32,300 bases of DNA from Verrucomicrobiales bacterium. GTDB taxonomy: Bacteria > Verrucomicrobiota > Verrucomicrobiia > Verrucomicrobiales > V1-33. A program made the position numbers and the translations under genes. Position 1 is the stretch's first letter. Every line of letters begins with the position of its first letter. Shown one piece after another: positions 1 through 32,300 of this stretch. Under the pieces are notes generated by a model. It saw only the letters and a list, made by a program, of their open reading frames with translations, made no database searches and was not told where the DNA came from. The stretch covers positions 1 through 32,300 of the forward strand of contig JAQGPJ010000019.1 in the NCBI GenBank assembly GCA_028293125.1, given 5' to 3'.

Positions 1-13
1 GAAACGCGGTCAT
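1..13 (-). CDS. Possible start of the next operon gene (runs off the window)
   Basis: An ATG at 13-11 on the minus strand overlaps the TGA of the KefF-like gene (12-10) in an ATGA arrangement, the same junction used between the KaiC-like and kinase genes of this operon. Only four codons plus one base are visible (M-T-A-F). KefF/KefG-type proteins are often encoded next to a KefB/KefC potassium/proton antiporter, so an antiporter is a reasonable guess, but nothing in the visible bases identifies the product. Confidence 0.35.
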
Positions 14-621
14 GAAACCAGCCCTCCCTGAAATCCGTCAATCCCGGGCAGACTGTGCACGGCTTCGGCATCCATATTCCCGTCCCTCAACGCCTCCAGC
101 AGCCGGGCGTAATCCTCCGCATGCTCCTCCAGCCGGTCCGGCTTCATCGTGAAGGTGCCCTGCACCAGAAATGGCGGCAGGAACCTCATGCCGCAAAGCC
201 GGGCCGTCTGTTCAAAGGGCACCAGCATCTGCCGTACGGTGTAAACATTCAGCCCGTCCCCGCTGTAGGATTCCGCCGCCCCTCCGGTGGTGACCGCGGA
301 GAGCAGCCGCTTGCCGTGCAGCGCCCGCCCGGTCTCGCCATAGGCGAATCCATGCTCCAGCACCAGGTCCATCCATTCCTTCAGAATGGCCGGGCACGAA
401 TACCAATAGAACGGATGCTGGAAAACAATCACGTCATGGGCCCGCAGCAGGTCCTGTTCCCGCGGCACGTCGATCATGAAATCGGAGTACTCCTCATAAA
501 GATCGCGCACCGTCACGCCCGCCACACTGCGCGCCGCAGCCAGCAGACGCCGGTTGCAGCGCGATTTCCGCAGCGCGGGATGCGCGAAAAGCACCAATAC
601 ACGGGGTTCCATCTCCACCAT
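10..621 (-). CDS. KefF/MdaB-type NAD(P)H:quinone oxidoreductase (flavodoxin-like fold)
   Basis: This is a soluble flavoprotein of the Flavodoxin_2 family, which contains KefF/KefG (ancillary subunits of glutathione-gated potassium efflux) and the MdaB/NQO quinone reductases. The first strand reads RVLVLFAHPA, the usual phosphate-binding start. The core HPFYWYSCPAILKEWMDLVL, followed by GFAYG and a TTGG loop, is characteristic of KefF and its relatives. At about 203 residues it has normal family length. The frame stays open back to a TTG at 672, but the family starts close to the first strand, so I prefer ATG 621 or ATG 612; neither has a convincing Shine-Dalgarno site. It is the third gene of the KaiC-like/kinase operon and overlaps a probable downstream gene. 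The family assignment is strong. Whether it works with a Kef channel depends on the gene outside the window. Confidence 0.85.
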   Translation of the reverse strand: MVEMEPRVLVLFAHPALRKSRCNRRLLAAARSVAGVTVRDLYEEYSDFMIDVPREQDLLRAHDVIVFQHPFYWYSCPAILKEWMDLVLEHGFAYGETGRALHGKRLLSAVTTGGAAESYSGDGLNVYTVRQMLVPFEQTARLCGMRFLPPFLVQGTFTMKPDRLEEHAEDYARLLEALRDGNMDAEAVHSLPGIDGFQGGLVS

Positions 622-680
622 GCCGGCGATCATGCGCGGCAGGCGGAAACTTACAAGTCCGGGGTCCGCCAAACCGCCGA

Positions 681-3600
681 TCAGCGGCCCAGCACGCGGC
701 GGATAGCCTCCTCCAGCTGGGCGATGCGGACCGGCTTGACGATGTGCTCCTGGAAGCCGGCCTCCTGGCTGCGCCGCAGATCCTCCTCCATGCCGTAGCC
801 GCTCATGGCGATGCCGGGCAGCTGATACTCATCGCGGATCCGCTGCATGAGGTCATAACCGGTGGCATCGGGCAGGCCCAGATCGCTGACCACCAAGTCA
901 AAGGGCTCGCCGGCCGCCAGCTCCAGAGCCGCGCCCACATTGTCCGCGGTTTTCACCGTGAACCCGCGGCGGCGCAGCAACTGGCTGAGCATGCGGGAGG
1001 TGTCGCCATGGTCCTCCACCAGCAGCAGCCGCCAGGAACGGGAGTCATTGCCGTCCGGATTTCCGAACGGTGCTGGCCTGCTGGCGGGCACATGGCAGCC
1101 AACCGGCAGTGTGACCGTGAAAACCGCCCCCTGCCCCGGTCCCCCGCTTTCAGCGGTGATGCAGCCCTCGTGCATCTCCACAAGGGCTTTGGAGATCGCC
1201 AGCCCCAGTCCCAGCCCGCCGAACTGACGGTTGATGAGGGGATCCCCTTGCTCGAAGGCGTCAAAAATCTTGGGCAGCACCCCGGGTTCAATCCCCTGCC
1301 CGTCGTCCCGCACCCTGACACGGACCCTGCCCTCCGGAGTCAGATCCGTATTCACACGGATGGACCCACCGGAGGGGGTGAATTTGATGGCGTTCTTGAC
1401 GAGGTTCCATAGCACCTGCTGCAGGCGGGCCGGATCGGCGCTGACCGTCACCGGTGCCGGTGCCGGGGTGCACTCCAGCTTCAGGGACTTCTCAAATGCC
1501 TGCGACTGGCAGATGCCGCACACTTCCCGCACCAGATGGTTCAGTTCCACGGGCTCCAGCCGCAGGGACAGCTTGCCGCTGCTGACGCGGCTCAAGTCCA
1601 GCAGGTCGTCGATAAGCTTGGTCTCCAGCTCCACGTTGCGCCGGATCATGGCCATGTCATTCCGCAGGTTCGGCGGCAGCGAGGAATCCACCTCCAGCAC
1701 GCCCACGGTCATCAGCACCGGCGTCAGCGGTGTCCTGAGCTCGTGGCTCAGCACCGCCAGAAAGCGGTCCTTGGCCAGATTGGCGGCCTCCGCCGCTTCC
1801 TTGGCCTCCTGAAGGACCTGCTCCTCCTTTTTCCGCTCCGTGATCAGGCGGGTGGAGCCGGCCACCGCCACAACAGTTCCGTCAGGACCGTAAACCGGGT
1901 TGTAAATATACTCATGAAAATCATCCACTCCGGCAGCGCTGGTCATGGAGGTTTCTCCCCGGATTGCGCGGCCGGTATGGATGACCTCCAGCAGTTCAGA
2001 ATTCAGTCGGCGGCCCAGTTCCTCGGGGTAATCCAGATCAAAAACATTTTTCCCCACCGCTTCCTCCAAAGTCACCCCCCAGAGGTCGAGGAGCGGCTTG
2101 TTGGCGTAGATGACACGGGCCTCGCGGTCGAAGGTGTAGGCGAGATCCGACATGTGGGACAGTGTGGCATCAAACAGGCAGGCCTGCTCCTCGATTTTTT
2201 TTGAAAGCTCGGCGACCTCCTGCTCCCGGAGCTTGCGCTGGGTGATATCGATAACAACCCCGGGAAAATGCAGTGGTCTGCCCCGCGCATTACGCTCCAC
2301 CTTGGCGCGGGCAGTCACCCAGCGGATGGTGTCGTCGCCGCACAGCAGCCGGCAATCCGTCTCCAGCTCCCCATCGGCACTGACCATCGCGGCCGCGATG
2401 CTGTCCTTCAGCCGTTCACGGTCCGCGGGATGCACGGCATGGAAGAACTCATTGATCGGGCTCTCAAGCGTGTCCGCCGGCAGGCAGAACATGCGGGCCA
2501 GGTTTTTGTCAGCAATGACAACATTCCTGGTGATATCCCAGCGCCAGGTGCCGATCTCCGCCGCCACCAGGATGGCTTCCACGCGTGCCCGGGCATCCCG
2601 GAGGGCCTCCTCCGTCTCCTTCTGCTCGGTGATGTCCTGCACCAGACCCAGCATGCCGGTCACCACACCGTTTCCATCACAGACCGGCCGGCCTTTGGCG
2701 GCCACCCACACGCGTGAACCGTCCGGACGGTTCACCCGGTACTCGATACTGTAGTCCTGCCGGCTGCGCACACTTTCCCTCAAAGCGGCCAGCGAGCGGG
2801 CACGGTCCCCCTCCTCCAGCAGCACCCGCATGGCTGACCCGGTAACCACTGCATCCGCGGGCACCCCATAGATCTCAGCCGTCCGGCCTGACATCCGCAG
2901 CACATCCGTGTCCGCCTCCCATGACCAGTCACCCAGCTTTCCGGCGGACAGGGCCAGGCTCAGCCGTTCGGCGGCTTTCTGCATATTGGAGTAAAGCTGG
3001 GCATTCTCCGTGGCAATCCGGCGGTGCTCCTGCTCACTGGCCCGCAGTTGGTCCGCCTGATGCAGACGGTCCAGGGCGATGGCGCCGTACTGGGATATGA
3101 GGCGGACAAACTCCAGATCCTGCTCCTCAAACGATGTCCGCGTGCGGCTGGCGAACGAAAGCGTGCCCAGCAGATCCTCCCCCACCACCAACGGGTAACA
3201 GGCATAGGCGGAAATGCCAAGCCGGCGGATATGGGCCACCTTGGGATCATCGGATTCCTGAAGATTGCTGACCACCACCGGCTGGCGCAGCTCCGCCGCC
3301 GTGCCGCACACCGTGGTGCCCCATTCCAGCCGCTGCAGGGAGACTGCAGCCTCCTGAGGAATGCCGGAGCAGGCCTGCAGCTCGAAGGCGTCCCTCTCCG
3401 GTGTGATCATGAAATTGAAAAACGCATCCACGCCCAGATGCGCGGCCACCCGGGGAAACAATTCCCGCATCACTTCATGCGGATCATGCGCGCCCAGCAG
3501 CCGGGCCAGGATTTCCGACAGCAGCCGGTCCTTTGTCCGCCGCTCCTCCCGCGCCTGCTCCTCCTTTTTGCGCTCCGAAATATTGCGCACGTAAAGCGAC

Positions 3601-4376
3601 AGGATTTCCGGACCTGGATAGGCGCAGATTTCCAGCCAGACGCCCAGCGGGGGATAATAGATCTCCAGGACCCCCTGCCGCTGCTCCTCCATGGTCCGGC
3701 GGTAAAACCGCCCCACCTCGGAATCCACGATGTCCGGAAACTTTTCCCAGACATTGCGCCCCAAGAAAGACTCTGCCGAGCCATGCAGCGGGGCCACCAG
3801 CTTCAGATAGCTGCCGTTGACGTATTTGAAGTTCCAGTCCCGGTCCAGCGAGGCGAAGGCATCGCTGATGCTCTCCAAAGTATCGCGCAGCCGCAGCTCG
3901 CTGGCCTGCTGCTGATGCAGCAGATCGCGCACCTGGTACTGCCATTTCCGGGTGCGGGCGGCGGTCTCCACATGGCTGAGCAGGGTTTCCGGATGGAAGG
4001 GCCGCTCCAGGAGAGTGACATTGCCCACCGCGCCGTCCGTCATCAGCCGCCGCAGCCGCTGCCGCCCCGACTCGCCACTGCCGGTGATGATGGTTACCGG
4101 CAGATCGGACCAGGATGGCTGTCCCGCCAGCGCTTTTGAGAAATCCGCAGTGGATGCCGGGCCTAGCGTTTCCTCCGCCAGCATCACCATGGCGCATCCG
4201 CTGCCCATCTCCTGCCGGAGACCCGCCATATCCTGGCAGACGGTCACGGGGAACCCCGCCTCCTGCAGAAACCTCCTGGTCAGCCGGGCATCGTTTCCCG
4301 TGGGGGCATAAAGCAGAATACGCTTCTCCAGGGAGGAATCCGGACTGGCGAGGGAAAGCGCGGAGGAATCGCTCAT
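681..4376 (-). CDS. Hybrid sensor histidine kinase: degenerate receiver, PAS, GAF, 3 PAS, HisKA, HATPase, receiver
   Basis: A 1231-residue cytoplasmic hybrid kinase with no membrane segment. Domains in order: an N-terminal receiver-like domain (about 18-140) that lacks the phospho-acceptor Asp (the strand reads VMLAEETL); PAS (about 160-270); GAF (about 282-440); three further PAS domains (from about 469, 596 and 729); HisKA with His878 in LSHELRTPL; HATPase_c with N-box Asn995 in NLVKNAIKF, DDGQGIE and GLGLGLAISKAL; and a C-terminal receiver (about 1110-1231) with Asp1165 in VVSDLGLPDATG and the KP lysine. It would autophosphorylate on His878 and pass phosphate to its own receiver, with an unknown phosphotransfer partner or output beyond that. 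Its ATG overlaps the stop of the KaiC-like gene (ATGA), so translation is probably coupled. KaiC-like ATPases are commonly encoded beside such multi-PAS kinases. The signal sensed cannot be read from the sequence. Confidence 0.95.
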   Translation of the reverse strand: MSDSSALSLASPDSSLEKRILLYAPTGNDARLTRRFLQEAGFPVTVCQDMAGLRQEMGSGCAMVMLAEETLGPASTADFSKALAGQPSWSDLPVTIITGSGESGRQRLRRLMTDGAVGNVTLLERPFHPETLLSHVETAARTRKWQYQVRDLLHQQQASELRLRDTLESISDAFASLDRDWNFKYVNGSYLKLVAPLHGSAESFLGRNVWEKFPDIVDSEVGRFYRRTMEEQRQGVLEIYYPPLGVWLEICAYPGPEILSLYVRNISERKKEEQAREERRTKDRLLSEILARLLGAHDPHEVMRELFPRVAAHLGVDAFFNFMITPERDAFELQACSGIPQEAAVSLQRLEWGTTVCGTAAELRQPVVVSNLQESDDPKVAHIRRLGISAYACYPLVVGEDLLGTLSFASRTRTSFEEQDLEFVRLISQYGAIALDRLHQADQLRASEQEHRRIATENAQLYSNMQKAAERLSLALSAGKLGDWSWEADTDVLRMSGRTAEIYGVPADAVVTGSAMRVLLEEGDRARSLAALRESVRSRQDYSIEYRVNRPDGSRVWVAAKGRPVCDGNGVVTGMLGLVQDITEQKETEEALRDARARVEAILVAAEIGTWRWDITRNVVIADKNLARMFCLPADTLESPINEFFHAVHPADRERLKDSIAAAMVSADGELETDCRLLCGDDTIRWVTARAKVERNARGRPLHFPGVVIDITQRKLREQEVAELSKKIEEQACLFDATLSHMSDLAYTFDREARVIYANKPLLDLWGVTLEEAVGKNVFDLDYPEELGRRLNSELLEVIHTGRAIRGETSMTSAAGVDDFHEYIYNPVYGPDGTVVAVAGSTRLITERKKEEQVLQEAKEAAEAANLAKDRFLAVLSHELRTPLTPVLMTVGVLEVDSSLPPNLRNDMAMIRRNVELETKLIDDLLDLSRVSSGKLSLRLEPVELNHLVREVCGICQSQAFEKSLKLECTPAPAPVTVSADPARLQQVLWNLVKNAIKFTPSGGSIRVNTDLTPEGRVRVRVRDDGQGIEPGVLPKIFDAFEQGDPLINRQFGGLGLGLAISKALVEMHEGCITAESGGPGQGAVFTVTLPVGCHVPASRPAPFGNPDGNDSRSWRLLLVEDHGDTSRMLSQLLRRRGFTVKTADNVGAALELAAGEPFDLVVSDLGLPDATGYDLMQRIRDEYQLPGIAMSGYGMEEDLRRSQEAGFQEHIVKPVRIAQLEEAIRRVLGR

Positions 4377-5902
4377 ACAGGATTGGAATTGGCCATGCCG
4401 TCCGCTGGAGGTTCCATGTGGGAGATGATCGGAATGCCCGTCAGCACACCCTGCATATGCACAAGCGGCTGGCCAATCACCACCCCGTTGGGCCCCAGGC
4501 TCATTTCCCGGATGGTGCGCTCGTGATCGCCACTGCGTTTCTTGATGACGGAAATAGCCTGCTTCACCGCGCCCCGGTCTTCAAAGTAGCGCAGCAGCAC
4601 CACCGTGTCCGCCAGATAGGACAGATCCACCTTGGAATGCATGGTCCCGATAACGCCTGTCTGCGTCAGAATCATCAGGGAAATGACGCCTTGCTGGTTC
4701 AGATAGGCCAACAGCTCGTGCAGCTGCAGGTACAGGTAGCGGTCCACCGGCATGGCGTTGAGATAACCATTGAGGCTGTCAATCACCAACATCCTGACCC
4801 CCTCTTTATTCACCTGTTGCGCAATCCGGTGGGCGAATTCCCCTGGAGAGATTTCAGCAGGATCGACTTGCTGCAAAGTCACCAGCCCGCTTTCCACATG
4901 GGGCCGCAGATCCATGCCCAGCTGGGCGGACCGGTTAAGCAGCGTTCCGATAGTCTCATCAAAAATGAGCATCAGACTTTTTATGCCCCCGAGAGCGGCC
5001 TGCAGTATAAATTTTATGGTCAGCGTCGATTTGCCCGTGCCCGGCGGGCCCATCAGGATATTGCTGGTCCCCCGGTCGAGCCCGCCCCCCAGCAGTGCAT
5101 CCAGCTCCTTCAGCCCGGATGCAAAACGGGTCCGCTCAAAATGGGTGAAACGCTGGGCCGCCGTCAGCCGCGGGAATACCGTCATCCCCCCCGTGCGCAG
5201 CAGCAAATCGTGATAGCCTTCCAGAAAAGCCGAGCCCCGCAGCTTATCCACGGTCATCTGCCGCCGCAGCACCCCATAATCCGGTGAAGTGCAGTGGAGG
5301 GAAATCACGCCATGGGCTATACTTTCCACCTGAAGGTCATTCTGGGCGGCCGAGCGGTCATCCAGAAACAGCACCGTGGTCCGGCGCTGGCTGAAATACT
5401 GCTTGAACTGGAGAATCTGCCGCCGGTAGCGCAGGGAGGTCTCCGCCAGCAGGCGCATCTCGGACAGCGAATCAAAAACCACCCGCCGTGGGTTCACCCG
5501 GTTGATCACCGCCAGCAGCGCCTCTGTGGTCCGGTTCAGCTCCACCTCGGAGGTATGGAAAAATGTGTGGTTTCCCTCCTCCTCCAGCACTTCCTGCATG
5601 GATGAAAGCTCAAAGAGCTCCAACCCCTCCAGATTCCATCCATGGGATTGCGCGACGATCTCCAGTTCCTCCTGGGTTTCCGACAGGGTGATGTACAGGC
5701 CGGTTTCGCCCATCCGCACACCTTCCAGCAGAAATTGAACCGCCAGCGTCGTCTTTCCCGCTCCTGGATCGCCTTTGATCAGGTACAGTCGGTGGACGGG
5801 AAAACCGCCGCCCAACACCTCATCCAGGCCAAGCACGCCGGTCGAAGCGCGGAGCGGCGGTGTGCGCGGTATTTCAGACGGGGAAACAGCGGATTGGGGC
5901 AT
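4373..5902 (-). CDS. KaiC-like double-domain RecA-superfamily ATPase
   Basis: A 509-residue protein with two KaiC domains. Each opens with the LGGG motif and a Walker A: GDPGAGKT at 44-51 and GPPGTGKS with Lys291. Each also has the acidic catalytic region (TLSETQEE in the first, IFDET in the second). The length matches cyanobacterial KaiC (about 519). The C-terminal region LSYLADTVVLLRYFE aligns by eye with the phosphorylated segment of KaiC; Ser428 sits at the S431-like position and Tyr429 replaces the Thr. No kaiA or kaiB gene is present, so the annotation 'circadian clock protein' would be misleading. KaiC-like proteins outside cyanobacteria are usually signalling ATPases that act with histidine kinases, and here the next gene is one, overlapping by four bases. 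It is the first gene of the operon. ATG 5902 has no clear Shine-Dalgarno site. Confidence 0.93.
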   Translation of the reverse strand: MPQSAVSPSEIPRTPPLRASTGVLGLDEVLGGGFPVHRLYLIKGDPGAGKTTLAVQFLLEGVRMGETGLYITLSETQEELEIVAQSHGWNLEGLELFELSSMQEVLEEEGNHTFFHTSEVELNRTTEALLAVINRVNPRRVVFDSLSEMRLLAETSLRYRRQILQFKQYFSQRRTTVLFLDDRSAAQNDLQVESIAHGVISLHCTSPDYGVLRRQMTVDKLRGSAFLEGYHDLLLRTGGMTVFPRLTAAQRFTHFERTRFASGLKELDALLGGGLDRGTSNILMGPPGTGKSTLTIKFILQAALGGIKSLMLIFDETIGTLLNRSAQLGMDLRPHVESGLVTLQQVDPAEISPGEFAHRIAQQVNKEGVRMLVIDSLNGYLNAMPVDRYLYLQLHELLAYLNQQGVISLMILTQTGVIGTMHSKVDLSYLADTVVLLRYFEDRGAVKQAISVIKKRSGDHERTIREMSLGPNGVVIGQPLVHMQGVLTGIPIISHMEPPADGMANSNPV

Positions 5903-6139
5903 GACTCGGATATGGCAGTGACTGTGGCTTCCAGGCGGGGGAAGCGGAACCCGGGCATTGTGGCTGCAACTTCTCCATCATCAATACGGCATGAGTAAAA
6001 ATAAGGGCGCTTGAGTTCATAGTCTTCCCCGGTTGATTCCGGCACTTTGTGCTTCAGGCACAGCCCCGAAAGAAACCGGAATAGGGTTGCGCTGCCCGTC
6101 ATTTGGCCCGAAGCAGCGGGTTCCATTTTTTTATTTATC
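5903..6139. promoter_or_regulatory. Divergent intergenic region between the KaiC-like operon and der
   Basis: These 237 bases separate the divergent starts of the KaiC-like gene (5902, minus) and der (6140, plus), so promoters for both should lie here. The region is somewhat more AT-rich than its surroundings, especially just before der (6123-6139, a run of T and A). I see no consensus -35/-10 pair and no operator that I would commit to. Confidence 0.35.
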
Positions 6140-7918
6140 ATGAAGGTTTCGCGCAACAAGGACCGGATCGTCGCCATCGTGGGACGGCCAAATGTGGGCA
6201 AAAGTGCCCTCTTCAACCGCCTCGCGGGCCGCCGCATCGCCATTGTGCACGACATGCCCGGTGTCACCCGCGACCGCCTGACCGCACCCGTGAAGGGTTC
6301 TCGGATTCCCCTTCAGGTCATGGACACCGGCGGCATCGGAGCCACCTTGGAGGACAGTTTCGGCGCCATGGTGCGGGTGGAGGCGGAGATCGCCATTGCC
6401 GCCGCCGATGTCATCCTGTTTGTGGTGGACGCCTTGGCTGGCATGCACCCCATCGACCAGTCGGTGGCCGAACTGCTCCGCCGGCAGGGCAAGCCGGTCA
6501 TCCTTGGACTCAACAAAGCGGACGATCCCAAGCACGACCACATCCTGGCGGACTTCGGCCGACTGGGGTTCAAACTCACCGCTGCCTTCAGCGCCGAGCA
6601 TGGCCGCGGCATTGACCGGCTGATCCGGGTCTGTGAAGAGGCTGCGCCACCGGTGGAATCCGGTCCGTCCACGGACACGGAACCCCCGGCGGACGGGGAG
6701 GAGGGCCAGCCCGCCCCCCAGGCTGGAAAGGAAATCCGCCTCGCCATCATCGGGCGGCCCAACGTGGGCAAGTCGTCCCTTTTCAACGCCATCCTGAAGG
6801 ATGACCGGGCGATGGTCAGTGAGATCGCCGGCACCACCCGGGACTCCATCGACAGCGATTACACCCACCGGGGCCAGCGGTATCTGCTGATCGACACCGC
6901 CGGCATCCGGAAGAAGGCTAAAATCGACACCAGCGTGGAGGCTTACAGCGTGGCCCGCAGCGAGCGCAGCATCCGCCGCGCCGACCTCTGTGCTCTGGTG
7001 ATCGACGCCGAGCGCGGCGTGGCCGAGCAGGAGCGCAAAATTGCCGGCACCATCCTCGAGGAGAACAAACCCTGCATCATCATCGCCAACAAATTCGACC
7101 TCTTCCTGCCGGACGGCACCATGAAGGAGCGCCTCGAGGCGCTGGAGGACCATGTCCGCCGGGAACTGTTCTTTCTGCACTACGCCCCCCTGGTGGCGGT
7201 CAGCGCCAAGGAGGGGATGAACCTCAGCAAAATTTTCGGTGCCATCGATCTGGTGAAAAAGGCCAGCGACAACGGCATGAGCACCGGCCAGTTCAACCGC
7301 CTGCTGCAGGATGCCATTGAGCGCACTCCGCCGCCCCATGTCCGGGGCCGGCGCTTCAAGCTGCTCTACGCCACCCTGGCGCGCGAGGAGATGCCGCGTC
7401 CCATCATGGCCCCGCGGGTGGTCCTCTTTGTGAATCACGAAGATCTGATGCCCGCCACCTACCGCCGGTATCTGGAGAACACCGTGCGCGGCAGCATGGA
7501 GTACGAGGGGCTGCCCATCCGCTTCGACATCCGCGCCCGTGAGAAGCGTCAGGGCAATGTCCGCGATCTGTGGAAACCTGACACCCGCGGTACCGGAGGG
7601 CGTCAGGGCCGCCGCAAGGAGGATGCGGTGAGCGGCAGAAAGGTCAAAGAGCAGGAAAACAAGGGAAAGGAGACCGAAGGCCGCCCTCCGCGCTTGGAAA
7701 CCGCTTTCCCAGCCCGGAAATCCGCTGCCAAAAAATCTCCCTCCGACCGCAAACCATCGGCCAAACGTCCCGCCAGCAAGCGACCCGCCGCCAAGCGCCC
7801 GGCAGGCAAACGTCCTGCCGCCAAGCGCCCGGCAGGCAGGGGAGCAGCGGCCAAACGACCTGCCCCCCGTGGCAAAACCTCCCTGCGCCAGACCGTCAAA
7901 AAGCGCTCCCGGAGATAA
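6140..7918 (+). CDS. der: Ribosome-assembly GTPase Der (EngA) with long basic C-terminal tail
   Basis: Der is an essential tandem GTPase needed for 50S ribosomal subunit assembly. Two GTPase domains are visible, each with GRPNVGKS as P-loop (15-22 and 205-212). The first has DTGG and NKADD, the second GTTRDSID, DTAGIRKKAK and NKFD. They are followed by the KH-like domain, which ends near residue 475. ATG 6140 (MKVSRNKDR) is chosen because the family begins directly before the first G domain; the open frame upstream reads as non-coding. The two G domains are joined by an acidic, proline-rich linker (about 168-198). After the KH-like domain come about 110 extra residues rich in Lys, Arg, Pro and Ala, built on KRPA/KRPG units, so the protein has 592 residues against roughly 430-490 usually. 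The tail is probably disordered and RNA-binding. Confidence 0.97.
   Translation: MKVSRNKDRIVAIVGRPNVGKSALFNRLAGRRIAIVHDMPGVTRDRLTAPVKGSRIPLQVMDTGGIGATLEDSFGAMVRVEAEIAIAAADVILFVVDALAGMHPIDQSVAELLRRQGKPVILGLNKADDPKHDHILADFGRLGFKLTAAFSAEHGRGIDRLIRVCEEAAPPVESGPSTDTEPPADGEEGQPAPQAGKEIRLAIIGRPNVGKSSLFNAILKDDRAMVSEIAGTTRDSIDSDYTHRGQRYLLIDTAGIRKKAKIDTSVEAYSVARSERSIRRADLCALVIDAERGVAEQERKIAGTILEENKPCIIIANKFDLFLPDGTMKERLEALEDHVRRELFFLHYAPLVAVSAKEGMNLSKIFGAIDLVKKASDNGMSTGQFNRLLQDAIERTPPPHVRGRRFKLLYATLAREEMPRPIMAPRVVLFVNHEDLMPATYRRYLENTVRGSMEYEGLPIRFDIRAREKRQGNVRDLWKPDTRGTGGRQGRRKEDAVSGRKVKEQENKGKETEGRPPRLETAFPARKSAAKKSPSDRKPSAKRPASKRPAAKRPAGKRPAAKRPAGRGAAAKRPAPRGKTSLRQTVKKRSRR
7773..7860 (+). repeat. Tandem repeat encoding the KRPA/KRPG tail of Der
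   Basis: A 22-base stretch at 7787-7808 recurs exactly at 7817-7838, giving a 30-base (10-residue) period. Degenerate copies flank it on both sides. The repeat stays in frame and encodes alternating K-R-P-A/G-x units inside the der C-terminal extension. Such repeats can change copy number by slippage without shifting the frame. Confidence 0.75.
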
Positions 7919-8077
7919 GCCGGCATGAAGGAGGCGCCTCCCGTTCCGGGCTTCCACATGTTGCTGAAACCGCCCTCTGTCGCAGGCGGACAGCGGAGGT
8001 GCGGGGGACGCACAGAATGGACAAGTGCCTGAGAAAGCGGTTGCGCGAGTCGTTCCAGTCAGGCCTCAGTCCGCCAT

Positions 8078-9139
8078 ATGGATGTCTATGTGCTCAAAGA
8101 AGGCCGGAGGCTGGGGCCTTTCGTGCCTTTCAAGGTCCGGGAACTGATGGAGGACGGGGAAATTTCGCCGTCTGACCTGGGCTGGGTGGAGGGAATGGAC
8201 TCCTGGGCTCCGCTCGAAACCATGGAGCCTCTGGCCGGCTGGATGCCCCGCAAACCGGGGGAGCCGCCTCCCCTGCCTTCCCCGGAGCAATGGGCTGAAA
8301 AAACCGCCGCGGCCCGGTTGCGCCGGGTGGCGGAGACCAATGAGAAAGCCCGGCCCCTGCGGGCCATTCAGCGCTGGGTGGCCCGGCTGGTGGATGCCGC
8401 GCTGTGGAATGCCCTGGCATGGACAGTCGGGGTGCAGGCGGGGTGGCTCGATGTCTGGTCTTGGGTTCCCGGCATGAGCGGCCTGCTGGTGGCGTTGGTG
8501 CCGCCTCTGCTGTGGCTCCCGGTGGAGGCCACCCTGCTGGCTTTTCTGGGCACTACACCGGGCAAATGGTTTCTCGGCATCCGGATCACCGATGACCTGG
8601 GACAGAAACTGGCTTGGACCGCCGCCATGAAGCGGGCCGCCTTGGCGCATGTGACAGGCAATGGAATCGGCTTTCCCGTGGGCACCCTGCTGCCCGTCAT
8701 CCAGTGGTCCCTGTCCTGGATGTTTTACCGCCGCACCGGCACCACCCTCTGGGACCGGGCCGCTGGATCGGAGGTTGTCCATACCGGCGTTCCGGCGATG
8801 GGCCTGATCACGGTCGCACTGACGGGCATTGGCTGGATGTGGGTTTTTATGCAGCTGGCGCTTCACGCCCCCATACCGGCGGACTTCCCGCCGGAGATGC
8901 GGGTGGAGGTGGAGTCCATGCGCCACCAGCTACAGGACATGGGGAAGGAGATTGAAAAACAGAGCCAGCAGCAGCCGCAAAGCCCCGCCGCTGTGCCTTC
9001 CCAGTCCCCTGCCGCCGGCGGCACGCCCGCGCCCGGCGCCACTCTTCCTGCGGATGCGCCAAAAACACCCTTGGAGCCGGCAGCGCCCCCCGCGGCGGAA
9101 TCATCCCCCCAGCCGGCACCACCGCCGCAGGAGGCATAG
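8078..9139 (+). CDS. GYF_2 domain plus RDD family membrane protein
   Basis: The first 50 residues form a GYF_2 (DUF4339-type) domain: MDVYVLKEGRRLGPF, then a W-x-x-L-like end near WAPLETM. This domain is thought to bind proline-rich or other peptide ligands. It is followed by an RDD membrane domain that starts around the RWVARLVDAALWNALAW segment. Four hydrophobic stretches are visible (about residues 103-125, 132-155, 200-222 and 244-264), with TTPGKWFLGIRI typical of RDD between the second and third. The final 70 residues are rich in Pro, Gln and Ala and are probably disordered, possibly in the periplasm. The reading frame is complete at 353 residues. Its position 160 bases after der suggests a separate transcript or a loose operon. 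The family has no firm biochemical role, and none is assigned here. Confidence 0.85.
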   Translation: MDVYVLKEGRRLGPFVPFKVRELMEDGEISPSDLGWVEGMDSWAPLETMEPLAGWMPRKPGEPPPLPSPEQWAEKTAAARLRRVAETNEKARPLRAIQRWVARLVDAALWNALAWTVGVQAGWLDVWSWVPGMSGLLVALVPPLLWLPVEATLLAFLGTTPGKWFLGIRITDDLGQKLAWTAAMKRAALAHVTGNGIGFPVGTLLPVIQWSLSWMFYRRTGTTLWDRAAGSEVVHTGVPAMGLITVALTGIGWMWVFMQLALHAPIPADFPPEMRVEVESMRHQLQDMGKEIEKQSQQQPQSPAAVPSQSPAAGGTPAPGATLPADAPKTPLEPAAPPAAESSPQPAPPPQEA

Positions 9140-9492
9140 AGATCCGCCTGCGTGATGTCATTTGATTGAAAAATTTGGTGAACTCACACGGACGAATTCA
9201 CTAAACACCAGCCTGAAACAGTATCATTCCATCATCCAACCCTTGCAGCTTCAAGGGGAGTGCGCAAAGCGCTTCACTTCACTGGTCAAAGCCCCGGGAC
9301 CGTCACTCTGTATAAAGGACAGTGGAATGGATCAGTTCCACAGGCCCATCGGCAGGGGCAGGCCTTTGGCTCTTGACAGCTGGCCGCTCCGGCTCTTTCC
9401 CGGAAATCCTCGTTAAAACAACGAGTCCCTGAAGATTTAAGGTTGCGCGTCTGTCCGGGCAGCAAAACGTGCCGGCAGCGTTTTCCAAATGG
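9140..9492. other. Intergenic region without a recognisable gene
   Basis: These 353 bases lie between the ends of the convergent RDD gene and the RlmM-like gene. Open frames here do not look like protein. A small inverted repeat (9409-9414 with 9420-9425, loop of 5) is present but has no T tract, and a TTGACA at 9373-9378 has no matching -10 box. I see no RNA gene. Confidence 0.5.
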
Positions 9493-10590
9493 TCAAAGCC
9501 GCTCCAGGAAAAGCGTGAACTCCTGCCGGTTGTAGGACAGGTGGGTCCATGAAATGAGGGAAAGCCCGCCGGTCGCGGCCTGGCGGATTACCCGGCCTGC
9601 GATGTCCGTGATATCCGGGACCGAGGCGGCTTCAGGCAGCTTGAGCGTGAAGACCACCAGTCCTCCGGGCTTCAGAGACCGGATGAAGCGCAGGACCAAG
9701 GTCATGGAGTGCTGCGCGCCGCCGTTCATATCGCTCAGCAGGGCGTCGTAGCGCGCACCGGGCGGCGGCTGGAACTCGGAGGCGTCCACATGCACAAAAT
9801 CCAGTTTGCGGCTGCGGTCCAGCCGGGGGTCCATCCAGGCGCGGTCCACAGCGGTCACGCGGTGTCCCCGGGCCAGCAGCTCGGCAGTCATGCCTCCGGG
9901 ACTGGCTCCCAGCTCCAGCCAGTGGCTGTCCTCCGGCAGGGCGGGCCGGTGCAGCAGGAGGTGGTGCAGGGCCTCTGCGATTTTGGCCCCGGCGCGGCTG
10001 ATGGTGCCCGGGGTGCTCTGGCTGATGAATTTGGTGCCGCCGGGGTAAAACCCATTGGCCTCCCGCGGGCTTTGGATGCCGGCGAAAAGTCCCGCCTTCC
10101 CCACCAGCACAAACAGCGTGGGAGCCTCCGGATTCTGGGACTCCGCCTCCTGGCCCTTCACCGCCAGCGGAGGAAACAGCTGCAGCACGCGTCCCCGGAG
10201 GTTGGAGGCCAGGCTTTTGTAATAATCCGTCCCCGCCACCGGGAGCAATGGCCCGGTCAGCACGGTTTGAGGGTGGTGGGCGGCGAATTTTCTGGCCAGC
10301 GCCTGGGCGGCCCGCTCCACAAAGTTCTCAATCTTCGGAGGCCGGCACGGCCAGCTGTGGTGCACTGGCAGATTCCAGCGCACAAACCGGGCTGCCTCTG
10401 TCCGCCGCCAAGTCTCCCCTGCAGCGGCGGGCAGCACGTGGTATTCCGATCCCAGCCGGGGGCTGGACTCAGTCCCCCCCAGCCCCTCCAGGATTTGGGG
10501 TGTCAGGCCAGCGAAGGTTTCCGAAATCCGGACCAGCCAGCCGGTGGGTTTCAATGGTCCCTGATCCTCTATTTTCTTTTCCGTCAGCAT
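9493..10590 (-). CDS. RlmM-like 23S rRNA 2'-O-methyltransferase (FtsJ-type Rossmann fold)
   Basis: A SAM-dependent methyltransferase with the FtsJ/RlmM arrangement. Motif I is LELGASPGG, followed by VTAVDRAWMD. The catalytic K-D-K-E tetrad of 2'-O-methyltransferases can be placed at Lys203 (SRAGAKIAEAL), Asp287 (LLSDMNGG), Lys317 (FTLKLPE) and Glu357 (YNRQEFTLFL), numbered from ATG 10590. E. coli RlmM methylates C2498 of 23S rRNA and shares the LGA-PGG and NLKLP segments. The N-terminal half (about 190 residues) is divergent and would hold the THUMP-like RNA-binding part. The open frame extends to a GTG at 10716, but that upstream part reads as non-coding, so I chose ATG 10590; there is no strong Shine-Dalgarno site at either position. 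Methyltransferase: very likely. The exact target base is inferred from similarity recalled by eye. Confidence 0.82.
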   Translation of the reverse strand: MLTEKKIEDQGPLKPTGWLVRISETFAGLTPQILEGLGGTESSPRLGSEYHVLPAAAGETWRRTEAARFVRWNLPVHHSWPCRPPKIENFVERAAQALARKFAAHHPQTVLTGPLLPVAGTDYYKSLASNLRGRVLQLFPPLAVKGQEAESQNPEAPTLFVLVGKAGLFAGIQSPREANGFYPGGTKFISQSTPGTISRAGAKIAEALHHLLLHRPALPEDSHWLELGASPGGMTAELLARGHRVTAVDRAWMDPRLDRSRKLDFVHVDASEFQPPPGARYDALLSDMNGGAQHSMTLVLRFIRSLKPGGLVVFTLKLPEAASVPDITDIAGRVIRQAATGGLSLISWTHLSYNRQEFTLFLERL

Positions 10591-10766
10591 CACAGACCCT
10601 GTGGCCTTTTTCCAGCCTTGGTCAATGGGCACTCGGGGCTGGAGCCAATTCCGCTGCGCTTTTCCAAATCCGGGGCAGGCCGGAAAATTCAGGTGTATGG
10701 AAAATGGAAAATCCACCGCAGGGAGCTGAGGGAATCCTGCAAATTGCGGCGATGTTCAGGGACCAG

Positions 10767-10781
10767 CCTCCCGCCGGGAGG
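10767..10781. repeat. Short perfect inverted repeat in the divergent promoter region
   Basis: CCTCCC-GCC-GGGAGG forms a six-base-pair hairpin. It sits about 100 bases before the AI-2E permease start, in the 291-base region shared with the divergent RlmM-like gene, and is followed by an AT-rich stretch (10785-10800). It could be a regulatory hairpin or chance in GC-rich sequence. There is no T tract, so it is not a terminator. Confidence 0.35.
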
Positions 10782-10881
10782 AGGATATAAATTCATAACC
10801 TTCATATTTTCAACGCCTTATGTATTTCCCGGCAAACGCGGCACAGGCTTTGCAGGGGAGTGGCCCTGCCACACTCCATTC

Positions 10882-12900
10882 ATGCAAGCCCTCAACCGTA
10901 AACTCCTGCCCCTGATCAGTCTGATCACGGGGCTTCTGGTGATTGTTATTTTTTATTACGGGCAACCGGTCCTGATGCCCTTGGCGCTGTCCGCCCTGTT
11001 CGCGTTCATGCTGAATCCGATCGTGAACTACCTCCACCGCCGGCGGATTCCCCGGACCATCGCGGTGGTGCTGGTCACCCTCTCGGTATTCTCCCTGCTG
11101 GGTGGGCTGGGCTGGATTCTGGGAAGGGAGTTCAAGGCCTTGGCGGATGATTTGCCCAAGTACCAGGGTCACATCCAGCACCGCATCGAAGAGGTGCAGG
11201 GAGCCGGCAAGAAGGGAGTGGTGGGGCGGCTCACGGAGATGAAGGAGGCCATCGAAACCGCTACGGCACCCAAGGATGATTCCGCAGCGAAAGGCGAGCC
11301 TCCTCCCATGCCGGTGGTCATCAAAAACGATGAAACCCAGGAGCACTCCTTCCTGGGTGGGAACCTGATGGATTCAGCCGGCACTTTTCTAGGCACTGCG
11401 GCCACTGTGATTGTGTTCGTCATCTTCATTCTCCTGCGGCAGCAGGAACTGCGGAACCGCATCATGCGGCTGGTGGGGTTCCGGAATCTGACCCTCACCA
11501 CCCGCGCCATGGACGAGGTGGGAGACCGCGTCGGGCGCTATCTGCTGATGCAAAGCCTTATCAACGGCATTTACGGGCTGCTGCTGGCGCTCTGCCTGCA
11601 TTTTATTGGCATGCCCTACGTGGTGTTGTGGGGGGTGATGGCGGCGCTGTTCCGGTTTATCCCCTATCTTGGCCCGCTGCTGGCCGCTGTTCTGCCGGGT
11701 CTGCTCAGTCTGGCGGTGTTTGATGACTGGTCGCACCCCATTATGGTGATCTCCGTCATCGCCGGACTGGAGCTGCTGACCAACATGGTGCTGGAGCCGG
11801 TGCTTTATGGCCAGAGCGTGGGGGTGTCGGACTTCGCGCTGCTGGTGGCCATCGCCTTTTGGACCTGGATGTGGGGCGGCATCGGTCTGGTGATGGCCAC
11901 GCCGCTCACCGTGTGCCTGGTGGTGATCGCCAAGCATATTCCGCAGCTGGAATGGGTGGATATCCTCATGGGCGACAAGCCGGATGTCCGGCCTTACATG
12001 ATTTATTACCAACGTCTGGTGGCCCAGGACGAGGAGGAGGCCGAGGAGTTCATTGCCCAGGAGCTCAGGGAGAAATCCCCCATGGTTGTGGCGGATGAAA
12101 CCATGCTTCCCGCCATCGCCTTGGCCAAGCGCGAGAGCCGCTATGACCACATCACGGAGGCGGAGGAGGCCAACATCCATGAAGTCAGCCGCCGCATGAT
12201 GGCCCAAGTGACACAATCGCAGGATGAGGATCTGAAAAAAGCCAACCAAGTCCGGGGCGCGCCGGCGGACGATGCGCCGCTGGTGCTGGGCCGTGCGGTG
12301 GACGGCATGGCGGATCAGAACGCGCTGGAGCTTTTCGATACCCTGATTCCCGGCGGGCTGAATTTTGATATCGTTCCTGCCCTGCGGCTGAATTCAGAGT
12401 TTTTCAAGGAAGTCGCGGAGCGTCAGCCCGCCGCCATCCTGCTGAGCGCCACCCCTCCCGGCAGTCATGAAACGGTGAGGCTGCATCTGCGCCGGCTGAA
12501 GGCGCAGCATCCTAATGTCCGAGTGTGCATTGGCCGCTGGGGTGTGCCCGATGATGTGGCCAATCCCGATGGTCTGATTGAAGCGGGGGCAGCAGCGGTC
12601 TTTACAACCTTTTCCCAAGCGCAGAAAGCGTTCACGGATTGGTTTGGCGGCAAGGCACCCAAAGGGAGTGTGCTCCATAAACAGACGGCAAGCACGGAAA
12701 AGGCGGAGGAGAAGGAAAAAGAAAAAGATAAGAAAACCCCCGCTGAATCCGGGGCGGACACAGGCTCCAAACCTGTCAGCGGATTCCAGAAACTGGCGGA
12801 GGAGGATGAGCGCGAACCGGAACCGGTCACTCCCTTTCCCAAACCTATCCCGCTCAAAGCCATGGCACCCAACAAAGCGTCCGCCAAAACGGACAAATAA
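10882..12900 (+). CDS. AI-2E family permease with a large cytoplasmic C-terminal domain
   Basis: The first 370 or so residues are a typical AI-2E/TqsA/PerM-type membrane protein. There are two N-terminal hydrophobic segments (LLPLISLITGLLVIVIFYYG and the PLALSALFAFMLNP region), an amphipathic periplasmic stretch, then further membrane segments with the conserved IPYLGPLLAAVLPGLLSL and the ELLTNMVLEPVLYG element. Some members export autoinducer-2; others are ion or solute transporters, so the substrate is unknown. Residues beyond about 370 are cytoplasmic. A segment starting LVLGRAVDGMADQNALELF and including PAAILLSATPPG, VRVCIGRWG and GAAAVFTTF resembles an alpha/beta (B12-binding-like) fold. 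A charged, Pro- and Lys-rich tail follows. At 672 residues it is almost twice the usual family length. I chose ATG 10882 because it directly precedes the first membrane segment; the open frame upstream is antisense to the RlmM-like gene. Confidence 0.9.
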   Translation: MQALNRKLLPLISLITGLLVIVIFYYGQPVLMPLALSALFAFMLNPIVNYLHRRRIPRTIAVVLVTLSVFSLLGGLGWILGREFKALADDLPKYQGHIQHRIEEVQGAGKKGVVGRLTEMKEAIETATAPKDDSAAKGEPPPMPVVIKNDETQEHSFLGGNLMDSAGTFLGTAATVIVFVIFILLRQQELRNRIMRLVGFRNLTLTTRAMDEVGDRVGRYLLMQSLINGIYGLLLALCLHFIGMPYVVLWGVMAALFRFIPYLGPLLAAVLPGLLSLAVFDDWSHPIMVISVIAGLELLTNMVLEPVLYGQSVGVSDFALLVAIAFWTWMWGGIGLVMATPLTVCLVVIAKHIPQLEWVDILMGDKPDVRPYMIYYQRLVAQDEEEAEEFIAQELREKSPMVVADETMLPAIALAKRESRYDHITEAEEANIHEVSRRMMAQVTQSQDEDLKKANQVRGAPADDAPLVLGRAVDGMADQNALELFDTLIPGGLNFDIVPALRLNSEFFKEVAERQPAAILLSATPPGSHETVRLHLRRLKAQHPNVRVCIGRWGVPDDVANPDGLIEAGAAAVFTTFSQAQKAFTDWFGGKAPKGSVLHKQTASTEKAEEKEKEKDKKTPAESGADTGSKPVSGFQKLAEEDEREPEPVTPFPKPIPLKAMAPNKASAKTDK

Positions 12901-12942
12901 TGATTCTTTGACTGCTTCAGGCTTCCACAGTGTCATGGAACT

Positions 12943-14115
12943 TCATCCCATACGGCTGCGGAAGTCCTCATAACCAAACTGGCGCACCGTGGACAGGGTC
13001 CGGCTTTCCGGGTCCCACAGACAGAAGGCCGGGTGCTTGACCCCGTTGAACATGCTCGTTTTGACCATGGTGTAGTGGGCCATGTCCTCAAAAATCAGCC
13101 GCTGCCCTGTGCTCAGCGGGGCATTGAAGGTATAATCCCCGATGATGTCCCCCGCCAGACAGGTGCCGCCTCCCAGGCGGTACTGCCAGGGCAGCTGGCC
13201 GGGGAGCCCTGAGCCCCGTATATCGGGGCGGTAGGGCATCTCCAGACAGTCGGGCATATGACAGGTGATGGACACGTCCAAAATCGCCAACTCCATAGCG
13301 TTGTGGAGAGTGTCCAGCACGCTGGAAACCAGGATCCCCGTGCCCAGGGCGACGGCCTCCCCTGGCTCCAGATAAACCTCCACGCCATACTTTTCCCGGA
13401 TGCCGCGCACCAATCTGATGAGCAGTTCCACATCATAATCCGACCTCGTGATGTGGTGTCCGCCGCCCATGTTCAGCCATTTCACCTTTTGCAGCAGATG
13501 GCCAAACCGCTCCTCCACCCCCGCCAGGGTAGCCTCCAGAGCGTCGGAATTCTGCTCGCACAGAGTGTGGAAATGCAGGCCGTCCAGCCCGTCCAGTTCC
13601 TGCCCCTTCAGGGAGGCGGCATTCGATCCCAGCCGGCTGCCGGGCACGCAGGGGTCGTAGAGCGCTGTCTGGCCGGTGGAGACCTCGGGATTGATCCGCA
13701 GGGCGCAGCCGATGTGCCGCCCCTGGCTCCGCACGCGGTCGCGGAAGCGGCGGTACTGGGCCGGGGTGTTGAAGGAGATGTGATCCGCGATGGGCAGAAT
13801 GCCGTCCATGTCCGCATCCGTGTAGGCCGGGCTGTAAACATGGACCTCCCCGCCGAATTTCTCGTGCGCCAGCCGCGCCTCCCACTCCCCGCTGGAGCAG
13901 GTGCCGTCCAGATATTCCCGGATGACGGGATACACCGGCCACAGGGAGAACGCTTTCTGGGCCAAAAGGATTTTGCACCCTGCCTCCTCCTGCACTTTCC
14001 GCAGATGCTCGAGATTTTTCCGCAGCCTCCCCAGATCCACCACAAAGGCGGGCGAGGGCACCAGCGCCAGGTCCAGCCCGGCGCAGACGTCATGATTGGG
14101 TCCGGCGATGGTCAT
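12943..14115 (-). CDS. nspC: Carboxynorspermidine decarboxylase NspC
   Basis: A PLP-dependent fold-III decarboxylase that converts carboxynorspermidine or carboxyspermidine to norspermidine or spermidine, the last step of the aspartate-semialdehyde route to triamines. The PLP lysine is Lys54 in LLAQKAFS. Also visible are HFHTLCEQ, NMGGGHH, the glycine-rich phosphate-binding segment YLEPGEAV, the substrate/dimer-interface Cys319 in GGTCLAGD, and DMAHYTMVKTSMFNG near the end. Length is 390 residues, normal for the family. ATG 14115 is chosen; about 67 further codons are open upstream but do not resemble the family. It is divergent from argC across 209 bases and convergent with the AI-2E gene. 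The partner carboxyspermidine dehydrogenase is not in the window. Confidence 0.95.
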   Translation of the reverse strand: MTIAGPNHDVCAGLDLALVPSPAFVVDLGRLRKNLEHLRKVQEEAGCKILLAQKAFSLWPVYPVIREYLDGTCSSGEWEARLAHEKFGGEVHVYSPAYTDADMDGILPIADHISFNTPAQYRRFRDRVRSQGRHIGCALRINPEVSTGQTALYDPCVPGSRLGSNAASLKGQELDGLDGLHFHTLCEQNSDALEATLAGVEERFGHLLQKVKWLNMGGGHHITRSDYDVELLIRLVRGIREKYGVEVYLEPGEAVALGTGILVSSVLDTLHNAMELAILDVSITCHMPDCLEMPYRPDIRGSGLPGQLPWQYRLGGGTCLAGDIIGDYTFNAPLSTGQRLIFEDMAHYTMVKTSMFNGVKHPAFCLWDPESRTLSTVRQFGYEDFRSRMG

Positions 14116-14324
14116 TGTGTCAGTGGGGGTGTGCGGGGAATTCCCAAGGGGGGGCGCATGGATGGCACGGATGCCGGCCTTTGCCCACAGAATTGCTGAG
14201 GAAAAGCAGTCCCGCGCGGCGGTGCCTGTCCGCGGGGCCCTGTGGCTTCGGGAAGCGGCGGACGGGTTTGAGCAGAGCCCCTGTTTTCCATTGCAGCCCA
14301 CGGAGGCGGGCGGCACGATAGCCG

Positions 14325-15371
14325 ATGAGAAGGATCAAAACAGCGGTTATCGGAGCGAGTGGTTATTCAGGCATTGAACTGCTGCGCATTCTCCTCCGCC
14401 ATCCCGGTGCGGAGCTGACAGCCCTCACCTCCCGGCAATCCGCCGGCCGGACGCTGGAAAAGGTGTTTCCCCGTTTCCGCGCCTGCGGCCCCGAGGCCAA
14501 ACTGGCCTTTATCCAGCCGGACCTGGACGCCGTGGCGGCGACCGGCGCGGAAGCGGCGTTTCTGGCCCTGCCGCACGGGGTGGCCTCGGAATTCGCCATC
14601 GGCCTGCTGGAGCGGGGCCTGCGGGTCATTGACCTCAGCGCGGACTTCCGCCTGAAAAGCCCGGCAATGTACCAGGAGTTCTACGACCACCCGCACCCCG
14701 CCCCGCAGCTGCTTGAGGAATCCGTTTACGGTCTGCCGGAGATCCACGGGGCAGCCATCTCCACCGCCCGCCTGGTGGCCTCGCCCGGATGTTATCCCAC
14801 CAGTATTCTCCTGCCGCTGCTGCCTCTGCTGCGGGCCGGGGTCATCGACCCCGCCAGCATCTGCGTCTTCAGCATGAGCGGAGTCAGCGGTGCGGGCCGC
14901 AAGGAGTCGATCCCCCTGCTCTTCTGTGAGTGCAATGAAAGCCTGCGGCCCTACAGCGTGCCGAAGCACCGGCACCTGAGCGAGATCGAGCAGGAGCTGG
15001 CCACCGCCGCCGGCCAGCCCGTGGTCATCACCTTCACCCCCCACCTCGTGCCGGTCACCGCCGGCATGCTGACCACTATTTACGCCACCCCCCTGCCCGG
15101 CCGGGAGGAAGTGGACCTGGACGCCATCTATCAGGAGGCCTACGGCGCGCAGCCCTTTGTCCGTCTGCTGGGCCGCGGCGGCCTGCCGGACACGCGGGAC
15201 GTGGTGAAAACCAACTTCTGCGACATTGGCTGGGCGGGGGATGCCCGCACCGGCCGCCTGGTGTTGATGAGCGCCGTGGACAACCTCTGGAAAGGCGCGG
15301 CCTCCCAGGCGGTGCAGTCGTTCAACCTGATGTTCCAAATTCCTGAGTCCACCGGCTTGCAATCCATCTGA
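14325..15371 (+). CDS. argC: N-acetyl-gamma-glutamyl-phosphate reductase ArgC
   Basis: This enzyme reduces N-acetylglutamyl phosphate to N-acetylglutamate semialdehyde with NADPH, the third step of arginine synthesis. The N-terminal dinucleotide fold reads TAVIGASGYSGIELLRIL. The catalytic cysteine is Cys156 in ASPGCYPTS. SGVSGAGRK and the C-terminal DNLWKGAASQAVQS are family signatures. It is 348 residues, full length. ATG 14325 lies directly before the first strand. argJ follows 51 bases downstream, so the two are likely co-transcribed. Confidence 0.98.
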   Translation: MRRIKTAVIGASGYSGIELLRILLRHPGAELTALTSRQSAGRTLEKVFPRFRACGPEAKLAFIQPDLDAVAATGAEAAFLALPHGVASEFAIGLLERGLRVIDLSADFRLKSPAMYQEFYDHPHPAPQLLEESVYGLPEIHGAAISTARLVASPGCYPTSILLPLLPLLRAGVIDPASICVFSMSGVSGAGRKESIPLLFCECNESLRPYSVPKHRHLSEIEQELATAAGQPVVITFTPHLVPVTAGMLTTIYATPLPGREEVDLDAIYQEAYGAQPFVRLLGRGGLPDTRDVVKTNFCDIGWAGDARTGRLVLMSAVDNLWKGAASQAVQSFNLMFQIPESTGLQSI

Positions 15372-15422
15372 CTTCCCCCTAATCCGCTCCTTTCCCACTT
15401 TTCCCCGGCCGCGCCCCATCCC

Positions 15423-16709
15423 ATGAGTCTCAAGTCCAAACAATACACGGAAGTCCCCGGCGGCATCACCGCGCCTGAGGGCTTTCTCTGCCATGCGGTC
15501 AGCGCGGGCATCAAAGATCCCGCCAAACCCCGGCTCGACCTGGGACTGATTTATTCCACCGTGCCCACGGTCACCGCCGGGATGTTCACCACCAACAAGG
15601 TGAAAGCCGCCCCGGTGCGTGTCTGCCAGGCGCATCTGAAGCTGAACGATGTCCGCGCCATCCTGGTCAACAGCGGCAACGCCAACGCCTGCACCGGCCC
15701 GCGCGGCATCCAGGACGCCAAAGCCATGGCCACCGTGACCGCCCAAGCGCTGAATCTGAAGCCCACGCAGGTGATGGTGAACTCCACTGGCATCATCGGC
15801 CTGCCCATGCCCATCGACCGTATCACGGCGCAGATCCCGGATCTGGCGCAGGGTCTGTCACGTGAACGCCATCAGGCGGTCGCCGAGGCCATCATGACCA
15901 GCGACACCAAGCCCAAGGTGCTGGCCATCGAAGTGCCGCTGGGCAGCAAAACGGTCCGCATCGCCGCCATCGCAAAGGGGGCCGGCATGATCTGCCCCAG
16001 CATGGGCACCATGCTCTGCTTCATCACCACCGACGCCGCCATCGGCCTGCCGGAACTGAAAAAATGCACCAGCGACGGCGTGCGCAACACCTTCAACCGC
16101 ATCTCCATTGACGGCGACACCAGCACCAATGACACCGTGCTGGTCATGGCCAACGGCACCGCCGGCAACCGCCGCATCTCCGCCGGCGGCCCGCAGTATC
16201 AGGCTTTCGCCGAGGCCCTCGAATACGTGATGAAGCGCATGTCGCACATGATCGTCAGCGACGGCGAACGGGTGACCAAGTTTGTGGAGATCGCCGTGCG
16301 CAACGCCGGCACGCACATGGACGCGCGCCGGGTGGCGGAGACGGTGGCCAACTCCCTGCTGGTCAAGTGCTCCTGGAACGGCAGCGATCCCAACTGGGGC
16401 CGGGTCATGCACGCCATCGGCTACTCCCGCGCCCGCATCCGGGAGGAGAGTATCGACATTTACTTCGACGGCCATATTGCCACCCGCAACGGCATCGCCG
16501 CCGACACCCCGCTGGACGTGCTGAAGGCCGCAGTGGCCAAGCGGGAATTCACGGTGACCATTGATCTCAACATCGGATCCGCTGATTACACCGTATACAC
16601 CAGCGACCTCTCACAGGAATATGTGGACTTCAATTGCACGGAATACGCTGTGCGTGTGGCCTCTGACGATCAGGCGGGCGCGGTTTCACCCTGGCCCCGC
16701 CCCCACTGA
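15423..16709 (+). CDS. argJ: Bifunctional glutamate N-acetyltransferase/amino-acid acetyltransferase ArgJ
   Basis: ArgJ moves the acetyl group from N-acetylornithine to glutamate, giving ornithine and recycling the acetyl group. Many members also make N-acetylglutamate from acetyl-CoA. The enzyme is made as a precursor that cuts itself before a conserved Thr, which becomes the nucleophile of the beta chain. That Thr is Thr196 in KGAGMICPSMGTML, preceded by Gly rather than the common Ala. Other signatures are NSGNANACTG, NSTGIIG, FNRISIDGDTSTND and the C-terminal CSWNGSDPNWGR. Length is 428 residues, slightly longer than usual at the C-terminus. With argC immediately upstream this forms an arginine operon. 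Whether it is mono- or bifunctional cannot be decided from sequence alone. Confidence 0.97.
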   Translation: MSLKSKQYTEVPGGITAPEGFLCHAVSAGIKDPAKPRLDLGLIYSTVPTVTAGMFTTNKVKAAPVRVCQAHLKLNDVRAILVNSGNANACTGPRGIQDAKAMATVTAQALNLKPTQVMVNSTGIIGLPMPIDRITAQIPDLAQGLSRERHQAVAEAIMTSDTKPKVLAIEVPLGSKTVRIAAIAKGAGMICPSMGTMLCFITTDAAIGLPELKKCTSDGVRNTFNRISIDGDTSTNDTVLVMANGTAGNRRISAGGPQYQAFAEALEYVMKRMSHMIVSDGERVTKFVEIAVRNAGTHMDARRVAETVANSLLVKCSWNGSDPNWGRVMHAIGYSRARIREESIDIYFDGHIATRNGIAADTPLDVLKAAVAKREFTVTIDLNIGSADYTVYTSDLSQEYVDFNCTEYAVRVASDDQAGAVSPWPRPH

Positions 16710-16798
16710 CGATCCGCTTCGCCCATTCCTCCGGCGAACTAAATGGCCTTCCGATTCTCCTTCCCGAAAAAACCGATCCACCATCCACCTGAATCCCT

Positions 16799-17899
16799 AT
16801 GCGCGATCCCCGCATCACCCAGCTCGCCCGGAATCTCATCACCCACTCTGTCACCCTGCAGCCCGGCGAACACATTCTGATCGACCTCTACGATACTCCC
16901 GCCGAAATGGGCATCGCTCTGATCCAGGCGGTGAGGGAGGTTGGCGGGGTTCCGCTGGTGACGCTCCAGGACGCGCGGATCACCCGCGAGCTGCAGCTGG
17001 GCGCCACCGAAGCGCAGTACGGAACCCTCAGCGCCTGCCAGCTGGAGATGATGCAGCGCATGCAGGCCTACATTGCCATCCGCGGCAGCCGTAACATTAC
17101 AGAGTCCGCAGACGTGCCCGCCGACAGCATGAAACTGGTCGCCAAAAAAATGCGCCCGGTCATTGACCACCGCGTCAAGAAAACCAAATGGTGTGTTCTG
17201 CGCTGGCCGAACGCCAGCATGGCCCAGCTGGCCGGCATGAGCACGGAGGCCTTCGAGGACTTCTACTTCCGCGTTTGCCTGCTCGACTACGCCGCCCTCC
17301 AGCCCGCCATGCAGGCCCTGCAGGACCTGATGGACGCCACCGACAAAGTGCACATCACCGGCCCCGGCACCGATCTGCGCTTCAGCATCAAAGGCCTGAC
17401 CTCTGAATACTGCGGCGGCACCAAAAACATTCCGGATGGCGAATGCTTCACGGCACCCGTCAGGAACTCCGTGGAGGGCGTGGTCAGCTACAATGCCCCC
17501 ACCATCTACCAGGGCATCGCCTTCGACAACGTGAAGCTGGAATTCTCCGAGGGCAAAGTCATCAAAGCCACCGCCAACAATACTGAGGCCATCAACCGCA
17601 TCCTCGACGCCGACGAGGGTGCCCGCTACATCGGCGAGTTCGCCATCGGCTTCAACCGCGAGATCCTTCAGCCCATGCGCGACATTCTCTTCGATGAGAA
17701 AATCGCCGGCAGCTTCCACTTCACCCCCGGCCAGGCCTACGAGGGCGGCACCGACAACGGCAATAAAAGCCAGGTCCACTGGGACCTCGTCTGCATTCAA
17801 AGGCCCGACTACGGCGGCGGCGAAATCCGCTTTGACGGGGAGCTCATCCGCAAGGACGGGCAGTTCCTGCTGCCGGAGCTGCAGGCGCTTAATTACTGA
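16799..17899 (+). CDS. M29 family aminopeptidase (aminopeptidase T/AmpS type)
   Basis: A cytosolic metallo-aminopeptidase of peptidase family M29, which removes N-terminal residues with broad preference using a two-metal site. Candidate metal ligands and active-site residues appear in the family order and spacing: Glu215 (IPDGECFTAP), Glu280 (GEFAIGFN), His307 and Tyr314 (GSFHFTPGQAY), His327 and Asp329 (SQVHWDLV). Length is 366 residues, within the family range, although the segment between the two His motifs is shorter than I recall for the Thermus enzyme. It starts 89 bases after argJ and is followed by a good terminator, so it may be the last gene of the argC-argJ transcript. Confidence 0.93.
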   Translation: MRDPRITQLARNLITHSVTLQPGEHILIDLYDTPAEMGIALIQAVREVGGVPLVTLQDARITRELQLGATEAQYGTLSACQLEMMQRMQAYIAIRGSRNITESADVPADSMKLVAKKMRPVIDHRVKKTKWCVLRWPNASMAQLAGMSTEAFEDFYFRVCLLDYAALQPAMQALQDLMDATDKVHITGPGTDLRFSIKGLTSEYCGGTKNIPDGECFTAPVRNSVEGVVSYNAPTIYQGIAFDNVKLEFSEGKVIKATANNTEAINRILDADEGARYIGEFAIGFNREILQPMRDILFDEKIAGSFHFTPGQAYEGGTDNGNKSQVHWDLVCIQRPDYGGGEIRFDGELIRKDGQFLLPELQALNY

Positions 17900-17913
17900 G
17901 CGCAGCCAGCTGA

Positions 17914-17954
17914 GGCCGGCCTGCACCCCGCCATCCTGAAGGCCGGCCCGTTTT
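17914..17954 (+). terminator. Rho-independent terminator after the M29 aminopeptidase
   Basis: GGCCGGCC at 17914-17921 can pair with GGCCGGCC at 17941-17948 (8 base pairs, loop of 19), followed by CG and TTTT (17951-17954). It starts 15 bases after the aminopeptidase stop. The long loop and short T tract make it moderate rather than strong. Confidence 0.6.
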
Positions 17955-17955
17955 A

Positions 17956-18209
17956 ACGCTCAACACCTGGCGGGCCGGATACACGGTGGAGGGTTTTGCC
18001 ATAAGCGGGGGCAGGTTCACCCTCGACTTCAGCGGCACCCCCGGGATCACGGATTGGATCCTCCGGGATCCGGCGATCGCGAAAAAGCCTTCAACACCAA
18101 TTTAATTCCCAAAACCCTGTTCTCCGGGGCTCCGCCCGGAACCTCCTGGGCGGTGGTGGATGTCACCAGTGCCGGCCCCTGCTGTTTCATGCCGCTGGAG
18201 CACGACTGA
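17956..18209 (+). pseudogene. Frameshifted C-terminal remnant of a secreted/surface-type protein
   Basis: The frame starting at 17956 reads TLNTWRAG then FAISGGRFTLDFSGTPGITD and WILRD before a stop at 18103. The next protein-like stretch is in another frame, from about 18084: KAFNTNLIPKTLFSGAPPG then TSWAVVDVTSAGP and PLEHD, with a stop at 18207. Put together, with one frameshift between about 18045 and 18085, they read as a single C-terminal domain: a beta-sandwich-like GGxFTLxFSGTPG part and an aromatic/PL-ending strand. I recognise this pattern from the C-termini of large secreted proteins in Verrucomicrobiota. No start and no upstream domain remain. It is convergent with the sugar kinase. 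This rests on reading by eye, with no database match. Confidence 0.5.
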
Positions 18210-18228
18210 AAAGCGTGTCAGCGCAGGC

Positions 18229-19323
18229 TCAGCGCTCCACACGCTTGCTGCCGCCGCCGACCTCCTTCTCCACCTCCGGCAGGGTGGCCATGCTGGTGTC
18301 GCCGGGGGTGGTCATGGCGAGGGCTCCGTGGGCGGCTCCGTAGTTCACCGCCTTGGCGGGATCGTTGAATTTCAGGAATCCGTAGATCAGGCCGCTCGCG
18401 AAGCTGTCTCCACCGCCCACGCGGTCCATGATCTCCAGCCGCTTCCGGTCCGGCGCGGAGTGGAACTGGTCCTCATGCCAGCAGATGGCACCCCAGTCAT
18501 TGATGGTCGCGGACTCCACGGTGCGCAGGGTGGTGGCGGCGACCTTGAAGTTGGGAAACTCCCGCACGGCCTGCCGGATCATCGCTTTGAAGCTGTCCAG
18601 CTCGATGTGGCTGATGTGCTCGTCCACGCCCTCCACCTCCATGCCGAGGCTGGCGGTGAAGTCCTCCTCGTTGCCGATCATGACATCCACGCTTTTGGCG
18701 ATGCGGCGGTTGACCTCCTGGGCGCGGGCCTTGCCGCCGATGCTTTTCCACAGGCTGGGGCGGTAGTTCAGATCATAACTGACGACGGTGCCGTGCTTCC
18801 GGGCGCACTCCACGGCCTCGATCACCACCTCGGGCGTGGTGTCGCTCAGGGCGGCGAAAATCCCGCCCGTGTGGAACCAGCGCACGCCTTTGTTCCCGAA
18901 AAGATCCTCCCAGTCGATATCACCCGGCTTCAGCTGGCTGGCGGCGGTGTTGCCGCGGTCCGGAATGCCCTTGGCGCCCCGGATGCCGAACCCGCGCTCG
19001 GTGAAGTTCAGGCCGACCCGCACATTCCGCCCGATGCCGTCATAGGGCACCCACTTGATCCAGCCGACGTCCACCCCGCCCTGCATGATGAAATCCTCCA
19101 CCAGCCGGCCCACATCATTGTCCGCGAAGGCCGTCACCACCGCCGTCCGCAGGCCGAAGCACTTCCGCAGCCCGCGGGCCACGTTGTATTCACCGCCGCC
19201 CTCCCAGACTTTGAACTCCCGCGCCACGCGGACCCGGCCCTCGCCCGGATCCAGCCGCAGCATGATCTCCCCGAGGGAAACGCAGTCGTAAACACAGGAT
19301 TCAGCGGGCTTGAGCGTGAGCAT
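18229..19323 (-). CDS. PfkB family sugar kinase, probably 2-keto-3-deoxygluconate kinase-like
   Basis: A ribokinase-type (PfkB) ATP-dependent sugar kinase of 364 residues. The start region has the first PfkB strand (DCVSLGEIMLRLDPGEG) and WEGGGEYNVARGL, the GG-E-N substrate motif. The C-terminal signature is DRVGGGDSFASGLIYGF, with Asp306 as the catalytic base and the anion hole GGGD. The MLRLDPGEG beginning and overall order resemble KdgK, which phosphorylates 2-keto-3-deoxygluconate in pectin/alginate/uronate breakdown, but several sugars are possible in this family. Two inserts (about 180-230 and 225-245) make it slightly longer than KdgK. It is a single gene on the minus strand. ATG 19323 is the only good start. 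Confidence 0.88.
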   Translation of the reverse strand: MLTLKPAESCVYDCVSLGEIMLRLDPGEGRVRVAREFKVWEGGGEYNVARGLRKCFGLRTAVVTAFADNDVGRLVEDFIMQGGVDVGWIKWVPYDGIGRNVRVGLNFTERGFGIRGAKGIPDRGNTAASQLKPGDIDWEDLFGNKGVRWFHTGGIFAALSDTTPEVVIEAVECARKHGTVVSYDLNYRPSLWKSIGGKARAQEVNRRIAKSVDVMIGNEEDFTASLGMEVEGVDEHISHIELDSFKAMIRQAVREFPNFKVAATTLRTVESATINDWGAICWHEDQFHSAPDRKRLEIMDRVGGGDSFASGLIYGFLKFNDPAKAVNYGAAHGALAMTTPGDTSMATLPEVEKEVGGGSKRVER

Positions 19324-19582
19324 GGCGGGACGGGTGCGGCGGTTGAGATTGGATCAGGATATGCTTCCGAGACTAGAAATCCCGCCCTGTGATGCAAGCC
19401 GGCAATTCTCCGAAGCCGCAGACCATAAGAAGCTGGTCCGGCTGGAACTGAATATTCCCGGAAAACGAAACATTAAAAGCCCGCGCTGACAAAAACGTCA
19501 CATTTGGCGGTTCGACTTCCCATGGCGGTATTGGAGTATGGGCAAGTGCGTGACGGATTCGTCACCGCGTTTGCACCCCGCC

Positions 19583-20266
19583 ATGCCTCCGTCCTCCTCC
19601 CCTCACATTCTCCGCGCCAACTCGGCCGCCATTTCCGCGCTGGACGAGGATGTGCGGCACATGGGCGCTCTGGCGCTGGCCAATCTGCGGCACGCCGCGG
19701 ATGGACTGCTCATGCGCGACACCGATCTCTGCAACCGCGCCATCGCGGAGGACGAGGAGGTGGACCGCCTGGAGAAGCGGATCGACAGTGAGGGCCTGCA
19801 GATCATGACCCGGTTCGGCCCGGTGGCGGCGGATTTGCGGCGGGTGATCGCCAGCATGAAGGTTTCCACCGCCTTGGAGCGGATCTCCGATCACGCCGTC
19901 AGTCTGGCCCGCCGGGCCCGGCAGATCAACCAGCACCCTGTCCTGCCGGAAACCGCCGGCCTCGCACCGCTGGCCGATCTCGCCGCCGCCCAGCTCCGCG
20001 ACAGCGTGGCCGCCTTCTGCGAAGGTGATTTGGAGGCCGCCCGTCTGATCCTGAGCCGGGATGCGGAACTGGATGCCGGCCATGAGGAGTTCACCCAGCG
20101 GATCATTGCCAAACTGGAGCAGGACAGCTCCCAGGCGAAGTCCTACGTGAACCTGCTTTTTGCCACCCGGTTTCTGGAGCGTATCGGCGACCAGTCCGTC
20201 AATATCGCGGAGGACACCGTTTACCTCCAGACCGCGGAGGACATCCGTCATCAGACTCCGGACTGA
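19583..20266 (+). CDS. PhoU domain protein (first of two tandem copies)
   Basis: PhoU proteins are all-alpha cytoplasmic regulators that link the Pst phosphate transporter to the PhoR kinase; they bind multinuclear metal clusters. The two three-helix PhoU repeats are visible, each with the E/D-rich metal motif: ALERISDHAVSLARRARQ in the first half and FLERIGDQSVNIAED in the second. Length from ATG 19583 is 227 residues, normal for PhoU. The frame is open from ATG 19538, but the neighbouring paralogue aligns with the 19583 start (MPPSSSPHIL against MPDSRHILTS). No pst or pho genes are in the window. The upstream 259 bases shared with the divergent kinase should hold the promoter; I see no convincing Pho box. 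Confidence 0.92.
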   Translation: MPPSSSPHILRANSAAISALDEDVRHMGALALANLRHAADGLLMRDTDLCNRAIAEDEEVDRLEKRIDSEGLQIMTRFGPVAADLRRVIASMKVSTALERISDHAVSLARRARQINQHPVLPETAGLAPLADLAAAQLRDSVAAFCEGDLEAARLILSRDAELDAGHEEFTQRIIAKLEQDSSQAKSYVNLLFATRFLERIGDQSVNIAEDTVYLQTAEDIRHQTPD

Positions 20267-20407
20267 ATAAAACCACCCCAGAGAAGCAGGTTTCAGAGGT
20301 CAGGCGGCAGGCACCCAGGCACCCGGTCAGGAAACTCTCCTCCCCTTTCCCACTCCCACTCCTCCCCGACTGAAAATTCCAATTCTTTTCCCTCCTATCC
20401 CTGCTCC

Positions 20408-21100
20408 ATGCCCGATTCCCGCCACATCCTGACCTCGATGGAGGAGGCTCTGCGCAGCCTCGACTCCAGAATCGCCCAGATGGCCTCGCTCACGGAGCAG
20501 AACCTGGCCCATGCCATGCGGGGCCTGCTGGAGCGCAGCGCGGAGCTGTGCAACCGCGCCATCGCCGATGACGCCGAGGTGGACGCGCTGGAGAAGCGGA
20601 TCGATTCGGAATGCCACGAGGCCATCCTGCGCTTCTCCCCGGTCGCCCTCGATCTGCGCCGGGTGATCACCTCCATGAAGGTCTGCGCCTCTCTGGAGCG
20701 CATCTCGGACCACGCCGGCAGCTTGGCCCGCCGGGCCCGGGCCCTGACCCATTCCGAAGCCCTTCCCGAGGTGCGGGAAGTGCAGGGTATTTATGAATTG
20801 GCGGCGGCGCAGCTGAAGCTCAGCGTGGACTCCTTCTGCAGGCGCGATCTCCCCCTGGCTCTGCGCATTGTGGACAATGACGATCCGCTGGACATCGCCC
20901 ACTATCAGTTCATCGACCGGCTGACGGACGCCATCGCCGCCCACGGCGCGCGGGCGGCGGATTATGTGGCCCTCATCTTCATCACCCGCCTGCTGGAGCG
21001 CATCGGGGATCAGGCGGTGAACATCGCCGAGGACACCATTTACCACCTCACGGCGCGCGATGTGCGGCACGGCGGCAGCCTCACGGAAAGTGAGGGTTAA
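20408..21100 (+). CDS. PhoU domain protein (second tandem copy)
   Basis: A 230-residue PhoU paralogue lying 141 bases after the first copy. The two share the same layout and many identical segments, including LCNRAIA, LEKRIDSE, DLRRVI-SMKV, LERISDHA-SLARRAR, and LLERIGDQAVNIAEDT in the second repeat. The order and spacing of the acidic metal-binding motifs are preserved, so both copies look functional. The 141-base spacer contains a pyrimidine-rich stretch before the ATG and no terminator that I can see, so co-transcription is possible. The similarity points to local gene duplication followed by divergence. The role is presumably phosphate signalling; what distinguishes the two copies is unknown. 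Confidence 0.92.
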   Translation: MPDSRHILTSMEEALRSLDSRIAQMASLTEQNLAHAMRGLLERSAELCNRAIADDAEVDALEKRIDSECHEAILRFSPVALDLRRVITSMKVCASLERISDHAGSLARRARALTHSEALPEVREVQGIYELAAAQLKLSVDSFCRRDLPLALRIVDNDDPLDIAHYQFIDRLTDAIAAHGARAADYVALIFITRLLERIGDQAVNIAEDTIYHLTARDVRHGGSLTESEG

Positions 21101-21179
21101 ATCCCGTTTCCGAGCGATAGATTAAGCACGGTTTGGCGTTGTTTGACCGGGCCATTTCCCGTTCAGATCCCCATCCCCC

Positions 21180-24110
21180 ATGCGCCGTTCACTCCTTCTG
21201 CTTTGTCTCACCAGTCTCACCGCCTCCGGTCAGGACCTTTCCGTGATCCGGTCCTCCGGTCCGCAGACTCCGGAGGAGCAGCAGGCCCGGATGAAGGTGC
21301 CCGAAGGCTTCACGATCAAGCTGTTCGCCTCCGAGCCCATGATCAACAAGCCCATCAACATGGCGTTCGACGCCAAGGGCCGTCTGTGGGTGAGCAGCAG
21401 CCACGAATACCCCTTCGCTGCGCCGAGGGAGCGCTGGTCCGATCCCGAGGGCACCTCTGTGAAGGACAGCCAGGACGGGATTTTCATTCTGGAGGACACC
21501 AACGGCGACGGGCTGGCGGATAAAAAGACCGTGTTCGCCGGCGGTCTGAATATTCCCACAGGGGTCCTGCCCTACAAAAACGGGTGCATCGCCTGGAGCA
21601 TCCCGAACATCTGGTATTTCGAGGACACCGATGGGGATGATGTCTGCGACAAGCGCACCATCCTCTTCGGCCCCTTGGGCTGGGAAAAGGATGTGCATGG
21701 CAACTGCTCCAGCTTCCGGCTGGCCCCGGACGGCTGGGTTTACGGCACCCACGGCTTCAGTAACAACAGCTTCTTCCAGGTCCGTCCGGAAAACCTGCAG
21801 GGAGCCAAGCCCGGCGATCCCGGCACGGAGCTGAAGGTCAACTCCGGCAACGTTTACCGCTTCCGCCCCGATGGCAGCCGCATCGAGCTGTTCACCGGCG
21901 GTCAGGTGAATCCCTTCGGCCTGTGCTTTGACAAGCACGGTAATCTCTACAGCGCCGACTGCCACAGCGCGCCGATCTACCAGCTCATTCCCGGAGCCAT
22001 GTATCCCAGCTTCGGGAAACCGGACGACGGCCTGGGCTTCGGCCCGGTGATGATCCACCACACCCACAGCGGCACCGGCATCTGCGGCATCACCTACCTC
22101 GACAGCGGGGTGTGGGGACCGGAGTGGGCGGACCGCATGTTCATCGGCAATGTCGTCACCAGCCGGGTGAACACCGACAGCATCTCCTTCACCGGCACCA
22201 TGCCCCATGCGAAGGAGGAGGCGGATTTCATCACCAGCGACGATCTGTGGTTCCGCCCGGTCGATCTCCAGATCGGCCCCGACGGCGCCCTGTATGTGGC
22301 TGACTTTTACAACAAAATCATCGGGCACTACGAGGTGCCACTGACTCAGCCCGGACGCGACCGCGAGCGCGGCCGCATCTGGCGGGTGGTAAAGAACGGT
22401 GTGACCAGCCGCCCGCCGGCGGTGCGGGATCCGGTGGCCACCATGCGCTTCGCCTCCCGGTCCGGCACCTTGGATCTGCCCGGACGCGAGGCCATTGCCG
22501 CCCGTATGGACTCCGCGGATCCCTTTGAAAAGCGGGCCGCCATTGAAAGTCTGATCCGGCCTATCTCCGTTGACTGGCTGCCGCGCCTGATCAAAGCCCT
22601 GGCGGAGGCACCGGAGAACGATCCCGCCTTGAGCCATCAGATCCGCATCGTCATCCGCGAGCACCTGAAGCTGCCGGGGGCCTTCGCCAGCATTTCCAAT
22701 CTCAATCTTTCCGGGCCGGCGATTGAGGATCTGACCGCCATTGCCCGCGCGGTGACCTCGCCGGACGCGGCGGAGTTTCTGTTCAGCCGTCTGGAGGCGC
22801 ACCACGCCGATCCCGCCGGTGACGCCGCCTCCCTGACCCGTATCGCCTCGCTGATCCCCGCCACGAAGCTTGGCCCCTGGGTGCAACGGACCTATGCGGA
22901 CAATGCCTCCGTCCAAGCCGATCTGCTGCTGGCCATTGTGGAGGGCGTGCGCCAGCGCGGCGACCTTCCCGACGCCTCACTGACCGGCTGGGGCAGCGCA
23001 CTGGCCACCCAACTGCTGACCCTGCTGCCGGCGGACTCAGTCCAACCGTGGATCAACACCGCCTATCCCGAAGCCGCCGCTTCCCAGTCCCCGTGGACCG
23101 TGCAGAAGCGGCCGCAGGATGGTGGCGGGGAAATCGCCGTCATTTCCAGTCTGTCCGCTCCCGGTGAGGAGCCTGAGGGCCGCACCGGTGTGCTGCGCTC
23201 CCGGCCCTTTGCGGCACCCGCCAAGTTCTCGTTCGTCCTCTGCGGCCACAATGGTCCGACGGAAAAGCCGGCTCAGGGGCGGAATTATGTCCGCCTCGTG
23301 GATGTGGCCTCCAACACGGAGATCGTCCGGGCGGAGCCTCCCCGGCAGGATGCCGCCAAACGGCTGACCTGGGATCTCAGCGCCCATGCCGGCAAGCAGG
23401 TGATTCTGGAAATCGCCGACGGGGCCACTGGCAGCGCCTACGCCTGGCTGGGAGCGGGAGGATTTGAGCCACCGGTCATCACGGTGGAATCCTACGACAC
23501 CGCCCGCCAGACCACGGCGCGGCTCACCCAGCTGGCCACCCTGCTGAAATACGCCGCCCCCGTGGAGCTGCGCGACAAGCTCGCCCTCTACCTGCCGCCC
23601 GCCAGTCCGCCCCCGCCCTCCCCCGTGACTCCGGAGCAGCAGGCGGAGACGGACAAACTGATCGCCGCCCGCAACGCCGCCTTCAACGCCGCCAAGCCGG
23701 ACACCGCCCGCGGGGAGGCTGTTTTTATCACCAACTGCGCGTCCTGCCACTCGATCGACGGCAAGGGAGCCATCGTCGGCCCCCAGCTGGACGGCATCGG
23801 CAACCGCGGAGCCGCCCGTCTGCTGGAGGACATTCTGGATCCCAGCCGCAATGTGGATTCCCACTTCCGCCTGCACATCATCACCAAAAAGGACGGCAGC
23901 GTGTTCGCAGGCCTGGAGCGCGGCGAGGCCGGACAGCTGCTGATCTGCGTGGACGCCGCCGGCAAGGAGACCCGTATCCCCAAATCCGAAATCGCCACCA
24001 ACGAGGAGACCGGCCTGTCCCTCATGCCCGCCGCCTTCGCCCAGTCCATCCCGGAGGAGGACATGCAGAACCTGCTGGCCTGGCTTATTGAGCACCGCAC
24101 GGCGCGTTAG
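21180..24110 (+). CDS. Secreted PVC-type protein: beta-propeller dehydrogenase-like, HEAT-like repeats, cytochrome c
   Basis: A 976-residue exported protein of the class widespread in Planctomycetes and Verrucomicrobiota. A signal peptide (MRRSLLLLCLTSLTASG, cleavage near residue 17) is followed by a propeller domain similar to membrane-bound/PQQ sugar dehydrogenases (about 30-390: GRLWVSSSHEYP, DTNGDGLADK, NPFGLCFDKHGNLYSADCHS, GPDGALYVADFYN). Next come alpha-helical HEAT-like repeats (about 410-600), a beta-rich carbohydrate-binding-like domain (about 640-770), and a C-terminal cytochrome c domain with the haem motif C853-A-S-C856-H857 and a candidate axial Met in the SLMPAAF segment. It probably oxidises a sugar or polysaccharide-derived substrate in the periplasm and passes electrons through its own haem. 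The substrate is unknown. It starts 79 bases after the second phoU and ends in a strong terminator. Confidence 0.95.
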   Translation: MRRSLLLLCLTSLTASGQDLSVIRSSGPQTPEEQQARMKVPEGFTIKLFASEPMINKPINMAFDAKGRLWVSSSHEYPFAAPRERWSDPEGTSVKDSQDGIFILEDTNGDGLADKKTVFAGGLNIPTGVLPYKNGCIAWSIPNIWYFEDTDGDDVCDKRTILFGPLGWEKDVHGNCSSFRLAPDGWVYGTHGFSNNSFFQVRPENLQGAKPGDPGTELKVNSGNVYRFRPDGSRIELFTGGQVNPFGLCFDKHGNLYSADCHSAPIYQLIPGAMYPSFGKPDDGLGFGPVMIHHTHSGTGICGITYLDSGVWGPEWADRMFIGNVVTSRVNTDSISFTGTMPHAKEEADFITSDDLWFRPVDLQIGPDGALYVADFYNKIIGHYEVPLTQPGRDRERGRIWRVVKNGVTSRPPAVRDPVATMRFASRSGTLDLPGREAIAARMDSADPFEKRAAIESLIRPISVDWLPRLIKALAEAPENDPALSHQIRIVIREHLKLPGAFASISNLNLSGPAIEDLTAIARAVTSPDAAEFLFSRLEAHHADPAGDAASLTRIASLIPATKLGPWVQRTYADNASVQADLLLAIVEGVRQRGDLPDASLTGWGSALATQLLTLLPADSVQPWINTAYPEAAASQSPWTVQKRPQDGGGEIAVISSLSAPGEEPEGRTGVLRSRPFAAPAKFSFVLCGHNGPTEKPAQGRNYVRLVDVASNTEIVRAEPPRQDAAKRLTWDLSAHAGKQVILEIADGATGSAYAWLGAGGFEPPVITVESYDTARQTTARLTQLATLLKYAAPVELRDKLALYLPPASPPPPSPVTPEQQAETDKLIAARNAAFNAAKPDTARGEAVFITNCASCHSIDGKGAIVGPQLDGIGNRGAARLLEDILDPSRNVDSHFRLHIITKKDGSVFAGLERGEAGQLLICVDAAGKETRIPKSEIATNEETGLSLMPAAFAQSIPEEDMQNLLAWLIEHRTAR

Positions 24111-24130
24111 CACCCGATTCACCTGCGACA

Positions 24131-24163
24131 GGGGACGTCCGGAGCAGCCGGGCGTCCCCTTTT
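24131..24163 (+). terminator. Rho-independent terminator after the PVC cytochrome gene
   Basis: GGGGACG (24131-24137) pairs with CGTCCCC (24153-24159). The stem continues through a G-T wobble to CCGG/CCGG with a five-base loop (AGCAG), and TTTT follows at 24160-24163. It lies 20 bases after the stop codon and has the classic intrinsic terminator form. Confidence 0.9.
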
Positions 24164-24177
24164 CCCGTTAATGGCCC

Positions 24178-24444
24178 GGCACCATCCCCGCCGCTTTTAG
24201 CGAAGTCTCCGGGCAGGATGCCGGTGAGCAAGTCGCCGCCATCCTCCGCGCCTGCTCCGACGAGCCCCGCTCCAAATCCGAACTCCTCCAACCCGCCGGC
24301 CTGACCAACGCCTAGCTGAATTACAAACGCCACATCCAGCCGCTTCTCACGGCCGGCCTGCTCGCAGTGACCCTCCCCGGAAAGCCAAAAAGCCGCCTGC
24401 AAAAATACCGGCTCACAGACAAAGGCCGCTCCCGGCTTTCCTGA
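24178..24444 (+). pseudogene. C-terminal remnant of an ATP-binding (AlbA_2) or Fic-type winged-helix protein, with in-frame stop
   Basis: One frame, ending at TGA 24442-24444, reads GEQVAAILRACSDEPRSKSE, LLQPAGLTNA, a TAG stop at 24313-24315, then LNYKRHIQPLLTAGLLAVTL and KSRLQKYRLTDKGRSRL. This is the winged-helix tail found at the C-terminus of many AlbA_2-type ATP-binding/putative transcriptional regulators and Fic-related proteins, where the position of the stop normally holds a Val-Tyr or similar pair before LNYKRHI. The rest of the gene is missing; the fragment begins directly after the terminator of the PVC gene. It is therefore a truncated, stop-interrupted relic. The family recognition is from memory of the SKSELL...LNYKRHI...PDKP-SRLQKYRLT pattern. 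Confidence 0.7.
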
Positions 24445-24606
24445 TCACCGTCATCCGCCAATTTCGTCCATGCCAAGCCTCCATCCCGGAGGCGCGAACA
24501 AACCCGGGGCATCCGGCATGGCTTTGGCAACTCATCAAGGCGCTTTGCCCCTTTTCCACCAAAGGCTTCATTTTCCCGGCCCTGATTCGCAACATACCGG
24601 ATATTC
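24445..24606. other. Short non-coding stretch between the relic and the kinase end
   Basis: No protein-like frame, hairpin with T tract, or RNA gene is seen. With the relic before it, the gene-free interval between the PVC gene and the histidine kinase is 496 bases. Confidence 0.4.
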
Positions 24607-25665
24607 TCAATCCAACAAAACCGGCAGTGAAAGCTCCGTGGTTATCGTTGATGCCCGCGAATGCAGGGAGAGAGTTCCATGATGGGCTTCGGCGATCCAT
24701 TTCGCGATGCTGAGGCCCAGTCCGCAGCCTTCAATCTCCATCGACCGGGATTCAGGACCGCGGTAAAAACGGTCGAACACCCGCGACTGCTCCTCCTCTG
24801 TCAGACCGCGTCCGGAATTGGTGAACCGCACCACCGCCTCACCATGTCCCCTTTCCAGCTCCAGAGTGACATAGCCGCCCGGATGATTGTATTTCACTGC
24901 ATTGTCCGCCAGGATAAGCAGCAGCTGACGGAGGCGGAATTTGTCACCCGCAACCCGGACGGCGTCACAGCGGCCCATGGAGACAGTCAGTTTCCGACCG
25001 TCCGCCAGAGCCTCCGTGTCCTCACGGGCTCCTGTGACGAGAGCGGTGAGATCGACCTCCCGGTGTTCGAAATGCTGCTGTCCTGAATCCGCTCTGGTCA
25101 GCAGCGAGAGCGCATCGACGATGGATGTCAGGCGGTGCACCTCATCCAGCATCGATGCCAGCTCATCCCTTTCCGCGGAGCCGATGGCGGTGAGAGGAAG
25201 ACGCTGCTCAAAAGTGGCGCGGAGCACGGTGAGCGGCGTTTTCAGCTCATGGCTCGCGTGGAGCGTGAACTCGCGGATGCGCTGGAAGGAGCTTTCCACC
25301 TGGCGGCTCATACGGTTGAAGGTGTTGACCAGCCGGGAAAGCTCATCGGTGTTGCCTGAATAGGGAATCTGCCCGCCGTAACAGCCTTTCTGCAGCTCCT
25401 CGGCCGCCCGGGTCAGGTCGGCGATGGGAAGAAGCATCCGCCTGGTGAGCCACCATGCCCCCACGGCAACCACGGCCGCCGGACCGGTGCTCCGCAGGAC
25501 AATCTCCATCAGCCTCCACCCCATGGACTCATTCCGGTCCTCAGGGCCTGTTTCCGGATCCCCGGGCTCGTGCACCAGTTCCTGCCATGAGAGCGCGGTG
25601 GTCAGGACCACCGTCAGGACGACCATGGCCGTGAAAATCAGAGCCAGACGGAATTTCAGACTCAT
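24607..25665 (-). CDS. Membrane sensor histidine kinase (HAMP, HisKA, HATPase)
   Basis: A 352-residue classical sensor kinase. Two membrane segments (about 7-27 and 58-78) enclose only about 30 periplasmic residues (rich in Asp, Glu and Pro), so the signal may be sensed in the membrane or through a partner. HAMP follows (about 75-127), then HisKA with His139 in LHASHELKTPL, and HATPase_c with the N-box LADNAVKYNHPGG, FTNSGRGL, FDRFYRG and GCGLGLSIAKWIAE. Its ATG overlaps the stop of the response regulator by ATGA, so the two are translationally coupled. The overall form is that of the CusS/QseC-like group. The divergent neighbour is the radical SAM/YceI/polyketide operon, which it may control through its regulator; that link is inference from position only. 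Confidence 0.95.
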   Translation of the reverse strand: MSLKFRLALIFTAMVVLTVVLTTALSWQELVHEPGDPETGPEDRNESMGWRLMEIVLRSTGPAAVVAVGAWWLTRRMLLPIADLTRAAEELQKGCYGGQIPYSGNTDELSRLVNTFNRMSRQVESSFQRIREFTLHASHELKTPLTVLRATFEQRLPLTAIGSAERDELASMLDEVHRLTSIVDALSLLTRADSGQQHFEHREVDLTALVTGAREDTEALADGRKLTVSMGRCDAVRVAGDKFRLRQLLLILADNAVKYNHPGGYVTLELERGHGEAVVRFTNSGRGLTEEEQSRVFDRFYRGPESRSMEIEGCGLGLSIAKWIAEAHHGTLSLHSRASTITTELSLPVLLD

Positions 25666-26339
25666 AGAGGATTTCCCAGCACGTAGCCCAGCCCCTTCAC
25701 GGTGTGCAGCAGTTTCGGCCCGGCTCCGCTGTCGATTTTTTCCCGCAGCCGCCGGATGTTGACCTCCACGATATTCGTGCCGGGATCAAACTGATACCCC
25801 CAGGCCTCGGACAGCAGCCGGGAGCGCGGGCAAATTTCCTGGGCATGGCGCATCAGGCATTCAAGAAGCCGGAACTCCTGGGGAGCCAGCGCTATTTTTT
25901 CCTTGCCGCGCCGCACCACATGCAGGGCAAGGTCCATTTGCAGGTCCTTCACCTCCAGCAGGGTTTTGGAATCAGCGGCGCGTCTGGTCAGTGCCCGGAG
26001 GCGGGCCACCACTTCCGTCGTGGCGAAAGGTTTGGGCAGATAATCATCCGCTCCCGCATCCAGCCCCTCAACCCGTTCCGTCATTTCCCCTCTGGCCGAG
26101 AGCATCAGCACCGGCACCGGGCAGTTCAGGCTCCGCAGCTGACGGACAAGGCTCAGGCCGTCGCATCCCGGCAGCATGACATCCAGGACCACCGCGTCCC
26201 AGGAGTTTTTCAAAATGAGATCCAGAGCCTCTGTTCCGTTTCTGGAATACATGACGTCATATCCGGCGCCCGTGATGGCGCTGCCCAGCAGCAGTGCCGT
26301 CTTGCGCTCGTCCTCCACGATCAGAATCCGTTTCGCCAT
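25662..26339 (-). CDS. OmpR/PhoB family response regulator
   Basis: A 225-residue regulator. The receiver domain starts MAKRILIVEDERKTA, with phospho-acceptor Asp53 in VVLDVMLPGCDG, the Thr/Ser switch in LMLSARG, and the KPF lysine. The C-terminal OmpR winged helix includes LAPQEFRLLECLMRHAQEI, the recognition-helix region TNIVEVNIRRLREKID, and the wing LHTVKGLGYVL. ATG 26339 is chosen over ATG 26375 because the family begins with M-x-x-ILIVED; the extra 12 codons upstream would extend into the divergent operon's leader. It is the first gene of a two-gene unit with the sensor kinase. It probably binds DNA as a dimer at direct repeats; none is obvious in the adjacent 88-base spacer by eye. Confidence 0.96.
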   Translation of the reverse strand: MAKRILIVEDERKTALLLGSAITGAGYDVMYSRNGTEALDLILKNSWDAVVLDVMLPGCDGLSLVRQLRSLNCPVPVLMLSARGEMTERVEGLDAGADDYLPKPFATTEVVARLRALTRRAADSKTLLEVKDLQMDLALHVVRRGKEKIALAPQEFRLLECLMRHAQEICPRSRLLSEAWGYQFDPGTNIVEVNIRRLREKIDSGAGPKLLHTVKGLGYVLGNPL

Positions 26340-26427
26340 ATCATTCGGTGGGGTGTTGGAAAGGGGAGCGGACACGGATTACAGCACTGTCATTTGCCAG
26401 GACCAATCCCTGAGGGAAGCCTTTTGC
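26340..26427. promoter_or_regulatory. 88-base divergent region between the response regulator and the polyketide operon
   Basis: Promoters for both the two-component system and the radical SAM operon must lie in or very near this spacer. It contains a G-rich stretch (26347-26372) and, before the plus-strand GTG start, GAGGGAAG (26412-26419), which may act as a Shine-Dalgarno site. No consensus sigma-70 pair stands out. Confidence 0.4.
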
Positions 26428-27885
26428 GTGCTCAATCCGCCGCCGCCCTCCACTCTTTCCCAACGGGTGCTGTTTCTCAATGCCAATGAGACCACCCGTC
26501 CCTACCGCGTGGCACCGCTGGGATTGGCGTTTGTGGCTTCGGCCACAAGGGCAGCCGGACACCATGTCCGTTTCACCGACTGGCCGACAGGAAAACGGGA
26601 CCGGAAGGCTTTGCGGAAAACGGTGCGTGAATGGCCGGTGGATATTCTGGCGGTGGGATTGCGCAATCTGGACAACTCGGATTACCACTCCTTTGAAAGC
26701 TATCTGCACCGTCCCGCTCAGCTGCTGGCGGAGCTGCGGAGGGAGCGTCCGGCAATGAGAATCATCCTCGGAGGACCGGCGGCCACTGTGGACCCGGGGA
26801 CCGTTCTGCGGATCTGCCAGCCGGACCATATCATTCTCGGCGAGGGGGAGGAAAGCTTTCCCCAGGTCATTGCCAGAATGCTGGCGGGAGAGAAACTGCC
26901 GGAAATCATCGGCGCGGACATGGCAAATACCCAGCCCTTCCGGGTGGCCGTGACCCACGATATTCCCGCGCCTCTGCTGCACGGGTGGCTTCCAAGGCTG
27001 CGGCCCTACCTGCGCGGCGATGCCGGTTACCCGCTCCAGACGAAACGTGGCTGCCCGCTGAAATGCAGCTACTGCACTTACGGCCGTATTGAGGGAGCCA
27101 AATACCGGTTTCTCAATCCGGAAGCCATTGCGGACGAGGTGGCCGGTGCCATGGCCCGGGGTGTCCGGGACTTTGAGTTTGTGGACAGCACCTTCAATCT
27201 TCCGCCGCGTCACGCGATGGAGGTGCTGGCGGTTCTGGAGCGCCGGGGGCTGAAGGCGAACTTCGTCGGCACCGGGCTGAATCCCTGCAGGCTGCCGGAC
27301 GAACTGCTGGCGGCCATGCGCCGCACCGGCTTCCGCAGCGTGATCCTGACCGCTGAGAGCGCGTCCGACACCATGCTCAGAAGTTACGCCAAAAACTACA
27401 CCCGGCGCGGACTGCATGAAACCGTGGCCAAACTTTCGCGGCATGGACTGCGTGCTCTGTGGGTTTTCCTCGTGGGAGGGCCGGGGGAAACACCGGAGAC
27501 CATTGAGGAGACCCTGTCGTTCATCGCACAGCAAATCCGCCCGCCGGATGCGGTGTACATCACCAGCGGGATCCGGATTTATCCCGGCAGCCCCATCGGC
27601 GCTGAAGTGAACGCCGGGATGTGGGCGAGGGAAAATCTCCGGACACGGGGAGATGACTCCCATCTGGAATTTTTCTACTCGAAGGACACTCCGCCGGACT
27701 GGCTGGAGCAGCGTCTGCGGACCTTCCAGCGGGCGCATCCGCATGTCATGCTTTCCTGCGAGGGCCACGGGGCGGCGGTGGAGAACGCGCTGCGCATCTT
27801 GCCTTACCTGCCGCTGCGGAAGCCTTACTGGCAATACCTGCCGGCCCTGAACCGGATCAAACGTCTCCTGCCGTTTCTCAACTGA
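26428..27885 (+). CDS. B12-binding-domain radical SAM enzyme
   Basis: A 485-residue class B type radical SAM protein. The N-terminal part (VLFLNANETTRPYRVAPLGL, LGGPAATVDPG, ILGEGEESFPQVI) has the Rossmann-like cobalamin-binding domain pattern, although it lacks an obvious DxHxxG and so may bind no B12. The radical SAM core follows: the iron-sulphur cluster cysteines are Cys209, Cys213 and Cys216 in KRGCPLKCSYCTYG, with later core strands EFVDSTFNLP and ESASD and the glycine-rich VGGPGETPETIEET. Members do methylations, ring formations and other radical changes on lipids, tetrapyrroles and natural products. The start is uncertain: the frame is open from 26176 but that part is antisense to the response regulator. 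GTG 26428 has a GAGGGAAG site upstream; GTG 26467 is the alternative. It is the first gene of the polyketide operon, with yceI 7 bases downstream. Confidence 0.88.
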   Translation: MLNPPPPSTLSQRVLFLNANETTRPYRVAPLGLAFVASATRAAGHHVRFTDWPTGKRDRKALRKTVREWPVDILAVGLRNLDNSDYHSFESYLHRPAQLLAELRRERPAMRIILGGPAATVDPGTVLRICQPDHIILGEGEESFPQVIARMLAGEKLPEIIGADMANTQPFRVAVTHDIPAPLLHGWLPRLRPYLRGDAGYPLQTKRGCPLKCSYCTYGRIEGAKYRFLNPEAIADEVAGAMARGVRDFEFVDSTFNLPPRHAMEVLAVLERRGLKANFVGTGLNPCRLPDELLAAMRRTGFRSVILTAESASDTMLRSYAKNYTRRGLHETVAKLSRHGLRALWVFLVGGPGETPETIEETLSFIAQQIRPPDAVYITSGIRIYPGSPIGAEVNAGMWARENLRTRGDDSHLEFFYSKDTPPDWLEQRLRTFQRAHPHVMLSCEGHGAAVENALRILPYLPLRKPYWQYLPALNRIKRLLPFLN

Positions 27886-27892
27886 ACCCATC

Positions 27893-28489
27893 ATGCGAAT
27901 TCCACCTATAATTTTACTTCTGGCGGTTCTTGCCGCGGGATTCACCACCGCTCCGGCCGCCTCTGCCCCCGTCCAGCCGCCAGGAACCTGGACAGGCAGT
28001 TGCGATGTCTCGTTTCATGGAACCTCCACCCTGCATGATTTCGACGGTACAGTGAGGGCGGTGCCGCTGGAGGTGAAGGTGGAGCCGGATAAAAGCGGTC
28101 CCGTGGTGTCCGTCGCGGCCAGAGTCACGGTGGCGGACATGAGAACGGGTGACGATGGCCGCGACGCCAAAATGCGGTCCATGTTCCAGTCCTCCTCCTT
28201 CCCTCAGCTGGAGGTGAAAGTGGAAAAAGCCCCGGTGTCCCAAGCCCGGCCGACCGCTGGCGGCGCAGCGGGCACGCTGCCCGTGAAACTGATCATCGCG
28301 GGCAACGCGGCGGCGGTGAGCGGCCGCGTCACGGATTTGAAGGAGACGGCGGACAGCGTGTCCTTCACACTGAGTTTTCCGGTTTCGCTGGCCGCCTGCA
28401 AACTGAAACCGCCCAGTGTGGCAGGCCTTATCCGGGTGGGCGATGAGGTCACGGTGAAGTCATGGGTGTCCCTGAAACGCAAAAAATGA
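27893..28489 (+). CDS. Secreted YceI-like lipid-binding protein
   Basis: A 198-residue exported protein with a signal peptide (MRIPPIILLLAVLAAGF, likely cleavage after the ASA near residue 24). The mature part has the YceI pattern: a first beta strand with GTSTLHDFDGT, then a run of alternating hydrophobic strands, M-R-x-M-F-QSSSFPQLEVKV, and a final hydrophobic strand pair. YceI proteins are lipocalin-like barrels; structures of relatives contain a polyisoprenoid or long fatty-acid-like chain, so they are thought to carry or store amphipathic lipids in the periplasm. Its stop overlaps the ATG of the downstream FAD/polyketide synthase gene (ATGA), and the radical SAM gene ends 7 bases upstream. 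This tight packing suggests that it handles the product of those enzymes. The product link is inference. Confidence 0.85.
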   Translation: MRIPPIILLLAVLAAGFTTAPAASAPVQPPGTWTGSCDVSFHGTSTLHDFDGTVRAVPLEVKVEPDKSGPVVSVAARVTVADMRTGDDGRDAKMRSMFQSSSFPQLEVKVEKAPVSQARPTAGGAAGTLPVKLIIAGNAAAVSGRVTDLKETADSVSFTLSFPVSLAACKLKPPSVAGLIRVGDEVTVKSWVSLKRKK

Positions 28490-30831
28490 AACGTGTGGAT
28501 ATTGTCATGGTGGGGGGCGGACCAGCCGGCGGCATGATGGCTTGGAGCGCCGCGCGGGCCGGGTTTTCCGTGATCCTGCTGGAAGCTGGCGCGGTGCTTC
28601 CGGAAAGGGTCTGCGGCGCGTATCTGTGCCCGGCCGGCGTGCGGCTGCTGGCGGAGCTGGGTCTGCTGGAGCGGTTGACGGCGGGATGCCGTGAACTGCT
28701 CGGCATGATCATGGTTTCGCCGGAGGGCCGCCGCGTGCAGGCGGGTTTTCCGGCGGATGGCGGCGCCATCACCCACGGTCTGGCGCTGGACCGTCCGGGC
28801 TTTGACCGGCGCTGGCTGGAGCTGGCCCGCGGGGCGGGAGCCGAAGTGCGGATGGGTGCGCGGGTGATGCGTATGCATCATGCCGCCGGGGATGGAGCGT
28901 GGCGGGTGGGGACAGCGGATGGGCGGGAAATCCACGCGGAACTGCTGGTGGGCGCGGACGGGCGGAAGTCTTTTGTGGCCCGTCATTTAGGGGTCCTCCA
29001 AGCCCCCAAACGCATTCGGGCCGCCGCTCATTTGGATGTGGCCCCCCTGCAGCCGCTGCCGCCGTTCGGGCAGATGCATGTGTTCGCGGACGGCAGTTAC
29101 GCCGGCCTCAATCCCCTCGCCTCCGACCGCGTGAATGTCTCCTTTGTCTGTCATCCCGAAGCGCTCCGGGATCACGGTGCCGCTGAATGGCTGAACAGCC
29201 GCCTGCGCGGCACCCTCCTCGGCGAACAAATCCCGGTTCTGGACAGCAACGCCAAATTCGGCATCACCTTTCCCGCAACCTCCTCCGTGAGCGCCGTCGC
29301 CACCGGGAATGCCGCTTTGATAGGCGACGCCTCGGGATTCATTGATCCTCTGACCGGCGAGGGGATTTACAATGCGCTCTGGACCGCCCAGGCATTGGCT
29401 GCCGCATTGGAGAAAAACCGGGGTAACCTTTCCGCCGCACTTCGCCAGTACACCGGCATCCGGTGGCGGACCCAATGGGCAAAGGCCGCGCTTTCCCATG
29501 TTTTCCAAGGTGTCATCCGCCGTCCCGTGATGGCCAACAGCGTGCTGCGGCTGCTGGCCCGCCGGCAGGGAGTGGCGGATGCCTTTATCGGCATCATCGG
29601 CAACACCCATTCCCCCGCCCGGGGATTCGCGAAAATGATCCGCGAAGCTCTCCGAAGCCGCTCCGATGGCGACGCCCATGGTTCCTCCCCCCATCCCCGC
29701 ATGTCCGCCCACATCAATCACATCGCCTGCGCGTCACCGCTGAATAACCAGCAGGCCGCATTCCTCGAGTCCCTGCCGCACTGGGTGGGTCCGCCCGCCA
29801 TCGTGGAAAAACTGCGGCAGGTCGCGGCCAACAGCGGCATCCGGAGCCGGCACAGTGTTCTGGAGTCGCCATTTGGCCCCCCCGGCAGTGGCGCGTTTTA
29901 TTCCTACGGGCAATTTCCCGGAACACAGGCCCGCATGGAGGCCTACCGCCGCTATGCGCCGCCTCTGGCGTTCGAGGCCGTGAGGAGGCTGCAGGCGGAA
30001 GCCGGTCCCGCCGCCGCGCAGCCCACGCATCTGATCGTCACATCCTGCACGGGATTCTACGCGCCGTCGCTGGATATTGATATTGTGAGGGAATTCAGTT
30101 TCTCCCCGACCGTCAAACGCACCCTCATCGGCTTCATGGGCTGCCATGCGGGACTTGTGGGCCTGCGCACGGCCTCGGATATCGTGAATGCCGATCCCGC
30201 CGCCACTGTGATGGTCGTGAATCTGGAACTCTGCTCGCTGCACCTTCAGCAGACCCTCCTCATGGACCGGCTGATTTCGTTTCTCCTGTTCGCGGACGGC
30301 GCGGCGGCCAGTCTGGTCACTTCGAAACCGGAGGGCCTGCGCATCGACGGCGCCTGGAGTCATGCCAGTCTGGAGGATTCGGAGCGCATGGCCTGGAATA
30401 TTGAGGACAGCGGCTTCGCCATGACTCTCGACGCCCGGCTTCCCATCCGCATCCGGCAGTTTCTCTCACGGCATGCGGAATACGGCAGTCCCGCAACAAC
30501 GGGTCCTGCGGACCCTGAAACCCTCTGGGCCGTACATCCGGGGGGCCGCCTCATCCTGGACAGCGTGCAGGACGCCTTTGGCCTGAGTGATGCCCGGATG
30601 GCGCCCTCCCGCCGTGTGCTCAGGGAATACGGCAACATGTCCTCCGCCAGCGTGCTTTTCTCCCTGCGGGAGCATTTGCTGGCCGCGGATGCCGTGTCCC
30701 GTCCCGGACGGGCTCTGGCTTTCGGGCCCGGCCTGACCATTGAGGGGGTCAATTTCACTAAAATCCCCAAGCCCGTGCGGATAAAGGCACGACCCGCCCG
30801 CCAGGAGTCAGCCGTGGAAATCACAGCATAG
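28486..30831 (+). CDS. Fusion of FAD-dependent oxidoreductase and type III polyketide synthase
   Basis: One uninterrupted frame of 781 codons. Residues 1 to about 390 are a geranylgeranyl-reductase-like FAD enzyme: VGGGPAGG (9-16), PERVCGAYLCP near the substrate/FAD site, VGADGRKSFVARHLG, and the second FAD motif ALIGDASGFIDPLTGEG. A hydrophilic linker (about 391-405, Ser/His/Pro-rich) leads to residues 406-781, a complete type III polyketide synthase (chalcone-synthase fold). The catalytic triad is Cys553 (GFMGCHAGL), His684 (WAVHPGGRLILD) and Asn717 (LREYGNMSSASVLF); LLFADGAAASLV and the C-terminal GPGLTIEG are also typical. Such synthases extend acyl-CoA starters with malonyl-CoA to give alkylpyrones, resorcinols or similar rings; the FAD part could reduce or hydroxylate the product. 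The start ATG overlaps the yceI stop. An internal ATG at 29701 could also give a stand-alone synthase, but it has no Shine-Dalgarno site. Substrates are unknown. Confidence 0.93.
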   Translation: MKRVDIVMVGGGPAGGMMAWSAARAGFSVILLEAGAVLPERVCGAYLCPAGVRLLAELGLLERLTAGCRELLGMIMVSPEGRRVQAGFPADGGAITHGLALDRPGFDRRWLELARGAGAEVRMGARVMRMHHAAGDGAWRVGTADGREIHAELLVGADGRKSFVARHLGVLQAPKRIRAAAHLDVAPLQPLPPFGQMHVFADGSYAGLNPLASDRVNVSFVCHPEALRDHGAAEWLNSRLRGTLLGEQIPVLDSNAKFGITFPATSSVSAVATGNAALIGDASGFIDPLTGEGIYNALWTAQALAAALEKNRGNLSAALRQYTGIRWRTQWAKAALSHVFQGVIRRPVMANSVLRLLARRQGVADAFIGIIGNTHSPARGFAKMIREALRSRSDGDAHGSSPHPRMSAHINHIACASPLNNQQAAFLESLPHWVGPPAIVEKLRQVAANSGIRSRHSVLESPFGPPGSGAFYSYGQFPGTQARMEAYRRYAPPLAFEAVRRLQAEAGPAAAQPTHLIVTSCTGFYAPSLDIDIVREFSFSPTVKRTLIGFMGCHAGLVGLRTASDIVNADPAATVMVVNLELCSLHLQQTLLMDRLISFLLFADGAAASLVTSKPEGLRIDGAWSHASLEDSERMAWNIEDSGFAMTLDARLPIRIRQFLSRHAEYGSPATTGPADPETLWAVHPGGRLILDSVQDAFGLSDARMAPSRRVLREYGNMSSASVLFSLREHLLAADAVSRPGRALAFGPGLTIEGVNFTKIPKPVRIKARPARQESAVEITA

Positions 30832-31222
30832 TCAGTCGGATGGCCGTCTTTGATCATCAGCACTCAAAACCCTATGCCCATGCCCATGACACTGGCAAAA
30901 CAGGGCCTTCCAACGGTGTGGGCACAAATTCCCACCTGTTTCACCGCTCCAAAATGAAAAATCTCCCGCATCGCGCATGGGGTTCATTGCTTGAAAATCC
31001 GATGGAGACTGATGACGGGATCCAATCTCAATCAATCATCCAAACTATCATATATTTTGAAGAAAATGACTGATTTGTTACTATAATTTTCTTCCCCTTC
31101 ATCCATGAGTGGATTAAGATCCGACCTATAACGTTTCCGGACGTGAACCGTATTTAATAGTTATAAAAACCGCCGTTAACTCCTGGCTTAGTCCCGTCCC
31201 CCACACCCTATCCGCAGTCCCC
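30832..31222. other. AT-rich intergenic region before the DUF3570 gene
   Basis: These 391 bases are clearly more AT-rich than their surroundings, most of all at 31010-31175. There is a weak hairpin (30918-30922 with 30931-30935) after the polyketide synthase gene, without a proper T tract. The small open frames look spurious. The region probably holds the leader and promoter of the DUF3570 gene. Confidence 0.5.
31057..31087 (+). promoter_or_regulatory. Candidate sigma-70 promoter for the DUF3570 gene
   Basis: A perfect TATAAT lies at 31082-31087 with TTGAAG at 31057-31062 as a partial -35 box. The spacing of 19 bases is longer than ideal. If used, the leader would be about 130 bases. It is the only perfect -10 hexamer I noticed in the window, and it lies in its most AT-rich part. 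Confidence 0.4.
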
Positions 31223-32230
31223 GTGAAACGCCGCCATCCCCTTCTCCTCGCCAGCCTGTTCGTGCCCGGAACCCGGACCGTTGCGGAAGCCTTTCCCCAG
31301 GACTACGATTACAGCTATCAGCTTTATCAGGAGGACGATGACCGGATCAGGGTTCAGTCCCATTACGTCCGCGCGAAGCTGGATATTCTGGATGGAACCA
31401 GTTTCCGGTTTCAGTATCTCAACGACACCATCTCCGGAGCCTCGCCGACCGGCGCGCTTCCCGGAGGCTCCCAGCCTTTCCTCGCGGATGTGGAGGATGT
31501 GCGGACGGGGATCCTGGGGGCGCTCGCGCAGCAGATCGGAAACCACCGGGTGGAGCTCGAGCTGTCATACAGCGAGGAGCATGACTATATTTCCCGGGGT
31601 TACACGCTGACCGACGCCGTGGATTTGAACCAGAAAAACACCACTCTGACCTTCGGGGTGAATTATCTGGACGACACCGTGGAGGTGCCGATTCTGGGCG
31701 ACAAGGGCAAGGAGAGTCTGGATTTCTTCGGCGGCGTGTCCCAGATCCTGGGTAAAAACACCGTGGTCTCCGGCAATGTCACACTGGGATACAGCAACGG
31801 TTATCTCAATGATCCCTACAAAGTGGTGCAGCGGGACGAAATACTGCATACCCCGGACATCTCCATCGACGCCGGGGATGGAACTTTCATCGTGATCCCG
31901 GGAGTGGATGTTCCGGTGGTCAACATCTACCGGGAAAACCGTCCCGACACCCGTTTCCGGCAGGTGTATCAGCTGGAGGGGAAACATTATTTTGAAACAC
32001 CGGGAGCCACCGTGGATCTTCTGGGCCGCCTCACGCACGATGATTATGGCATCACTTCGGAAATGGCTCAATTTGAATGGCGTCAGGAACTGGGTCCGCA
32101 TATTCAATTGATTCCTTTTGTCCGTTATTATCATCAGAATGCCGCCGACTTTTTTGTCAACAGCCTGAACAAACTGAAAATAGGCACGCCTGCGGATGGC
32201 GGTTTCAAGTTCCAAGCCGAACGGGGATGA
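31223..32230 (+). CDS. DUF3570 family outer-membrane protein, apparently truncated
   Basis: A 335-residue protein with a signal-peptide-like start (KRRHPLLLASLFVPG) and the beta-barrel pattern of DUF3570: the opening DYSYQLYQEDDDRIRVQSHY, then alternating aromatic strands, DVEDVRTGILGALAQQ, RGYTLTDAVDLNQKNTTLTFG, RPDTRFRQVYQLEGKHYFE and FVRYYHQNAADFF. Family members are usually about 400 residues, with several more barrel strands after the AADF motif and an aromatic last residue. Here the protein stops 25 residues after AADF with a hydrophilic end (FQAERG), so the last strands are missing. An imperfect inverted repeat begins 8 bases after the stop, which suggests an insertion or rearrangement. 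The start is GTG 31223; no strong Shine-Dalgarno site. Function of the family is unknown; it is thought to sit in the outer membrane. Confidence 0.8.
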   Translation: MKRRHPLLLASLFVPGTRTVAEAFPQDYDYSYQLYQEDDDRIRVQSHYVRAKLDILDGTSFRFQYLNDTISGASPTGALPGGSQPFLADVEDVRTGILGALAQQIGNHRVELELSYSEEHDYISRGYTLTDAVDLNQKNTTLTFGVNYLDDTVEVPILGDKGKESLDFFGGVSQILGKNTVVSGNVTLGYSNGYLNDPYKVVQRDEILHTPDISIDAGDGTFIVIPGVDVPVVNIYRENRPDTRFRQVYQLEGKHYFETPGATVDLLGRLTHDDYGITSEMAQFEWRQELGPHIQLIPFVRYYHQNAADFFVNSLNKLKIGTPADGGFKFQAERG

Positions 32231-32237
32231 CATGAGA

Positions 32238-32298
32238 GTGTCCGCAGGTGAAGGGAGTGGTGACCAAACCTATCCCCCCTTTGAAAACCTACGGACAC
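32238..32298. repeat. Imperfect inverted repeat at the window edge
   Basis: GTGTCCGCAGGT (32238-32249) and ACCTACGGACAC (32287-32298) are inverted copies with one mismatch in 12, separated by 37 bases. The outward ends read as GAGTGTCCG and, on the other strand, AGGTGTCCG. It lies just after the early stop of the DUF3570 gene. It may be a small palindromic element or the end of a mobile element that continues beyond the window. Confidence 0.5.
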
Positions 32299-32300
32299 CT

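Follow-up and report, generated by a model that had tools for sequence, protein, structure and literature searches.

A single reading frame encoding an FAD oxidoreductase and a type III polyketide synthase in a Verrucomicrobiales bacterium: a probable lineage-specific fusion of adjacent operon genes

Introduction

Bacterial type III polyketide synthases (PKSs) are usually single-domain proteins and, to our knowledge, their tailoring partners have usually been inferred from gene neighbourhood only. In the draft genome of a Verrucomicrobiales bacterium, a frame that begins as an FAD oxidoreductase continues into a type III PKS, which raises the question of whether two ordinary neighbouring genes have truly become one, and what such a joining would mean for the pathway. 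The window analysed here (32,300 nt) is one whole contig (G000:C34) of this 6.48-Mb genome, which is 99% complete and consists of 120 contigs.

Results and discussion

The fused frame and its genomic context

A single stop-free frame extends over 28462–30831 on the plus strand, in which ATG 28486 was judged the best start, giving a protein of 781 aa that ends at 30831. The other candidate, ATG 28462 (789 aa), was rejected because ATG 28486 overlaps the stop codon of the upstream YceI gene as ATGA, an overlap conserved to the same extent in the syntenic locus L035. The apparent operon has the order B12-radical-SAM, YceI and FAD-PKS, with the following features.

26365..27885, plus strand: B12-binding radical SAM protein gene, start inferred; order kept, with 65% identity, in L035 and L106
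27893..28489, plus strand: YceI-like protein gene, its stop overlapping the FAD-PKS start
28486..29658, plus strand: FAD domain, a GG-reductase / QhpG-type flavoprotein (PF01494), residues 1–391 (about); from Pfam, NCBIfam, motifs and comparison with relatives
29659..29700, plus strand: linker, residues 392–405; absent in relatives and codon-neutral
29701..30828, plus strand: type III PKS domain, residues 406–781, with the stop at 30829–30831; from Pfam and alignment with relatives
30142..30144, plus strand: codon of catalytic Cys553, from the PKS alignment
30535..30537, plus strand: codon of catalytic His684, from the PKS alignment
30634..30636, plus strand: codon of catalytic Asn717, from the PKS alignment
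31223..32230, plus strand: DUF3570 protein gene, about 390 nt downstream of FAD-PKS, operon membership uncertain

It was also noticed that, elsewhere in the window, two frames overlap on opposite strands (9493–10716, minus, and 9709–12900, plus). One of them carries a methyltransferase domain (Methyltransf_23/FtsJ) and the other an AI-2E transporter domain confined to residues 403–744; the true start of the transporter gene is probably further downstream.

Two complete enzymes in one frame

An earlier note, made from the sequence alone, had described two complete enzymes in this frame, and the domain searches bore this out. No internal stop interrupts the 781 codons, and the product matched FAD_binding_3 (PF01494) in its N-terminal part at 59.6 bits (Pfam cut-off, 22) as well as Chal_sti_synt_N and Chal_sti_synt_C at 61.8 and 68.8 bits, respectively (curated cut-off, 27). 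The FAD motifs GGGPAGG, GADG and GDASG were located at residues 10, 156 and 280, respectively. Cys553, His684 and Asn717, found at the positions given in that note, form the Cys-His-Asn triad and were invariant among 11 aligned PKSs, and the closest solved PKSs by sequence were 4b0n, Steely1 and PKS18. An AlphaFold prediction of the fused protein, based on a three-row alignment containing two relatives, had a pLDDT of 34.5 and a pTM of 0.26, values too low for a usable structural model.

The best NCBIfam match of the FAD domain was the geranylgeranyl reductase family TIGR02032, and MenJ also matched; the FAD half might thus be a reductase that saturates an acyl or isoprenoid chain, not a ring oxygenase, which would be compatible with the fusion. 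However, the score of 120.3 bits fell short of the curated cut-off for membership of TIGR02032 (158.8), and the QhpG monooxygenase was also near. The closest solved FAD proteins were 6sw1 and 2x3n, which we take to be Pseudomonas FAD monooxygenases, together with flavin-dependent halogenases, and related PKSs have FAD partners that carry the annotation monooxygenase or have been described as hydroxylases. The domain belongs to the subfamily of the FAD monooxygenase found beside alphaproteobacterial type III PKSs (hhalign probability 99.4%, E 2e-21). On these data, reduction of the chain seems less likely for this enzyme than oxidation.

Unfused relatives and the history of the fusion

The three closest relatives, which belong to Verrucomicrobia and share family or gene order with the fused locus (G007, G010 and L035), have PKS parts 60–63% identical to the fused one. 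In all three, FAD and PKS are separate adjacent genes: 1) in G007, the FAD gene ends in TAG and the PKS ATG follows after 6 nt in the same frame, 2) in G010, the TGA of the FAD gene is followed by 7 nt and then the PKS, and 3) in L035, where the order is radical-SAM, YceI, FAD and PKS, the FAD and PKS genes lie in different frames and overlap by 16 nt. Another contig of G010 (L106) also carries radical-SAM, YceI and FAD genes in this order. Recurrence of the two-domain form within a clade, a prospect raised in the earlier note, was therefore not borne out among the nearest relatives. The same note had named, as an observation that would speak against a fused enzyme, relatives that always carry separate genes with a conserved start at ATG 29701, and this largely agrees with what was found, since in L035, G010 and G007 the separate PKS gene starts at the aligned position. 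The search of genome contigs returned L035 as the single relative, and the viral contigs searched contained none. Plasmid matches were confined to the PKS, and none of the records covered 80% of the query; a search with only the FAD part found no match among plasmids.

In a tree of 61 PKSs, the FAD-linked PKSs of this lineage (n = 4) formed a supported clade (99/89), within which the fused PKS was sister to the three unfused ones. Because of this placement, the simplest history would be one fusion on this branch, and the fusion is most simply read from the sequences as a recent, lineage-specific event. Six sister PKSs of the same family had no FAD neighbour that could be found. One of these is C119 (L002 1495–2697, G000:C119), a second, stand-alone type III PKS of the same genome that is 54% identical, and the clade of C119 and the FAD-linked clade are sisters. 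A match of C119 extending back to residue 362 was considered as a trace of an ancestral fusion and rejected, as it crosses a TGA and C119 is without an FAD neighbour.

The conserved position of ATG 29701 also bears on how the fused frame might be translated. Ribosomes might start there as well, so that fused protein and free PKS would coexist, and it is consistent with this that the corresponding starts in the three relatives, like most genes in the window, are without Shine-Dalgarno motifs. On the other hand, the relatives' PKS genes start at or beside the upstream stop, which is consistent with termination-reinitiation, whereas no stop lies near ATG 29701. We consider internal initiation unlikely, and a single polypeptide remains our preferred expectation.

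The junction

As assembled, the sequence does contain the fusion. The linker, described in the earlier note as short and hydrophilic, corresponds to about residues 392–405 (14 residues, RSDGDAHGSSPHPR). Codon preference clearly favoured the fusion frame in the two domains (+179 and +196 bits), with negative values for the other frames, and was neutral in the linker region (29635–29700), which has no coding signal of its own. This neutrality, like the unfused state of the nearest relatives, would be in keeping with an assembly or sequencing error that joins two ordinary separate genes. So would the codon CGA at 29653, as a single substitution to TGA would place a stop where the relatives' FAD genes end; judged from the sequence, no other simple change would yield separate genes at the usual place. 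A hidden stop near 29650–29700, which had been proposed earlier as the sign of such an error, could thus arise by this substitution but not by any single-base indel after 29635, upon which the FAD frame would end only at codon 418 or 420, beyond the PKS start. A single-base deletion within 29560–29635 would truncate the FAD protein at codon 383; this, however, conflicts with the residue-by-residue similarity of frame 0 to the relatives, which extends to Leu389, a residue invariant among four FAD proteins. In addition, some 30 nt more lie between the conserved SPARG motif and the PKS ATG than in two of the relatives, and some 46 nt more than in L035. Since this stretch is longer than in the relatives, the junction differs from theirs by more than a point change, and a one-base error leaves the roughly 30 extra nucleotides unexplained. 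Given also that consensus substitution errors are rare, an error is improbable, and the fusion, though known from a single draft assembly in 120 contigs, is probably genuine.

Type III PKS loci in Verrucomicrobiota

PF02797 was searched in several hundred genomes from each of the order, the phylum and the class; counted by hand, the strong type III PKS hits in Verrucomicrobiota genomes came to about 150 places. Frames longer than 600 aa were found at just two of these, the present one and G341:C57 (779 aa; L110 1684–4023, identical to L051 1504–3843). The latter has an N-terminal type III PKS, with its catalytic residues kept, and directly after it a C-terminal UbiH/PHBH-like FAD monooxygenase. 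It has the reverse domain order and a different FAD subfamily, and is independent of the fusion at 28486–30831. Among the 61 PKS loci with flanks, 37 had the FAD gene on the same strand downstream of the PKS and 4 had it upstream; in 2 it was fused, and in the other 18 none was found. The earlier statement that FAD enzymes are usual neighbours of such PKSs is therefore upheld, with one beside or fused to the PKS in 43 of 61 loci, and agrees with published clusters (PMC10896814, PMC8776678). As FAD genes adjoin most of these PKS genes, the fusion joins enzymes that were probably already working together.

Other joined parts were seen downstream of PKS genes. In L118 (7787–9841), the FAD enzyme encoded downstream has at its N-terminus an MddA-like membrane methyltransferase domain, identified by a profile match, and the N-terminal extensions in L119 (1607–3586), L122 (5760–7730) and L127 (6152–8122) resemble it by eye. 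In these four loci the FAD monooxygenase gene follows the type III PKS directly or at a short distance, and other loci also contain FAD frames of about this length. The G341 and L118 proteins indicate that fusions between pathway parts are not unique to the present locus.

A YceI gene was directly upstream of the type III PKS in 28 of the 61 loci, across distant Verrucomicrobiota PKS lineages, a placement that suggests a role in carrying a lipid product. RND or MMPL transporters followed the PKS in several relatives and, together with YceI, suggest an envelope lipid product.

Proposed origin and function

Because both catalytic domains are intact in one frame and the relatives keep separate genes in the same order, we consider it reasonably probable that the locus represents a lineage-specific, in-frame fusion of two genes that are normally adjacent and probably co-transcribed within a type III PKS lipid operon. 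The FAD gene would have lost its stop, the lengthened intergenic stretch becoming the linker, and one polypeptide would be made from the fused frame. Based on the association with known PKS-FAD operons, the PKS half probably acts as an alkylresorcinol or alkylpyrone synthase using acyl-CoA, and the FAD half probably as an oxidising enzyme. The PKS half would dimerise and extend an acyl starter with malonyl-CoA, and the tethered FAD half would oxidise, probably hydroxylate, the resulting alkylresorcinol or alkylpyrone. By analogy, the likely product is an oxidised lipid of one of these types, which YceI may help to move to the envelope. The coupling of synthesis to redox tailoring is thus plausible from the domain content, and the fusion would fix stoichiometry and proximity and would require no new chemistry.

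The absence of a methyltransferase gene, also claimed in the earlier note, holds for conventional enzymes: none was detected with Pfam and NCBIfam among the neighbours from 24.6 to 32.2 kb, although such an enzyme is a trait of srs/hid-type alkylresorcinol operons. The claim is less secure for the B12-radical-SAM gene, conserved upstream at 26365–27885 in the window, 4535–6193 in L035 and 1772–3202 in L106, whose product scored 242 bits against TIGR04072 (lipid biosynthesis; cut-off, 360) and could, to judge from this similarity, be a C-methylase replacing the missing methyltransferase.

The occurrence of two independent fusions of opposite order in one phylum suggests that both activities act sequentially on one substrate. 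It is a further and more doubtful step, which we propose only tentatively, that bifunctional FAD and type III PKS enzymes arose at least two times in Verrucomicrobiota, in opposite orders and with different FAD subfamilies, passing a reactive polyketide directly between active sites. A natural fusion states the partnership of PKS and tailoring enzyme directly and identifies the tailoring enzyme as a member of one FAD subfamily. The single fused protein offers a starting point for working out the function of the FAD oxidoreductase in these operons, which is poorly understood.

Comparison with known systems

No description of an FAD-type III PKS fusion was found among the open-access papers searched, although one may have been described elsewhere. 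The FAD oxidoreductase accompanying the type III PKS in srs/hid-type operons is present, fused here and adjacent in the relatives. In srsABC of Streptomyces griseus, which encodes an alkylresorcinol synthase, a methyltransferase and a hydroxylase, a type III PKS and a hydroxylase/monooxygenase act on the same lipid (PMC6669644, PMC8086630), as proposed here, but the three genes are separate and include a methyltransferase, whereas the fused locus is without a conventional one. In hidABC and the planctomycetal methyltransferase-oxidoreductase-PKS operon, the FAD oxidoreductase gene also immediately precedes that of the type III PKS. Alkylresorcinols were shown to be the PKS products and the oxidoreductase was not assigned a role, but the genes are separate, a methyltransferase stands in front and no fusion is mentioned (PMC10896814). 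In Acetobacteraceae clusters, an FAD enzyme and a methyltransferase accompany the type III PKS (PMC8776678). Alphaproteobacterial operons of PKS, methyltransferase and FAD monooxygenase (L160–L162) are similar, the L160 PKS being 43% identical, but differ in having the order PKS-MT-FAD with all genes separate.

The Dictyostelium Steely enzymes are fusions of a type I fatty acid synthase (FAS) with a type III PKS as the C-terminal domain. The present protein resembles them in carrying a C-terminal type III PKS in a natural fusion, and the PKS domain of Steely1 is among its close solved structures, whereas the Steely partner is a fatty acid synthase instead of a flavoenzyme and the host is eukaryotic. 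Set beside these systems, the fused locus represents an unusual form of a well-known gene cluster, specific to one lineage, and not a new kind of system.
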